DNA from: Candidatus Accumulibacter cognatus
Lineage (GTDB): Bacteria > Pseudomonadota > Gammaproteobacteria > Burkholderiales > Rhodocyclaceae
Assembly: GCA_013414765.1 (NCBI GenBank)
Contig: CP058708.1
Location: 491,553-555,552 of the forward strand
Reading direction: 5' to 3'
Length of the DNA: 64,000 nucleotides
Shown: positions 1 through 64,000 of the stretch, piece after piece
Position numbering within the stretch: position 1 is the stretch's first letter
Layout: every line of letters begins with the position of its first letter
Program-made: the position numbers and the translations under genes
Notes under the pieces: generated by a model
The model's database searches: none
The model's input: only the letters and a program-made list of their open reading frames with translations
What the model was told of the DNA's origin: nothing

Positions 1-388
1 ATTTGGCCTTTTCGACGAGCGGTGACATCTCCGCCGGATCCTTCAGATCGGCGAGCGACTGCACATAATTCATGCCGTCGACGATGCCGCGCGCGCTCAG
101 TAGCATGCCGGCCATCACCAGTTCCTTGACGGCGTTGGCATTGGCTCCCGGGGTGTTGAACACCACGATCCCCTGCTTGCTGTACTCGGCGACGGGAACA
201 TTGTTGACCCCGGCGCCGGCGCGGGCAACGGCCAGCAGCGAGGCGGGAACGTCGATACCCTGCAACTTCTGGCTGCGCAGGAGAAAAGCGTCGGGGTGAG
301 CGATGTCGCTACCGACTTCATAGGATTGACGCGGAAATCGATCGAGACCCTTGATCGAAATCTTGTTGTAGGTTCTGACCTTGTACAT
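1..388 (-). CDS. serA: D-3-phosphoglycerate dehydrogenase, N-terminal part (cut by window edge)
   Basis: The visible 129 residues begin MYKVRTYNKISIKGLDRFP and resemble the N-terminal substrate-binding domain of D-isomer 2-hydroxyacid dehydrogenases of the phosphoglycerate dehydrogenase type. The segment ARAGAGVNNVPV and the following VVFNTPGANANAVKELV are characteristic of this family; the NAD-binding fold lies beyond the window. The enzyme oxidises 3-phosphoglycerate to 3-phosphohydroxypyruvate, the first committed step of serine synthesis. It starts 41 bp after the stop of serC on the same strand, so the two consecutive pathway genes probably form an operon. The family call is secure; whether the complete protein carries a C-terminal ACT domain cannot be seen. 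Confidence 0.9.
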   Translation of the reverse strand, partial: MYKVRTYNKISIKGLDRFPRQSYEVGSDIAHPDAFLLRSQKLQGIDVPASLLAVARAGAGVNNVPVAEYSKQGIVVFNTPGANANAVKELVMAGMLLSARGIVDGMNYVQSLADLKDPAEMSPLVEKAK

Positions 389-429
389 GGCAATGTGACC
401 CGGATAGGTGATCGGTGGAATGACGGGAA

Positions 430-1545
430 TCAGGCGGCGACCTGCTGATAGGCCCAGGCCAGCCATGGCATCAGCGCCTGCAGGTCGGCAGTCTCGACGG
501 TTGACCCACACCAGATGCGAATCCCTGCCGGGGCGTCCTTGTACGAACCGATGTCGAAAGCAACACCTTCGCTGTCGAGCAGCTTGACGAGCTTCTTCAC
601 CTGCTCAGCGTCGAGTTGCACGCTCAGGCAGACGCTGGTGTTCGAGCGCGTTGCCGGATCCTTGGCCAGGAAGGTGATCCAGTCGTTGGCGGCGACAAAC
701 TCGGCGATCACCGCCAAGTTGGCCTCGCTGCGCGCAATCGCCGCCGGGACACCGCCAATCGCCTCGATCCATTGCAAGGCGTCGAGATAGTCGGCAACGC
801 AGAGCATCGACGGGGTGTTGATCGTTTCCCCGCGGAAGATGCCTTCGCTGAGCTTGCCGCCGGAGGTCAGGCGGAACACCTTGGGCAGCGGCCACGGCGG
901 GCTATAGCTTTCCAGACGGGCAACCGCGCGTGGACCGAGGATCAGCATGCCGTGTGCGCCCTCACCACCCAAGACCTTCTGCCAGGAGAAGGTCACCACG
1001 TCGAGCTTGTCCCAGGGCAGGTCCATGGCGAAAACCGCCGAAGTGGCATCGCAGATCGTCAGGCCGGCGCGCTCATCCGGAATCCAGTCACCATTGGGCA
1101 CCTTGACGCCGGAAGTCGTACCGTTCCAGGTAAACACTACGTCATGATCGAAATTCACCTGCGCGAGATCGACGATGTCCCCATAATCGGCCTTCAGGAC
1201 GCGTGCGTCGGCAAGTTTCAGTTGCTTGACCACATCCGTCGCCCAACCCGCTCCAAAGGATTCCCAGACCAGAACGTCGACACCGCGCTGACCCAGCAGG
1301 GACCACATCGCCATTTCCACCGCACCCGTGTCCGACCCCGGCACGACGCCGACGCGATAGCCTTCCGGCAAACCGAGGATGCGAGCGGTTTCCGAGCACG
1401 CCAGCGCAAGGGCTTTCTTGCCCAGCGCCGAGCGGTGCGAGCGGCCCAGGGTGTCGAGTGCTAGGGTGCTGACATCATAGCCCGGGCGCTTGCTGCAAGG
1501 ACCTGATGAAAAATTGGGGTTTTTGGGTTTCGCTGTGGGTTGCAT
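430..1545 (-). CDS. serC: Phosphoserine aminotransferase
   Basis: This 371-residue PLP enzyme of the class-V aminotransferase fold converts 3-phosphohydroxypyruvate and glutamate to phosphoserine. The N-terminus [20 protein letters not shown] carries the FSSGP motif, and the segment with [17 protein letters not shown] contains the expected PLP-binding lysine. It resembles the short SerC type common in alphaproteobacteria and methanogens more than the E. coli type. The open frame extends about 120 codons further upstream, but that extension has no family similarity. The ATG at 1545 is preceded by a GAGG element at suitable distance, so I chose it. serA follows immediately downstream. Confidence 0.9.
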
Positions 1546-1702
1546 GATTGCCTCTACTCTATCTAGGGAAAAGAAACCGGGGGGATCTGGCGCCTCCCCG
1601 AAGGTCCACCAGCCAGCATTGGACAAGCATGGAATTGTAACAGAGGGGCACGTCGCAGGCAGCAGGCAGCCGCTTGTCGACCGGCCTGCGCCGACAATCT
1701 GC

Positions 1703-1730
1703 TTGTGCACCGCGCCAAACCGTGTATAGT
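1703..1730 (+). promoter_or_regulatory. Candidate sigma-70 promoter for rhlE
   Basis: TTGTGC at 1703-1708 and TATAGT at 1725-1730 are separated by 16 bp, close to the sigma-70 consensus. They lie in the 351-bp region between the divergent serC and rhlE genes, about 170 bp before the helicase start. Nothing else was recognised in that intergenic region. This is pattern matching only. Confidence 0.4.
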
Positions 1731-1896
1731 GCCGGCTGGAAGCGAGTTGCGTTTCATCCGGTCGGCAGTTCGCTTTTCTCGCGGTCCCCCCGGCAGGTGC
1801 CGAGCGCCTCGAATCATCCCACCCCAAAATCGTGGTATCCGCCTGAACCGGCTCTGATGGTGCCATGCCGCAGCAGGTCGTTTGCAGGAGATTTCC

Positions 1897-3303
1897 TTGT
1901 CCCAATCGTTTGCCTTACTCGGCCTTGCGGCCGAACTCACGCGTGTTGTCGCCGAACAGGGCTACACCGAACCGACGCCAGTACAGGCGCAAGCCATTCC
2001 GGTCATTCTCGCTGGACGTGATGTTCTCGCCTGCGCCCAGACCGGCACCGGCAAGACCGCCGGCTTCACGCTGCCGCTACTGCAGCGGCTGTCGGCAGCT
2101 TCCCCCACTGCCGCACCCCCCCCCCGGCGCGTACGGGCGCTGATCCTGACCCCCACCCGCGAACTCGCGGCACAGATCGAAGAGAGCGTGCGCACCTACG
2201 GCCAGTACCTGCCGCTCCAGTCCACCCTGGTTTACGGCGGCGTGAACATCAATCCGCAGATTGAAGCCTTGCGCCGCGGCGTCGATATCCTTGTCGCCAC
2301 GCCGGGTCGCCTGCTCGATCACCTGCAGCAGAAGACCGCCAACCTGGCACATGTCGAGATCCTGGTGCTTGACGAAGCGGACCGCATGCTGGACATGGGC
2401 TTCATTCGCGACATTCGGCGCATCATCGCGCTGCTGCCCGCACGGCGCCAGAACCTGCTGTTCTCGGCCACCTTTTCCAACGAGATTCGCCAGCTCGCCG
2501 ACGGCCTGCTGCATGTGCCGGCGATGATCGAAGTTGCACGCCGCAACGCCGAGTCCGAACTGGTTGCCCAGCGCATCCACCCGGTTGACGCCTGGCGCAA
2601 GCGCGAACTGCTGACCCATCTAGTGTCGTCGGGCGACTGGCGCCAAGTGCTGGTGTTCACGCGCATGAAGAGCGGCGCCAACCGGCTGGCGGAGCAATTG
2701 TGCAAGGAAGGCATTGAGGCCACGGCGATCCACGGCAACAAGAGCCAGCCAGCGCGGACGCGGGCACTAGCCGGCTTCAAAGCCGGCACGGTGCGTGTCC
2801 TGGTGGCGACGGACATTGCCGCGCGCGGTCTGGACATTGAAGAGTTGCCGCATGTGGTCAACTTCGAGCTTCCCAATGTTCCCGAGGACTATGTCCACCG
2901 CATCGGCCGGACCGGGCGTGCGGGGAGCACCGGCGAAGCGATTTCACTGGTTTCGATTGAGGAAAACCCGCTGCTCGCCGACATCGAGAAACTGCTGACG
3001 CGTCGCATCGATCGCCAGATCGTGCCGGGATTCGAACCCGGTCGGCCGCCGCCCCATCTGCTGGCAGCAGCGCAAGCTGTCGAACGAGGCGGCCGCGATG
3101 GCCAGCGACGCGGCAGTGGCCAGGGCAAGGCCGGCGCACAGCGGAAGCAGACCTCGGCGACGCCACCGGTACGCCCGGGCGCGTCAATGCCGGCGCGCGC
3201 CAGTCAAGCGCCGCTGCCCACTGCCCCTCGGGCGCCGCAGAGCGCCAGAGTCGGTGCCGCACTGCCGGTGCTGTTTCGCAGCCCCACCCGACGCGGCAGT
3301 TGA
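1897..3303 (+). CDS. rhlE: DEAD-box RNA helicase, RhlE type
   Basis: This 468-residue ATP-dependent RNA helicase acts on structured RNA in the cytoplasm (ribosome assembly or RNA decay in relatives). Motifs in order are the Q-motif region [12 protein letters not shown], motif I AQTGTGKT, motif Ia [12 protein letters not shown] in [17 protein letters not shown] in LFSATF, and motif [12 protein letters not shown]. The last ~90 residues are a basic, Gly/Pro/Ala-rich tail typical of RhlE proteins. The start is taken as TTG 1897 because GCAGGAG stands 6 bp before it; another in-frame TTG lies at 1882. Domain assignment is secure; the subfamily name is inferred from the motif set and tail. Confidence 0.88.
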
Positions 3304-3398
3304 GCAGCAGACCGTGCCACCAGCCACGCGCCATTGATCGACCAGAACGCCATCTGCTGCTCGTGCGTGGCGCGCTGACCCACCTGAGGGCGCGAACC

Positions 3399-3499
3399 CC
3401 CTCCGGTATTCTTGTTTCGGCACCCAAGGGATCAGCACAGACCAATTCCCCGCTACCGAGTCAGCGCCATGAACAATTCGGGCAGCCGCTCCGGCAAAC
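3399..3499. repeat. Diverged direct copy of the cbbO 3' end (copy A)
   Basis: This ~100-bp stretch matches 7790-7889, the last codons of cbbO and its downstream flank, in the same orientation, with roughly 85% identity by eye. On the minus strand it still encodes the terminal LPERLPELFMALTR-like end of CbbO. The match breaks off just before the IS5-type transposase relic begins at 3501. It is a displaced fragment of the cbb operon end, separated from the intact cbbO by about 4.3 kb of accessory DNA. Confidence 0.75.
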
Positions 3500-3500
3500 A

Positions 3501-4234
3501 AAGCTATCCGAGATTGAACACCTGTTGCCGGGTCGAGAAGACACGGTGGGTGTGACCGCCCGGGACAATCGGCTGTTTGTGGAGGCCGTCCTTTATCGCT
3601 ATCGTGCGTGGATCCCGTAGCACGATTTGCCGGAACGTTTTGATACCTGGAAAGTGGTTCACATGCGCTTCAGCCGGTGGGCCAAGAAAGGCATCTGGAA
3701 GAATCTTTTCAAGCACTTGGCGACCGAGGCCGACAATGAAGACGCGATGATTGACCGCACGATTGTGCGAGCTCATCAGCACAGCACGGGCGCCCCCCAA
3801 AAAAAACACGGCCCGCAAGCCATCGGGCGTAGCCAAGGCGGTCTGAGCACCAAAATCTCCATGCCAGCGTAGACGCCTTGGGCAATCCGACCGACTTCCA
3901 CCTCACCCCCGGACAGGCCTGCGACCTTGACGGCGCGGACGTCCTGTTGCCGCGGACAGACGCCAACACGACCAGTGCCGACAAGGGTTACGATGCCGAC
4001 CAGCGGGTACTGGAACCGCTGGCCGAGGCCGGAAAAACCGCCCTTATTCCCCCCAAACGCCACTGCGTTGAATCACGCGATGACGACCGCGACCTCTACA
4101 AGACCCGCCACTTGATCGAAAACTTCTTCTAGAAACTCAAGCCATACCGAGCGATCGCTACTCGCTACGACAAAACCGCCCGCAATTTTCTGGCCGCCAT
4201 CTACCTGGCTTCAACGTTCATCTGGCTTAATTGA
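3501..4234 (+). pseudogene. Decayed IS5-family transposase
   Basis: Conceptual translation gives an IS5-type DDE transposase: EIEHLLPGREDTVGVTARDN, then LPERFDTWKVVHMRFSRW, MIDRTIVRAHQHSTGA, TPGQACDLDGADVLLP, ADKGYDADQ and the end TRYDKTARNFLAAIYLAS. It is interrupted by an in-frame TAG at 3618-3620 (where relatives usually have the Trp of WRDLP), by a frameshift near 3860 and by a second TAG at 4130-4132. The first few codons are missing where it abuts the cbbO fragment. It cannot encode an active enzyme. Terminal inverted repeats were not identified. Confidence 0.85.
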
Positions 4235-4321
4235 GGACACCCCCTAGAACAAATTTGTCCTGTAGCCGACTCTTCGTCGAGTTCTTCATCGCCAACATTC
4301 GCAACCCGAACTTTTGAGGAA

Positions 4322-5027
4322 ATGCCTCTCACAGCTGAAGCGCCGGCGCGACGGCAAGCGACGCTGCGCAAACGGATCGTCAGTTATTTCGTCCGGCGCG
4401 TGTCAATGGCGGCTAAAAACCCCCGGAATTCTGGAGCAGTAAATAAATCGGGCACAATAATTGCCGACCTGGAGCCGGATCAAGGGTGGGAGCGCCTGCT
4501 GCGCTATTGCGCCCGCCCGGCCTTCGCGCAGAAACGGCTGCGCCAGATCGATGCGGAGCACCTTGTCTATGAGAGCCGCAAGCCGGAGCCGGGCGGACGC
4601 GTCAGCCAGCTCCTGACGCCCCTCGAACTGCTGAACCGCCTCGCCACGCTGATTCCGCCATTCCGCCTCTCAAGCGCCACCGGCATCGCACCTATGGCGT
4701 ACTGGCGCCCAATGCGCCGCTTTGATCGGCCGTTACAGTGCTGGCGGCGACACCCAAGTCGCCATCAGCCAAGGCGGATGCCGTGGCGGAGGAAGCGCCG
4801 TTCGCCGGGTAGCCCGATATGCCTGGGCGCTGCTGCTGGCGCGCATCGACGAAGTGTTCCCGCTCACCTGCCCCAAGTGCGGCGGCGAGATTCGAATCAT
4901 CGCTTTCATCGCCGAGACGCCGAGGGGCCCCCGCCAAGCGCGAGGCGGGGCTGGCGTGCCGCGTGGCTTGGGGAAGCCGCCTCGCTGGCGCCGACTTGTG
5001 AAGTACGCAGGCTTGTACGACAGATGA
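4322..5027 (+). pseudogene. Decayed IS91-family (Y2-type) transposase remnant
   Basis: Fragments in more than one frame match the C-terminal half of IS91-type transposases: WERLLRYCARPAFAQKRLRQ and EHLVYESRKPEPGGR near 4490-4600, LLTPLELLNRLATLIPPFR near 4610-4665, and YAWALLLARIDEVFPLTCPK with GGEIRIIAFIAE near 4820-4920. The CPKCGGE piece is the C-terminal zinc-ribbon-like motif of the family. Frame changes near 4690 and 4800 and loss of the N-terminal catalytic region make it non-functional. With the IS5 relic it forms a small transposon graveyard beside the subtilase gene. Confidence 0.75.
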
Positions 5028-5037
5028 ATCGAAAACA

Positions 5038-7374
5038 CTACGCGTATTCGATTCCCGTCTGCTGCAGACCGACCAGGTTGATGTTGCTCTGATTCAGCTG
5101 CAATTCCGCGGCAGCCACGCCCAGCGCGCCTGCGCCAAGGGCGCCATTATCGAGTAGATCGACGAACGGCTTGGCTTGTTCTGAAGTCGGTGCAGAGCCA
5201 AACAGGTTATTCCATAGCAGATTGACCACTGCGGAGTTGCTGGTCGCGCCCGCAGCCCTCAGCGCCGCCCCCATCAGGTCCGGGTATGCCATCCCGCCAT
5301 CAAGCAGGCTCAGACCAATGCCGACAAACTGCTTGTTTGACACCGAGGCAGGACTAAATACGACGCCCAGTAGCTTGGCGGTCTTGCCCGCGTTGCCGTC
5401 CAGATCGAGCGCAAGCTTGGCATCGGAGAACTGCAGGCGTTCCACGCCGGTGATGGTGTCGGTCCCGTCTGTCCCGCTCATCGCCAGGACGGTAAAGCCG
5501 GTGCCCGTCTTGGTCAGCGTGTAGTTGGTCCGGCCACCGCCGAACACCGCCGTGTCGATGCCGGTACTGCCGTCTATGGTGTCGTTGCCCGCATTGCCGC
5601 GCAGGACATTGTTGGCGGCGTTGCCGATCAGCGTGTCGTTCCCAAGACCGCCGATCGCGTTCTCGATGACCGAGCCGGGAGCTATGGTGAATTGACCCGC
5701 GCCCACCGTGGACTGGTCACCCGCAATCAGATCCAGCCGCACAGCGCCGGACACGGCGGCGGCATTGAGCGTATCCGTGCCGCTTGAGTCGGTCAGAGTG
5801 GTGTTCGCTACGGAGAACTCATCGGTCAGCACATATTGCGAGTCGGCCGTGATTATCGAGCCCCAGGCACGCACGGTTAGGCTGTTGTAGGTTGCGACCT
5901 CGCCTGCAACCTTATCGGTGAGTTTCAGCGTCCAGGTTCCGGAGCTGGGTTCGCCTAGGAACGCCGTCGATCCGATGGTGAAGGTGGACGGCCAGGAGGG
6001 CTCGGGCGTGCTCATGTCGGGTACGCCACTGACCAGATTGCGGGTCAATGGCTGATCGAATAGCGTCACGGTGGTGCCGCTGGGTGACGTGATGATGGCG
6101 CTCAGCTGGCTGGGGTTGGCGGCAGTGAGATTGAGGTCGAACTCCATCCGATCGATGCGCACGTTGCTGGCCACGCTGGCCGTCACCGTGAGCCCGGCTG
6201 GACTGATGTCGGGGATGGCGGCGCTAGCGGTCGCCGAAACTCCTTCTGCATTTTGCCAGTTGGCGACCGTACCTGCCGGCAAGGTCCAGGATTCCGCGAG
6301 TTGCACGGCCGCCGATACGTCCATCAAGCCATAGCCGAAATCGCGCGAGAAATGCATACCGCCCAGGTTCCAGTCGCTTGCGTGCGTCTGGAACCAGCTG
6401 GCATTGGTCGCGTCCACTTTGCGCGCCGTGAGCGCCAGGATGGTCGAGATGTCGCGAAAGCCCAGAGTCGGATTCGCCTGCAGCATCAGGGCCGCTGCGC
6501 CGCCCACCATCGGACCTGAGTAGGAGGTACCCTGGTTCTGATAGGCATAGTCTCCTGCCGCGCCCTCGGTGGTATTATAGCCGGCGGTGCCCTGCACGTC
6601 CGCCGATGAGATGCCAAAACCCTCATTCAAAGATTGGTCGCCGCTGGACACGCCCCCCGGCGCGGTTACCAGTAAGCTCGCACCCGGAGTTGAATAGGGC
6701 GTGGGCGCGCCAGTCTCCGTGATTGCTCCGACCGCGATCGTTAGCTTGTTCCCGGTGAAATTGGACATGGCGGCGTCCGCATTGTTGCCACGCTCGTTCC
6801 CGCCCGACACTTCAATCACCATTCCCTTGCCGCCACGGGCTTCGCTCGCGGCGCGAAGCAGAGCCGCACCCCATGCCTGGTCGGACAGTGATCCCGAAGC
6901 CCCGAAATTCTCGGCGAACGCGGGATCTAATCCCCAGGAGTTGACGCTGACCCCCGCGCCCGCGGCCAGATTGGCCAGAAACAGATTGGCAGTATTGGTG
7001 CCGGCCGCGCCAAAAGCAAGCCCCGGAACGATCTTGGCTTCGTATGCAACACCAACGCCACCAATGCCGTCGTTGGCGACCATTCCGACGATGGAACCCA
7101 CCACGGTGCCATGCGAGTTGGCCGCGCCGACGAATCCCTGCCCGACGGTGTCGCGCCCCGAGTCGTAGGCGAGGTTGGTCAGCAGATTACCCACCAGATC
7201 AGGATGGGCAAGATCCATGCCATCGTCGTTGACGGCCACGATCACACCCTTGCCGGTGTACTTGTCCCAAGCCGACTTCACATTGATGTCGAGGCGCGAA
7301 GTTCCGCCGCGCTGGCCGGTGTTGACTAGGTACCACTGCGACGAGAACAAGGGATCGTTGAACGTGATCGACAT
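5038..7374 (-). CDS. Secreted subtilisin-like serine protease with P domain and RTX repeats
   Basis: The 778-residue protein starts with an S8 peptidase domain: catalytic Asp in VAVNDDGMDLAHPDL (about residue 50), His in NSHGTVVGS (about 88) and Ser in QGTSYSGPMVGG (about 284). A proprotein-convertase P domain follows (about 385-515), then calcium-binding RTX nonapeptides (GGLGNDTLIG, RGNAGNDTIDG, about 575-615). The C-terminal ~150 residues, ending GLQQTGIEYA, resemble the DUF4214-type tails of secreted proteins. There is no N-terminal signal peptide, so type I secretion is likely (inference). The start ATG 7374 has GGAGAG about 7 bp upstream. It lies between transposon relics and a duplicated cbbO end, which suggests acquisition. 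Confidence 0.85.
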   Translation of the reverse strand: MSITFNDPLFSSQWYLVNTGQRGGTSRLDINVKSAWDKYTGKGVIVAVNDDGMDLAHPDLVGNLLTNLAYDSGRDTVGQGFVGAANSHGTVVGSIVGMVANDGIGGVGVAYEAKIVPGLAFGAAGTNTANLFLANLAAGAGVSVNSWGLDPAFAENFGASGSLSDQAWGAALLRAASEARGGKGMVIEVSGGNERGNNADAAMSNFTGNKLTIAVGAITETGAPTPYSTPGASLLVTAPGGVSSGDQSLNEGFGISSADVQGTAGYNTTEGAAGDYAYQNQGTSYSGPMVGGAAALMLQANPTLGFRDISTILALTARKVDATNASWFQTHASDWNLGGMHFSRDFGYGLMDVSAAVQLAESWTLPAGTVANWQNAEGVSATASAAIPDISPAGLTVTASVASNVRIDRMEFDLNLTAANPSQLSAIITSPSGTTVTLFDQPLTRNLVSGVPDMSTPEPSWPSTFTIGSTAFLGEPSSGTWTLKLTDKVAGEVATYNSLTVRAWGSIITADSQYVLTDEFSVANTTLTDSSGTDTLNAAAVSGAVRLDLIAGDQSTVGAGQFTIAPGSVIENAIGGLGNDTLIGNAANNVLRGNAGNDTIDGSTGIDTAVFGGGRTNYTLTKTGTGFTVLAMSGTDGTDTITGVERLQFSDAKLALDLDGNAGKTAKLLGVVFSPASVSNKQFVGIGLSLLDGGMAYPDLMGAALRAAGATSNSAVVNLLWNNLFGSAPTSEQAKPFVDLLDNGALGAGALGVAAAELQLNQSNINLVGLQQTGIEYA

Positions 7375-7789
7375 GTGCGCTCTCTCCAAGACGTAGGTTG
7401 AACGAAATATTCAGGCGGGAAGCAAAGAACTTGCGATGAACAACGGCGACAAACGAATTCCTTCGGCCGATTTAACTTTGCGCATTTCAATGGATAGGGA
7501 ATCGAACGGCGTGTGGGAAGTGTATGACACCCGATGAATGGTCGTCAAACTTGGATCGGATTGCGAGAACACGCGGAAGAGCAGCCGAGGACTGGCTCAA
7601 ACTCGTCCCGCGGCGACCAGGAGTTAGCAATCGCAGCTCGTCTCCGCGATCTCGAGGTTCGGGCAGCGGCCGAGTTTCTCGCCCACCGGGGTCCGCTGAA
7701 CGAGCCGTCACCAGGAGACGTGCTCGTCAGCCTCGAAACTACCGGCGAAACCGAATGGACGCCTCTGATAATAACCCGAGGTTGTGATC
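7375..7789. other. Intergenic stretch, no supported gene
   Basis: This 415-bp gap separates the subtilase start from the repeated cbbO end. An open frame beginning ATG 7524 (MTPDEWSSNLDRIARTRG...) runs on the plus strand, but it matches nothing I recognise and has no convincing ribosome-binding site. The segment may contain the subtilase promoter; no clear -35/-10 pair was picked out. Confidence 0.5.
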
Positions 7790-7889
7790 CCTCTCCGGGA
7801 TTCCTGTTTCGGCGTCGAAGGAATCGGCAGGCAAATTCCCCGCTACCGGGTCAGCGCCATGAACAATTCGGGCAGTCGCTCCGGCAAAC
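7790..7889. repeat. Intact-side copy of the cbbO 3' end repeat (copy B)
   Basis: This segment covers the last codons and 3' flank of the intact cbbO and is repeated in direct orientation at 3399-3499. The pair brackets about 4.3 kb that holds the IS5 and IS91 relics and the subtilase. The longest shared runs are around the cbbO stop codon, and the flank diverges upstream of about 7790. Confidence 0.75.
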
Positions 7890-10155
7890 GTTCGACGCGG
7901 TCGATCACCGAAAACCTCCGCCCGAAGATGTCGCTGACGTAGTCGTCGGCCTTGCGGTCGAGACTGATGCAGTAGGTGAAGATGCCCTTCTGGTCGAGTT
8001 CACCGACCGATTTGCGGGCGTCTTCGATCAGCAGGCGCGGATCATGAACGTCGACGTCGGCAGGCTGGCCGTCGGTCAGGACCAGCAGCAGTTTCTTCCC
8101 GGTTTTTTGTGCGCCGAGGTAGTGCGCGGCATGACGCATCGCCGCGCCCATGCGTGTCGAATAGCCGGCCTGCATCGCGGCAAGGCGACTCTTGACGGGA
8201 TCACCCCAGCTTTCGCTGTAACCCTTGAGGTGCAGGTAGCGGACATCGTGACGGGTGTCGGAGTGGAAACCGGCAATGGCGAAGGGGTCGCCGAGCTGCT
8301 CGATCGACCAGGCGAGCAGCGATACGGCTTCCTGACCGAGTTCGAGAATGCTCTGTTGGCCACCGTTCTTGCCTACCGTGATCCTATCGGCCAGCGACTT
8401 CGAGAGGTCGAGCAGGAGCAGCACCGCCAGATTGCGGCCGCTGCTGCGGTGGCTCATATTGATGCGCGGGTCGGGATGGGCACCGCCCTTGAAATCGATC
8501 AGCGAACGAATGGCAATGTCGAGATCGAGTTCGCTGCCTTCTTCCTGATAGCGGATGCGGACTCGTTCCTGTGGTCTCAGCAGATCCAGCAGGCGCTTCA
8601 GCCGCCGAGCCAGCGCTGCGTGTTTTTCCAGCAGGCGATCGATGTCACGGGCATCAGCACTTGGGTGCAGGGATTCGTAGAGGCTCACCCAATCCGGCCG
8701 GTAGCTCTGGCTCTGGTAGTCCCACTCCGGGTAGTGGCGCGGCGGCAGGCGTTCGACTTCGGTGGCGGCGGTCGTTGAACGCGGCTCGTCGAACATTTCC
8801 TCGTCGTCGCTCAACTCGTGGAAGCGCCAGAGATGGCGATTGTCGTCGCGATAGCTGACCTCGCTATCGGTAAATAAGACGCTCGCCAGTTGGTCGCTCT
8901 GACGTCGGGTGCGTGCGACGTAGGAGAGTGCGAGCCGGGCGATTTCTTCGCTGCTCGAATCGCCTTGCTGCAGCGTTTCCTGGAAGCGCCGCACGAACTC
9001 CAGCAGGATCACGTCCTGGTAGCCGTGCTCGGGGTCGAGCACGGCGCGTGACAGCATCGCCAGACGATGGCGGAGGCAGGAATGCGTCTCGGGGTTGCAG
9101 GCACCCTCCACCGGCCTCGGATGCAGCGCCAGGAAACTGCCACGCAGGCCAGGATAGACGCGCAGGATCAGCGTTTCGATGCGACAGTCTTCGAAGAACT
9201 CGATCGCCATGCGCTGCATGGGGCTGAAGTTGTCGGCAAACATCGGCTGGCTCCAGCGCCGATGCGCTGCGATATGGGCCAGTGTCACGCGGTAGCGGTC
9301 GATGCCGGAAACACCACCGGCGTCGTCGAGCACATCGGGCAGACGGATTCCCGATGGGTCGTCGTAGGGAACCGACGGCTGTGCCTGGTCGATGTCGCTG
9401 GCGTAAGGAACCAGTTGCGCGCTGTCTTGCCACAGAGCACGCAGGTAGAGATCGAGCCGGCGTTCGTTGTCGAGCAGGAGCGTGCCGTGCCGCTCGCGGT
9501 GCAGCACGGCGCGGCTGTCGGCCGACTGCAGGCTGAAGTAGGCACGCTGGCGTTCGGGATGGTTGTGGTAGTTGCGGATGCCGTAGTCAAGCCAGTTTCT
9601 TAGCCCGGTGATGGTCAGCGCATTGAGCAGCCGCGGCGCCTGCGCGAAAAACTCCGGGAGCCCTGGGCTGGCGAAGGTCTGCTGGATACCATGGATTGAA
9701 CCGGTGGTGCGCTCCATGAAGTCCAGCGCAAGGTCCAGGTAATGTTGCATCTGCTCGCGTGCCCCCAGCCGTCGGGCGACCGCTGCCAGGCTTTGCAGAA
9801 AAGGGAGTATGGCCTTGCCATTCGGTGATTTCCAGAGCCTGTGCACGGTCCGGGTGAGCAGCGGCAAGGCGTCTTCCCCAAGGATGGCAGCAATCGCTGG
9901 CCACTTCTCGAGGAATGCCAGCACCGGTTCGACGCCACGCCCCATGCGACTCAGAAAACGTGCGTAGTCGAGGTAGGCGCTGACGCCCTCGGCGGTAAGC
10001 ACGCGCAAGGCCTCGACCAGACAGTCCTCGAAGACCTCATTGACCTGCGGAAAGCGGCAGTCGAGTTGCTCGCGGTACAGGCGCAGGCGTTCGCCCCAGG
10101 CGGCCCCCGCCTGCTCGTCTGTGCAGGAGTTTGCTGGCATGCTTTTACATTCCAT
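7843..10155 (-). CDS. cbbO: CbbO, vWA-domain RuBisCO activase subunit
   Basis: At 770 residues this is the typical size of CbbO/NorD-like proteins, which work with the AAA+ ATPase CbbQ to release inhibitory sugar phosphates from RuBisCO. The von Willebrand A domain is C-terminal: the MIDAS motif DLSKS follows AVLLLL, with a conserved Thr in YSTRMGAAM and Asp in LTDGQPADVDV. The protein ends LPERLPELFMALTR. Two starts are possible: ATG 10155 (5 bp after the cbbQ stop) or ATG 10140 (MPANSC). I use the longer because of the tight spacing to cbbQ. The order cbbM-cbbQ-cbbO supports the function. The 3' end is duplicated at 3399-3499. Confidence 0.92.
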   Translation of the reverse strand: MECKSMPANSCTDEQAGAAWGERLRLYREQLDCRFPQVNEVFEDCLVEALRVLTAEGVSAYLDYARFLSRMGRGVEPVLAFLEKWPAIAAILGEDALPLLTRTVHRLWKSPNGKAILPFLQSLAAVARRLGAREQMQHYLDLALDFMERTTGSIHGIQQTFASPGLPEFFAQAPRLLNALTITGLRNWLDYGIRNYHNHPERQRAYFSLQSADSRAVLHRERHGTLLLDNERRLDLYLRALWQDSAQLVPYASDIDQAQPSVPYDDPSGIRLPDVLDDAGGVSGIDRYRVTLAHIAAHRRWSQPMFADNFSPMQRMAIEFFEDCRIETLILRVYPGLRGSFLALHPRPVEGACNPETHSCLRHRLAMLSRAVLDPEHGYQDVILLEFVRRFQETLQQGDSSSEEIARLALSYVARTRRQSDQLASVLFTDSEVSYRDDNRHLWRFHELSDDEEMFDEPRSTTAATEVERLPPRHYPEWDYQSQSYRPDWVSLYESLHPSADARDIDRLLEKHAALARRLKRLLDLLRPQERVRIRYQEEGSELDLDIAIRSLIDFKGGAHPDPRINMSHRSSGRNLAVLLLLDLSKSLADRITVGKNGGQQSILELGQEAVSLLAWSIEQLGDPFAIAGFHSDTRHDVRYLHLKGYSESWGDPVKSRLAAMQAGYSTRMGAAMRHAAHYLGAQKTGKKLLLVLTDGQPADVDVHDPRLLIEDARKSVGELDQKGIFTYCISLDRKADDYVSDIFGRRFSVIDRVERLPERLPELFMALTR

Positions 10156-10160
10156 TGCGA

Positions 10161-10964
10161 TCAGGCAAAGGTCACGTCGATCGCGTGATCCAGGGTGTCG
10201 CGGATATCATGGTCGTCGGTGATCGGTCGCACCAGAGCCATTCGACAGGCGTCACGGGGCGCGACTCCGCCCTTGATCAGGGTTGCCGCGTAGACCAGCA
10301 GACGCGTCGAGATCCCTTCATCGAGACCATGACCTTTGAGCCGTCGGGCGGCGGCGCCGATGCTCACCAGTTGCCCGGCAATGCGGCTATCGATACCGCT
10401 TTCACTGCAGAGGATGGCTGCCTCCAGATCGGCATCAGGGTAGTCGAACTCGAAAGCCGTAAAACGCTGCTTGGTCGACTGCTTGAGGTCTTTCATCAAG
10501 CTCTGATAGCCAGGATTGTACGAGATGACCAGTTGAAAATCGGGATGCGCGTGGATCAGCTCGCCCTTCTTGTCGAGCGGCAGAGTACGCCGGTGGTCAG
10601 TCAAGGGGTGGATCACCACTGTCGTGTCCTGACGCGCCTCGACAATTTCGTCGAGGTAACAGATCGCGCCGATGCGCGCGGCGATGGTCAGCGGCCCGTC
10701 GAGCCAGCGTGTGCCATTGGCTTCGAGCAGGTAACGCCCGACCAGATCGGAAGCAGTCATGTCTTCGTTGCAGGCAACGATGATCAGCGGCTTGTCAAGC
10801 TTCCAGGCCATGTATTCGATGAAGCGGGACTTGCCGCAGCCGGTCGGTCCCTTGACCATCACCGGCAGGCGCGCAGCGTAGGCAGCTTCGTACAGAGCCA
10901 GCTCGTTTCCTTGCGGCTGGTAAAAAGGTTCCTCGATTACCCTGAATTGCTCCTTGTCGGTCAT
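10161..10964 (-). CDS. cbbQ: CbbQ, AAA+ RuBisCO activase ATPase
   Basis: This 267-residue MoxR-type AAA+ protein powers remodelling of inhibited form II RuBisCO together with CbbO. Walker A is GPTGCGKS at about residues 39-46 and Walker B is ICYLDEI at about 101-107. The segment DHRRTLPLDKKGELIHAHP and a sensor-1-type Asn in ISYNPGYQ are as expected for CbbQ/NorQ. The ATG at 10964 is preceded by GAGGGACAGGAA, which decides the start over upstream in-frame codons. It lies 90 bp downstream of cbbM and 5 bp before cbbO, so the three genes form one transcription unit. Confidence 0.93.
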   Translation of the reverse strand: MTDKEQFRVIEEPFYQPQGNELALYEAAYAARLPVMVKGPTGCGKSRFIEYMAWKLDKPLIIVACNEDMTASDLVGRYLLEANGTRWLDGPLTIAARIGAICYLDEIVEARQDTTVVIHPLTDHRRTLPLDKKGELIHAHPDFQLVISYNPGYQSLMKDLKQSTKQRFTAFEFDYPDADLEAAILCSESGIDSRIAGQLVSIGAAARRLKGHGLDEGISTRLLVYAATLIKGGVAPRDACRMALVRPITDDHDIRDTLDHAIDVTFA

Positions 10965-11054
10965 TTCCTGTCCCTCGTGTGCACTCATCCGATCGGTGCC
11001 AGGCAACCCATCAGCCCACCACCGGCTCAGGCCTCCTGGCCACCGATCATCGGC

Positions 11055-12434
11055 TCAGCGATGAACGCCGAGCTTCTCGCGCCAACCCGGATAGAGCCTG
11101 TCGGCGTCACCCGGGAAGGACTCGAAGGCACGTGCGAACTCCTGGTGCTCCCTCGCCCACTCGATCGGATCGGCGCCAGCCTTCCAGCACTCGTAAGCCT
11201 GCCGCAGCGACAGCGCACCGGCCGCCGGGCTGTCGATGTGGCCATAGGAACCGCCTCCGGAGGTGTTGATGACGTTGCCGTGGCCGAGATTCTCGAAGAA
11301 CCCCGGCAAACGCAGTGCATTCATGCCGCCAGAGATGATCGAGGTGGTCGGCTTCATGCCGTACCACTTCTGGTAATAGACCGGACCCTGGCACTCGTCA
11401 CGCTCCAGCATGTAGCAGATGTTCTTGTCCGAGCTCTCGCCTTCCATCTTGCCGAAACCCATGGTACCGACATGAATGCCGGAGGCCCCTTGCAGACGCG
11501 CCATCTTGCCCAGCACGAATGCCGTGTAGCCGCGCTTGGCGGACGGCGAGGTGATCATGCCGTGACCGGCACGGTGATAGTGCAGATATTGGTTGGGGTA
11601 TTGCCGGCGGGCGGTGGTGATCATGCCTGGGCCGCCCACGAAACCGTCGACCAGGAAGGCGACCTTGTCGGCATCGGGGCCGAAGGTTTCCAGGATGAAG
11701 TCGGCGCGATGGAGCATTTCGTAATGATCATCGGCGGTGATATTGGCGGAGAAAATCTTGGCCTGTCCGGTTTCATCCATGGCACGCTTCATGGCGTCAT
11801 AGACCAGGGGGTACACTTTCCTCGCCGGGCAGAACACCTGATTGCCCTGCGGCTCATCATTCTTGATGAAGTCGCCACCCAGCCAGAACTGGTAGGCGGC
11901 CTTGGCGAACGGCTCCGGACGCAGCCCCAACTTGGGCTTGATGATCGTGCCGGCGATGTAGCCGCCGTCCTTGAGCGGGCGTCCGAGAATCCGCCACAGA
12001 TCCGAGATGTCCTTGGCCGGGCCGTCGAAGAGCTGAATGGCGCGCTCAGGGATGAAAATATCATGGATCTTGCCATGTTCGATGTCGCCCATGCCCTGGT
12101 TGTTGCCGATGATCAGCGTCAGAACCGATACCATCATCATCCGACCGTCGGTCATGTTGCGATCGAACAGATCCAGCGGATAGGCAATGCGCATGTCTTC
12201 GGTCGCTTCATCGATGTAATAGACCAATGCATCGACGCCCTTGGTGAACTCATCGGTGGTACTGGTCTCGACATTCGTGCCCGTGGAAGATTCTGCGGCA
12301 AAGTGAGCGGCCGACTCAATATAGCCATAGCCGGCTTTCGGCTTCATTTTGTACGCCACCAAGAGGTGCTTGCCCCCCTTGATCAGCTCTTCTTCCTTCA
12401 AGCTGAGGTCGGCGTAACGATTCGATTGGTCCAT
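11055..12434 (-). CDS. cbbM: Ribulose-1,5-bisphosphate carboxylase/oxygenase, form II
   Basis: This 459-residue form II large subunit fixes CO2 onto ribulose bisphosphate in the Calvin cycle. Key residues fall at the same numbers as in the Rhodospirillum rubrum enzyme: Lys166 in GTIIKPKLG, the carbamylated Lys191 with Asp193 and Glu194 in [11 protein letters not shown], His287 in LHYHRAGHG and loop-6 Lys329 in [10 protein letters not shown]. All catalytic residues are present, so it should be active. GGAGA precedes the ATG. It is first in the cbbM-cbbQ-cbbO unit; no cbbR regulator gene is found in the window. A transketolase relic lies upstream in the opposite direction. Confidence 0.97.
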
Positions 12435-12479
12435 GCTTGTCTCCGTGTCGATGGGGGTAGATGCCGTGTTGGATCATGT

Positions 12480-12560
12480 GCGACAAGTGTAGGCGGCCAT
12501 ATTGATTATTAAAAGTTAAACTTTTTTCTGATTATAGTTAGTTTTTACTTTCTTATTGAA
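12480..12560 (-). promoter_or_regulatory. AT-rich promoter/operator region upstream of cbbM
   Basis: This AT-rich island stands out from the GC-rich surroundings. On the minus strand a TATAAT hexamer (plus-strand 12531-12536) could be a -10 box, and a 15-bp palindrome with 7-bp arms, AAAAGTT-A-AACTTTT, lies at 12511-12525. Known CbbR (LysR-type) sites are interrupted dyads at such positions, but this element does not clearly match one. No gene is visible between here and 12694. Confidence 0.45.
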
Positions 12561-12694
12561 CACTCGCCGGAGAACTGAAGCTGTCCCTGCCCGATACCCG
12601 CCCATGCTTCGTAACGGACAGTGGCAAAGCCTTCCATTTTGGCGGATAATTTGTCCATGCGACTGAACTCCCCGCCCCGAACCAGCGAAATATC

Positions 12695-14055
<1,361 letters not shown>

Positions 14056-14064
14056 CCGACCATC

Positions 14065-14086
14065 AGGGGCGCTTTCGGGCGCCCCT
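14065..14086 (+). terminator. Hairpin between gap and pyk
   Basis: An 8-bp perfect stem (AGGGGCGC / GCGCCCCT) with a 6-nt loop begins 9 bp after the gap stop. It is followed by CTCTCG rather than a T-run, and the pyk ribosome-binding site comes directly afterwards. It may be a leaky terminator or an mRNA-processing or stabilising structure within a gap-pyk transcript. Confidence 0.5.
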
Positions 14087-14102
14087 CTCGCAAGGAAACT
14101 CC

Positions 14103-15545
14103 ATGTTGTCACGCGATACCAAGATTGTTGCCACTCTCGGTCCGGCTTCATCTGATGACAAAGTACTCGAGCGTATGATCCTCGCTGGCGTCGATGTCGT
14201 GCGCCTGAACTTCTCGCATGGCAAACCGGAAGACCATGTTGCCCGTGCCAAAATGGTGCGTGAGGTGGCCACCCGCGTCGGGCGCCCGGTCGGGATTCTC
14301 GCTGACCTTCAGGGACCCAAGATCCGCGTCGGAAAATTCGCTGACGGCAAGGTCAAACTTGAGAACGGCGAACGCTTCATCCTCGACGCCCAATGCGAAC
14401 TGGGCAATGCCGAGCGTGTTGGCCTCGACTACAAGGCGCTGACCCGTGACGTTTCAGCCGGTAGCGTTCTGTTGCTCGACGATGGCCGCATCGTCCTCGA
14501 CGTCAAGCGTGTCGTCGGTTCGGAGATCTTCACTGTCGTTCGCCACGGTGGCGAGCTATCCGACAATAAGGGAATCAACCGCCAGGGAGGTGGCCTCTCG
14601 GCGCCTGCACTGACCGCCAAGGACATGGAAGACATCCGCACCGCGGCAAGCATCGAAGTCGATTTCCTGGCCGTCTCCTTTCCCAAGAGTGCGGCCGACA
14701 TGTACATGGCAAAACAACTGATCCACGCAGCGGGTGGGCAGGCACAGACCATCGCCAAGATCGAACGGGTCGAGGCCGTTGCCGCTCTCGAAGAGATCAT
14801 CGCCGCTTCTGATGGCATCATGGTCGCGCGCGGGGACCTCGCTGTCGAAGTCGGAGATGCCGCCGTTCCGGCACTGCAGAAGCGCATGATTCGCCTGGCA
14901 CGCGAGAAGAACAAGCTGGCGATCACGGCAACGCAGATGATGGAGTCGATGATTTCCTCGCCGGCACCAACGCGTGCCGAGGTCTCCGACGTCGCCAACG
15001 CGGTGCTCGACGGGACCGACGCGGTCATGCTTTCGGCCGAAACCGCATCCGGCAAGTATCCGGTCGAAACCGTCGAGGCGATGGCCCGCATCTGCCTGGA
15101 AGCCGAAAAGTCTGCCGCCGTGACGCTCGACCACGAATTCCTCAATCAGGTCTTCACGCGCATCGATCAGACGATTTCCCTGGCTGCCCTCTGGACGGCG
15201 CACCACCTCAAGGTCAAGGCCATCGCCGCACTCACCGAAACGGGCGCGACGGCCCTGTGGATGAGCCGCCTGAACTGCGGGGTTCCGATTTATGCACTGA
15301 CCCCGCAAGCCGATGCAGTTACCAGGATGAGCCTCTACCGGTCGGTATTTCCCTTGTTCATGAAACAACGGCCAGCAACTCGCGATGAACTGCTCTACGA
15401 CGCCGAGCAGTTGCTGATGAATGAGGGAATCGTGGAAAATGGAGACTTGATCGTTCTCAGCGCCGGCGATCCGATGGGGACCAGCGGCGGTACCAATACG
15501 CTCAAGATCGTCCGTGTCGGCGATCCACAGCCGTACATGATCTGA
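14103..15545 (+). CDS. pyk: Pyruvate kinase
   Basis: At 480 residues this is a type-II-like bacterial pyruvate kinase, transferring phosphate from phosphoenolpyruvate to ADP in the last step of glycolysis. Evident motifs are [12 protein letters not shown] at the start, [18 protein letters not shown], the catalytic lysine region [23 protein letters not shown] and [11 protein letters not shown], which includes the K+/Mg2+ site. The C-terminal allosteric domain is complete. The ATG 14103 follows AAGGAAACTCC; the open frame runs further upstream but overlaps gap. Confidence 0.95.
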
Positions 15546-15660
15546 CCCCCCCAGGACCGACTCGGGGTGTCCCGCCGGCAGGCGGTCGCTTGGCGATCGA
15601 GAGTTCTTGGGGGATCGGCGGATGCTGCCCGCCATCGACTCGCCGACTCATTTCCTTGTC

Positions 15661-16626
15661 ATGGCACTCAATCAATGGATCAACAACGTGACCGAAGCCC
15701 TCTTTGAATCGACGATCACCAGTCTGCCGCTGCTCGGCCGCGGCAAGGTGCGCGACATTTATGCCATCGATACCGAGAAGCTGCTGATCGTGACCAGCGA
15801 TCGCCTTTCGGCCTTTGACGTCATCCTGCCGGACCCGGTGCCCGACAAGGGCAAGGTGCTGACGCGGCTGGCCGGCTTCTGGTTCGCCAGACTCGCCGGC
15901 ATCATCCCCAACCAACTGACCGGCATTGACCCCGAAACGGTCGTAGCCGCCAGCGAGCGAGAGCAGGTCCGGGGCCGTTCGCTGGTCGTGAAGCGCCTGC
16001 AACCACTGCCGATCGAAGCGGTGGTGCGCGGCTATCTGATCGGCTCGGGATGGCAGGATTACCAGGCCAGCGGCTCTGTTTGCGGCATCCGGCTACCGGC
16101 CGGTCTGCGGCTCGCGAGCCGGCTGCCGCAACCGATCTTCACTCCTGCGACCAAAGCAGCCATCGGCAATCACGACGAAAACGTTTCGTTCGAGCGCGCC
16201 CAGTCCGACTGTGCGCTGGCGCTCGCAGCGCTGCTGGCGGCAACCGGCCAGAGCGCTGAAGCAATCGTCACGCAGGCGCGCGACGCGGCCATTGCGCTGT
16301 ACCTCAACGCTGCCGAATATGCGGCGGCACGCGGGATCATCATTGCCGATACCAAATTCGAGTTTGGCATCGATGCTGCCGGTACGCTGCATCTGATCGA
16401 TGAAGCACTGACCCCCGACTCGTCACGCTTCTGGCCGGCCGACACCTACCACGACGGCAGCAATCCGCCGTCCTACGACAAGCAGTATGTCCGCGACTAT
16501 CTTGAGACCCTGGCCTGGAACAAGCAGGCGCCGGGGCCCCGCCTGCCGCCAGCGGTGCTCGCCGCCACCCGCGCCAGATACGTCGAGGCCTGCGAGCGCT
16601 TGACCGGCGAAGCGTTTGTCGATTGA
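15661..16626 (+). CDS. purC: SAICAR synthetase
   Basis: The enzyme ligates aspartate to CAIR in purine synthesis. The core begins [20 protein letters not shown] and includes [23 protein letters not shown] and DTKFEFGID. The length, 321 residues from ATG 15661, fits the long betaproteobacterial form rather than the 237-residue E. coli form. No strong ribosome-binding site decides the start: GTG 15688 (giving MTEALFES...) matches the usual N-terminus of relatives better, while ATG 15661 adds 9 residues. Function is secure, the start is not. Confidence 0.93.
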
Positions 16627-16688
16627 CCGAAGCCTGGAGACCCGCAGCACGACACATTCGTCTACGCTCACCTCAACAAGGAGAACGC

Positions 16689-17465
16689 ATGCCCCTGGAG
16701 CCCAGCCCCCCTGACTGCAGCTACATCCAGCCGCAAGTCCGCAGCGTCTCCGTCGGCCGACCATTCGCCTGGCTGGGGGCGGCCTGGGCCGACCTCTGCG
16801 CCAACCCGATCGCCAGCCTTGCCTATGGTCTGTTGTTTGCGATTGCTGGCGACGTGATCACGATTTTTGCGTGGCGCAAAGGGCAACTGTTCATCATCGC
16901 GACTTCCGGCTTCTTTCTGGTCGGCCCTTTTCTCGCCGGTGGGTTGTACGAAATCAGTCGCCGCCGCGCGGCGGGCCAGACTTCGACTTTCTTCAGTTCG
17001 TTCGCCGGTGGCCGGCGCAACGCGCCCGAACTCGCCATGATGGGCCTGCTGCTGGCGATGATCGGGCTGACCTGGGAACGCATCACGACCTGGCTGTTCG
17101 CTTTGCTGGCGCCGACGATTACCCCGGATCTGCTCGAGCTGCTGGCAGAGATCCATCTGTCGCCCGACCATCGCGATCTGCTGTTGATCTGGATCATGAT
17201 CGGCGGAGCGCTGGCCTTGTTCGTCTTTTCCATCACGGTCGTCTCGGTACCGATGCTGCTCGATCGCCAGATACCCTGCGGCATCGCCATCCGAACCAGT
17301 CTGCGCACCGTCAATGCCAATCTGCGGCTGATGATCTTCTGGGGTGCGATTGTGGTCATCCTGACCGGGATCGGTTTTCTCACCCTGTTTTTCGCACTGA
17401 TCGTTTTCATGCCGCTGCTCGGCCATGCTTCATGGCATGCGTATCGCGACCTTGTAAAATATTAG
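16689..17465 (+). CDS. DUF2189 family integral membrane protein
   Basis: A 258-residue inner-membrane protein with about six hydrophobic segments, for example SLAYGLLFAIAGDVITIFAW, IIATSGFFLVGPFLAGGLYE and LMIFWGAIVVILTGIGFLT. The opening VRSVSVGRPFAWLGAAWADL and the GPFLAGGLYEISRR segment are characteristic of DUF2189 proteins, which have no assigned function. AAGGAG lies 6 bp before the ATG at 16689. It is co-directional with purC and prlC, with a 54-bp gap before prlC. Confidence 0.75.
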   Translation: MPLEPSPPDCSYIQPQVRSVSVGRPFAWLGAAWADLCANPIASLAYGLLFAIAGDVITIFAWRKGQLFIIATSGFFLVGPFLAGGLYEISRRRAAGQTSTFFSSFAGGRRNAPELAMMGLLLAMIGLTWERITTWLFALLAPTITPDLLELLAEIHLSPDHRDLLLIWIMIGGALALFVFSITVVSVPMLLDRQIPCGIAIRTSLRTVNANLRLMIFWGAIVVILTGIGFLTLFFALIVFMPLLGHASWHAYRDLVKY

Positions 17466-17519
17466 CCATGCCAAGCGCCGTAAACCGCCTTCCCTCCCTA
17501 TCGAACCACGGAATCCCGG

Positions 17520-19661
17520 ATGCCTGACCATACCCTGCACGACAACCCGCTGCTCGACTTCTCCGGCCTGCCCCGCTTCGATGTGCTGAAGCCGGCCGAT
17601 GTGCTACCCGCGATCAGTACGCTGCTCGGTCGCTGCCGGGCGCTGATCGAGCGACAGACCGCCGACGACCTGGCCGCTACCTGGACCGATTTCGCCGCAC
17701 CGCTCTTCGACGGTTTCGAACAACTGTCACGGGCTTGGGGAACGGTCGGGCATGTCCACTCGGTCAATGACATCCCCGCCTGGCGTGATGCCTACAACGG
17801 CATGCTGCCCGAGGTTGCCCGTTTTTATGCCGAAGTCGGGCAGAACCTCCAGCTCTTCGACAAGTACAAGGCGATCGCCGCCAGTAATGGATACGCACGC
17901 CTGTCGGTGGCGCAGCAGCGAATCGTGGACCACGAAATTCGCGATTTTCGTCTCAGCGGTGCAGAGCTGGCGGCAAAGGACAAGCCTCGCTTCCAGGCGA
18001 TTGCCGAGGAACTCGCACAGCTCTCGGCAAAGTTTTCCGAGAATCTTCTCGACGCCACCAACGCTTTTGCCGAAATGCTGAGCGACGAGAGCGAACTGGC
18101 CGGACTGCCTGACGATGCTCGACAAGCCGCCCGCGAAGCCGCTGAACGAGATGGCAAGAGCGGCTGGAAGTTCACCCTGCACATGCCCTCCTATCTGCCG
18201 GTAATGCAATACGCCGACAGCCGCCGCCTGCGTGCCGTAATGTATCGCGCCTATGCCACGCGCGCAGCCGAATTTGGTGCCGCCGAACTCGACAACACGC
18301 CGCTGATTCGACGCATCCTCGAACTCCGCCGCGAGCAGGCGCAACTGCTCGGCTACCAGAACTTCGCCGAGGTTTCGCTGGTGCCGAAAATGGCTGCGTC
18401 GGTGCCCCAGGTGCTCGGCTTCCTGCGCGATCTGGCGGTCAAGGCCAGGCCTTTTGCCGAACAGGACATCGCCGACCTGCGCGCCTTTGCCCGCAGCGAA
18501 CTCGGTCTCGATCACATCGAAGCCTGGGACATCGCCTACGTTTCCGAGAAGCTGCTGCAAGCGCGTTATGCTTTCTCGGAACACGAGGTGAAGCAGTATT
18601 TTACCGAGGACAAGGTCCTCTCCGGCCTGATTACGGTCATCGAAACGCTGTTCGGCGTTCGCATCCAGCCCGATCAAGCGCCGCTATGGCACCCGGACGT
18701 GCGCTTCTACCGGATCGAAACGCCTGCAGGTGAACTGATCGGTCAGTTCTACCTCGACCTCTACGCGCGCGAAACCAAACGCGGTGGCGCCTGGATGGAC
18801 GAGGCAATCAGCCGCCGCAAGCGGCCAGAGGTGTCGCCAACACTGACCCGTGACGACATCCAGAAGCCCGTCGCTTACCTCAACTGCAATTTTTCCCGAC
18901 CAGTTTGCGACCAGGATGGCAAGCTGCGTCCGGCAACCTTCACCCATGACGATGTCACTACCCTCTTCCACGAGACCGGTCATGGCCTGCATCATTTATT
19001 GACGCGCGTGGACGAGATCGGTGTCGCCGGCATCCATGGCGTCGAATGGGATGCGGTCGAATTGCCATCGCAGTTCATGGAGAACTATTGCTGGGAATGG
19101 AGCGTTCTGCAGAAAATGAGCGCTCATATCGACACCGGCGAGCCCTTGCCGCGCGCCCTGTTCGACAAGATGCTCGCGGCAAAAAACTTCCAGAGTGGCT
19201 TGCAGACCCTGCGGCAGGTCGAATTCTCGCTGTTCGACCTGTTGCTGCACAGCGACTTCGACCCGGCGGCTGGTCGCAGCGTGCTCGAACTGCTGGACGA
19301 GGTGCGCCGCGAAGTAGCGGTCTTCATCCCACCCGAATGGCATCGTTTCCCGAACAGTTTCGCGCACATCTTTGCCGGCGGTTATGGTGCCGGCTACTAC
19401 AGCTACAAGTGGGCGGAAGTGCTTTCCGCCGATTGCTACGGGGCTTTTGAAGAGACCGGCAACCCCTTTGACCAGGCCACTGGACAGCGTTTCCTCAACG
19501 AAATCCTGTCGACCGGCGGCAGCCGCTCGGCAATCGACAATTTCCGCGCTTTCCGCGGCCGCGAACCACAGGTCGACGCCCTGCTACGACACCGTGGCAT
19601 GAGCGCGGCGCAAAACCTCGAGGACCTGGAACATGCTCACCACCACCGCCCGGCGCCTTAG
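17520..19661 (+). CDS. prlC: Oligopeptidase A (M3 family metallopeptidase)
   Basis: This 713-residue cytosolic zinc peptidase degrades short peptides, including cleaved signal peptides. The HExxH zinc site is in LFHETGHGLHHLL at about residue 485, and the downstream zinc-ligand region is GIHGVEWDAVELPSQFMENY. The length and the pattern FAHIFAGGYGAGYYSYKWAE near the end agree with PrlC. The 3' end overlaps the next gene by 29 bp in another frame, so the two are probably co-translated. Confidence 0.93.
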   Translation: MPDHTLHDNPLLDFSGLPRFDVLKPADVLPAISTLLGRCRALIERQTADDLAATWTDFAAPLFDGFEQLSRAWGTVGHVHSVNDIPAWRDAYNGMLPEVARFYAEVGQNLQLFDKYKAIAASNGYARLSVAQQRIVDHEIRDFRLSGAELAAKDKPRFQAIAEELAQLSAKFSENLLDATNAFAEMLSDESELAGLPDDARQAAREAAERDGKSGWKFTLHMPSYLPVMQYADSRRLRAVMYRAYATRAAEFGAAELDNTPLIRRILELRREQAQLLGYQNFAEVSLVPKMAASVPQVLGFLRDLAVKARPFAEQDIADLRAFARSELGLDHIEAWDIAYVSEKLLQARYAFSEHEVKQYFTEDKVLSGLITVIETLFGVRIQPDQAPLWHPDVRFYRIETPAGELIGQFYLDLYARETKRGGAWMDEAISRRKRPEVSPTLTRDDIQKPVAYLNCNFSRPVCDQDGKLRPATFTHDDVTTLFHETGHGLHHLLTRVDEIGVAGIHGVEWDAVELPSQFMENYCWEWSVLQKMSAHIDTGEPLPRALFDKMLAAKNFQSGLQTLRQVEFSLFDLLLHSDFDPAAGRSVLELLDEVRREVAVFIPPEWHRFPNSFAHIFAGGYGAGYYSYKWAEVLSADCYGAFEETGNPFDQATGQRFLNEILSTGGSRSAIDNFRAFRGREPQVDALLRHRGMSAAQNLEDLEHAHHHRPAP

Positions 19662-20154
19662 CCGCGCCACCGCCATCGTGCTGCTGATCATCGGCACGGC
19701 CAGTGCCGAGACCACTTATCGCTGGGTCGATCCGAAAAGCGGCGGCACCATCATCTCTGACCTGCCACCGCCACCAGGAGCCCGTCAGGTCATGAAATAT
19801 TCAAGCACGACCGGAGTGGATGAACAGCAGCTGCCCTATGCGGTTCGCCAGGCCAGCGAGAAGTTCCCGGTCGTCCTGTATACCAGCACCGGTTGCGTCA
19901 CCTGCAAGCAAGCACGCAGTCTGCTCAATGGCCGCGGCGTTCCATTCACTGAAAAGATGCTCGCCAGCGAAGAAGAAATCGCCGAACTCGGCCGTCAACT
20001 CGGCGGAGAATCCCTGTTACCCAGCATCAGCGTCGGCCGGCAAAGCGCGCGCGGGTTTGCCCCGGCGACCTGGAACGAGCTGCTCGACGCCGCCGGCTAT
20101 CCGGCCAACACTCCCCAGCGCGTCAAGCCCTCCAAAGGTGCCGCGGCGGAATGA
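19633..20154 (+). CDS. Periplasmic DUF4124-glutaredoxin fusion protein
   Basis: A 173-residue exported protein. Residues 1-25 are a signal peptide (VLLIIGTASAET). A DUF4124-like segment follows (TYRWVDPKSGGTIISDLPPP), and from about residue 75 a glutaredoxin/thioredoxin-fold domain with the motif VLYTSTGCVTCKQARSLL. The CxxC active site (CVTC) indicates thiol-disulfide chemistry in the periplasm; substrates are unknown. The start lies inside the end of prlC (29-bp overlap). A strong hairpin terminator follows. Confidence 0.8.
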   Translation: MLTTTARRLSRATAIVLLIIGTASAETTYRWVDPKSGGTIISDLPPPPGARQVMKYSSTTGVDEQQLPYAVRQASEKFPVVLYTSTGCVTCKQARSLLNGRGVPFTEKMLASEEEIAELGRQLGGESLLPSISVGRQSARGFAPATWNELLDAAGYPANTPQRVKPSKGAAAE

Positions 20155-20195
20155 AGCGAAGCACAATCCTCTCAATCCTCTTGCTCGACTGATAG

Positions 20196-20227
20196 AAACG
20201 GCCCGGGAGATGACTCCCGGGCCGTTT
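20196..20227. terminator. Bidirectional-type terminator between the glutaredoxin gene and actP
   Basis: A perfect 14-bp inverted repeat (AAACGGCCCGGGAG / CTCCCGGGCCGTTT) with a 4-nt loop lies between convergent genes ending at 20154 and 20281. The flanking A and T tracts are short, so it may serve both directions. Confidence 0.75.
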
Positions 20228-20280
20228 GCCGATCTGGCCAGCCGATTCGACTTGCTACGACTCAGCCGAAGAAGAAGTGC

Positions 20281-22008
20281 TTAGTGACCTGACGCCGAGG
20301 AAGCGCCAAATCCGGTTTCCGAACGAACCTTCTGCGCCGGATACAGCGAACGCTCAAGCTGAGCCTGCTTGCTGTTGTCCAGCTTGGAAACCACATAGAT
20401 CACCACGAACGCCGCGGTCATCGAGAAGATGGCCGGTGAAGAGTACGGGAACCATGCGCTGCCTTTGGGATTCTTCAGTACGGCTTCCCACACCGATGCC
20501 GACATGATGGTCAGAACAACCGAACTGACCAGGCCGACGATGCCACCGGCCACGGCCCCCTTGGTCGTGCAGTCCTTCCAGAGCACCGACATGAAGAGGA
20601 TCGGGAAATTCGCCGAACAGGCGATCACGAAGGCCAGCATCACCATATAGGCGACGTTTTCTTTCTCGAACGCGATCCCGAGACCCACCGCAACGATGCC
20701 GAGACAGATCGTGGTGATCTTGGAAACCCGCAGTTCGTTCGCCGAATCGGCCTTGCCCTTCTTGAACACCGTCGCATAAAGGTCATGCGACACCGCCGAA
20801 GCACCCGACAGCGTCAAGCCGGAAACCACCGCCAGGATGGTCGCGAAAGCCACTGCCGAGATGAAGCCGAGGAAGACGTTGCCACCGACGGCGTTCGACA
20901 GGTGGATGGCCGCCATGTTGCCGCCGCCCCGCAGTCCATCCCAGACCAGCTTGCCATCCGGTCCGACGGCTTGCACCCCATCGACCATCTTCGGCACGTA
21001 GTAGGCTACCGGGTCCTGCGTCAGCATGACGATGGCGCCAAAGCCGATGATGAAGGTCAGGATGTAGAAGTAGCCGATCCAGGTGGTTGCCCAACCGACC
21101 GACTTGCGTGCTTCCTTGGCACTCGGAACGGTGAAGAAACGCATCAGGATGTGCGGCAAGCCTGCCGTCCCGAACATCAACGCCATGCCGACCGAAATCG
21201 CGGAGATCGGGTCCTTGATCAGCACCCCCGGAGACATGATCGCGTCGTGCTTGGCGTGTATTTCGACGGCCTTGGCAAACAGTGCCTCGGGGTTGAAATT
21301 GAACTGCCAGAGCACGGCCAGCGCCATGAAGGTGGCACCGGAGAGCAGCAGGATCGCCTTGATGATCTGCACCCAGGTGGTGGCCGTCATGCCGCCGAAG
21401 AGCACATAACACATCATCAGAACACCGACGATCATCACCGCGTAGATGTACTCGAGACCGAACAGCACCTTGATCAACTGACCGGCGCCGACCATCTGGG
21501 CAATCATGTAGAAGGCCACGACAACCAGCGTTCCGCAGGCGGCAAAGGTCCGCGTCGGTGTTTGCGCGAAGCGATAGGAGGCGACATCGGCAAAGGTGAA
21601 CTTGCCCAGATTGCGCAGCCGCTCGGCCATCAGGAAGGTGATCACCGGCCAGCCGACCAGCCAGCCGATCGAGAAGATCAGCCCGTCAAAGCCGTTGGCG
21701 AAGACCAGACCGGAGATGCCGAGGAACGACGCCGCGGACATGTAGTCACCGGCGATCGCCAGACCGTTCTGAAAGCCGGTAATGCCGCCGCCGGCCGTAT
21801 AGAAGTCGGCCGCTGTCTTGGTTTTCATTGCGGCCCAGCGGGTGATCCCCAGTGTCACCAGGACGAAGGCGACGAACATGGCAATCGCCACCCAGTTGGT
21901 GGCCTGCTTCGTGGTATTGCCGAGGTCGGCACCCGCCGCGAGAACGCCGCCGGTGGCGAGCAGGCCCAAGGTTAGGCCGAAAATGTTGCGTATGGATTGG
22001 CTGCTCAT
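20281..22008 (-). CDS. actP: Cation/acetate symporter (SSS family)
   Basis: A 575-residue sodium:solute symporter with an N-terminal hydrophobic leader and about 13 membrane spans. Features include [40 protein letters not shown] and [20 protein letters not shown], which match ActP-type acetate permeases. It imports acetate and related short carboxylates with a cation. Its start overlaps the stop of the DUF485 gene by 4 bp (ATGA), the standard yjcH-actP arrangement. No acs gene is adjacent here. Confidence 0.92.
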
Positions 22009-22319
22009 CTCTTGTTGGCCTCCCTGAGGATCTCGGCATTCATGTCGTCAAATTCAGTGTTGGCACGGCGAACATAGATGTTGGTCAAGATGATCGTGAA
22101 GATGATCACGCCTACCCCCAGCGGAATTCCGATCGACGTGACCATCCCGGCACCCAGCTTGCCAGCCAGCCATTCCTTGTTGAAAGCAATCAACAGGATG
22201 TAGCCGTAGTAGGCAATGATCATCAAAACCGACAGGATATAGCCGAATGAATTGCGCTTATGTACCAGATCGTGATACTTCGGATTGGCTTCAATCCGTG
22301 CAACGACGTCTTCGCTCAC
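22005..22319 (-). CDS. yjcH: DUF485 small membrane protein (YjcH-like), partner of ActP
   Basis: A 104-residue protein with two membrane spans ([20 protein letters not shown] and [20 protein letters not shown]), matching DUF485. It starts at GTG 22319 after a strong GAGGAGGAGA ribosome-binding site. Its stop overlaps the actP start. In other bacteria it is co-transcribed with actP; its exact role is not settled. The 169-bp region upstream is shared with the divergent acyl-CoA ligase and should hold both promoters. Confidence 0.88.
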
Positions 22320-22488
22320 TATTGTCTCCTCCTCAAAAAGTTCCCACTATCGAGTCACTTACCATGACTTCCAGCACATCATAATGGTCAATACTTACTT
22401 CCTGCTTACGCCAGCAAAGGAACCCCGAAACCACGAGAGCTTGTTAAAATCCGTCCCCATCCACCTGACCCGGCCCTCCTGAATAAGA

Positions 22489-24096
22489 ATGATTGATGCA
22501 AGCCTGCTCCCCGAACTGATCGCCAACTCGGCAAATCGCCAACCGGACGCCGTCGCGCTGACCTACGGCAAACAGTCGATGAGCTACTCCAAGCTCCAGC
22601 AAGCGATCGCTGGCTTCGCCGGCGGTCTGATCGCTCTCGGCCTGCAACGCGGCGAGCGGGTGGCGATCTACCTCGAAAAGCGGATGGAGACCGTCGTTGC
22701 GAGTTTTGGCGCCACTGCTGCCGGTTGCGTCTTCGTACCGCTGAACCCCCTGCTCAAGGCGGAGCAGGTGGCCTACATCATGCGCGACTGCAATGTACGG
22801 GCGCTTGTCACCTCGCCCGAACGCCTGCCGTTGCTGACTGCAACGCTCTCTGCATGCCATGATCTGCGGCACGTCATCCTGGTCAACGCCGACTCCTGGC
22901 CAGCCAGTACCGGCCCACTCGCCTGCCTGGGCTGGGACGATCTGCTGCAGGCGTCTTCTGCCGCCGGCCACCGGGTCATCGACACCGACATGGCGGCCAT
23001 CCTCTACACCTCGGGGAGTACGGGCAAACCGAAGGGGGTGGTTCTCTCGCACCGAAACATGGTCGCCGGCGCCAAAAGCGTTGCGAGCTATCTCGAAAAC
23101 AGCGCTGCCGACACGCTGCTGGCTGCCCTACCACTCTCTTTCGATGCCGGCTTCAGCCAGTTGACGACGGCATTTCACGCCGGTGCGCGCGTCGTGCTGC
23201 TCAATTACCTTCTGCCCCAGGATGTGCTCAAGGCTCTGGCGAAAGAAAGGGTGACCGGACTGACTGCGGTGCCACCGCTCTACATTCAGCTCTCGCAGCT
23301 CGCCTGGCCAGCGACCATTAACGAGCACCTGCGATATTTCGCCAATACCGGTGGGCGCATGCCACGCGAAACGCTGGCTGCCTTGCGCGCGCGCCTGCCA
23401 GCAAGCAAGCCCTATCTGATGTACGGCCTGACGGAAGCCTTCCGTTCGACCTACCTGCCGCCGGAGGAGGTGGACCGACGCCCGGATTCGATCGGCAAAG
23501 CCATCCCAAACGCCGAAATTCTCGTCCTGCGCGAAGATGGCTCGTCCTGCGCGGCCAACGAACCAGGCGAACTCGTCCATCGCGGCGCACTGGTGGGCAT
23601 GGGTTACTGGAACGACCACGAAAAAACCGCCGAGCGCTACAAACCGCTTCCCACGAATACGCCGGGTCGCGATGCCGGTCTGGTGCTGCCCGAGATCGCC
23701 GTGTTCTCGGGTGACACCGTGCGCAGGGATGAAGATGGTTTTCTCTATTTCATCGGTCGCCGCGACGAAATGATGAAAACGTCGGGCTACCGGGTCAGTC
23801 CCACCGAGGTCGAGGAAGTGATCTACGCCACTCGCCTGGTCGGCGAATGCGTTGCCTTTGGCGTCGAGCACGCAACGCTCGGGCAGGCCATCCAGGTGAT
23901 TGCCACGCCCGCCGCTGGCGACAGCCTCGATACCACCGCCCTGCTCGCCGACTGCCGTAACCGCATGCCTGCGTACATGGTGCCGGCAGGCATCATCGTG
24001 CGGTCGGGCCCCTTGCCGCGCAACCCCAACGGCAAGATCGACCGCAAGGCGCTGGCCAGTGAGTTTCTCGCGATGAAAGTGGCGGCAGATGAATAA
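22489..24096 (+). CDS. Acyl-CoA ligase (AMP-forming), exosortase A-associated
   Basis: A 535-residue adenylate-forming enzyme of the ANL superfamily. The P-loop motif is ILYTSGSTGKPKGVVLSHRN, with the A5 motif YLMYGLTEAFRSTYLPPEEV, the hinge SGDTVRRDEDGFLYFIGRRD and the catalytic lysine in NPNGKIDRKAL. The EAFRSTYLPPEEVDRRPDSI segment and pairing with the next gene match the family found beside exosortase A/PEP-CTERM loci, where it is thought to act in exopolysaccharide or sorting-related metabolism. The substrate is unknown. It overlaps the next gene by 8 bp. Confidence 0.85.
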   Translation: MIDASLLPELIANSANRQPDAVALTYGKQSMSYSKLQQAIAGFAGGLIALGLQRGERVAIYLEKRMETVVASFGATAAGCVFVPLNPLLKAEQVAYIMRDCNVRALVTSPERLPLLTATLSACHDLRHVILVNADSWPASTGPLACLGWDDLLQASSAAGHRVIDTDMAAILYTSGSTGKPKGVVLSHRNMVAGAKSVASYLENSAADTLLAALPLSFDAGFSQLTTAFHAGARVVLLNYLLPQDVLKALAKERVTGLTAVPPLYIQLSQLAWPATINEHLRYFANTGGRMPRETLAALRARLPASKPYLMYGLTEAFRSTYLPPEEVDRRPDSIGKAIPNAEILVLREDGSSCAANEPGELVHRGALVGMGYWNDHEKTAERYKPLPTNTPGRDAGLVLPEIAVFSGDTVRRDEDGFLYFIGRRDEMMKTSGYRVSPTEVEEVIYATRLVGECVAFGVEHATLGQAIQVIATPAAGDSLDTTALLADCRNRMPAYMVPAGIIVRSGPLPRNPNGKIDRKALASEFLAMKVAADE

Positions 24097-25327
24097 TCGA
24101 AGCTCTCCGGTACATGCAGTGATCAATCCGTTCCCGGTACAAAACGGTGAACTCATCGTCGGTGGCCTGCCGCTGTCGCGACTCGCCGCGCGTGTCGGGC
24201 AAACGCCGTTTTACGTTTACGACCGGCATTTGCTCACGCAACGAGTCGGCGAACTGCGGGCTGCTCTGCCGACAACCCTGAAACTGCACTACGCGATGAA
24301 GGCCAACCCGATGCCGGCGCTAGTCTGCCACATGGCCGGCCTGGTCGATGGCATCGACGTGGCATCGGCCGGCGAACTACAGGTTGCTCTCGACGCCGGG
24401 GCCAATCCGCGCGACATCAGCTTTGCCGGCCCGGGCAAACGGCGCAGCGAGTTGCAACAGGCGGTTGCGGCCGGCATCCTGATCAATATCGAATCGTTTC
24501 GTGAGGTTGTGGAACTGGCAGCCATTGGCGACGCGACGGGTTACACGGCACGCATTGCCGTACGCGTCAATCCCGATTTCGAACTCAAGAGTTCGGGAAT
24601 GAAAATGGGCGGCGGCGCCAAGCAATTTGGTGTGGATGCCGAACAAGTCCCCGGACTCCTGGCCGAGATCGGCCGCAGCGGCCTGGCCTTTGAAGGCTTC
24701 CACCTCTTTGCCGGCTCACAAAACCTCAGACCGGAAGCCATCGTCGAAGCGCAGGGCAAGAGCTATGAGTTGGCGTTGCGCCTGGCACAGGCTGCGCCAT
24801 CAACGGTCCGATTCCTCAACCTCGGCGGCGGGTTTGGCATCCCCTACTTCCCGGGCGAGCAGCCGCTCGACTTGGCACCCATCGGCGCCAATCTCGCCAA
24901 CATCGTCGAACGCGCTGGCCATGAATTGCCGGCGGCCGAGCTGGTCGTCGAACTGGGGCGTTATCTGGTGGGGGAGGCCGGCATCTACGTCACCCGCATC
25001 GTCGATCGCAAGGTCTCGCGCGGTCACACCTTCCTCGTCTGCGACGGCGGACTGCACCACCATCTCTCTGCATCGGGCAATTTCGGCCAGGTGATCCGCA
25101 AGAACTACCCCGTCGCCATTGGCAACCGGATGACGCCGACCGAACTCGAAACGGTATCGGTGGTAGGCCCGTTGTGCACGCCACTCGACCTGCTGGCTGA
25201 CCGAATGGCTCTGGCCACAGCACAAGCCGGAGATCTGGTCGTGATCTTCCAGTCGGGCGCCTATGGGATTACGGCCAGCCCGCAGGCCTTTCTCGGGCAT
25301 CCCGCCGGAATCGAATTGCTGGTCTGA
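24089..25327 (+). CDS. PLP-dependent decarboxylase, exosortase A system-associated
   Basis: A 412-residue fold-type III decarboxylase resembling diaminopimelate/ornithine decarboxylases. The PLP lysine is in LHYAMKANPMPALV, with DVASAGELQVALDAG, the glycine-rich NLGGGFGIPYFPG, and the C-terminal active-site region VVGPLCTPLDLLAD. Family members of this type accompany exosortase A clusters and probably decarboxylate an unknown amino acid. Overlap with the preceding ligase gene implies translational coupling. No exosortase (xrtA) gene lies in the window. Confidence 0.87.
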   Translation: MNNRSSPVHAVINPFPVQNGELIVGGLPLSRLAARVGQTPFYVYDRHLLTQRVGELRAALPTTLKLHYAMKANPMPALVCHMAGLVDGIDVASAGELQVALDAGANPRDISFAGPGKRRSELQQAVAAGILINIESFREVVELAAIGDATGYTARIAVRVNPDFELKSSGMKMGGGAKQFGVDAEQVPGLLAEIGRSGLAFEGFHLFAGSQNLRPEAIVEAQGKSYELALRLAQAAPSTVRFLNLGGGFGIPYFPGEQPLDLAPIGANLANIVERAGHELPAAELVVELGRYLVGEAGIYVTRIVDRKVSRGHTFLVCDGGLHHHLSASGNFGQVIRKNYPVAIGNRMTPTELETVSVVGPLCTPLDLLADRMALATAQAGDLVVIFQSGAYGITASPQAFLGHPAGIELLV

Positions 25328-25455
25328 GAACCCGTGAGAGACGCTCGGCAATCCGTCAATCAAGAACGTTTTTTCTTATCGAAATATTCAGGGAGACCCT
25401 CAAGAAATGGTTCCAGGCGACGTTTACTCGATCAGGATAAACAGGAGAAACGCTC

Positions 25456-26052
25456 ATGAAATCCGCTCTCGCTTCTCTTTTCCAGCGACTGATGATCGTC
25501 GGAACCACCCTCCTCTTGGTCAACAGCGTCGCTGCGGCCAGTTTCCTGCCGAGCAGTGCGCGTGTAGATAAAGGCCTGACGCTCTATCTGCCCAGTCCTG
25601 TGAAAGCCGCTGCTATCCCCTCCGGCACCCACATGGCGGACGACCGTGCCAATTTCCTCGGTCAGCTATCCCCGCTGGCCAGCGAACCCGTCTCCACCCA
25701 GATCAACCGTGAGAGCGTACCCTTCGACAGCAAACCTGGGCAGGGAGACGATAATGCCACCGATGAACAGCGCTTGCACACCCGGCAGAGCGATATCGAA
25801 CCAAGTCAGGCCGACTACTCGACGCCGGCGCCGGGCCACATCGACAGTTCGCATGCGGAATATGGCGGCCTCCACAACACCCACGACATCACCATGCAGC
25901 ACCAGGTGATCTGGGACAGTGGTCAGGACGGCGAATCCTCGTCTGCAACAGCGTTGGCCATCGTTGTGCTACTCCTTGGCGGCCTGGGATACGCGCAACT
26001 GCAGGGCAGGCCAGGCAAGCCACAGAAGCGGCGACCACTGTTTCCAGCATGA
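25456..26052 (+). CDS. Hypothetical exported protein with C-terminal membrane anchor
   Basis: Not recognised. The 198-residue product has an N-terminal signal peptide (LMIVGTTLLLVNSVAAASF), a polar, low-complexity middle rich in Ser, Asp, Gln and His, a hydrophobic span near the end (ATALAIVVLLLGGLGYAQL), and a basic tail (GKPQKRRPLFPA). This hydrophobic-then-basic ending recalls C-terminal sorting signals, but no Pro-Glu-Pro motif precedes it, so it is not a standard PEP-CTERM protein. CAGGAG precedes the ATG. It follows the two exosortase-associated genes by 128 bp. Confidence 0.65.
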   Translation: MKSALASLFQRLMIVGTTLLLVNSVAAASFLPSSARVDKGLTLYLPSPVKAAAIPSGTHMADDRANFLGQLSPLASEPVSTQINRESVPFDSKPGQGDDNATDEQRLHTRQSDIEPSQADYSTPAPGHIDSSHAEYGGLHNTHDITMQHQVIWDSGQDGESSSATALAIVVLLLGGLGYAQLQGRPGKPQKRRPLFPA

Positions 26053-26239
26053 GACGTACTGGCTGACTGGCTGGCTGGAGAAGAACCTCGCCGTACAGGT
26101 AACCCGGCTCCGGCTGGCTGTCCATACGGACCAGGATCGATCTGGATTGCCCGGAGCAGTATCTGTTTGGTTTGCACGCACTTCTTGTTAGAATCGACCG
26201 GTTAAGTGATACCCAACCGCGGCAAGGCAAACCATAACC

Positions 26240-27475
26240 ATGCGCTCGAACTCTCCCAAGCCTTTACGGGCGCCCTTCCCTGTCTTGATGACCGGCTTGC
26301 TCCTGGCCTGCACAGTCGTCCCGGCCATGGCAGACGAGATCTCTGAGGTGCGGCGCCTATTGAAACAGGGGCAGCCGGCAGAAGCCCTCACAAAGATTGA
26401 TGCCTACATTGCAAGCCGGCCGAGAGAGGCACAGGGGCGATTTCTGAAGGGACTGATCCTCGTGGAGATGGACCGTCCGAGCGAAGCCTTTGTCGTGTTC
26501 AGCGAGCTCAACGAGGACTATCCGGAACTACCGGAGCCCTATAACAACCTGGCTGTTCTGTACGCCCGGGAAAAGCAGTACGAAAAAGCTCGTACAGCAC
26601 TCGAGATGGCGATCAGGACCGATCCAGGCTATGCGATCGCCCGCGAAAACCTCGGTGACGTCTACGCCAGGCTTGCCAGCGAATCTTATGGTCAGGCGCT
26701 GCAACTTGATCCTGCCAACAAACTGGCGAAGTCCAAGCTGTCCAGACTGCGGGAACTCAACCTCGGTGCGTCAGGCGGCGATACCGGCAGACCGGGCACG
26801 ACGTTGCAACCAGCCTCTGGATCATCGCGAACGACCGGAGCCGCGCCAAGCAGAGGGTCTGCTGCGCCGCTGCCCACCTCCAACACGGCCGCAACCAAGC
26901 CCGTGACAAAGGTAACGCCAATCGCCTCGGCCGAAATACTGCCGGAAAAACCGGCACAGAAACCTGCGGAGGCCAAAGTCGATCCTCTCCAGCACTCCTC
27001 GACCACAGTCATCGCCGAGCGAACTGCTGTGCGCCAGGACTCGGAACGAGGGGTCGAGGCAGGGGGTTGGGATTTGCTGTTCAGCCCCTACACGCTCCAT
27101 TACAACCCCGACAAGGATCACAAACCCGTGGTCATGCTGGGCCTCAACAAAGCACTGGAAGGGCGCTGGTTTGCCGGTGGAGTCGTGTTCTCCAACTCCT
27201 TCGGGCAACCAAGCACCTACGTCTATGCCGGGCAGCGCTACGTCGATCCCTTCGGCTTCGAGAACTGGTACCTGCAGTGGACAGCGGGTCTCCTTTACGG
27301 TTATGTCGGTGAGTACGAGGACAAGGTACCGCTGAACTACAAGGGCTTTTCACCAGGATTGGTGCCCAGTATCGGCTACCGGTTCAACAAGTACGTGTAT
27401 GGCGAACTCGACTTCCTGGGCGCTGCGGGACTGATGTTCACCGTGGTCGCCCCGCTGCCGAAGGACTGGCCCTGA
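26240..27475 (+). CDS. Exported TPR protein with C-terminal outer-membrane-like domain
   Basis: A 411-residue protein: signal peptide (LMTGLLLACTVVPAMADE), three or so TPR units at about 30-160 (LPEPYNNLAVLYAREKQYEK and neighbours), and a low-complexity Pro/Ala/Thr linker at about 170-270. The C-terminal ~135-residue domain begins WDLLFSPYTLHYNPDKDHKP and contains VFSNSFGQPSTYVYAGQRYV, GLLYGYVGEYEDKVPLNYKG and FSPGLVPSIGYRF. This aromatic, beta-rich end matches a family of uncharacterised outer-membrane proteins that is usually found alone. The fusion to TPR repeats is unusual. Function unknown; periplasmic or outer-membrane location inferred. Confidence 0.7.
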   Translation: MRSNSPKPLRAPFPVLMTGLLLACTVVPAMADEISEVRRLLKQGQPAEALTKIDAYIASRPREAQGRFLKGLILVEMDRPSEAFVVFSELNEDYPELPEPYNNLAVLYAREKQYEKARTALEMAIRTDPGYAIARENLGDVYARLASESYGQALQLDPANKLAKSKLSRLRELNLGASGGDTGRPGTTLQPASGSSRTTGAAPSRGSAAPLPTSNTAATKPVTKVTPIASAEILPEKPAQKPAEAKVDPLQHSSTTVIAERTAVRQDSERGVEAGGWDLLFSPYTLHYNPDKDHKPVVMLGLNKALEGRWFAGGVVFSNSFGQPSTYVYAGQRYVDPFGFENWYLQWTAGLLYGYVGEYEDKVPLNYKGFSPGLVPSIGYRFNKYVYGELDFLGAAGLMFTVVAPLPKDWP

Positions 27476-27614
27476 GCCACCGCCGATGCTGCGCCTGTAA
27501 CACAAGACCTCAAGACCTGGTGCGAAAATGCTCGTTGCGTTTGCCAGTCCAACGCTTTAGTCGCTCCCCAGTCTGCCTGGTAACCGCGTTCGCTTCCCAA
27601 TCTTGAGTCTTGCC

Positions 27615-28781
27615 ATGCTGTCGCCCTTGCTCCGCCGCCTACTGATTGCGCTTCTGATATTGCTGCTGATTGCGTCCGGTATCTGGTGGGCAAACCGCCC
27701 CAAACCGGTTGCCGTGGTGCTCAAGGAGATCGAGCGCGGCCTAGTTGAATCGACGATCGCCAATACCCGCGCCGGAACGATTGAAGCTTGTCAGCGCACC
27801 CGCCTATCGACGATTACCGGTGGCCGTATCGAGATTTTGGCGGTCAAGGAAGGAGACCGTGTCAACAAGGGCCAACTGCTAATGAAGCTGTGGAACGACG
27901 ACCAGCAGGCGCAGAGCGCATTGGCCATCGCGCAGGTCGCGACGGCCCGCCACCGCATCAACGAGGCCTGCGCCGTAGCCACCAATGCAGAACGCGAAGC
28001 CGAACGGCAGTCGGCGCTGCACGCCAAAGGTTTTGTCTCGGGCGCCAGGGAGGACAGCGCGCGCACCGAAGCGCTCGCCCGACGTGCCGGCTGCGAGGCC
28101 GCCCGCGCCGACCTGGCACAAGCCGAGACCAGGGTCAACCTGACGCGCGTCGAGCAGGGACGGACGGTACTCTATGCACCATTTGCCGGTACCATCGCCA
28201 AGATTGTCGGCGAGGTCGGTGAGTTCTCGACGCCATCGCCGCCCGGCGTGCCGACACCACCGGCGATTGACCTGATCGACGATTCCTGTCTGTACGTCAA
28301 GGCCCCGATGGACGAAGTCGATGCGCCCAGGATCAGCGCTGGACAGCCGGTTCGCATCAGTCTCGACGCGCTGCCGCGGCAATCCTTTCCAGGCCGGGTC
28401 AGGCGCGTCGCACCGTACGTCTCAGCCGTTGAAAAACAGGCACGTACCGTCGATATCGAGGCCACCCTCGATGACCCGAGCGCACCGGGCAAGCTTCTGG
28501 TCGGCTATAGCGCCGATATCGAAGTGATTCTGGCGGTTCGCGATCAGGCCGTGCGCGTTCCCACCCCGGCGCTATTCGAAGGCAGTCGGGTGCTGGTCGC
28601 GGACGCAGACGGCACACTCCATGAACGCCGGATCAGGACCGGTCTCGCCAACTGGGAGTTTACCGAGGTCATCGAGGGCCTGGCGACCGGCGAACGCGTG
28701 GTGACCTCGCTCGAGCGTGCAGGCGTCAAGGCAGGTGCGCATTACTCGGTCGAAACCAGGCCAGCCGCAGCCGGCAAGTAA
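27615..28781 (+). CDS. Periplasmic adaptor (HlyD/MacA-like membrane fusion protein)
   Basis: A 388-residue membrane fusion protein with one N-terminal span (LLIALLILLLIASGIWWANR), a biotinyl-lipoyl-like half motif (GGRIEILAVKEGDRVNKGQL), an alpha-helical hairpin region (about 90-170) and a beta-barrel/lipoyl second half (TVLYAPFAGTIAKIVGEVGE). It is first in a four-gene operon with an ATPase and two FtsX-type permeases, so it should link the inner-membrane ABC complex to an outer-membrane channel. ATG 27615 was preferred to TTG 27603; neither has a clear ribosome-binding site. Confidence 0.85.
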   Translation: MLSPLLRRLLIALLILLLIASGIWWANRPKPVAVVLKEIERGLVESTIANTRAGTIEACQRTRLSTITGGRIEILAVKEGDRVNKGQLLMKLWNDDQQAQSALAIAQVATARHRINEACAVATNAEREAERQSALHAKGFVSGAREDSARTEALARRAGCEAARADLAQAETRVNLTRVEQGRTVLYAPFAGTIAKIVGEVGEFSTPSPPGVPTPPAIDLIDDSCLYVKAPMDEVDAPRISAGQPVRISLDALPRQSFPGRVRRVAPYVSAVEKQARTVDIEATLDDPSAPGKLLVGYSADIEVILAVRDQAVRVPTPALFEGSRVLVADADGTLHERRIRTGLANWEFTEVIEGLATGERVVTSLERAGVKAGAHYSVETRPAAAGK

Positions 28782-29486
28782 ATGATGAGCGCGGCGCTGA
28801 TCGAACTCTCCGGGATCGAGCGGGTTTTTCACCTCGGCGATAGTGAAGTGCACGCCTTGCGCCATCTCGACGTCCGCGTTGCTGCAAGCGAATACGTGGC
28901 CGTGATGGGTCCATCCGGCTCGGGCAAATCGACGTTGCTCAACCTGCTTGGCCTGCTCGACCGCCCGAATGCAGGGACTTATCGTCTTGCGGGTTGCGAC
29001 GTCACCACACTCTCTGCCAAAGAACAGGCACGCGTGCGCAGCGAGCGGATCGGCTTCGTCTTTCAGAGCTTTCATCTGGTGCCACGCCTTACCGCCGCTG
29101 AAAACATCGCGCTGCCAATGATACTGGCGGGCATCGCCCCCCCCCGGCGTGCCGAGCGTGTCGCCCGCGCACTGCGAGACTACGGCCTGGAGAACCGCGC
29201 CAACCATCGTCCGGATCAGCTCTCGGGTGGACAGCGCCAGCGCGTCGCGATTGCCCGTGCAACAATCATGCAACCGGCGCTGATCCTCGCCGACGAACCC
29301 ACCGGTAACCTCGATCGCAACACCGGCGAAGAAGTGATGCGTCTGCTCGAAGGACTCAACGATCAGGGCGTCACGCTGATCGTCGTCACCCACGATGGCG
29401 ACCTTGGCGCACGCGCGCGACGCCAATTGTTGATGGCGGATGGTGTCCTGGAACAGGATCGATGGCGCAGCCCCAGGGTTGACTGA
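28782..29486 (+). CDS. ABC transporter ATP-binding protein (MacB/LolD type)
   Basis: A 234-residue nucleotide-binding subunit. Walker A is GPSGSGKST, the Q-loop is [13 protein letters not shown], the signature [14 protein letters not shown] and Walker [13 protein letters not shown], followed by the H-loop VVTHD. The Q-loop and the DEPTGNLD context place it in the MacB/LolD/FtsE group, which energises FtsX-type permeases. The gene begins at the base following the adaptor stop and is followed after 3 bp by the first permease. Confidence 0.93.
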
Positions 29487-29489
29487 CGC

Positions 29490-30698
29490 ATGCGTGCTCC
29501 CGACCTGATCCGTTTCGCCCGCGACGCGGCGACCGGTAACCCTCTACGCACCTTTCTCCTGGTGCTGGCCATGGCCATCGGCGTCGCTGCCGTGGTGGTG
29601 TTGACGGCGCTCGGCGATGGCGCACGCCGCTACGTGTTGAACCAATTCGCGTCGATTGGTAGCAATCTGGTGATCGTCCTGCCCGGCCGCTCGCAAACCG
29701 GCGGCTTCAACCCCGGTAACGCCATCACCAGCACGCCACGCGATCTGACCATCGACGATGCCCAGGCACTGCGGCGCGCCAGCGCCGTGCACCGCGTAGC
29801 GCCACTGACGGTCGGCACTTCCGAGATCAGCTTCGGCGGCAAACTGCGCGAAGTCATGGTGGCTGGAACCACCGCCGAATTCATCGAGGTTCGCCGCCTG
29901 ACGCTCGCGCAAGGGCGCTTCCTGCCACAGGGCGACTGGCGGCGGGGAGTATCCGAAGCCGTCATCGGAGCCAAGATACGCAATGAAATGTTCGCTCGCG
30001 AGGAGGCGCTCGGCCAGATGGTACGTATCGGTGACCGGCGTTTCCGCATCGTCGGCGTTCTAGCGTCGACCGGCCAGGGGCTGGGCATGAACACCGACGA
30101 GTTGGTGATCGTACCGGTGTCGCTGGCGCAAGCCATGTTCAACAGCAACACCCTGTTCCGCATCCTCGTCGAGGCCAGCAGCCGGGACAGTATCGACCAG
30201 GCCAAGGTACAGTTGGCTGAAATCATCCAACTCCGCCATGAGGGCGAACAGGACGTCACGATCATTACCCAGGATGCCGTCCTCGCCACCTTCGACCGCC
30301 TGCTCGGAACCATGACCATCGCCGTTGCCGGAATTGCAGCAATCAGCCTGGCCGTTGCCGGCATTCTGGTGATGAACGTGATGCTCGTCTCGGTCACCCA
30401 GCGCACCACGGAAATCGGCCTGCTCAAGGCACTCGGTGCCACTGGCGCAACGATTCGCAACGCCTTTCTGACCGAGGCGGCGATGTTGTCGGTAACAGGT
30501 GCCCTGCTCGGCTGGGTGCTTGGGCTGGCCATGGCGGCGATCATCCGCCAGCTCTATCCCGAATTTCCTGCCTTTCCGCCAGACTGGGCGGTACTGGCCG
30601 GACTCGGCACCGCGCTTGCTACCGGCATCCTGTTTGGTGTACTGCCGGCACGGCAAGCGGCGCGGCTCGATCCCGTACAGTCGCTGTCGAAACGCTGA
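29490..30698 (+). CDS. ABC transporter permease (MacB/FtsX type), first of two
   Basis: A 402-residue permease with the MacB topology: one N-terminal span (TFLLVLAMAIGVAAVVVLTA), a large periplasmic domain (about 45-270), and three C-terminal spans with the FtsX signature (TTEIGLLKALGATGATIRNA). Unlike MacB it lacks a fused ATPase; this is supplied by the preceding gene. A second, related permease follows 12 bp downstream, so the transporter is probably a heterodimer. The substrate cannot be deduced. Confidence 0.9.
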   Translation: MRAPDLIRFARDAATGNPLRTFLLVLAMAIGVAAVVVLTALGDGARRYVLNQFASIGSNLVIVLPGRSQTGGFNPGNAITSTPRDLTIDDAQALRRASAVHRVAPLTVGTSEISFGGKLREVMVAGTTAEFIEVRRLTLAQGRFLPQGDWRRGVSEAVIGAKIRNEMFAREEALGQMVRIGDRRFRIVGVLASTGQGLGMNTDELVIVPVSLAQAMFNSNTLFRILVEASSRDSIDQAKVQLAEIIQLRHEGEQDVTIITQDAVLATFDRLLGTMTIAVAGIAAISLAVAGILVMNVMLVSVTQRTTEIGLLKALGATGATIRNAFLTEAAMLSVTGALLGWVLGLAMAAIIRQLYPEFPAFPPDWAVLAGLGTALATGILFGVLPARQAARLDPVQSLSKR

Positions 30699-30710
30699 GC
30701 TGCTGCAAGC

Positions 30711-31916
30711 ATGATTCGCCCTGGTGACGGACTACGACTCGCCTTGCGTGCCATGACCGCACACCGCCTGCGCAGCTTTCTGACCCTCCTCGAGATCGCC
30801 GTCGGGATCGCCGCCGTGATCTTACTGACCTCGATCGGAGAAGGAATCCATCGTTTTGTTCTGGCCGAATTCACGCAGTTCGGCACCAACGTGATCAGCG
30901 TTGCTCCGGGCAAGGTCAAGACCTCCGGCCCTGCGCCGACCGGCATCCCGACCTCGGTGCGGCCGCTGACCCTGGAGGATGCCCACGCTCTCGGACGCCT
31001 GCCACATATCACGGGCATGACCGCAACCGTATGGGGCAACACCGAGATTAATGCCAACGGCCGCCTGCGCCGCACCACCGTCAACGGAGTCAGCGCCGAA
31101 ATGCTGAAGGTGTTCGGCATCCGGGTCAGCAGCGGCCAGTTCCTGCCGGCCGAAGATGCCGATCACGCACGCGCCTTCATCGTTCTCGGTGCGAAGCTCA
31201 AGGAGGAATTGTTTGGCACCGGCAACCCCCTGGGTGCGCGGGTCCGCGTGGGCGGCCTAACCTTTCGCGTCATCGGTATCCTCGAGGCCAAGGGGCAATT
31301 TCTCGGTATCGATCTTGACGACGCTGCCTACATCCCGACGGCCCGTGCGCTCGAACTCTACAACCGCGACGGGTTGATGAAGATCGATATGTCATACGAG
31401 GAGGGAATGCCCGCCGCCGACGTCAGCGCACTGGTCAAGGCAACACTCACGGCACGTCACGGACGCGAGGATTTCACCATTACGACACAGGAAGATATGC
31501 TGCAGACGCTGTCGAACATCCTTGATGTTCTGACCATGGCGGTTGGTGCATTGGGCAGCATTTCGCTGCTCGTCGGCGGCGTGGGCATCGTCACCATCAT
31601 GACCATCGCGGTTTCCGAACGTACCGGCGAAATCGGCCTGCTGGTCGCTCTTGGGGCACCACGCCGCACCATCCTCAGCCTGTTTCTTGGCGAGGCCGTC
31701 GTGCTCTCGGCACTCGGCGGGCTGTTCGGACTGCTCCTCGGCGTCGGAATCGCGCAGTTGCTGCACCTGCTGCTGCCGGCGCTGCCGGTGCATACGCCAC
31801 TCAGTTTCATCGTCCTCGCCGAAAACATCGCGATCGCGATTGGCCTGCTCGCGGGCGTGTTGCCGGCCCGGCGCGCAGCACGGCTAAACGCTGTCGATGC
31901 GCTGCGTGCGGAATGA
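30711..31916 (+). CDS. ABC transporter permease (MacB/FtsX type), second of two
   Basis: A 401-residue paralogue of the preceding permease with the same layout: N-terminal span (FLTLLEIAVGIAAVILLTSI), periplasmic domain containing FGTNVISVAPGKVKTSG, and three C-terminal spans with GEIGLLVALGAPRRTILSLF. It completes the adaptor-ATPase-permease-permease operon. No outer-membrane TolC-type gene is adjacent. About 90 bp after its stop the ISKra4-type element begins. Confidence 0.9.
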   Translation: MIRPGDGLRLALRAMTAHRLRSFLTLLEIAVGIAAVILLTSIGEGIHRFVLAEFTQFGTNVISVAPGKVKTSGPAPTGIPTSVRPLTLEDAHALGRLPHITGMTATVWGNTEINANGRLRRTTVNGVSAEMLKVFGIRVSSGQFLPAEDADHARAFIVLGAKLKEELFGTGNPLGARVRVGGLTFRVIGILEAKGQFLGIDLDDAAYIPTARALELYNRDGLMKIDMSYEEGMPAADVSALVKATLTARHGREDFTITTQEDMLQTLSNILDVLTMAVGALGSISLLVGGVGIVTIMTIAVSERTGEIGLLVALGAPRRTILSLFLGEAVVLSALGGLFGLLLGVGIAQLLHLLLPALPVHTPLSFIVLAENIAIAIGLLAGVLPARRAARLNAVDALRAE

Positions 31917-32007
31917 AATCATCTGACCATCGGATCCGCTGCCGCGCGGCGAATTCCACCCCTTATCCGACGTATCGATGGTATGAGTGACACTGCGCGT
32001 TTTTGGG

Positions 32008-33412
32008 GGGTGTGATTCAAAGTGATGCAAGCCCCATAATTTCAGCATTTGCCACCAGAGGGAACAGCCATGCTAGCCACTGACCGCGACCAGATGTTGT
32101 TGGAGCGTCTGAATCGTCATCCTACGTTGCGTGCCCGTATGGAAAGCTTGCTGGGCGTGGTGGAAGACGCTGCCGGAGACTTGGAGAAGGCGGATGCAGC
32201 GGAACGTCGAGTGATCGAAGAACTCCGCCAGATGGGCAACGAAGCTCTGGCCGCCTGGGCGGAACGTGGAGTGGAGAAGAGTGTGGCAGTGGCACGAGTG
32301 GAGCCTGATTTACGTTTGGCGGGTAAAAAAAACTCTATTGGCACACGACCTTCGGTAAAGTCGATGTGGTAGAACCTCTGTGGCGGAATGGCACACGGAT
32401 CGAGCGGCGTTTCAGCACCCGTGCGGGGATCAGTTGCCGGGGCAGTTCGCAGCCGTTGCAACGGGTGATGAGTGATTTTGGGGCAGATGCGGCTTTTGGG
32501 CGGGTGCCGGAAAAGCTGAAGGAACACTATGGGATCGAGATGCCGGTAAGCACGATTCAACGGATCACCGAACATCACGCGCCAATCATTTGCGAGCAAG
32601 AGGCCAAGCGGGAGATTGTGGCCGGGACGATGGCCGGAGTCACCTTTATCGGCGAGATGGATGGTTCGATGGTCCCGGTGGTGGAAATTTCTTCGGATGC
32701 CGAAGACAAACGCAAAGGGAAGCGTTTGGCCTGGAAAGAAGTTCGCCTGAGTCTCGTGCATCCGAAAGGCAGCGTCACCCCGATATTTGGTGGAAATTTT
32801 GCCGGTGGGGTCGAGGAAAGCGGGCGACAGTGGTGGCGTTGTGCGGCCAAAGCGGGGTTTGGCCCGGGGAGTTACCTGCATGCGGTGGGCGATGGCGCGT
32901 CGTGGATTGTCACGCAGGAGAAGATCCAATTCGGTGCGCAAGGAGCCTATTTGGTGGATTTCTTCCATCTCTGCGAGTACCTCGGCGAAGCGTCCAAGGT
33001 CTGCGCCGCCAATGATCCCCGAGCCTGGTTGGAAGAACAAAAAAGTCGGCTCAAGGCGAACCAATCCGGTGCTGTGCTGGAAGCGTTGGCACCGTTCGTA
33101 GAGACCAATAGCGACAACCCCGCCACCGCCTGTGACCGCTATATTCGTAACCGCCGGGATCAACTGGACTACCAAGGCGCGATCAAGCAGGGGCTACCCA
33201 TTGGGTCGGGGGAAATCGAGAGCGCCCACCGCTACGTTATCCAGGAGCGGATCAAGCTTCCCGGTGCTTGGTGGTCACCAGATCATATCGAGACCATGTT
33301 AGCCCTACGGCTTAACCGGGCCAACCGGGAATGGGACGCCTATTGGCGGGGTGTCGAAAAAGAAGCCGCATAAAGGGGTCATCTCAACGACGCATCACTT
33401 TGAATCACCCCC
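32008..33412 (+). mobile_element. Complete ISKra4-family insertion sequence with 9-bp target duplication
   Basis: The ends are near-perfect inverted repeats of about 21 bp: 32008-32028 (GGGTGTGATTCAAAGTGATG...) and the complement of 33391-33412, with one mismatch at position 4. The 9-bp sequence GTTTTTGGG occurs at 31999-32007 and again at 33413-33421, the expected target-site duplication. The 1405-bp element contains one transposase split over two frames. It sits in the intergenic region before the alanine-rich lipoprotein gene. Intact ends and duplication indicate recent insertion. Confidence 0.9.
32070..33373 (+). CDS. ISKra4-type transposase, probably made by -1 frameshifting
   Basis: Frame one runs from ATG 32070 (after AGAGGGA) to a stop near 32370 and encodes about 100 residues with ERLNRHPTLRARMESLL. 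Frame two, in the -1 register, continues as LYWHTTFGKVDVVEPLWRNG and carries the catalytic core (MDGSMVPVVE, HAVGDGASWIV, LVDFFHLCEYLGEA, GSGEIESAHRYVIQERIKLP) to 33373. The overlap contains eight A followed by C (32325-32333), and A_AAA_AAC at 32327-32333 is in the correct phase for a classical -1 slippery heptamer. Alternatively it is a simple disabling indel in the A-run. Confidence 0.8.
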
Positions 33413-33541
33413 GTTTTTGGGAGATTGGGTGTTAGCCCGGCGGATCGATGTTAAAATTATGAGTTGGTCGACGTGCTCGCCGGTCAACCCTTAAGCTTCT
33501 GGCTCGTTGTAATCCTTTTATTGTCGATAAGGAACCCCATT

Positions 33542-33859
33542 ATGAAAAATTCCCTCCTCGTTGCTGCGCTGATCGCTCTCGCTGTTACCGCCTGTGGCAA
33601 GAAGGAAGAAGCCAAGCCGGCTGCCGCTCCTGCCGCTGCTCCGGCTGCTGCTCCTGCCGCTGCTCCGGCTGCTGCTCCTGCTGCTGCTCCTGCCGCTGCT
33701 CCGGCTGCTGCTCCTGCTGCTGCTCCTGCTGCCGATGCAGCCAAGCCGGCAGATGCGGCCAAACCAGCCGCCGAAGCCGCCGCAGACAAGGCCAAGGAAG
33801 TGGCTGGCGCCGCAGCTCAGGGTGCTGCCGATGCAGCCAAGGACGCAATGAAGAAGTAA
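33542..33859 (+). CDS. Alanine/proline-rich small lipoprotein
   Basis: A 105-residue protein with a lipoprotein signal (MKNSLLVAALIALAVTAC, lipobox AVTAC), then KKEEAKPAAAP and about nine AAAP-type repeats encoded by near-identical 12-bp units (33620-33735). A helical Ala/Lys/Asp tail follows (AADKAKEVAGAAAQGAADAAKDAMKK). ATAAGGAA precedes the ATG. It is probably anchored in the outer membrane as a spacer-like or envelope-stress lipoprotein; no function is known. The ISKra4-type element has inserted about 130 bp upstream and may separate it from its promoter. Confidence 0.75.
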   Translation: MKNSLLVAALIALAVTACGKKEEAKPAAAPAAAPAAAPAAAPAAAPAAAPAAAPAAAPAAAPAADAAKPADAAKPAAEAAADKAKEVAGAAAQGAADAAKDAMKK

Positions 33860-33863
33860 TCTG

Positions 33864-33919
33864 TTCTGTCCGGGCAAGAAAAAGCCGGCTTACGCCGGCT
33901 TTTTCTTGCCCGGACAGAA
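33864..33919. terminator. Very long symmetric terminator hairpin
   Basis: Two perfectly complementary 26-bp arms flank a 4-nt loop (33890-33893). Inside the arms, AAAAAGCCGGC and GCCGGCTTTTT give a U-tract for transcripts from either side. It separates the convergent lipoprotein gene and MBL-fold gene (stop at 33925), so it probably ends both transcripts. The outer 15 bp of each arm extend well beyond a normal terminator stem. Confidence 0.88.
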
Positions 33920-33924
33920 CACGA

Positions 33925-34695
33925 TCAGCGCAGTTGCCGCCAGTCGAAACCGGCATCCTGGTCGGCCACAGCGATCCAATCTTCGCTGCAGCCCAGAGCC
34001 GATGCCAGGGCTCTGGCAGCCAGTTCTGGCCGGTTATTCTCCTGGCTCAGGTGTGCCGCGACCAGATGCTGCAAGCGCCGAGTATCGACCTGCCGCAAGA
34101 AGGCTGCCGCCTGGCCGTTCTCCAGATGACCGAAGCGCCCGGCGATGCGCTGCTTGAGCCGCACCGGATATCTCGATGCAGCCAGCAGCGCCTGATCGTG
34201 GTTGCATTCCAGTACCAGCCCGTCGCAGGCACCCAGAACCTGAACGATGTGGGGCGTAATCGAGCCACTGTCGGTGAGCACGCCAAGGCAGTGCTGACCA
34301 TCTCTGAACGCATACTGAACGGGTTCGCGAGCATCGTGCGGCACCGGGAAGGGCCACACTTCAAGGCCACCGATTGCAAAGCAGGTATGGCCGTTGATCA
34401 GCCGGCATACGGGTAAAGTGGCCCTGCCTTTCGACGCCGCGACATAGGTGCCGTGCGTCAGATATACCGTGAGCTGGTAGTTGCGGGCAAAGGCGAAAAC
34501 ACCCGCCACATGATCAGCATGCTCGTGCGTCACCACGATCGCGGCCAGATCACCGGGAACAGTACCCAGTCTGGCCAACCTTGCGGTCGTAATGCGTGCT
34601 GAAAAGCCGCAGTCGAGCAACACTTTCGTCTTGCCAGCGTCGACCAGCAGGGCGTTACCCTGACTGCCGCTACCCAGCGATGCGAAACGGATCAT
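33925..34695 (-). CDS. MBL-fold metallo-hydrolase (YycJ/WalJ-like)
   Basis: A 256-residue metallo-beta-lactamase-fold protein. The N-terminus reads MIRFASLGSGSQGNALLVDA, the metal motif is VVTHEHADHVAG and a further Asp ligand lies in VLTDSGSIT. This profile fits the YycJ/WalJ-type exonuclease-like subfamily. The start MIRFASLGSGS fits family N-termini, though no good ribosome-binding site is visible; an in-frame GTG lies 6 bp upstream. The biological substrate is not established from sequence. It is followed upstream by bamC and dapA on the same strand. Confidence 0.8.
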   Translation of the reverse strand: MIRFASLGSGSQGNALLVDAGKTKVLLDCGFSARITTARLARLGTVPGDLAAIVVTHEHADHVAGVFAFARNYQLTVYLTHGTYVAASKGRATLPVCRLINGHTCFAIGGLEVWPFPVPHDAREPVQYAFRDGQHCLGVLTDSGSITPHIVQVLGACDGLVLECNHDQALLAASRYPVRLKQRIAGRFGHLENGQAAAFLRQVDTRRLQHLVAAHLSQENNRPELAARALASALGCSEDWIAVADQDAGFDWRQLR

Positions 34696-34786
34696 TTGCA
34701 CGGGTCGCGGAGCCTCGCGACATGATGATGGCCAACATTCGCTATTGCTCTGAGGAATCCAGGTCAGTATGCGATGATACTGACCC

Positions 34787-35923
34787 CTACTTCAACTGAT
34801 CGTAAAGCAGATTAAGGATCTTCTTCGCCGTCTCGGACTGGTCGACCCCCCCCTCGGGCGAGAGCACCTGGACTGTCGACAGGCTGCCGGCTTCACGAAT
34901 GAAGATGCGGTACTGGATTTGTGTCTTGTTGACAGAACTGCTTTTGAAAGGGTTGAGCCTCGACAAGAAGGTGTCTTCCTTCTTCTGGTTGTCACTTTCT
35001 GGGTCGACATAACGCACGAAGTAAAGGCCCCTGGAACGATCCCGGTCTTCAACCGTGAAACCAACCCTGTCCAGCGCCAGACCGACTCGACGCCAGGCAC
35101 GATCAAACGCTTCCTCGACCTCGAGGGTTCCGGCACCGTCGGCACCGCGCGTCAGCCGGGCTCGCTCGACGGGTTTCTCCTGCGCAACCCGCATGGCCTC
35201 GGTAGCACGTTTCTCGTCGCTTCCAAGACGAATCATCAAACGACGCAGCATCTCCGCTTCGAGTTCCGGATCAGCCGGACGTGGCTGCCACTTGGTCTGA
35301 TCCCTGCCCTCGGTCACGTAAATCTCGTACATGCCGCGATGACTGACAAAGATGTCGGTAGTCCCCGGGATGCTCCCCGGCTCCAGGCGAGTTCGGAACT
35401 TGTCGCGCTCGGCCGTCGAATAGACCGAGTCGATCAGCTTGCCGAGCAGGTTGCGGATGAAATCCTGCTCGATTTTGGCACGGTTCTCAGCCCAGTCGGT
35501 TTCCATCACCCCGGCATCAGGCAGTTCAAGCTTGATCACAAAACCGGTTTCCTGCCAGAAGTCCTTGACCTGCCCCCAGAGTTTGTCCGGCGCCCCTGCG
35601 ACCACCAGCCATCGCTGATTGCCGGAACGTTCGATGTGCGCCCGGTCGACTGCCGGCAGGACCTCGCTCTTCTGCTGCGCGCGGGCCTGTGGTGAACGCT
35701 CGGCGGAGTATGCCGAGTAGGTGGCCGTCCCCTTGCCCAGGGTATCCGGTACGGCATAACGGTCATCGCGCGCAGGTGAAGTCAGGTCAGGAGGTACTTC
35801 CAGCGACGGCACATTGGTGGCCGACGCCGTCTTGTACTCGATTCGCTTGGGCTCAAGCAGGGAACCGCTGCAACCAGCCAGCAGCAGAAGCGCGGCGAGG
35901 CAGCGCGATACGGCAGGACTCAT
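34787..35923 (-). CDS. bamC: Outer-membrane assembly lipoprotein BamC
   Basis: A 378-residue lipoprotein with lipobox LLLLAGCSG (Cys18), then the conserved unstructured lasso segment EYKTASATNVPSLEVPPDLT typical of BamC/NlpB, and two helix-grip domains (about 90-220 and 255-375). It is an accessory member of the BAM complex that inserts beta-barrel proteins. It lies 12 bp downstream of dapA, the same dapA-nlpB order as in E. coli, which supports the call. Confidence 0.9.
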   Translation of the reverse strand: MSPAVSRCLAALLLLAGCSGSLLEPKRIEYKTASATNVPSLEVPPDLTSPARDDRYAVPDTLGKGTATYSAYSAERSPQARAQQKSEVLPAVDRAHIERSGNQRWLVVAGAPDKLWGQVKDFWQETGFVIKLELPDAGVMETDWAENRAKIEQDFIRNLLGKLIDSVYSTAERDKFRTRLEPGSIPGTTDIFVSHRGMYEIYVTEGRDQTKWQPRPADPELEAEMLRRLMIRLGSDEKRATEAMRVAQEKPVERARLTRGADGAGTLEVEEAFDRAWRRVGLALDRVGFTVEDRDRSRGLYFVRYVDPESDNQKKEDTFLSRLNPFKSSSVNKTQIQYRIFIREAGSLSTVQVLSPEGGVDQSETAKKILNLLYDQLK

Positions 35924-35935
35924 TTGACCACCTGA

Positions 35936-36814
35936 CTAGACCAATACGCCCGCCTGCTGCATGGCGGCACGGACACGTGCGTGAAAATCCGGCGAAAGTG
36001 GCGTCAGCGGCAGCCGCAGCCCACCGTCAATCAAGCCCAGTTGCTGGCACGCCCACTTGACAGGGATCGGGTTCGCTTCGCAGAACAGTTGTCGATGCAG
36101 ACCGAGCAGACGGGCATTCAGGGTACGCGCCTGGATGGCGTCGCCAGCCAGCGCAGCAGCGCACATCTCGTGCATCAGGCGTGGCGCAATGTTGGCGACC
36201 ACAGAGATGTCGCCGCTTGCACCCATCAGAATCAGGGCACAGGCACTTGCATCATCACCACTATAGACGGCAAAACCGGTAGGCGCGCGGGCGATCAACT
36301 CGCAGCCACGATCCATGTTACCCGTAGCATCCTTGATACCGACGATATTCGGTATTTCAGCGAGGCGCAGCGCAGTTTCATTGCTCAGATCGGCGACCGT
36401 CCGACCCGGTACGTTATAGAGAATCACCGGGAGATCGACGGCTTCGGCTATCGCCCGAAAATGGCGATACAGTCCTTCCTGGGTCGGCTTGTTGTAATAC
36501 GGCACTACCGACAGCGCGGCATCAACGCCGACCTGGCGGGCAAAATGAGTCAGTTCGATCGCTTCAGCGGTCGAGTTGGCGCCCGTGCCAGCAATCATCG
36601 GGATACGACCGGCAGCCTGGTCAACGGCGACACGAATCAGTTCGCAGTGTTCCTCAAAGTTGACCGTCGGCGACTCTCCAGTCGTACCGACGATGACGAT
36701 GGCGTCGGTACCTTGCTGTACATGGAAATCGATCAGACGGCGCAGGCCGGGCAGGTCAAGACTCCCGTCGGCATGCATGGGGGTGACAATCGCTACAATC
36801 GATCCGGTAATCAT
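35936..36814 (-). CDS. dapA: 4-hydroxy-tetrahydrodipicolinate synthase
   Basis: From ATG 36814 the protein has 292 residues, exactly the E. coli length, and the active-site residues fall at matching numbers: Thr44-Thr45 in VGTTGES, Tyr133 and Arg138 in LYNVPGRTV, and the Schiff-base Lys161 in GIKDATGN. It condenses pyruvate with aspartate semialdehyde in lysine and diaminopimelate synthesis. An upstream in-frame extension to 36874 is not conserved. It is followed directly by bamC. A 141-bp gap upstream should hold the promoter. Confidence 0.96.
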
Positions 36815-36955
36815 GGTCTTTGGGGCGCCCTGAGAATTACTTACCGGGAAGTCTTCCCGGTGGAAATAGAACATTGGATTCTAACCGAAAGGAGAGTCCT
36901 TGGCGATTAAAAACAATGGCCGCTCACAGCATGCCCCACGACTTGCACGCCGTTC

Positions 36956-37882
36956 TCAGATCTCGGCCAGAACCCGAAGATGAGCGACCACGCTGCGCGC
37001 CAGCGCCGACAGCGAGTAACCTCCTTCGAGCATCGACACGATCCGCTTCTGGGCGCATTCTTCGGCAAGCTGCTTCAGTTGTACGGTAACCCAGGCGTAA
37101 TCTTTCTCGAGAAATTTCAAGCCGCCCATCTCATCCTCGTAGTGGGCGTCAAACCCCGCCGAGATCAGGATCATCTCCGGCTGGAACTCGCGCAGGCGCG
37201 GCATCCAGATATCACTCACTACACTGCGGAATTCCTCACCGTCGCTTCCCCGGCTGAGGGGCACATTCACCATGTTGAAGGCCGGCCGTTCGGTACCGCT
37301 GTAGGGGTAGAACGGATGCTGAAAGGTGCCGACCATCAGCACGCGCGAATCGCCCTTGAAGCAGTCCTCGGTCCCATTGCCGTGGTGAACGTCAAAATCG
37401 ACGATCGCGATGCGCGACAATTGATGCGCTCCCAGCGCATGGGCGGCTGCCACGGCGATATTGTTGAAGAAACAGAAGCCCATTGCCGCCGCCCGTTCGG
37501 CATGATGCCCTGGCGGACGCACGGCACAAAAGGCATTCTCGACCTCTCCGGCCATCACCAGGTCGACCGCCTTGATCCCTGCCCCGGCAGCACGCAGTGC
37601 CGCTTGCCAGGTATGCCGGTTCATGGCCGTATCCGGGTCTAGATGCACGATGCCCAACTCGGGCGAGGCCCGCTTCAACCGTTCCAGATGTGCGGCAGAA
37701 TGAACGCGATGGAGTTGCTGGAAAGTGGCCAACGGCGCATCGTGATAAACGAAAAATGAATCCAGACCTTGCGCGATCATGTGGTCGCTGATCGCGGTCA
37801 GCCGGTCGGGAGCTTCCGGGTGATACGAACCCATGTCATGCAATTGGCAGTCGCGATGGGTGATATATGCAGTGCTGGTCAC
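36956..37882 (-). CDS. Histone deacetylase-like amidohydrolase (AcuC/HDAC family)
   Basis: A 308-residue zinc deacetylase. Active-site features are RPPGHHAERAAAMGFCFFNN (tandem His), the metal ligands in VDFDVHHGNGTEDCF, and SAGFDAHYEDEMGGL near the end. In bacteria such enzymes deacetylate lysines or acetylated polyamines; the target here is unknown. I chose GTG 37882, which yields MTSTAYITHRDC and has AAGG 5 bp upstream, over a longer frame to 37915. It is transcribed towards dapA but separated by about 140 bp. Confidence 0.88.
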   Translation of the reverse strand: MTSTAYITHRDCQLHDMGSYHPEAPDRLTAISDHMIAQGLDSFFVYHDAPLATFQQLHRVHSAAHLERLKRASPELGIVHLDPDTAMNRHTWQAALRAAGAGIKAVDLVMAGEVENAFCAVRPPGHHAERAAAMGFCFFNNIAVAAAHALGAHQLSRIAIVDFDVHHGNGTEDCFKGDSRVLMVGTFQHPFYPYSGTERPAFNMVNVPLSRGSDGEEFRSVVSDIWMPRLREFQPEMILISAGFDAHYEDEMGGLKFLEKDYAWVTVQLKQLAEECAQKRIVSMLEGGYSLSALARSVVAHLRVLAEI

Positions 37883-37992
37883 TATGGCCTTTCTGCCGCA
37901 GAGGATCCCCGCCACAGGCGATGGATACTGCGGGAAATCGAGTTGTCGGCTGATGGTTTATTATCATCCCAATTGCGCTACTACGACAAGCC

Positions 37993-38928
37993 ATGCCACC
38001 CATGCTCCCGACGACGAGACCCTCCCCGGTCACCAGAATTCTTGCCGCCGCCAACGCGGTGATCCTCGGCAAGAGTACGCAAACCCGCCTTGCACTGTGC
38101 TGTCTTCTGGCAAAAGGTCATTTGCTGATCGAAGATCTGCCGGGCGTCGGCAAGACCACGCTGGCGCACACCCTGGCGCGAGTACTCGGATTCAAGTTTT
38201 CGCGCATCCAGTTCACAAGCGATATGCTGCCAGCCGACATCCTCGGGGTCTCGATCTTCGACCGTGAGAGCAGCCATTTCCAGTTTCTCCCCGGCCCGGT
38301 GTTCTCGCAGGTGCTGCTTGCCGACGAAATCAATCGCGCCACCCCGAAGACGCAGAGTGCCCTGCTCGAAGCCATGGAAGAAGGACAGGTCACGACCGAG
38401 GGAGAAACGCGGCCACTGCCTGAACCCTTCTTCGTGATCGCCACGCAGAATCCTTCAACCCAGATCGGCACCTTCCCCTTGCCCGAATCACAACTCGACC
38501 GCTTTCTGCTGCGCATCGAACTCGGCTACCCGGACCACGACGCCGAACGGGCGCTGCTTGAAAGCGGTGGCCGGCGCGAACAGTTGCCGACGCTGGCGAC
38601 CTGTCTTGGTCCCGGCGAGCTTGCTGCAATGCAGCAAGATGTGGCCGCGGTCTACAGTTCGCCGGCTTTGCTCGATTACCTGCAATCGCTGGTCGAGGCA
38701 ACGCGCCAGGACGTCCGGCTGGTGCATGGCCTGAGCCCGCGAGCAGCCCTGTCACTGCTCGCGGTGGCGCGCGCCTGGGCATTCAGCGATGGTCGCCAGA
38801 TGGTCCTGCCGGAAGACGTGCAGGCGGTGCTGCCGGCCGTCGCCCGCCATCGCCTGCGACTGGTCAGCGGCGGCTACGCAGGGAACGAAGATATCGCCGC
38901 CCTGATTCGATCACTACCGCTTGCCTAA
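37993..38928 (+). CDS. MoxR-family AAA+ ATPase
   Basis: A 311-residue MoxR ATPase with Walker A (DLPGVGKTTLA), Walker B (VLLADEINRATPKTQSALLE) and sensor 1 (VIATQNPSTQIGTFPLPESQ). It is followed by a DUF58 protein and a transglutaminase-like membrane protein, the conserved MoxR-DUF58-TgpA arrangement. MoxR proteins act as chaperones for vWA or metalloprotein partners; the client here is unknown. The TAA stop touches the repeat element that separates it from the DUF58 gene. Confidence 0.92.
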   Translation: MPPMLPTTRPSPVTRILAAANAVILGKSTQTRLALCCLLAKGHLLIEDLPGVGKTTLAHTLARVLGFKFSRIQFTSDMLPADILGVSIFDRESSHFQFLPGPVFSQVLLADEINRATPKTQSALLEAMEEGQVTTEGETRPLPEPFFVIATQNPSTQIGTFPLPESQLDRFLLRIELGYPDHDAERALLESGGRREQLPTLATCLGPGELAAMQQDVAAVYSSPALLDYLQSLVEATRQDVRLVHGLSPRAALSLLAVARAWAFSDGRQMVLPEDVQAVLPAVARHRLRLVSGGYAGNEDIAALIRSLPLA

Positions 38929-39042
38929 CGGTCATGACTTTTCCAGGCCCCCCCGATCATGAAAGTCATGATCGTTTCCCTCTCCCCCGACCCCTCCCCC
39001 GCGAGGGGGGAGGGGAGACTCGTGAGTCGCATACGCGACTTT
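38929..39042 (+). repeat. Dispersed hairpin repeat, short copy (R3)
   Basis: The element begins at the base after the moxR stop with CGGTCATGACTTTTC and contains CATGAAAGTCATGATCG, TTTCCCTC and an end GTGAGTCGCATACGCGACTTT. These blocks match the two ends of the longer copies at 56724-56989 (opposite strand) and 63404-63663. The central ~150 bp present in the longer copies is missing. It lies between two co-directional genes. Confidence 0.75.
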
Positions 39043-39068
39043 CACCTTAACGGCCACGGGTCACCAAC

Positions 39069-40031
39069 ATGCCTCTGTTCGCCGCCTTGCAGCGCTGGTT
39101 GTTCCGCCTGGCGCGTGACGAGCAGTTGCCGATCGTGCTCGGGCAACGCCGAATCTTCATTGTGCCGACGGGCGCCGGTGTCCTGTTTGCCGGGGTGCTC
39201 GCGGTGATGCTGATCGGCGCCATCAACTACAACCTGAGCCTCGGACACGCGCTGATCTTTCTGCTTGCCGGCCTCGGTCTGGTGGCCATGGTACACACCT
39301 TTCACAATCTGTTCGGCCTGCGTTTGACTCCGGGACGCACTGAAGCGGTTTTTGCCGGCGATCTGGCGAGTTTCCCGCTGCAACTGGATAACGCCCGCAA
39401 GGAACCGCGTCGTGCCCTCGAGTTTTCCTTTGACGGGCAGCCGCTGGTCACGATTGACGTCCCGGCGCGGGGGGACGTGACCGTGGCCATCCCCTACACG
39501 ACGAGCAAACGTGGCCGCCTCGACCCGGGGCGAGTAACGCTCGCCACACGCTATCCGCTGGGCCTGTTTCAGGCCTGGAGCTACCCGCACCCGTGCTGGT
39601 CGTGCGTGGTCTACCCCAGGCCATTACGCACCCCCCTGCCAAGGCCATCGCCGGGTACGCAAGCTGATCACCACCACGGCGATAGCGGCCAGGAGGATTT
39701 CGCCGGTTTGCGGCCACGCCAGCCAAGCGATCCGACCCGGCACATTGCCTGGAAAGCGGTCGCCCGCTGCGCCGATGAACAGAGGTTGCTGGTCAAGCAA
39801 TTCGCCGGCGGGGCCAGCGATGAACTGTGGCTCGACTGGTCTCTGACACCGCCCGAGCGAGGCCACGAAGACCGCTTGTCGATCCTGGCCGGCTGGGTGA
39901 TGGCCGCCGACGAACAGCAGGCACGCTACGGTCTGACGCTGCCGGGGCAGCAGATCGCGCCGTCGCAGGGGAGCGTGCACCGCACCCACTGCCTGCAAGC
40001 GCTGGCGCTTTACGGTGAAACGGCATCATGA
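39069..40031 (+). CDS. DUF58 domain protein
   Basis: A 320-residue inner-membrane-anchored protein. Two adjacent N-terminal spans (FIVPTGAGVLFAGVLAVMLI and LSLGHALIFLLAGLGLVAMV) are followed by a cytoplasmic region with a beta-rich part and the DUF58 core (DFAGLRPRQPSDPTRHIAWK). DUF58 proteins are usually encoded between moxR and transglutaminase genes, as here; the function is unproven. It overlaps the following gene by 4 bp. Confidence 0.85.
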   Translation: MPLFAALQRWLFRLARDEQLPIVLGQRRIFIVPTGAGVLFAGVLAVMLIGAINYNLSLGHALIFLLAGLGLVAMVHTFHNLFGLRLTPGRTEAVFAGDLASFPLQLDNARKEPRRALEFSFDGQPLVTIDVPARGDVTVAIPYTTSKRGRLDPGRVTLATRYPLGLFQAWSYPHPCWSCVVYPRPLRTPLPRPSPGTQADHHHGDSGQEDFAGLRPRQPSDPTRHIAWKAVARCADEQRLLVKQFAGGASDELWLDWSLTPPERGHEDRLSILAGWVMAADEQQARYGLTLPGQQIAPSQGSVHRTHCLQALALYGETAS

Positions 40032-41992
40032 GCCGCCAACCGCCACGCGCACTCGAACACGGCGCCGTACCCTGGCTGCTGACCGGTGCGCTGGCGACCG
40101 CCGGCCCGCACGCCGAACACTTGCCGCCGTGGCTGTCGCTGCTGGTCGCCAGCAGCCTGCTCTGGCGCGCTTGGCTGTGGCAACAGCGTCGCCCGCTGCC
40201 ACCACGCTGGTCGCTGGCCTTGCTGGTGATGGCTGGCATCGCGGGCATCGCCTGGCAATTCCACAGCCTCTTCGGCAAAGAACCAGGTGTTGCCATGCTG
40301 GTCCTGTTCATGGCTCTCAAACCGATGGAAACGCACCACCAGCGAGACGCCCTGGTCATCGTCATGCTCGGTTATTTCCTCCTGCTGACCCACTATTTCT
40401 ACTCGCAGAGCATCCCCACCGGCCTCTGGCTGCTAGTCGCCACGACCCTGCTGACGGGCGCACTGATCGGCTTGCATGGCGGCGGTGCCCAGCCAGTCAT
40501 GACGATTGCCCGGCAAGCCGCCCTGTTGCTGCTGCAGGCCCTGCCTTTCATGTGTATTCTCTATCTGCTTTTCCCGCGTGTCACGGGGCCGCTATGGGGC
40601 TTGCCGGAAGAATCACGCGCCAGTCTGAGCGGCTTGTCCGAGCAGATGTCGCCGGGATCGATCAGCCATCTGATCCAGTCGGGCGCGATCGCCTTTCGCA
40701 GCCACTTTGCTGGTGAGACGCCGGAAAAGGCCGATCTCTACTGGCGTGGCCCGGTCTTCGACAGCTATGACGGAGTCACCTGGCGAACCGCAACGCCGCC
40801 CGCCAGGCTACCGAGGCCGGCACCGGTGATCGAGGCCAGCGGCACGGCCTACGCCTACACCAGCATTCTCGAAGCGCACAACCAGCGCTGGCTGCTGGCG
40901 CTCGATGTCGCCACCAGCCTGCCACCCGAGAGTTCTCTGGCGCCCACCCTCGAAGTCCTGGCGCGCGAACCGCTGCGCGCCCGCACCCGCATGTCGTTCG
41001 TTTCGGCAGTCGACTATCATGCCAACCGCATCGAGGCGCCGGCCATTCTGCAACAGGCACTGGCACTGCCGGAACGGATCAATCCGCGCACGCGCGCTCT
41101 GGCCCACAGTTGGCAATCGCTGCCAGCGGAGAAAATCGCCGCGGCCTCGCTCGCGATGTTCCGCCAGGAAGATTTCCACTACACCCTGCGCCCGCCACTG
41201 CTCGGCGCGGACGCTGTCGATGAATTCCTGTTCGTCACACGGCGCGGCTTCTGCGAGCACTACGCATCGGCGTTCGTATTCCTGATGCGCGCGGCCGGGG
41301 TTCCGGCGCGGGTGGTCGCCGGCTACCAGGGTGGCGAAATCAATCCGGTCGATGGCTATCTCACCGTCCGCCAGTCCGACGCCCACGCCTGGAGCGAAAT
41401 CTGGCTGGCCGGCCAGGGCTGGGTGCGTATCGATCCAACGGCTGCGGTCGCACCGTCGCGCATCGAACAGGGAATCGTCGCCGCGCTGCCTGAAGGCGAG
41501 CCCCTGCCGAGCATCGTCCGGCTCGACGCGACCTGGCTGCGCCAGCTACGCAATCGTTGGGAAGCGGCAAACAATAGCTGGAATCAATGGGTGCTCGGTT
41601 ACAATCCGCAACGCCAACGCGAGCTGCTTTCACGGGCTGGCTTGCGCGACCCTGACTGGCAGAGCATGACGGCGTCGCTGGCGATACTCTGTGGTCTGGT
41701 GCTGCTGATCATCACGTGGTGGACGCTGCCCCGGCGGCGTCGCGCCGATCCGGCACAGCGCGCCTGGCAACGCTATTGCACGCAGCTGGCGCGCCGGGGC
41801 GTCGGCCGAGCGGCATGGGAAGGGCCACTGGCCTTCGCACGAAGGGTCGCGCGCGAACGCCCCGACCTGGCCGCACTCACCAGCGAAGCCGCCGGCTGCT
41901 ATGCCCAACTGCGCTATGGCCGCCATGGCGGCGAAGATCTGCTGGAGCAGCTGCAGCAATGCGTGCGCCGCCTGCCACCACAACGGTCATGA
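40028..41992 (+). CDS. tgpA: Transglutaminase-like membrane protein (TgpA family)
   Basis: A 654-residue protein: about five or six N-terminal spans (DUF3488-like, residues 20-190), a periplasmic transglutaminase domain, a C-terminal span (SLAILCGLVLLIITWWTLPR) and a cytoplasmic tail with WEGPLAFARRVARERPDL, as in DUF4129. The catalytic triad is visible: Cys in TRRGFCEHYASAF (about 409), His in QSDAHAWSEIW (about 454) and Asp in VRIDPTAA (about 470). It resembles P. aeruginosa TgpA. It overlaps the DUF58 gene and ends the MoxR-DUF58-TgpA set. Confidence 0.88.
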   Translation: MSRQPPRALEHGAVPWLLTGALATAGPHAEHLPPWLSLLVASSLLWRAWLWQQRRPLPPRWSLALLVMAGIAGIAWQFHSLFGKEPGVAMLVLFMALKPMETHHQRDALVIVMLGYFLLLTHYFYSQSIPTGLWLLVATTLLTGALIGLHGGGAQPVMTIARQAALLLLQALPFMCILYLLFPRVTGPLWGLPEESRASLSGLSEQMSPGSISHLIQSGAIAFRSHFAGETPEKADLYWRGPVFDSYDGVTWRTATPPARLPRPAPVIEASGTAYAYTSILEAHNQRWLLALDVATSLPPESSLAPTLEVLAREPLRARTRMSFVSAVDYHANRIEAPAILQQALALPERINPRTRALAHSWQSLPAEKIAAASLAMFRQEDFHYTLRPPLLGADAVDEFLFVTRRGFCEHYASAFVFLMRAAGVPARVVAGYQGGEINPVDGYLTVRQSDAHAWSEIWLAGQGWVRIDPTAAVAPSRIEQGIVAALPEGEPLPSIVRLDATWLRQLRNRWEAANNSWNQWVLGYNPQRQRELLSRAGLRDPDWQSMTASLAILCGLVLLIITWWTLPRRRRADPAQRAWQRYCTQLARRGVGRAAWEGPLAFARRVARERPDLAALTSEAAGCYAQLRYGRHGGEDLLEQLQQCVRRLPPQRS

Positions 41993-42020
41993 TGATGCCT
42001 GGCGCAAGGAGAAATGAGAT

Positions 42021-43034
42021 TTGAACAAATCATTCGCGATGTTCGGGCTGCTCGGCTGCCTGCTGTCCCTGCCTGGCCACGGTCAGTCGGGCACCGGGTT
42101 CAGCCAGGAACCGGAGGTCCAGGCTTTCATTATCGGCATGCACGAACAGCACGGTTTTGATGTCGCCCACCTGACACGGCAGTTCGCCGTCATCCGTCCG
42201 AATGCTACGGTGCTGCGCGCCATCCGCCCGCCGGCCTTTCCCGAAAAGCAGCGCTCCTGGCAACGCTATCGCGAGCGCTTTCTGAACAGCTCACGCATCG
42301 GTGGCGGCCTCTCGTTCTGGCAAAAACATGCCGCCACCCTGCAACGCGCACAAGCGACCTACGGCGTACCGGCTGAAGTGATCGTGTCGATCATCGGCGT
42401 CGAGACCGTGTATGGCCAGAACATGGGCAGTTTTGGCGTCTTCGAAGCGCTCGCTTCGCTCGCCTTCCATTACCCACCGCGCGCAGAGTTCTTCCGCGGT
42501 GAACTAGAGCAGTTTCTGCTGCTGGCGCGTGAGAACGGCGTCAGCCCGCTCGATATCAAGGGTTCCTACGCCGGGGCCATCGGCATCCCGCAGTTCATGC
42601 CCAGCAGCCAGCGGCGCTTTGCCGTCGACTTCGACGGTGACGACCGCATCGACCTGCGCAGCAGCAGCAGTGACGCCATCGGCAGTGTTGCCCGTTTTCT
42701 GCAGCAGCATGGCTGGCAGAGCGGCGCTCCGGTTGCCGTACCGGCAAGTGTCAGCGGCGATCCGGCGGGATTGCTCGCGGCCGGGATCAAACCCGCGCTG
42801 ACGGTACGCGAGATGGCCGCCGAGGGGGTGGTCGCAGTCACCACGGTTGACGGCGATCGCACGGCGGCTCTGATCGACCTGGTGACTCCGGGAGCGACCA
42901 CCGAATACTGGCTCGGCTTCGACAATTTCTACGTCATCACCCGGTACAACCGATCGAGCTTCTACGCGATGTCGGTCTTTCAACTCGCCGAGGCGCTACG
43001 TACGGCGCACGATAAACTGATCGGCACGCGCTGA
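42021..43034 (+). CDS. mltB: Lytic murein transglycosylase B
   Basis: A 337-residue peptidoglycan lytic transglycosylase. The catalytic Glu is in SIIGVETVYGQNMGSFGVFE (about residue 128), and the family blocks GSYAGAIGIPQFMPSSQRRF and DFDGDDRIDL are present. The N-terminus (FAMFGLLGCLLSLPGHGQSG) is a signal peptide with a possible lipobox at LLGC. TTG 42021 is taken as start because AGGAG lies 9 bp upstream; ATG 42039 is an alternative that would leave a very short leader. It is convergent with rpoS. Confidence 0.9.
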   Translation: MNKSFAMFGLLGCLLSLPGHGQSGTGFSQEPEVQAFIIGMHEQHGFDVAHLTRQFAVIRPNATVLRAIRPPAFPEKQRSWQRYRERFLNSSRIGGGLSFWQKHAATLQRAQATYGVPAEVIVSIIGVETVYGQNMGSFGVFEALASLAFHYPPRAEFFRGELEQFLLLARENGVSPLDIKGSYAGAIGIPQFMPSSQRRFAVDFDGDDRIDLRSSSSDAIGSVARFLQQHGWQSGAPVAVPASVSGDPAGLLAAGIKPALTVREMAAEGVVAVTTVDGDRTAALIDLVTPGATTEYWLGFDNFYVITRYNRSSFYAMSVFQLAEALRTAHDKLIGTR

Positions 43035-43056
43035 TCTGCGGGCCTTAACCATACGA

Positions 43057-44013
43057 TCAGAGCAGGTTGTCGGCGGTGCCGCCTTCGCGCCGTATGACAC
43101 GGCGCAGGTGATCGAGTGCCTCGATCTGGATCTGACGAACGCGCTCGCGTGTCAGATTCAGGTCGAAGGCAATTTCTTCAAGGGTGCAGGCCTCCTTGCC
43201 GGCAAGCCCATAACGACGTTGCAGAACCTGTCGCTGCTTCTCGGAGAGCTGCCCGACCCACTTGTTCAACAAGTCGCCAAGCTCGTTGGACTGCAACAGT
43301 TCATCCGGGTCGAGCAGGCTCTCGTCGGCCAACGCATCACCATACGATCGGCTCGGGTCGACTTGCAAGGGGGCGTCGAGCGAAGCAATACGCTCGTTGA
43401 GGGCCATCACGCGGCGCACATCGTCGCTCGGCCGATCGATCAGATGGGCGATCTGCTCGACGCAGATTTCCCGCCCATTGGCCGACTCCAGATGGCGAAT
43501 GGCACGCAGCACGAGGTTGATTTCCTTGACCACATGCACCGGCAGGCGAATCGTTCGTGACTGATTCATGATCGCGCGCTCGATGCTTTGCCGGATCCAC
43601 CAGGTGGCATACGTCGAAAAACGGAAGCCGCGCTCGGGGTCGAATTTTTCGATTGCGTGGATCAGGCCGAGATTTCCCTCCTCGATCATGTCGAGCAAGG
43701 GCAGGCCGCGGTTGAAATAGTGCTTGGCAATATTGACCACCAACCGCAGATTGTGCTCGATCATTTTCTGGCGGGCCAGGAAATCACCCGCGCGTGCCCG
43801 CCGCGCCCAGACCGCCTCTTCGGCCGGAGAAAACAGAGGCTTGGCACCGATCTCGTTGAGGTAATGCTGGGTGACGTCATTGAGCAACTCGGCCTCGGGC
43901 GATGTTCCCTCCGATACGAGGTCGGGCGCCAATACCGGTTCCTCCAAAAAGAAATCCGGCTGCTCCAGATCGTCGCCGAAGGAATCAGCATCAGAATCGA
44001 AAGCGCCGGACAT
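43057..44013 (-). CDS. rpoS: RNA polymerase sigma factor RpoS
   Basis: A 318-residue group-2 sigma factor controlling the general stress and stationary-phase response. Region 1.2 begins VTQHYLNEIGAKPLFSP; region 2 includes NLRLVVNIAKHYFNRGLPLL and FRFSTYATWWIRQSIERAI; region 4 carries LTRERVRQIQIEALDHLRR. The position directly after nlpD distinguishes it from RpoD and RpoH. ATG 44013 follows the nlpD stop (44016) closely; TTG 44019 is an alternative. In relatives rpoS is transcribed from a promoter within nlpD. Confidence 0.95.
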   Translation of the reverse strand: MSGAFDSDADSFGDDLEQPDFFLEEPVLAPDLVSEGTSPEAELLNDVTQHYLNEIGAKPLFSPAEEAVWARRARAGDFLARQKMIEHNLRLVVNIAKHYFNRGLPLLDMIEEGNLGLIHAIEKFDPERGFRFSTYATWWIRQSIERAIMNQSRTIRLPVHVVKEINLVLRAIRHLESANGREICVEQIAHLIDRPSDDVRRVMALNERIASLDAPLQVDPSRSYGDALADESLLDPDELLQSNELGDLLNKWVGQLSEKQRQVLQRRYGLAGKEACTLEEIAFDLNLTRERVRQIQIEALDHLRRVIRREGGTADNLL

Positions 44014-44015
44014 GG

Positions 44016-45119
44016 TCAACGCTGCGGCAAGTGTTTGAGCGGGTCGACCGGCTTGCCCTGGCGCCGGATTTCAAAGTGCAGCTTGACCTGATCGGCGTCG
44101 GTATTGCCCATTTCGGCGATCTTCTGTCCCTTGCTGACACTCTGGCCTTCCTTCACCAGCACACTCTGGTTATGCGCGTAAGCGGTCAGGTAGGTGTTGT
44201 TGTGCTTGACGATCACCAGCTTGCCGTAACCGCGCAACCCGGTACCGCTATACACGACCTTGCCGCCACCGGCAGCGAGCACGGCATCCCCGGCCTTGCC
44301 GTTGATATCGATCCCCTTGTTGCCGCCCTCGCTGAAAGTGCCGATCAGCTTGCCGCTGGCCGGCCATGTCCAGGTGATTTCCTCGCCGCCGGCAACCGTA
44401 TCGCCAGGCTTGGCCTCACCTTGAGCTTCTGGTTTGGCTTCTGGTTTGGCTTCTGGTTTGGCTTCTGGTTTGGCTTCTGGTTTGGCTTCTGGTTTGGCTT
44501 CTGGTTTGGCTTCTGGTTTGGCTTCTGGTTTGGCTTCTGGTTTGGCTTCTGGTTTGGCTTCTGGTTTGGCTTCTGGTTTGGCTTCTGGTTTGGCTTCGGC
44601 CTTGGTCACGGTAGCCATGGCCACGGCCGGCTCGGCCGGTTTCGGCTGCGCTTGCGCCCGCGCCAGCGCCTGCTCCGAGTAAGCTTCCTTGCCCGCCTTC
44701 GGTTCTCGCTTGAGCACGACGGCGTCGCCAGCCGCAGCGACCGCAGCAGCACCCGCACCAAGCGGGCGCTGCTCGACCACTGCGACGGTGCCAATCGGCC
44801 GCACCACGGCCGTTTCGCCCGCCACGGCAGAACCTGGCGCCCGGACCCGTAACGCTTGTCCGATCAGGATGCGATTCGGATTCTCGATTGCATTCCACGC
44901 CACCAGATCCCTGTAGTCCAACCCATGATCGAGCGCGATGGAATACAGCGTGTCCCCCTTCTTGACGAGGTACATGTCCTTGCTGGCAATGGCTGCCGGT
45001 GGCTTGGCGGCGGTACTGCGTTCATCCAGCGGCGCTGGCGTGATGCTGGCACAACCAGCGAGAACGAGCAGCAAGGCCAGGGCAGCAGCGTGGCAACGGA
45101 AAATCCCTTGGTCCTTCAT
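44016..45119 (-). CDS. nlpD: NlpD-type lipoprotein (LysM + degenerate M23), amidase activator
   Basis: A 367-residue lipoprotein: lipobox [10 protein letters not shown], LysM domain ([20 protein letters not shown], about 52-95), a Lys-Pro-Glu-Ala repeat linker (about 175-230), and a C-terminal LytM/M23 domain ([20 protein letters not shown] to [15 protein letters not shown]). The first zinc-ligand His expected before GID is absent, as in NlpD/EnvC activators that stimulate amidases instead of cutting peptidoglycan. It overlaps pcm by 4 bp and abuts rpoS. Confidence 0.93.
44425..44592 (-). repeat. 14 perfect 12-bp tandem repeats within nlpD
   Basis: GCTTCTGGTTTG (plus strand) is repeated 14 times without mismatch, followed by one degenerate unit. 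On the coding strand each unit encodes Lys-Pro-Glu-Ala. The unit is a multiple of three, so copy-number changes would lengthen or shorten the NlpD linker without breaking the frame. Perfect identity suggests recent expansion. Confidence 0.97.
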
Positions 45120-45778
45120 TCGACTCCTGATAGCAACGGAACGAAACGCACGGCATCCAGGCGGGTTTCGACAAAACCCTCCGGTCTGAATTCGATCAGG
45201 GCCAGTTGCTGTGTCGCCGCACCCAGGGGCAGAATCAGCCTGCCATGCGGAGCGAGTTGCTGCAACAGTGCGCGCGGCACCCTGGCCGCGGCGGCCGCGA
45301 CGATGATCGAATCAAAAGGCGCGGCCTCGGGCAGGCCGAGTTGCCCGTCGGCGTGCTTCAAGCGCACCTTGAGTTCCTTGATCGCGCGCAGATTGAGCCT
45401 GGCCCTGTCAAGCAACGGCGCGATCCGCTCGACCGCATAGACCTCCTTGGTCAGTTGCGCGAGCACCGCGGCCTGGTAGCCGCAGCCAGCGCCGACCTCC
45501 AGCGTCCTGCCGAGTTCTCGGCCGGCGCGCAGTGCTTCGATCATGCGCGCCACCACATAGGGTTGCGAGATCGTTTGCGAGTAGCCCAGCGGCAATGCCG
45601 TGTCCTCATACGCCCTTGAGGCCAGCGCTTCTTCGACAAAAACATGCCGTGGCACGGCGGCAATCGCCGCCAGCACCTCTTCGTCAACAATTCCCTGTTC
45701 GCGGAGACGCTCGATCATGCGCGTGCGCGTGCGCTGCGAGGTCATGCCAAAACCGGTATGAGTCCCTGGCTTGTTCAT
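45116..45778 (-). CDS. pcm: Protein-L-isoaspartate O-methyltransferase
   Basis: A 220-residue SAM-dependent enzyme that repairs isoaspartyl residues. The substrate-side motif [15 protein letters not shown], motif [16 protein letters not shown] and the C-terminal [14 protein letters not shown] fit the family. ATG 45778 overlaps the surE stop (ATGA), and the stop overlaps the nlpD start. The order surE-pcm-nlpD-rpoS is a conserved stress-response operon. Confidence 0.95.
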
Positions 45779-46518
45779 CGTGCCAGCCACCCACGCAGCA
45801 GCGGCAACTGCGCGTTGTGGGTCAGATCGACCTGCAGAGGCGTTACCGACACCAGATGGTTGCGCACCGCGTGAAAATCGGTGCCCTCGCCGGCATCCGC
45901 CGCGGCACCCGCGGCACCGACCCAGAACACGGTTTCGTTGCGCGGCGACAGCGTGCGCACCACAGGTTCGGCCTTGTGGCGCTTGCCGAGGCGGGTGACA
46001 ACGGTGCCGCGCAGTTGCGCGTAGGGTATATCGGGAACATTGACGTTGAGCAAGACTGGCTCTCTCAGCGCCTGTCGCCGCAGCATTTCGACCAGTTCGC
46101 GGGCGACCCGCGCCGCACTCGCGAAATACTCGCCTGGTGTTCCGCACAGCGAAATTGCCAGGGACGGAATGCCCAGCAGAAAACCCTCGGTCGCTGCTGC
46201 GACGGTACCCGAATATATGGTGTCGTCGCCCATGTTGGCGCCCATGTTGATTCCCGACACCACCATGTCCGGAAGCCCGTCGAGCATGCCGGTAACCGCC
46301 AGGTGAACACAGTCGGTGGGAGTGCCGTTCACGTGATAGAAGCCATTGGCAGCGCGTTTGAGCGACAGGGGACGATCAAGCGTCAGCGAATTGCTCGCCC
46401 CGCTGCGGTCACGCTCGGGAGCGACGACGGTAATTTCAGCGACATCCGCCAAAACGCGCGCCAGATGCTCGATCCCCGGAGCAAAATAACCGTCATCGTT
46501 ACAGAGCAGGATCCGCAT
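45775..46518 (-). CDS. surE: 5'/3'-nucleotidase SurE
   Basis: A 247-residue nucleoside-monophosphate phosphatase. The N-terminus [19 protein letters not shown] carries the metal-binding NDDG motif; further conserved parts are [33 protein letters not shown] and [20 protein letters not shown]. It is the first gene of the surE-pcm-nlpD-rpoS unit and overlaps pcm by 4 bp. Confidence 0.95.
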
Positions 46519-46851
46519 GGCACTCCACGAACATCAACGAACACGGGGAAATAACCCGGCGAGGGTCAGGCCTTTTCAGCATCGATGGAACTGCGCTGCA
46601 GCTCCTCACCAGTCTGCCGGCACACAGTACCTTGCGGCTCCTGCCGCCAGAACTTCTGGCATGGCCAAGCAGGAGTCAATTATAACCGCCCGGCCCCTCG
46701 CTGAACACTTAAGCGCACGCAGTAGCGATGTACTTCTTACTTGTTGCGATCCCGAACAGCGGCCTGGAGGCAAATAGCGCGTCGCGCACTCTGGTCAATC
46801 TTCGTGACCAGGACGGAGCCGACCTCGGCCGTAATTGCCACATCATAGACA
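46519..46851. other. Intergenic region upstream of surE
   Basis: About 330 bp between the surE start and the decayed exbD. It should contain the surE promoter, but no convincing -35/-10 pair or repeat was picked out. Open frames crossing it have no family similarity. Confidence 0.5.
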
Positions 46852-47273
46852 TTAACGTGGCGATTCGGTCACGAAAGCGCTTCTCGCCAGGCCAGCGCGT
46901 GGGCATCGGCAAGGACGTCGGTAACCCGCTCGTAACGCGTTCCGCGATCCGCGCGCAAATGCAGTTCGGGCTGTCCGCCGGCGGCAGCGAGTGCGAGTTC
47001 GGCAAGTCTGGCTGCAAGTGCTTTGCGACTGACCGCCAAGCCTTCGACAAAGATCTTGCCGGACGCATCGATGGCAAGCGCAATGACCTTCGGCCGGTCG
47101 TCGAGCCTGCTCGCTTCGACGCGCGGCAGGTCGACCGGCACTGCCTGATGAAACAGCGGCGCCGTGATGATGAAGATCACCAGCAGTACCAGCATCACGT
47201 CCACCAGCGGCGTGGTGTTGATTTCCGTCATTGGCTGACTGCTGCCTGTGTTGTCCGAAGAACCGAAAGCCAT
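46852..47273 (-). pseudogene. exbD: ExbD/TolR-type protein with 3' frameshift
   Basis: The first ~125 residues are a normal Exb[21 protein letters not shown], the span with its conserved Asp in [20 protein letters not shown], and a periplasmic domain ending [10 protein letters not shown]. In this frame it stops at 46869 as ALAWREALS. One base out of frame, the usual ExbD ending follows ([15 protein letters not shown], stop 46852), so a single-base loss near 46890 has replaced the last ~15 residues. ExbD normally converts proton motive force for TonB. It lies 15 bp after the broken exbB. Residual activity is possible. Confidence 0.75.
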
Positions 47274-47288
47274 CGCCCTGCTCCCTCT

Positions 47289-48211
47289 TCAAGCGTTGCG
47301 GCTGGTGCGCGCCGTGTCCAGGTCCACCAGCTTGTCGCCGGGCCAGCCCCACCGACCGGTGGTCAGATAGGCGTGCAGGTCGTGAGCAAAGCCATCCAGG
47401 CGGGCGAGCGTCAGACGGTTGTCACGCGCGCAGGCATTGAATGCACAAGCACCGCCGGGATGGCGACAAACATGATCAGGGCCTCGCCGACCGGCGCGGC
47501 AAACTTGTCGAGCACCACCTGCGTCGCCCTGGAGAGACCAATAAAAGGTGCCGTCGACCCCACCGAGGCGAGAAAGGTCAACCCGGATTTGATGCCTGCC
47601 TGCGCTTCGACAATCTGACTGCGGAGCGCGCGGGTGACGGACTCGCTGACGCTCCCCGGCCCCGATGCCTCGATCGGCATGGTGGTGGTACAGGTCGGCG
47701 GCATTGGCGCCGCGATTGCCAGACTGGCAAACACGCCTGTACGGTCTTCGCTGCGAATCGCTTCGATTGCTGCAGGCAGGCTTGACGCTCCCCAGAAAGC
47801 AGCCAGTGCAGGCAGCTCCAGCGACTCAACCAATCTGGCTGCTGGCTGCGATGGGACGACCAAGGGACTCATCGCCGTTGCTGTGGTAGCTGGTGTCGAC
47901 ACCGGCTGCAGTGTCGACACGGTTTTCGGATGCGGCACCCGGACAACCGGTGAAGGCTTGTTCCGTTCGATTTTTTTCGGCTGCGCCTCCTCCACCCTGG
48001 GTGGCACGGGAAGAGTGTCGAGCACGCGCACGCTCAGTACCGGCAAAAATTCGGGGAGCGTACGCGGCATGAGCGATCCGAACGCCAGAAACAAGCCCAT
48101 CAGGTGCAGGTCGACGACCGACAGGGCAAACAAGCTAAGCAGCCAGAACTGCTGACGACCTTTCCTCGGAAGCTCGAAGTACGCGACGGGGGAACGGACC
48201 TGGCTCGACAT
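47289..48211 (-). pseudogene. tonB-exbB fusion relic with internal deletions
   Basis: From ATG 48211 the first ~170 residues look like TonB: an N-terminal span (FWLLSLFALSVVDLHLMGLF) and a Pro-rich region (VPPRVEEAQPKKIERNKPSP). The frame then continues as ExbB (SVSESVTRALRSQIVEAQAG, LTFLASVGSTAPFIGL, LDKFAAPVGEALIM, VAIPAVL), lacking the TonB C-terminal domain and the ExbB N-terminus. The ExbB FGTVWGI-type block and a short segment before VAIPAVL are also missing. After a frameshift near 47430 the ExbB end (DNRLTLARLDGFAHDLHAYL) runs to 47289. Neither protein can be complete. Confidence 0.75.
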
Positions 48212-48235
48212 CGGAGTCACCCCTTAGCCGGGCCC

Positions 48236-48834
48236 CTGTCAACAGGTTAAAAAAATCTCTCGCGATGCAGCGACGATACATCTGTGAGTCACCCCACTCT
48301 TGGCTTTAGCCTCCGGCTCGCGCCCTGGTTTTCGTTCTTGCGGTGTCGGAACCCGTCCGCACCAGTCACCCATCAGGATCAAGGCAGTAGTCCGGGTGTG
48401 TTCACCCGGGCTGCGCCCCTGGCCGCCGTGGCGGCCCCAGAAAACCGTCGGTGCCCTGCACGTGTCCAAGTCGTTCGACATGTTTGCCGATGACAGATTT
48501 ATGGTTGCCCGTCACGATGGCGGCGGGCACCCACCCCGGTTGGCTCGCGGCAGAGGCGAACAGGTCAAGCCTGTTGCCTTTTCAAAACCTGTGTTCTTGC
48601 GATCACTTCTCCTGCGTCAAGGGCGGGCTGCGCTCTTTGCAGCCCGGCGTAGCGCACCCTTGACGCCCGACGGTGATTTAGGCGGGTGTCAGGGGGAAAA
48701 GCCGCGCACTTCGGCTTTGCCCCCTGACAGACCCTGCCGGCCTTCGGTCTGGCGGAGAGGAGGACGGTGGCCCAATCAGGTCTGAGGGTGATTAGCCAAC
48801 CCCGTGTCTGGCTCACCGCCCCCGCTCCCTTCTT
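48236..48834. other. Structured non-coding stretch beside an IS110 relic
   Basis: About 600 bp without a recognisable gene. It contains several strong inverted repeats: GTCCGGGTG/CACCCGGGC near 48390-48412, GTCAAGGG...CCCTTGAC enclosing GGGCTGC...GCAGCCC at 48617-48664, and TGTCAGGGGG...CCCCCTGACA enclosing AAAGCCG...CGGCTTT near 48687-48729. It lies directly downstream of the IS110-type transposase relic. In IS110-type elements a non-coding end specifies a structured bridge RNA; whether that applies here is unknown. Confidence 0.45.
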
Positions 48835-49606
48835 TCAGGCAAACGCACGCTGCACGTCAAACGGCACCTGATCGCGCATTACGTGGTCACAGGCTCGCGC
48901 CAGCTTGTGCGCCACCGCCTTGATCGCCACCACGGGCATCGTTCTGGCACACTTGCGTTGGTAGACGCGCTTGACCGCCGGCTCGTAACGCACGGCGAAA
49001 TTCGCCGCTTCGACAAAGGCCCATGCCAGGTACTGGTGGCCGTTCTTGACGTTGCCGCTCCCTTTCTTCTTGCCGTTCGACCGAGGCTCACTGCTCACCG
49101 GTCTCGAGCGCAATGGTCAGGGCGAGCACTTTGCCCACCCCGCTCGCCGTCAGCAGCCCCTGGTCGTCCGGGCGTAGCTTCGCCTTTTTCAGGATCTCCG
49201 CTTCCAGCCTTTCGATCTGTTCATTCAGGCAGTGCATCACCGCCAGGTGGCTCTTCACGGCCAAACGGCTGCTTTCTGCCAAGGCCAGTTGATCGACATC
49301 TTTTTCCTGTCAGCGGGCATCGTGCACGTCTTCCTTGTACTTCAGGCCCTCGTACTGCTTGACCGCCGCCGTGTTCACCAGGTGCACCCGATAGCCAGCC
49401 TCCATCAGTCCATCCACCAGCCAATACCAGTTGTACGTCGATTCAACCGCAATGCCCTCGATCTCCTCGCCATGGGGGTCAAGCGCCTCGCAAATTCGCT
49501 CCAGGTTGTTCGGCAAGCGCCTCTGCAGCACCATTCGATCTGCCTCGTCCAGCATCACCAACACGCTATTGTTGGAATGAAGGTCAATTGCAGCATGCCG
49601 TTTCAT
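48835..49606 (-). pseudogene. IS110-family transposase relic
   Basis: Three pieces of one transposase in different frames: the N-terminal DEDD domain (MKRHAAIDLHSNNSVLVMLD, ESTYNWYWLVDGLMEAGYRV, ending KYKEDVHDAR, 49310-49606), a middle segment (LAVMHCLNEQIERLEAEILK, then LLTASGVGKVLALTIALETG, about 49088-49300), and the C-terminal Tnp_20 domain (NGKKKGSGNVKNGHQYLAWA to QRAFA, 48835-49085). About 80-100 residues after HDAR and about 15 after ETG are missing, with frame changes at both joins. It is not functional. Confidence 0.88.
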
Positions 49607-49971
49607 TTCGGCTCCTCTTCTGCGGTTGGCAGTCTGTGATTTCCCACTCTGACTGTAAGGCCGCGGTTGGGGAGCCGGCTAGATGATTATCAAGTCTGTC
49701 TCGGCGTGCATGCAAAGGCGGTCGCAAGGCCATCATTCTATGCCGCACTACCCGGCTCTGGGTGCGTCATTCCGGCGCATGACAGGCAACAACCATACCC
49801 ACGATGCCCAGATCTGCGACAGGTATTTGGCCGGCATTGCCTGTCCGGTTCCACGGCTTCCTGCAATGCTGTCACAATGACCGTTTGACAGTTGCCGGTC
49901 AGTAGGCAATCGCCGTCTTGCGATCCGGCCAGTGCGAGGTGACTGAAACCCGTTGTCAGCATGGAACTGCC
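49607..49971. other. Intergenic stretch between the IS110 relic and thpR
   Basis: About 365 bp with no recognisable gene. Its left part probably belongs to the upstream end of the IS110 element; its right part should hold the thpR promoter. No clear promoter motif or inverted repeat was identified. Confidence 0.45.
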
Positions 49972-50553
49972 ATGAATATTGCCTCCCCGATACCAGTTGA
50001 TCCCACCACAGGCAATTTCCGTCCGCCTTCGTCAGCGCAAGATGTCCCCAGGCACGCGCGCCTGTTCCTCGCGCTCTGGCCGGCACATGCGGAAAACTCG
50101 GCACTCCTCGGCTATCAGCAGCAATGGTTGTGGCCGAAGGGATCATCACCCGTCCCAGCCGAGCGGCTGCACCTGACCCTGCACTTCATCGGCCCCGTCG
50201 AGCGCTCACGCCTCGAAGCCGTGAACGCTGGGCTACAGGTGGCAATGACACCTTTCGAGCTGCATCTGACCCAGGCGGCGATCTGGCCTCGCGGTCTCGC
50301 GGTGTTGCAGGCGAGCACCGTACCCGAAGCACTGAAGGAACTGCATTGCCGCCTTGGCAAAGCGCTGCAGGCACTTGCCCTGCCGGTCGAGTCGCGTCCC
50401 TTTCGCCCGCATGTGACGCTGGCCCGACGCGCTGCCGGGAGCATCGCGCCCAGCGCCGCGCCGGCACTGCTCTGGCAGATCGACAGCTACGTGCTGGTCG
50501 AGTCCTTGCCGAACGCCGCGGGCGGCTACCTGATCCAGCGCAGTTACTCCTGA
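49972..50553 (+). CDS. thpR: RNA 2',3'-cyclic phosphodiesterase (LigT/ThpR)
   Basis: A 193-residue 2H phosphoesterase. The two catalytic HxT motifs are AERLHLTLHFIG and RPFRPHVTLARR, at the expected ~85-residue spacing, after RLFLALWPA at the start of the fold. It opens 2',3'-cyclic phosphates on RNA ends. ATG 49972 gives ~27 extra residues before the fold; a GGA lies 7 bp upstream. The longer frame to 49918 is not supported. Confidence 0.87.
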   Translation: MNIASPIPVDPTTGNFRPPSSAQDVPRHARLFLALWPAHAENSALLGYQQQWLWPKGSSPVPAERLHLTLHFIGPVERSRLEAVNAGLQVAMTPFELHLTQAAIWPRGLAVLQASTVPEALKELHCRLGKALQALALPVESRPFRPHVTLARRAAGSIAPSAAPALLWQIDSYVLVESLPNAAGGYLIQRSYS

Positions 50554-50678
50554 GCTGCACGGCAGCGGAGTCGGAAAACTCGCAGCACTCGCAGCGGCAC
50601 TTTCAAGGCCCGTGAAATCAGGCACAATGGCGCCCCCTTGATAAACGCTGCGGACGCTTCGCGGCAGGAAGCGCTGAA

Positions 50679-51593
50679 ATGTCACATCGCCGTGCTGCCG
50701 CTCTGATGGTGCTGGTAACACTGCTCTGGAGCATCGCCGGAGTGGTCTCGCGCCATCTCGATGCCGCAAGCGGCTTTGAAGTTACGTTCTGGCGCAGCCT
50801 GTTCAATGCGCTGGCGCTGAGTGTCGCGCTGACGCTGTTGCGCGGACCCGGCCTGTGGCACGAGCTGGCGAACGCTGCGTGGCCAGTGTGGTTCTCTGGC
50901 CTCTGCTGGGCGGTGATGTTCACCGCTTTCATGCTGGCGATTACCCTCACCACGGTCGCCAACGTCCTGGTAACGATGGCCATCGGCCCCTTGATCACGG
51001 CCCTGTTCACCCGCATCTTCCTGCAGCACCGGCTGCCAGCCCGGACCTGGCTGGCAATCGTGGTGGCCGGCACGGGCATTGCCTGGATGTTCGGACAGGA
51101 AGCGCAAAGTGGCTTGTCGCTGACGGGAACCCTGGTCGCGCTCGCCGTGCCGCTGGCCGCCGCGCTCAACTTCACGACGCTGCAGCATGTCGGTCGTCGC
51201 CGGACCACTGCTGACGGAACGGCTCGCCAGAACATGTTGCCAGCCGTCCTGATCGGTGCCGTGCTGTCAGCCGCCTTGACTCTGCCGATGGCGTATCCCT
51301 TTCAGGCCTCGGTCCATGACCTCGGTCTGCTGGCACTGCTCGGAGTCGTGCAACTGGCAATTCCTTGTCTGCTGGTGGTACGCCTGTCGCGTGAACTGCC
51401 AGCGCCGGAGATTGCCTTGCTCGGTCTGCTTGAAGTCGTTTTCGGTGTCACCTGGGCCTGGCTCGGTGCCGGAGAACAGCCGGCAGCAAGCACCCTGACC
51501 GGCGGTTCGCTGGTGCTTGGCGCGCTGGTAGCGAACGAGGTCCTGGCTTTGCTGCGGCCAACCGGGAACTTGCCTGCGGGACCAACCTCCTGA
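50679..51593 (+). CDS. EamA-family (DMT) transporter
   Basis: A 304-residue inner-membrane protein with about ten spans in two EamA repeats. The first begins AAALMVLVTLLWSIAGVVSR and the second carries LVALAVPLAAALNFTTLQHV and LLEVVFGVTWAWLGAGEQPA. DMT exporters move metabolites such as amino acids; the substrate cannot be predicted here. GGAAG lies about 8 bp before the ATG. It is convergent with the GMC oxidoreductase gene, with 19 bp between them. Confidence 0.85.
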   Translation: MSHRRAAALMVLVTLLWSIAGVVSRHLDAASGFEVTFWRSLFNALALSVALTLLRGPGLWHELANAAWPVWFSGLCWAVMFTAFMLAITLTTVANVLVTMAIGPLITALFTRIFLQHRLPARTWLAIVVAGTGIAWMFGQEAQSGLSLTGTLVALAVPLAAALNFTTLQHVGRRRTTADGTARQNMLPAVLIGAVLSAALTLPMAYPFQASVHDLGLLALLGVVQLAIPCLLVVRLSRELPAPEIALLGLLEVVFGVTWAWLGAGEQPAASTLTGGSLVLGALVANEVLALLRPTGNLPAGPTS

Positions 51594-51612
51594 TACCTCC
51601 CCACTTTTTCCC

Positions 51613-53280
51613 TCACAATTCGCGCTGCGCAAGCAGATTGCGGATATGCGCTCCGGCCCGGATCGCCAGGGCCTCGATGGTCAGTGATGGCGATTCGCCG
51701 CCGCTGCTCGGGAACACACTCGCGTCGACAATGAACAGATTGCGCCAACGGTGGCTACGGCAATCCTTGTCCACCACCGAATGACGCGCATCGCTCCCCA
51801 TCCGGCAGGTGCTGAAAACATGCGTGGCGTTGAAGGTATCGTAAGTGCCAAATTCCTCGAAAGGCTTTGCAGTCCCGGCTGCCTGCAGGATTTCCCGGCA
51901 CTTGCCAGCCATGAACACCAGGCGACGAAGCTCGGGCTCGTCAATGCGGCTATGGATGCGCGCCAGCGCCAGGCCGTGGGCATCACGAACGTGCGGGTCG
52001 AGGTCGATATAGGTGCCGTAGTTGGGTAGAAACTCGCCGACGGACGCCACCGAGAGAACCCGGCCAAAGCTGTTGCGCATGGCTGCACGATGCGCGCGCC
52101 CCCAGCCGCTGGCCACCCTGCGTTCATAGTTGATGGGTCCGGCCAAGTCCATTTCCGCCATGCCGACACTGAAGCGCACGCCGCCCGGGGTACCGGGAAT
52201 GGCCTCCGGAGCGTTGAAATCCCAGCAAATGCCGTCCGACGGCACGCCGCGGTGGCTGCCCAGGACTTCCGGGTGCAACGCGCTGCTGGCCCAGGCCATG
52301 GTTTCCATGAAATTGCGGCCCACCTGACCGGACTCGTTGGCCAGACCTTGCGGTGCATGTGCATTGGCGCTGGCCAGCAGCAAGCAAGGCGTCTGCACCG
52401 CCCCGCAGGCGAGCACCCGCGCGCGCGGCCGCAGCGAGTGCTCGGTACCGTCGGCGTCGACCCAGCCGACCCTGGCGACGCGATCGCCATCCCCAGGCAC
52501 GATGACCGTGACATGACATTGCGCCAGCACCGTACAGCGTCCGCTGGCCTGCGTCTGGGCGACGAAGGTGACATCTGCGCTACCCTTGTCGGCGCGCGGG
52601 CAACCGCGGGCACATTGACCGCAGTAGTTGCAGCCGGGCCGGCCCTGCCAGGGTTCGGAAAGGATTGCCAGGGGATTTGGCGACCAGCTCATGCCCAGCC
52701 TGGCACAGGCGCCGCCGATGCGCTGGCTGGCGTAGCTATGCGCGTGGGGTGGCAGTGGATAGGCCCGGCTGCGCGGACGATGGCAATCATGCCCTGGGCC
52801 GGCAACACCGATCAGGTACTCTGCCTCGACGTAGAAACGTTCCAGTTCGCCGTAGGCAATCGGCCAGTCGGCGCCGACACCGAAGCGGCTGGCCATGCGC
52901 ATCGCCACCGGATGGAGGCGGTGCGCTTCTCCGACGAAATGCAGGGTGCTGCCCCCCACGCCCCGGACGTGCTGGTATTTCAATGCCCGCCGAGTGTCAC
53001 CGGCAGACTGGCAGAGATTATGGTTCCACGATCGCAGTTGCGCCCACTGTGGGTTCAGGGCCTGCATCTGCGCGAAGGTGTACGCGTGGCGGTATTCCGT
53101 CCCATCCGGAAAGGCATGCTGCTCCCAGTCCGGCAGGTGCAGGCGGTTTTCAAGGCCCGGGTCATACCAGGGCCCGGACTCCAGAACCGGAACGCGTACA
53201 CCGCGGCTGGCCAGAGCCCATGCGCAAGCTGCGCCACCGGCGCCAGCGCCGGCGCCGACGATGACCACATTCGCGCGCAT
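51613..53280 (-). CDS. GMC-family FAD oxidoreductase with CxxCxxCxxxC motif
   Basis: A 555-residue flavoprotein. The FAD-binding motif VVIVGAGAGAGGAACAWALA is at the N-terminus, and the C-terminal GMC end reads STCRMGSDARHSVVD and IVDASVFPSSGGESPSLTIE. A ferredoxin-like cysteine pattern, GCNYCGQCARGCPRADKGSA, lies near residue 220, as in some gluconate- and sugar-dehydrogenase-type GMC proteins. Such enzymes work in the periplasm with a small subunit 3. The gene for that subunit lies immediately upstream and is broken. ATG 53280 shares its A with that gene's original stop (TGATG). Confidence 0.85.
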   Translation of the reverse strand: MRANVVIVGAGAGAGGAACAWALASRGVRVPVLESGPWYDPGLENRLHLPDWEQHAFPDGTEYRHAYTFAQMQALNPQWAQLRSWNHNLCQSAGDTRRALKYQHVRGVGGSTLHFVGEAHRLHPVAMRMASRFGVGADWPIAYGELERFYVEAEYLIGVAGPGHDCHRPRSRAYPLPPHAHSYASQRIGGACARLGMSWSPNPLAILSEPWQGRPGCNYCGQCARGCPRADKGSADVTFVAQTQASGRCTVLAQCHVTVIVPGDGDRVARVGWVDADGTEHSLRPRARVLACGAVQTPCLLLASANAHAPQGLANESGQVGRNFMETMAWASSALHPEVLGSHRGVPSDGICWDFNAPEAIPGTPGGVRFSVGMAEMDLAGPINYERRVASGWGRAHRAAMRNSFGRVLSVASVGEFLPNYGTYIDLDPHVRDAHGLALARIHSRIDEPELRRLVFMAGKCREILQAAGTAKPFEEFGTYDTFNATHVFSTCRMGSDARHSVVDKDCRSHRWRNLFIVDASVFPSSGGESPSLTIEALAIRAGAHIRNLLAQREL

Positions 53281-53797
53281 CAGCCGCTCTTCGGCGCTGT
53301 AGCCTGATCGGGAAAACCGATCGGCTGAGGTGGTGGTCCGGCCTAGCTCAGTCCGGTCCAGGCACGGGCGTCGGCATAGGCATAGGCATGGAACAGGGCA
53401 TCGTCGAAGGTCGCCTGGAAGAAAGTACGGGGTGTCGAACCTTCCGAACTGGCGGCAGCGGCCGCAACGATGTCCACCCGCCGCGCTTCCGGTAGCGCGG
53501 CAAAGGTCCTCCCCCCGGCCTCGCGGCTGCGGGCCGCCAGCCAGGCCATTGCCGCCGCAGTCAAGCGAGCGTAGGCGGGTTCGCGGGCAATCACGGCCGC
53601 CATCCGTTCGCTCACTCCGAGGCCACGGCGCCCGGAAAATCCGCCTCGGCGGGCAGCAGCGTATCAATCCATGCGCTCAGTTCAGCCGGCTTCGATGCCG
53701 GCACCGGCGGGGTCTCGCGGCGCGGCCACCAGGCAAGGAGCGACAGCAGCAGCGAAGCCCCGGTCAGCGTCAACACCTGACGTTGAGTGAAGGGCAT
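53280..53797 (-). pseudogene. Gluconate 2-dehydrogenase subunit 3-like gene, frameshifted and nonsense-mutated
   Basis: From ATG 53797 (AGGGAG upstream) the frame encodes a membrane-anchor or signal segment (VLTLTGASLLLSLLAWWPRR) and AWIDTLLPAEADFPGAVA, then stops at 53612. One base out of frame the family continues: LGVSERMAAVIAREPAYARL, then FFQATFDDALFHAYAYADAR, until a TAG at 53343-53345 where relatives have an aromatic residue. Beyond it the typical tail GPPPQPIGFPDQ continues to the TGA that overlaps the oxidoreductase ATG. Two lesions make a full-length product impossible. Confidence 0.75.
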
Positions 53798-53966
53798 GGC
53801 ATCTCCCTTTGCCATCTTTCAGAACAGGTGTCGGTTTTTTTTTGCACCAGTGACAGAGCAATTTTCCAAGCTGTTGATACGATGATAAAAATATTTTCGG
53901 TATGAAATTTGCCTATCGTATGGGGCGTACAGTTTCATTGTCGTTTGACCCTGAAGGAAGGTTTCC

Positions 53967-54095
53967 ATGAATACCTTAGCATTATGTAGCTCGCCCATGA
54001 GAAGATCAGCTGTCCGGGCCACCATTCTGGCCCTTGGCCTGGTGTCCGCGCAACCTGCGACGGCGGGGACTGCCGGTGGCTGGACACGCAGCTAG
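53967..54095 (+). pseudogene. 5' end of an exported-protein gene truncated by an IS3-type element
   Basis: ATG 53967 has GAAGGAAGG 5 bp upstream. The frame encodes MNTLALCSSPMRRSAVRATI followed by LALGLVSAQPATA, a clear signal peptide, then GTAGGW before a TAG at 54093. It meets the IS3-type transposase sequence at about 54085-54105, so the rest of the gene has been displaced or lost. A plus-strand end (LFLQDIQEMNQAPVVFRWKK, stop about 55266) beyond the element might be its remnant, but this is uncertain. Confidence 0.5.
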
Positions 54096-54797
54096 ACCGT
54101 AACGGACATAGGCCTTGAGATACCCCTCTTCGTACTTGACGCTTTTCCACAGGCGCTCGACGAAGACGTTGTCCCGCCAGGACCCCTTGCCGTCCATACT
54201 GATCCGGATGTCGTGCGCCTTGAGCAAACCGGTGAATTCGCCGCTGGTGAATTGGCCACCCTGATCAGTGTTGAAGATCTCCGGGCAGCCGTGGCGGTGG
54301 ATGGCTTCCCGCACCGCGTCCAGACAGAAGTCGGTCGTCAAGGTGTTGGAAAGCCGCCAGGCAAGGACCCGCCGCGAGAACCCGTCGATCACGGCGAACA
54401 GGTAGAGAAAGCCTCGGCGCATCGGGATGTAGGTGATGTCCGCCGCCCACGCTTGATTGGGCCGCTCGATCGCGAGGCCGCGCAGGAGGTAGGGATGGAT
54501 TTCATCCCCCCGCTGCCGACGAGAGGTGTGGGGCTTCCGATAGAGGGCTTCGATCCCCATGCGCGCCATCAGGGTGCCGATGTGCTTGCGCCCGGCCTCG
54601 AAGCCCTCGGGGCGGAGTAGATCGCGCAACATGCGGGCGCCGGCGAACGGGTGATCAAGATGTAACTCGTCTATCCGGCGCATCAGCGCCAAGTCCTCCG
54701 CTGAGACCTCGCGGGGCGTGTAGTAGGCGGTCGAACGCGCCAGCCCCAGCAGGGAGCACTGGTGCAATACGGGAAGCTTGTGGGTGCGGTCAATCAT
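54006..54797 (-). pseudogene. IS3-family transposase OrfB, truncated 3' end
   Basis: The catalytic integrase core is present: AWAADITYIPMRRGFLYLFA (first Asp), IFNTDQGGQFTSGEF (second Asp) and DNVFVERLWKSVKYEEGYLK (Glu). The preceding HTH_21-type segment includes HPFAGARMLRDLLRPEGF. After LKAY the usual ending (YNxRRPHxSL) is missing and is replaced by an unrelated Arg-rich stretch derived from the antisense of the exported-protein gene. The element is therefore cut at this end and probably inactive. It overlaps OrfA by 4 bp. Confidence 0.82.
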
Positions 54798-55099
54798 CGT
54801 CTTGCGCTCAGCAGGCCCGCCTTGGTGAGCGCATGTTCTAAAAAATCGTTTTCCAGCGTCAACTGGCCGATCTTGGCGTGCAGCTTCGTCAGGTCAGGAT
54901 CGCTGTTCGTCGGGCTGCCGGTGTCCCCAAAAACCTGCACCGCACGCTCCGTCAGTTGCCGCTTCCAGTCCGTGATCTGATTCGGGTGAAGGTCATACTG
55001 CTGCGCCAGCTCCGCTAGCGTCTTGTCGCTCTTCAGCGCCGCCAGGGACACTTGTGCCTTGAATGCCGGTGTGTGGTTCCGTCTCGTCCTTCTTGTCAT
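54794..55099 (-). CDS. IS3-family transposase OrfA
   Basis: A 101-residue helix-turn-helix protein (FKAQVSLAALKSDKTLAELA, then QYDLHPNQITDWKRQLTERA) with a C-terminal leucine-zipper-like segment (KIGQLTLENDFLEHALTKAG). It pairs with OrfB through a 4-bp overlap, where a -1 frameshift normally makes OrfAB. The element's intact end lies upstream at about 55184 (TGGCCCCGGAAATTCGGACA read on the minus strand). No matching opposite terminus was found near 54090. Confidence 0.87.
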   Translation of the reverse strand: MTRRTRRNHTPAFKAQVSLAALKSDKTLAELAQQYDLHPNQITDWKRQLTERAVQVFGDTGSPTNSDPDLTKLHAKIGQLTLENDFLEHALTKAGLLSARR

Positions 55100-55315
55100 G
55101 CTCTTGCTCCTGTTGGGGCTGCTTCCGCAGCCGTTCGTGGGGGCAAGGCTACCACTTATCCTCCTGTCCGAATTTCCGGGGCCACCTCTTCCTCCAGGAC
55201 ATCCAGGAAATGAATCAGGCACCCGTGGTTTTTCGTTGGAAAAAATTTGATAGGAAAGCCGCCTGATCTGTAGCCCATTCAATGTAACAAACTGCTAGCC
55301 CTGCGCGCGAAGCGT

Positions 55316-56698
55316 TCAGACGGTTACCTCACACTGCCTCCAGCACACCTTGACCGCTTCGTGGGTCGGCCCGCAGGAGGCAAACCAGATCGGGCAGGCA
55401 GCGGCCTGCTCCAGCCGGTCGAGCAGCGACGCCGCTACAGTCAGCATGCGCGCCTGATAGACCGGACGTACCCGGAAGAGCAGGTCCGTCAGCGCTGCCT
55501 GGTGTGCCAGGTCTTCTCTGGCGGTGCACGGCAGGCGTGTCACGCGCCCGGCCGGCGCCAGCCAGCCGGCAGCCCTGCTCTCTTCTCCGGGCACGGTCGT
55601 CTCGTAGGCCTCGCACCAGCGCAGCCCGGGCACATGCCGGAAAGCATCGAGGTGACTGACCAGCAGGCCGTCGAGACGTCCGCTGGCAGCCAGGGCGTAG
55701 CGCAGGAGCACGCCGTCCGAGTGGCCGCGCCGGAAGCGGCCCTGCCAGCCCTGGTCGCGGTTATGCGGTTCCGGGAGAACGTCCAGTCCGGCGTCGGCCG
55801 TCGGGAAGGGACCCGCTCCGTGCCGCGTGAGATAGGCACGCAGGACCCCGAGGTGCTCGACCCGGGCAGGGCAGCCGTAGTCTGCCGCGACCGCTTCGAC
55901 GGCGCGCGGGTGGATGCTGCTCCAGGTGGTGTGCGGATGAAATCCCCGCCATTCATCGAGAAGAACGCCCTGTGCCCCCTCGAACAAGACCGTCCCGGGG
56001 CGCGCCAGGCGCGCGGCGATTCTGTCTGCCGACGATGGGGGAACATCCCGCAACAGGTTCTGGATATTTTCCAGCCAGGCTTCGGCAAGCTGCGCGTCGG
56101 CGAGCAAACGATGCTCGGCCGCGATTGCTGCCGCATTTGCGGCCACTTCGCCCAGGGCAGCGAACGCGGGCAGGAGATCGCGGCGAATGGCCTGCAGTTT
56201 CTGCATCGCCAGCGCGGGTCGGGCCAGATCGCCGTAATGCAGCGTGTGCTCAGGGTGAGCGAGTGCATGGCGAACGGTTTCGCCGACCCCGACGCCGCAG
56301 CTTCCGTGCGCCGCGGCGCCACGAGCCAGCTCGCGCAGACGACCGGCGGCCTGATGGAAAGGCGTATTGACCCGACAGCGCCGATCGATGAACAGGCGCT
56401 CCAGGCCATCATCGACGCCTATCGACTGCAGCCGGGAATGCTCGACCAGAAGCGCGCCGGGATGGACGACCACCGGATAGGCGAGAACGGTCGCCACGCC
56501 CGGCACCAGCGTCCCGGCGGCGAATTGCGAGAAGGTATGCTGCCGGCCGTCGGGCAGAACGACGTTGTGCCCGGCCTGCGCACCGCCGTTAAAACGGACG
56601 ACCGTGTGTACCTGCCAGCGCCGGCACAGGGCGTCGGTGAACACGCCCTTGCCACAATCGCCGAAACCCAGACCGAGCAGGGAGACCAGGCGGGGCAT
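55316..56698 (-). CDS. Divergent adenylosuccinate synthetase (PurA) paralogue
   Basis: A 460-residue PurA-fold protein. The nucleotide loop reads LGLGFGDCGKGVFTDAL: Asp14 of the canonical GDEGKG is kept, but Glu is replaced by Cys. His44 in NGGAQAGHNVVL is conserved, as is VLFEGAQGVLLDE. The base-recognition region TKLDVLD is replaced by SHLDAF, and the usual aspartate-binding VTTRPR-type loop is not visible. It may therefore use another substrate. It is separated from the vWA gene by the repeat copy R1 and preceded by an AAGGGGAAGGG element, which favours ATG 56698. Confidence 0.75.
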   Translation of the reverse strand: MPRLVSLLGLGFGDCGKGVFTDALCRRWQVHTVVRFNGGAQAGHNVVLPDGRQHTFSQFAAGTLVPGVATVLAYPVVVHPGALLVEHSRLQSIGVDDGLERLFIDRRCRVNTPFHQAAGRLRELARGAAAHGSCGVGVGETVRHALAHPEHTLHYGDLARPALAMQKLQAIRRDLLPAFAALGEVAANAAAIAAEHRLLADAQLAEAWLENIQNLLRDVPPSSADRIAARLARPGTVLFEGAQGVLLDEWRGFHPHTTWSSIHPRAVEAVAADYGCPARVEHLGVLRAYLTRHGAGPFPTADAGLDVLPEPHNRDQGWQGRFRRGHSDGVLLRYALAASGRLDGLLVSHLDAFRHVPGLRWCEAYETTVPGEESRAAGWLAPAGRVTRLPCTAREDLAHQAALTDLLFRVRPVYQARMLTVAASLLDRLEQAAACPIWFASCGPTHEAVKVCWRQCEVTV

Positions 56699-56723
56699 GC
56701 GCACAGGCCCTTCCCCTTAGTGT

Positions 56724-56989
56724 GCAAGTCGCATCAGCGACTCACGAACCTCCCCTCCCCCCACTTGCGGGAGCGAAGGCGGGGTTACGCGGAGCACTGC
56801 TCCGCGCCGCCGCAGCCGGCCCGCGATGCAGCGCGGGCCGCGGGAGGAGTCGGGGGGTGCGATGGGGTATTCGCGGAGCATGCTCTGCGCCAATCGAACG
56901 ATTCCGGCGTGCAAGCCGGAATGCGCCCTGCAAGGGAGGGAAACGGTCATGACTGTCATGATCGGAGATACCGGCAACAGCCATGACCG
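56724..56989 (-). repeat. Dispersed hairpin repeat, long copy (R1)
   Basis: Read on the minus strand it starts directly after the vWA-gene stop with CGGTCATGG and ends near TGAGTCGCTGATGCGACTT. It aligns along its whole length with 63404-63663 (plus strand). Internal hairpins include 56901-56922 (ATTCCGGCGTGC / GCAAGCCGGAAT) and 56818-56839 (GGCCCGCGATGC / GCAGCGCGGGCC), plus GCGGAGC-ACT-GCTCCGC near 56790. It separates the vWA gene from the PurA-like gene. Confidence 0.8.
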
Positions 56990-57967
56990 TCAGGAAAAAA
57001 GGCGCTTCCACCAATCGGGTTTGCCGATCGCGGTCGAAGTCGGATGCGTGTGGATGCGCTTCGGCGCGTCCGGGTCGATGAGATCAGCATAAGACTGCAG
57101 CGCGCGGATGGTGGCGGCAATGCGATCACGCGGGGTGCCGTTGGCATGCAGGACATCGGCGAGCGCGTCGACACCGCGGAGGGCACCCTCGGTCAGACCG
57201 ACGATTGCTGCCGCGACCGTACAGGTGTCCACATGCGATTCCATGCAGATCACCTGATCGCCGAGCACCTCGCGCCAGCGCGCTTCACAGTTTTGACGGC
57301 GTTGCCGATCCGGAATCAGGAAGAAGAGATGCCAGGATTCGGCGGCAGCGGCGACGACCTCCTCGAGCGCAATGTCTTCGTCGAGCCTCTCGCCGATCAA
57401 GGCTTCGATCTGATGGCGGGAAACGACCGGATAGGGATGTTCATCGCCGGTCATGAACAGATAGCCACGTTTTCTGCGCTTCACCCAGCAGTCGAGGTCG
57501 GTGTGTTGCGCGAGCACGTAGAAAGCCAGCTCGTAGCTCTCGCTATTAGAGCCCCCGCCTCCCCCTTCGAGGTAACTCCAGGTGAGCCACTGGTCGATCA
57601 GTTCCGCGGTGGTTTCGAACTGCCCAACCTGCAGCGGCGCGCCATCCGAGGTGGCGTCGCCAATTGCCATGAACATCACCTGCGGGTCGGGAACCCGGCA
57701 ATCGGTCAGCAACTTCATGAAAGTCGGCAGATCGCGGCGTGCCAGGTATTCTGGAATATTCCCCATCGAGCCGGTGACATCGAGCGCAAAGACGATGCCA
57801 AGCGAGTTCGGATGTTCGGCGCTGTCGCGCGCTTCGCGAACCGACAGACCCTTGGGGTCCATCAAGGCGTGACAGCCGCGTTGTTTGAAGACTTCGGCGC
57901 GTGACAGCGCCGCCCGATCCGTGGTCAGCGCCGCATGCGCGCTGTGCGAATAACTACCGTAGCCCAT
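56990..57967 (-). CDS. vWA-domain protein in NAD cassette
   Basis: A 325-residue cytoplasmic von Willebrand A protein. The MIDAS region is GIVFALDVTGSMGNIPEYLA (about residue 60), with MFMAIGDATSD and YLFMTGDEHPYPV as the other metal-side loops. A Gly/Ser-rich turn (YLEGGGGGSNSESYELAFYV) is notable. No membrane span is present. It follows the kinase-like gene by 9 bp. A vWA protein next to a kinase-like protein recalls TerY-kinase pairs, but no phosphatase or Ter gene is present. Its specific role is unknown. Confidence 0.75.
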   Translation of the reverse strand: MGYGSYSHSAHAALTTDRAALSRAEVFKQRGCHALMDPKGLSVREARDSAEHPNSLGIVFALDVTGSMGNIPEYLARRDLPTFMKLLTDCRVPDPQVMFMAIGDATSDGAPLQVGQFETTAELIDQWLTWSYLEGGGGGSNSESYELAFYVLAQHTDLDCWVKRRKRGYLFMTGDEHPYPVVSRHQIEALIGERLDEDIALEEVVAAAAESWHLFFLIPDRQRRQNCEARWREVLGDQVICMESHVDTCTVAAAIVGLTEGALRGVDALADVLHANGTPRDRIAATIRALQSYADLIDPDAPKRIHTHPTSTAIGKPDWWKRLFS

Positions 57968-57976
57968 GATGTTCTC

Positions 57977-58954
57977 CTAGCGGCAAGTCGCCGAAGTGGG
58001 GTTGAAAGGGATGAATTTCGGCGGCCCGAAAGAGGCGCGAGCGGCCGCGACCAGCGCCTGGTCAAGCCCGCGCGCGCCGACCTCGGCACACCAGGCGGCG
58101 TCTTCGCTGCTGCGTTCCAGCAAATCCACCAGGGGAGGAGGCGTACTGCGCCCGCAGGTGGGCAGCGTGTCGCCTCCGCACAAGAGCGCACGCAGGGTCC
58201 ATGCCGATTGCCGCAGATCGCGGGCAATCGCTGCGTCATCCGCTCCAGGCATGGCGCGCGACCAGCCGACGAGGAGCACGCCGTGATCGCGCGGGTGCAC
58301 GAGCCAGTGCTCGGGCCTCAGGTCGCCATGAGTCCAGTCGCTGTCGTGCGCAAATGCCAGCACTTCGAGGACTCGCCGCCAGATCCAGACAGCGTGCCGG
58401 GGCTCGATTCCGTTTGCTGCGTAACGCAAGACCTGCGCCAGGCTACCCCAGTATCCGGAAGGATGGCGGAGCAGCAGCCCTTCCCGCTGGTTCCCGCAGG
58501 CTGTTTCGCCAACACCGCTGGCAATCGCTTGCGGCACCCTTTGCGAGAAGTACGCCGCCTCTGCCAGCGTACTCGCCTGCAGGGCGCGCAGGATCGCGGC
58601 CTCGGCTGCAAGCACGCCGGATCTCGTACCGGCGTGCACCAGTTTGACGATCACCCGCTCCGGAAAGGGACCCATGCGTTCAGCAAGATGGACCTCGGCA
58701 TGTTCGCCGACACCCACCCGCTTGAGCAATTGGTAGCGTTGCCCCTGCCAGCGCAACACCGGCAAGGTCGATGGGTAGCCGGCCAGGGCCTGCGCACGAA
58801 CTCGCGCGGCTGCTTCGCGCAAGGGTGCCGCCTGCACGAGCGACTTGTTGCGGGTAACCGTCGCGCTGCAATAAGGACAGACCACCATGCGCCAGCTCGC
58901 CTGTCGGGGCAGTGCCGCACCGCATTGCGGACAGGTGAGTGCGGTGAAGGACAT
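57977..58954 (-). CDS. Zinc-ribbon plus kinase-like protein (possible pseudokinase)
   Basis: A 325-residue protein. Residues 8-33 form a zinc ribbon (CPQCGAALPRQ and VVCPYCSATV). A kinase-like domain follows: glycine loop RVGVGEHAEVHLAERM, a candidate ATP-binding Lys in RVIVKLVHAG, and a catalytic-loop-like WTHGDLRPEHWLV. In the loop the Asn expected after the Asp is not in place, and the DFG Asp is lacking (VLLVGWSRA), so catalysis is doubtful. ATG 58954 is 10 bp after the NadM-Nudix stop. It probably acts with the vWA protein encoded next. Confidence 0.65.
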   Translation of the reverse strand: MSFTALTCPQCGAALPRQASWRMVVCPYCSATVTRNKSLVQAAPLREAAARVRAQALAGYPSTLPVLRWQGQRYQLLKRVGVGEHAEVHLAERMGPFPERVIVKLVHAGTRSGVLAAEAAILRALQASTLAEAAYFSQRVPQAIASGVGETACGNQREGLLLRHPSGYWGSLAQVLRYAANGIEPRHAVWIWRRVLEVLAFAHDSDWTHGDLRPEHWLVHPRDHGVLLVGWSRAMPGADDAAIARDLRQSAWTLRALLCGGDTLPTCGRSTPPPLVDLLERSSEDAAWCAEVGARGLDQALVAAARASFGPPKFIPFNPTSATCR

Positions 58955-58964
58955 CGTGCCAGGC

Positions 58965-59990
58965 TCAGGGATGAAGGGACAGGAAGTGGTCGAGCAGATT
59001 GAAGTGATCTTCAAAAAAGCGACTTTCCAGGGCCCTGAGTTCTGCGATCGGAGTCCACCTGGCTCGCGCCGCATCGTCAGCGCCGCTGACCTCGGGCAAG
59101 CGGCAGTCGCCGAGATCGAACCAATGCGCATGCGTGATCGTTCGCCCGCGCAGACTGCGGTCGGGATGATCGAAGACGGCAACGCCTTGCAGGGCCACTT
59201 CAAGGGTGGAATCGAGCAGGCCGAGACCGGTTTCTTCGCGCAGCTCACGAATCGCGCCTTGCAGGACGCGCTCGCGCGGCTCGAGAAAACCGCCCGGCAC
59301 GGCCCACAAGCCCTTTCCCGGCAAACGCCCACGTTCGACGAGCAGGACATGCGCGGACGCGGTGACGACCGCATCCACGGTCACGAAAGGACCGCTTCCC
59401 CAGACCCGCCGGTTCTCCTCGAGGGCCAGATGCTCGCCGCGCAGTGGGTGATAATGCGGCAAGCGGGTCCAGCCCTTCAGATAGTGGACGATCGGCGTCG
59501 GCAGCAGCCCGCCGAGCAACGCCTGCGTCGCCGGCCAGTCTTCGCTCTCGAAGTAGATCTGGCGGATACTGGTCGCGTCGATCTCGTCAAATTTCGGTAC
59601 GGCGACGAACTGCCAGCGCGGAAAGCGCTGCAGGTATTTGCTGGAGGCATCCTTGAGGTAGCCGACGAGGGCAATCCGCGCGCCAGGGGCACTGTATTCC
59701 TGCACCGCGGCGACGACCGCCTCGCCCCAGCGCCGATCGTCGTAGTAGTCGCGAATCGGCAGAAAACGGACACGCTCGCGCGTCGCGTCGTCGAGCGTGC
59801 TGCCGATCATGGCGGCGCGCTCCTCCCAGGTAAACGGGTTCTTGACATTGCGCGCGGCGTGCGCCGATCCGAGCAGGACGATCACCTGCCCGGCGCTTTG
59901 CAGGGTTCTGGCGAGCAAAGCCGCATGCGCATTGTGGAAGGGCTGGAAACGGCCAATCAGTACGGCAATGTCGAATCGGTCGGGGGTCAT
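58965..59990 (-). CDS. nadM: Bifunctional NMN adenylyltransferase / Nudix hydrolase
   Basis: A 341-residue two-domain enzyme. The N-terminal nucleotidyltransferase has IGRFQPFHNAHAALL and DATSIRQIYF, characteristic of NadM. The C-terminal Nudix domain has the box GGFLEPRERVLQGAIRELRE followed by ETG. The first half makes NAD from NMN and ATP; the Nudix half of such fusions typically hydrolyses ADP-ribose, a NAD breakdown product. It lies 15 bp after nadE within the pncB-nadE-nadM unit. Confidence 0.92.
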   Translation of the reverse strand: MTPDRFDIAVLIGRFQPFHNAHAALLARTLQSAGQVIVLLGSAHAARNVKNPFTWEERAAMIGSTLDDATRERVRFLPIRDYYDDRRWGEAVVAAVQEYSAPGARIALVGYLKDASSKYLQRFPRWQFVAVPKFDEIDATSIRQIYFESEDWPATQALLGGLLPTPIVHYLKGWTRLPHYHPLRGEHLALEENRRVWGSGPFVTVDAVVTASAHVLLVERGRLPGKGLWAVPGGFLEPRERVLQGAIRELREETGLGLLDSTLEVALQGVAVFDHPDRSLRGRTITHAHWFDLGDCRLPEVSGADDAARARWTPIAELRALESRFFEDHFNLLDHFLSLHP

Positions 59991-60005
59991 TGAATGGGCT
60001 CCTGG

Positions 60006-61712
60006 TCAGTCATAGCAAGCGGCAATCGGCATCTGCCGGCCGCTGCCGAAAGCGCGCCCGCGCAGGCGCAGAATCGGCGGGGCCTGGCGTCGCTTGTATT
60101 CGTTGCGCGCGATCATGCGCCGTATTCTCGTCACCAGCGCCCGGCCCTCGGCGTTGGCCAGCAGTTGCGCATAGGCGGACTCGACTTCCGCGTGCTCGTC
60201 GGCACCGAGGCGCTCACCCTCGATCAGCACCTTGAGGATCGTGTCCAGGATCGGATACGGAGGCAGGCTGTCGGTGTCCCGCTGACCGGGCGCGAGTTCT
60301 GCCGAAGGCTCCTTGTCGAGGATCGCTCGCGGGATCACTTCGCCATCGGCGCATTCGTTGAGGTGCCGGCTCAAGGCAAAGACTTCGGTCTTGTAGAGGT
60401 CACCGATCAAACCCAGACCGCCGTTGGTATCGCCGTACAGCGTGCAATAGCCGACCGAGATTTCGCTCTTGTTGCCGGTGGTGAGCAGCAGGTGGCCATA
60501 ACTGTTGGAATACTCCATCAGGATGGTGCCGCGCACCCGCGCCTGCAGATTCTCGAGCGCCAGGCCGCGCAAGGGGCCGCCGCAGGCCGCGGCGAAGCCC
60601 GCCGCGAACTGGCTGACGAGGTCGTGGATCGGATGCTCGATCAGGCGGATTCCGAGCCTGCGGCAGAGCACTTCGGAGTCATCAACGCTGCCTGGCGTAG
60701 AGAAAGACGAGGGCATGGTGATGGCGACGACATGGTCCGCGCCGAGCGCCTCGACGGCGAGCGCCAGCGTCAGCGCGCTGTCGATCCCGCCCGAGGAGCC
60801 GACGACCGCGCTGCTGAAGCCGCAGCGGCGAGCGTAGTCGCGCAGGCCGAGAACGATCTGCCGGCGGTAGAACTCCATCACCGGCAGACCTTCGGCTGCG
60901 ACTGGCGGCAGGGCTTCCCCGGTGGCCGACAGGAAATTCGTGCCGTCCCATTGCAGCGTGCTCACCGCTTCGACAAAGCGCGGCGCCTCGAACACCACAC
61001 CGGCAGCCGGAGAAACGGCGAACGAGGCGCCGTCGAAGACCAGTTGATCGTGCCCGCCGATCTGGTTCACATAGACCAGCGGGATCTGGTGGCGCTGACT
61101 GGCCGCCGCGAAGAGACGATGGCGCTGTTCGCGCTTGCCGATGTTCGACGGACTGGCGTTGATCGTCACCAGCAGATCGGGACGGGCATCGGCGAGGCGG
61201 CTAAACGGGTTGACCGCATAGTCGCTGCCGGCGTCGTTCCAGCCGTCTTCGCAGATCAGGAAACCGACCTGCGTGCCGTCGACGCGCAGGATCCGGGCAA
61301 CATCCGGTCCCGGTTCGAAATGGCGGCGCTCGTCAAAAACATTGTAGGTCGGCAGCAACTGCTTCGCGTATCTGAGTAAAAGCGCCCCGTCGCGAAGCAC
61401 GAGCAGACAGTTTTCGAGCGGCTTGCCGGGTCCGCTGCGCTGCATCGGTGCGCCGACCACCCAGCACAGGCCTGGTGTCGCGTGGCTGGCGGCGAGCAGT
61501 GTGTCGAGCCCCGCCGCCGCGCGCTCGATGAAATCGGCTTCATCGAGCAGGTCGCCGGGCGGGTAGCCGGTCAGGGACAGTTCAGGAAAAACCACCATCT
61601 GCGCCTGCTCGGCATGCGCCTGCGCGGCTGCGCGACACATCAGGCCGATGTTGCCGTCGATGTCGCCGATCGTCGGATTCAACTGCGCGAGGGTAAGGCG
61701 AAAGGCATTCAT
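60006..61712 (-). CDS. nadE: Glutamine-dependent NAD+ synthetase
   Basis: A 568-residue enzyme with an N-terminal nitrilase-type glutaminase domain (catalytic Glu in [15 protein letters not shown], Lys in [20 protein letters not shown], Cys in [11 protein letters not shown]) and a C-terminal NAD synthetase domain (PP-loop [16 protein letters not shown], and [20 protein letters not shown]). It amidates deamido-NAD using glutamine. ATG 61712 overlaps the pncB stop by 4 bp. A long upstream extension of the frame is not conserved. Confidence 0.95.
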
Positions 61713-62929
61713 GGCCTTTCCACCGGATGATTGAAAACCTGCCGCAGGTAGGCCAGGAAGGTGCCGTCCTCGCACAACGTCTTGCCCGGAGAATCGGAAA
61801 GCTTGGCGACCGGCTGCCCGTTGCACGCCATGATTTTCATGACCACGTTCAGTGCCTGATGCGGCGTATCGTTCGAGAGATCGGTACCGATGCCGTAGGA
61901 GGTTTGCACACGTCCGCGCAAACGCCGGTACAGATCGACCGCACGCGGCAGGTTCAGGCCATCGGAGAAAACCAGGCGCTTGCTCATCGGGTCGATGTGC
62001 AGTTGCGCATAGTGGCGCAAAGCCTTTTCCGCCCATTCGAGGGGATCGCCCGAATCGTGGCGAAGGCCGTCGAACAGCTTGGCAAAGTACAGATCGAAAT
62101 CGGCGAGAAAGGCATCCATGCCGACCACGTCGGTCAGTGCGATGCCGAGATCACCGCGATACTCCTGCACCCAGGCCTCGAGCGCCGCTTTTTGAAAATC
62201 GCGCAGACGAAAGCCGAACGCCTGGTAAGCCTGCAGGTACTCGTGCGCCATCGTGCCGATCGGCGTCAGCCCCAGCTTCTTCGCAAGGTAGACGTTGGAA
62301 GTGCCGCGAAAATGCTCCGGCACCTCGCTGGCCAGCGTGCGCACGACTTCCTCGTGCCAGGCAGCGGAATAGCGCCGGCGCAGGCCGAAGTCGAAGAAGA
62401 TGAAAGGCTCGGTCGCCGACAGCAGCGCCTGCCGCTCCGATTTCAGGAATCCGACCTTTGCCTGCAGCCGTTCGCGCGCCACGGCAAGGATCGAGGCATC
62501 GGTCGATAGCCGGCGAAAATAGAGCTCATTGACCATGTAGAGCACAAAAATCTCGAATGCCATGACATGCACCAGGGGACCGCTGGCGATGACCCGCAGA
62601 TGCTCGCCGTCGGCGCGCGTGCTGATGAAGCGGCGCTGGAAGCGAAAAACCGAGAGGAAATCGACGAAGTCGCTCTTGATGAAGCGCAGGCTGCGCAGAT
62701 ACGCGAGTTCATCGTCGCTGAAGGTCAGGGTACACAAGTGGTCGAGTTCGGCATCGACGTCGGCCTTGAGCTCCGCCAGTGGATAGACCGGCCGGTTCCG
62801 GCAGAAAAAGGCGTATTCGGCCTGCGCTCCCGGGTGGCTGTGCAGCAGCGCCTGCCACATCGTGAACTTGTAGAGATCGTTCTCCAGCAGGCTGCGAACG
62901 ACGGGGGGATGAATTTTCTGCCAGGTCAT
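61709..62929 (-). CDS. pncB: Nicotinate phosphoribosyltransferase
   Basis: A 406-residue enzyme that makes nicotinate mononucleotide from nicotinate and PRPP, the entry step of the Preiss-Handler salvage pathway. Family blocks are [60 protein letters not shown] and [28 protein letters not shown] lies about 5 bp before ATG 62929. It is the first gene of the minus-strand NAD cassette and overlaps nadE. Confidence 0.95.
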
Positions 62930-62978
62930 GCTCACTCTCCTTTTCGGCAACGCCGACCAGCCGGCGCATGAACACACT

Positions 62979-63005
62979 GTAGACTACTTCGTTGCATTTT
63001 GCAAC
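62979..63005 (-). promoter_or_regulatory. Palindromes upstream of pncB, possible operator
   Basis: GTAGACTAC (62979-62987) and GTTGCATTTTGCAAC (62991-63005, 6-bp arms) lie 50-75 bp upstream of the pncB start in an AT-rich stretch. Their position fits an operator for a NAD-responsive regulator. No such regulator gene is in the window, and the sequence does not clearly match a site I know. Confidence 0.4.
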
Positions 63006-63055
63006 TAACAGACAAAAATATTTTCTCTGCTCATTCCCTCCTTATGAGGGTAACG

Positions 63056-63316
63056 TCAGTTCGGGATAAGTTTGGTGAAGGGTGAGAGCCGGCGGAAGTC
63101 CTGAAGTGATAGTCCGGGTTTGTCGGGCATGAAGCAATAGGCGATGGGGCCGGCCAGCAAGTTGACGGCGAAATGGAGGGGCGAGCGATGGCGGGTGCAC
63201 TCGATCTGATCGAGGTCTTTCAGTTCGTCGATGACGGTTTCCACGAGGACTCGTTGCCGCCGCATGGCCGGGTCAAAGGGATCGAGGGCGACGGACTTCC
63301 CATTTTTTCGGATCAC
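63056..63316 (-). pseudogene. IS982-family transposase C-terminal fragment
   Basis: The 86-residue reading frame matches the end of IS982-type transposases: RRQRVLVETVIDELKDLDQI, then ECTRHRSPLHFAVNLLAGPI and AYCFMPDKPGL. The N-terminal two thirds, with the first catalytic Asp residues, is absent. It lies directly upstream of the NAD cassette and next to repeat copy R2. Confidence 0.8.
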
Positions 63317-63403
63317 CCGTATTCCGGGGGTGCTCTATCGAAACTGAGCGGCATACAATACGCTTTTCGGCGCCTATCGCCGGGAGGTCTGGATGCTCGC
63401 TAA

Positions 63404-63663
63404 CGGTCATGACTTTTTCAGACAACCTCGATCATGGAAGTCATGACCGTTTCCCTCCCTTGCAGGGCGCATTCCGGCTTGCACGCCGGAATCGTGCGAT
63501 GGGCGCAGAGCATGCTCAGCGAATTCCCCATCTCACCCTCCGACCCCACCCACGGCCCGCGCTGCATCGCGGGCCGGCGGCGTGGAGCGGTGCTCCGCGA
63601 AGCCCCGCCTGCGCCCCCGCGAGTGAGGAGAGGAGATTCATGCGTCGCTGACGCGACTTTGAC
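63404..63663 (+). repeat. Dispersed hairpin repeat, long copy (R2)
   Basis: Full-length relative of R1 in opposite orientation, starting CGGTCATGACTTTTTCAG and ending TGCGTCGCTGACGCGACTTT. It contains the same series of hairpins, for instance 63471-63492 (ATTCCGGCTTGC / GCACGCCGGAAT) and GGCCCGCG-CTGCAT-CGCGGGCC near 63562-63583. R1 and R2 flank the NAD cassette from the vWA gene to pncB as inverted copies. Confidence 0.8.
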
Positions 63664-63735
63664 ATTCATCCCCGACGATGCGGAAGCCGCCGGGGCCGGA
63701 TACAGCGGCCCGCCGGCATGACGAGAGGACGTGAC

Positions 63736-63879
63736 ATGACGAGTGCTTTAGCGCGGCTAGCGCGGGGCGGTTTGCGAGGTGGGACACCGCGGACATCGGT
63801 TCCCCTTTTCCGCGCGTGCCCCAACTGTCCCCAGCGGGTGCCGGCGCGCCCCTGCCGCGGCTTCGCCGGCGGCCGCTGA
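63736..63879 (+). CDS. Possible small protein, translationally coupled to the next gene
   Basis: A 47-codon frame from ATG 63736, preceded by AGAGGA at suitable spacing. It encodes an Arg-rich product with the Cys cluster FRACPNCPQRVPARPC and ends in a TGA that overlaps the following ATG (TGATG). No family is recognised. The ribosome-binding site and overlap are the only support. Confidence 0.3.
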   Translation: MTSALARLARGGLRGGTPRTSVPLFRACPNCPQRVPARPCRGFAGGR

Positions 63880-64000
63880 TGGCGAGCCTGTCGGTTCCAC
63901 CTACCCTTCGGCAACGCCGCCCGGCGCTCTATGCCGTCCTTGCCCTGCTGGCGCTTGTCCTCGCCGTCGGTGCCTACCGCTACTGGCACAAGGTGCCTCG
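63879..64000 (+). CDS. N-terminus of a membrane protein (cut by window edge)
   Basis: The visible 40 residues start MASLSVPPTLRQRRPALYAV and contain one hydrophobic span (YAVLALLALVLAVGAYRYW). The positive residues before the span suggest a cytoplasmic N-terminus. Too little is visible for a family call. Confidence 0.5.
   Translation, partial: MASLSVPPTLRQRRPALYAVLALLALVLAVGAYRYWHKVP

Follow-up and report, generated by a model that had tools for sequence, protein, structure and literature searches.

The 64,000-nucleotide stretch of Candidatus Accumulibacter cognatus DNA analysed here (the window) carries six minus-strand genes in the order pncB, nadE, nadM-nudix, kinase-like, vWA and PurA-like. 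Their open reading frames were checked in the window, and their coordinates (55316-62929) confirmed the gene order and spacing proposed in an initial annotation. The gene pncB (61709..62929), encoding nicotinate phosphoribosyltransferase (NF003704, 530 bits against a cut-off of 379), overlaps by 4 nt with nadE (60006..61712), which encodes an NAD synthase with an amidohydrolase domain (NF010588, 579 bits against 479); a second strong NAD_synthase match was found in the same genome (G000:C1:175754). After a gap of 15 nt follows nadM-nudix (58965..59990), whose product is a nucleotide adenylyltransferase carrying a fused Nudix domain (matches to CTP_transf_like and NUDIX), and was recognised by NF003786 with 310 bits, below the equivalog cut-off of 397. 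To consider these three genes a full nicotinate-to-NAD route presupposes that NaMN is used by the NadM-type enzyme. The kinase-like gene (57977..58954) begins 10 nt further on, followed after 9 nt by the vWA gene (56990..57967) and, after 285-291 nt depending on the start chosen for purA, by the PurA-like gene (55316..56704 from a GTG start, or to 56698 from an ATG start). All three proteins of this second half, hereafter the module, matched phage families in PHROGs, namely a kinase (1e-14), a family of unknown function (vWA, 7.4e-49) and an adenylosuccinate synthetase-like family (1.5e-66).

The vWA-purA gap contains a 183-nt dispersed repeat (56811..56993), in agreement with the repeat that had been claimed ahead of the last gene. 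Its final 4 nt fall inside the end of the vWA gene, it has 47 genome-wide matches, many of them partial, and an inverted 88% copy is located upstream of the six-gene run (63400..63582). In locus L012, whose vWA protein is 98% identical, vWA ends at 6559 and the purA frame starts at 6572, leaving a gap of only 12 nt from which the repeat is absent. With a gap this short, insertion is the simplest account of the repeat, and purA would belong to the six-gene run.

The kinase-like, vWA and PurA-like genes are one conserved, recurrent unit of bacteria and phages and not a local accident. Among the best 80 of at least 570 vWA matches in genome contigs (79 loci counted), a PurA-like gene was found near vWA on the same strand in 76/79 loci and a kinase-like gene near vWA also in 76/79; the corresponding values for the best 80 of 324 viral matches were 75/80 and 31/80. 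The triad is not obligate, since the kinase gene is absent next to vWA-purA in L194-L197 and L043. The module was present in 3 of 149 other genomes of the family and in 5 of 397 other genomes of the phylum, after a partial match (G163, 8.7e-4) had been dropped as spurious, as well as on plasmids and in phages. L014 and L199 are the same contig, and L040 and L193 apparently are too. Phage records with vWA numbered 206 (188 Mycobacterium, 10 Rhizobium and 6 Vibrio) and those with a PurA-like protein 223 (189, 10 and 6 among them, respectively), compared by genus totals and not record by record; ordinary purA genes might account for the remaining PurA-like records, e.g., those from Listeria and Salmonella. 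Phage Tonenili carries its kinase, vWA-family and PurA-like genes side by side. According to the available part of PMC9476963, all C1 mycobacteriophages share genes for a serine/threonine kinase and for an adenylosuccinate synthetase of the PurA-like type; the two are given there as individual genes, and no connection to a module, vWA or NAD is mentioned. In the literature searched, that on NrtR regulons included and with few subscription journals among it, no description of the module appeared among the top-ranked matches. Neighbour clustering was dominated by antisense and shadow ORFs, and the clusters used were the Pfam-checked ones; a 120-aa phage gene also recurred as a neighbour cluster beside the module.

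The initial annotation had linked the module to NAD and named its recurrence with pncB, nadE and nadM across unrelated genomes as what would support this. Such co-occurrence was observed at 5/79 genome-contig loci (best 80 of at least 570) plus L198, and the only hosts in which NAD-salvage genes adjoined the module were Rhodocyclaceae and a single MAG of the Oxalobacteraceae, so that the direct link to NAD genes is narrow; NadM-like genes were also present beside the module in two viral contigs. What does reach beyond close relatives is adjacency to a protein of the NrtR type, detected in 7/79 genome-contig loci (best 80 of at least 570), 3/80 viral loci (best 80 of 324), 6/7 plasmid, 0/3 phage-record and 6/10 G loci, i.e., 22 loci counted and 21 distinct. 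The models for NrtR, PncA, PncB, NadE and NadM were built from sequences of this same analysis, and the NrtR seeds match by construction, so Pfam and NCBIfam served as outside checks on NrtR. The NrtR of L191 covers 63% of the model and that of every other NrtR-adjacent locus at least 94%, and the Pfam NrtR winged helix scored above its cut-off in 10 of the 12 NrtR-type proteins scanned, being absent in L006 and below the cut-off in L007. NrtR lies next to the module in alpha- and betaproteobacteria and in three viral contigs, and an NrtR-like Nudix protein in actinobacteria; in the Massilia locus L028 the order is nrtR-SPFH-kinase-vWA-purA. Among seven genomes from draws made evenly by phylum or class, NrtR was adjacent in 4/7, two of these belonging to one genus. 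Of ten other module genomes inspected, six had NrtR matches that spanned most of the NCBIfam model and stayed below its 400-bit cut-off, and in 6/6 one such match was located beside the module. The NrtR gene of the window's own genome (L201, 6390-7064; NrtR_WHD 2.9e-22) is 1.7 Mb away from the module, which makes the adjacency 6/7 when counted. On a vWA tree of 119 of 179 rows (97% thinning for NrtR-bearing rows and 80% for the others, quick method, no bootstrap), the NrtR label changed at least 10 times, 7 of them forced by starred branches. As judged from these neighbourhoods, the NAD link is real and regulatory, and not universal.

An NrtR-operator-like palindrome of 21 bp, TTAGTTG-N7-CAACGAA, was identified upstream of pncB (62988..63008, minus strand); the M. 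smegmatis NrtR operator is described in the accessible portion of PMC6800001 as a palindrome with a 7-bp spacer. The pattern TTAGTTGCANNNNGCAANNAN occurred without mismatch at two places in the 5.17 Mb genome, in front of pncB and in the nrtR-pncA interval, and its backwards control once, a comparison that is partly circular because the pattern was derived from the same two sites. Copies with one mismatch (of 14) were found in L012, L013, L014, L015 and L043, and three in L198, and the palindrome was weak or negative in 9/17 regions, including L028, L033 and most of the alphaproteobacterial ones. With an NrtR gene in the genome and this candidate operator before the pncB operon, the locus resembles the NrtR salvage regulons, in which NrtR stands beside pncA, pncB, nadE or nadM with a palindromic operator, but it adds the vWA/kinase-like/PurA-like module; the main text of a proteobacterial NrtR survey, as far as available (PMC5343134), has neither "PurA" nor "adenylosuccinate".

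These data might also be read as a free-standing mobile system, serving in stress or in conflicts between phage and host, that came to lie behind the NAD genes of Rhodocyclaceae, in which case NrtR would be one of several regulators and NAD not the module's business. The patchy spread over few genomes of family and phylum, plasmids and phages agrees with this, as does the finding that 70/79 genome-contig loci (best 80 of at least 570, 28/79 with less than 8 kb on one side) had neither NrtR nor pncA, pncB, nadE or nadM within the 8.5 kb of flank; sampled copies from Variovorax, Myxococcota, Verrucomicrobia and Chloroflexi had no NAD neighbour. However, we consider it rather unlikely, given that NrtR is adjacent in six of the seven module genomes that hold it, own genome included, and that this adjacency appears in separate parts of the tree, often with divergent promoters.

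The PurA-like protein matched Adenylsucc_synt (PF00709, 6e-57), and plain PurA membership was rejected (purA equivalog 153 bits against a cut-off of 402, altered substrate sites), as was PurZ membership (NF038379, 32 bits against 300); no PADLOC model matched. With residue numbering checked against 1ade, D13 and K16 were kept in 165/165 rows having a residue there, and H41 and Q224 in 167/167; we take D13 and H41 to be catalytic and Q224 to bind the base. The IMP-phosphate and aspartate sites are not retained: N38 is replaced by Q in 166/167 rows, T301 by Q in 167/167 and T129 by C in 147/167, R143 is mostly lost, and R303 sits in a one-residue indel and is alignment-dependent, the window's protein having Arg at both R303 and R305. 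At the position of K331, a residue of the guanine site in PurA, 164/167 rows carry H or C, which speaks against the reading favoured below. A literature search on active-site residues found none. The protein thus shares with canonical PurA and phage PurZ the family match, the Gly-rich phosphate motif, the catalytic Asp/His and the base Gln, but differs in its phosphate and amino-acid sites. It is predicted to be probably a GTP-dependent ligase, and the changed site residues make it likely that it acts on something other than just free IMP and aspartate. A back-up adenylosuccinate synthetase, refilling AMP/ATP for NAD resynthesis under regulation by the vWA and kinase-like proteins, would be in keeping with the Asp, His and Gln whose roles we assume, and with the consumption of ATP by NAD synthesis; yet it seems improbable, since a canonical purA is present elsewhere in the genome (3772503-3773771), the equivalog score falls far below its cut-off and nearly all rows have other residues at the substrate sites, although the window's own protein still has Arg aligned with R303 and R305.

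The vWA protein had no Pfam, NCBIfam or PADLOC match at E 0.1, and PDB sequence searches with its profile or the single sequence gave nothing at E 1. Among the listed Foldseek matches of its AF2 model (pLDDT 93.5), integrin beta-I and vWF A domains predominated (best E 5e-6, with query TM values of about 0.3-0.45). In an alignment of the window's protein with 76 of 105 thinned relatives (157 total), the MIDAS residues D63, T or S at 65, and S67 were each present in 77/77 rows and D104 in 74/77, so that the model is that of a vWA fold with a MIDAS.

Pfam matches of the kinase-like protein as a single sequence were weak only, and its single-sequence AF2 model was unusable (pLDDT 38.8), whereas profile and fold searches supported the kinase family (profile A4, best PDB E 4.5e-14); a weak match to the PD-T4-6 kinase was obtained in PADLOC (best 6.1e-8). 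Among 56 aligned rows (55 of 66 thinned relatives, 102 total, plus the window), the beta3 Lys was kept in 52, the HRD Asp in 17 and the DFG Asp in 8, the window's protein keeping the former Asp and lacking the latter. An active protein kinase was rejected on this basis, and the family appears mostly catalytically degenerate in the rows aligned. The zinc ribbon (CPQC...CPYC) at the N-terminus of the window's protein is present in at least 32 of 43 bacterial rows, a lower bound because start-codon choice places some row starts too late; in 11 of 13 phage rows it is replaced by a J-domain-like HPD head, which, judged by eye, also occurs in alphaproteobacterial and actinobacterial plasmid relatives. 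A TerY-P-type metal-sensing phosphorylation switch, to which the initial annotation had likened the vWA-kinase pair, is very improbable, because, although the triad in the part of PMC11090510 available also joins vWA to a kinase-like protein with a zinc ribbon and a vWA-PP2C-kinase-like run does lie behind the genome's nrtR-pncA, the six proteins include a PurA-like enzyme and no PP2C, the ribbon is N-terminal and not C-terminal, phage rows carry the HPD head and the DFG Asp is missing in 48/56 rows.

We therefore tentatively favour, among these readings, an NrtR-controlled NAD-stress operon with the PurA-like ligase as its output. The six genes would form a single operon, repressed by NrtR in a manner responsive to ADP-ribose; NAD breakdown would raise ADP-ribose, NrtR would leave the palindrome before pncB, and the NAD-salvage enzymes would be made together with the three module proteins. 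The PurA-like protein would be the active enzyme of the module, using GTP to activate a hypoxanthine-type base at its 6-oxygen and attaching an amine, and we infer that the vWA protein, which would bind partners in an Mg-dependent manner, and the degenerate kinase, whose head is a Zn ribbon or J-domain-like, may act as adaptor or sensor. A more specific and unlikely version is that the module is an independent system common to bacteria and phages, and that an N6-substituted purine is made or repaired by it not on IMP but on a dinucleotide or conjugate, e.g., an inosine form of ADP-ribose or NAD, when NAD is destroyed, for instance during infection; the 5'-phosphate contacts would then have changed because such a substrate has no free 5'-monophosphate. 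The ARG-centred anti-ADP-ribosylation systems, as presented in the accessible sections of PMC9503650, share a Nudix-HTH regulator, a vWA protein predicted as chaperone and an ADP-ribose setting, but the window's six proteins include no ADP-ribosylglycohydrolase or phosphatase and have PurA-like and kinase-like proteins instead.

Collectively, these results suggest an undescribed NAD-stress response beside NrtR, in which a module found in bacteria of several phyla as well as in 188 mycobacteriophage records is connected with a sensor of NAD breakdown that is already known. The entry points they offer are ADP-ribose as candidate inducer, a candidate operator, and an enzyme with a conserved catalytic core but changed substrate sites. 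If its true product is a new nucleotide conjugate, the biology of NAD-based stress and of phages and their hosts would be extended.

Six genes were found on the minus strand from 62929 to 55316 (pncB, nadE, nadM-nudix, kinase-like, vWA and PurA-like), confirming the strand, order and spacing given by the initial annotation. Family searches confirmed the identities of pncB, nadE, the NadM-nudix fusion and the PurA-like protein, and returned only weak single-sequence matches for the kinase-like protein, whose kinase assignment was upheld by profile search. The vWA protein had no match in Pfam, NCBIfam or PADLOC; its assignment holds by predicted fold (pLDDT 93.5), and most of the solved matches listed are integrin beta-I or vWF A domains. 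In PHROGs, phage families matched the kinase-like, vWA and PurA-like proteins, all three. A 183-nt dispersed repeat, with 47 matches in the genome, many of them partial, lies between vWA and the PurA-like gene (56811-56993). A second, inverted copy is located upstream of pncB (63400-63582), and the two bracket the stretch from pncB to vWA. In the near-identical relative locus L012, whose vWA is 98% identical to that of the window, the vWA-to-purA distance is 12 nt; the closest relatives among the matches listed in the vWA search were Candidatus Accumulibacter MAGs. By eye only, transposase-like frames or remnants flank the run on both sides (54006-55282 and 63056-63316).

An alignment of eight vWA sequences, used as the query, retrieved at least 570 relatives from the genome collection and 324 from the viral collection. 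The matches most like the window were kept (79 and 80 loci, respectively), and some of their contigs stop a short way from the module. Among these best of at least 570 and 324, a PurA-like gene lay near vWA on the same strand in 76 of 79 genome and 75 of 80 viral loci, and a kinase-like gene lay near vWA in 76 and 31 of them, respectively. The kinase-like, vWA and PurA-like genes are a module. None of the known kinds of system tested matched this module taken alone. Side observations concerned further neighbours. In eight viral or phage loci, among them L095 (13346-14869), a TROVE/Ro60-like gene follows vWA-purA at a distance of about 3.5 kb (label checked in Pfam on one of the eight). In 33 viral loci, vWA has upstream of it a conserved gene encoding about 120 aa (e.g. 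L116 9630-10001; no Pfam match in the one copy scanned). Myxococcota copies have a second vWA-family gene beside the module (L068, L071-L073, L075, L080, L082-L084, L086, L087, L090).

The kinase-like alignment has 56 rows, made up of the window and 55 of 66 thinned relatives. Of these, 52 kept the beta3 Lys and 51 the alphaC Glu, but just 17 had the HRD Asp and 8 the DFG Asp; the window protein has the HRD Asp and lacks the DFG Asp. Among the 43 bacterial rows, at least 32 carried an N-terminal zinc-ribbon pattern, and among the 13 phage rows, 11 had an HPD-type stretch resembling a J-domain; alphaproteobacterial and actinobacterial plasmid members looked J-like by eye. All 77 vWA rows kept D63, S67, E143, Y145, D175 and T or S at position 65, and 74 kept D104. 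The PurA-like alignment comprised 167 rows, with numbering verified against 1ade; the residue roles are those we presume for PurA. D13 and K16 were kept in all 165 rows with a residue there, H41, E221 and Q224 in 167/167 and D333 in 166. Substitutions were N38 to Q (166/167), T301 to Q (167/167), T129 to C (147/167) and K331 to H or C (164/167). R143 was mostly absent in the 167 rows, and R303 was alignment-dependent (Arg in the window in one alignment, variable in other members). A canonical purA is present elsewhere in the genome. The simplest inference from these residues is that the PurA-like protein would be a GTP-dependent ligase with a retained catalytic core and altered substrate sites.

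Several NAD-salvage genes together adjoined the module in five of 79 genome_contigs loci (L012-L015 and L043), and also in L198 and L199, the latter on the contig of L014. All are from Rhodocyclaceae except one Janthinobacterium MAG, whose NAD genes are divergent and beside whose module no kinase gene was found. In L014, L015 and L198, a divergent nrtR is followed by pncA-pncB-nadE(-nadM)-kinase-vWA-purA. A nadM-like gene occurred in two of 80 viral loci (L103 and L170). Speaking against the NAD link, no NrtR or NAD-enzyme match was found within 8.5 kb in 70 of 79 genome_contigs loci, although 28 of the 79 have less than 8 kb on one side. The strongest rival explanation, a mobile module indifferent to NAD, is less likely than not in our estimate. 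Hosts include Pseudomonadota, Myxococcota, Verrucomicrobiota, Chloroflexota and one Acidobacteria MAG, and the module is also carried by Rhodococcus and Tsukamurella plasmids. Vibrio, Rhizobium and Mycobacterium phages carry vWA and PurA-like genes, those of Mycobacterium alone among these with the kinase-like gene. The vWA family occurred in 206 phage records (Mycobacterium 188, Rhizobium 10, Vibrio 6) and the PurA-like family in 223 (189, 10 and 6), with three main groups in common and nearly equal counts, the records not being paired one-to-one. Spread is patchy, with the module in 4 of 150 family genomes, own included, and 7 of 398 phylum genomes, counting the own and one partial match later dropped.

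An NrtR-type protein, often encoded divergently, adjoins the module more widely than NAD-salvage genes do. It is present in 7 of the 79 genome_contigs loci, 6 of the 7 plasmid loci, 3 of the 80 viral loci and 6 of the 10 G loci (those from the searched genomes), and in none of the 3 phage-record loci. The Pfam NrtR winged helix was above cut-off in L008, L014, L028, L043, L101, L170, L190, L194, L195 and L196; of two actinobacterial loci, L007 was under it (18.8 vs 27 bits) and L006 had no match. In Massilia (L028 7892-9013), an SPFH/Band 7 protein lies between nrtR and the kinase gene. Seven module-bearing genomes came from draws made evenly by phylum or class; NrtR was adjacent in four (G442, G292, and G192 and G402 of one genus) and not in three (G527, G634, G695). 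Six of ten other module-bearing genomes searched had a long NrtR match, beside the module in 6/6; in the window's own genome, NrtR lies 1.7 Mb from the module. On the vWA tree the NrtR-adjacency label must change at least 10 times, and starred branches force 7 of these changes.

Upstream of pncB lies an NrtR-operator-like palindrome, TTAGTTG-N7-CAACGAA (62988-63008). A looser pattern had just two mismatch-free occurrences in the 5.17 Mb genome, this one and one between nrtR and pncA. Copies with one mismatch occur in L012, L013, L014, L015 and L043, and L198 has a copy with three. Shuffles matched the observed score in at most 1/300 for eight of 17 regulatory regions (own nrtR-pncA, window, L014, L015, L043, L044, L194, L198), and more often for the other nine; in 22 control regions upstream of NrtR-less kinase frames the best match had 4-8 mismatches. 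Because the pattern was derived from these sites, these results show consistency and are no independent test. According to PMC6800001, the M. smegmatis NrtR palindrome has the same 7-bp spacer, ADP-ribose releases that NrtR from DNA, and NAD tightens binding by Corynebacterium NrtR.

The own-genome nrtR is followed by a divergent pncA-like gene and then vWA, PP2C and kinase-like genes (the whole at L201 6390-10925; G000:C1:2262000-2275000), the last labelled by eye and lacking a Pfam match. This run behind a NAD regulator resembles TerY-P, and its vWA and kinase-like genes are predicted to be a second such set within the same NrtR regulon. Its vWA had a close match solely in its own genome among the 150 family genomes. 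On a Variovorax megaplasmid, an NrtR winged-helix gene points away from genes for PncA-like and vWA proteins, with macro-domain, Nudix and NAD-kinase genes nearby; this island (L213 5570-11816) encodes a macro domain, RecX, a NUDIX hydrolase, NrtR-type, PncA-like and vWA proteins, a deoxyribosyltransferase-domain protein and NAD kinase.

Collectively, the NAD-linked signalling or stress system proposed by the initial annotation is upheld in part, through regulation, with NrtR beside the module, and not through shared NAD enzymes. As found, the cluster is a NAD salvage operon of the NrtR type that carries an additional module, and we tentatively read it, at somewhat short of even chances, as an NrtR-controlled NAD-stress operon that would include a PurA-like ligase, its mechanism past the regulatory link being one that we infer.
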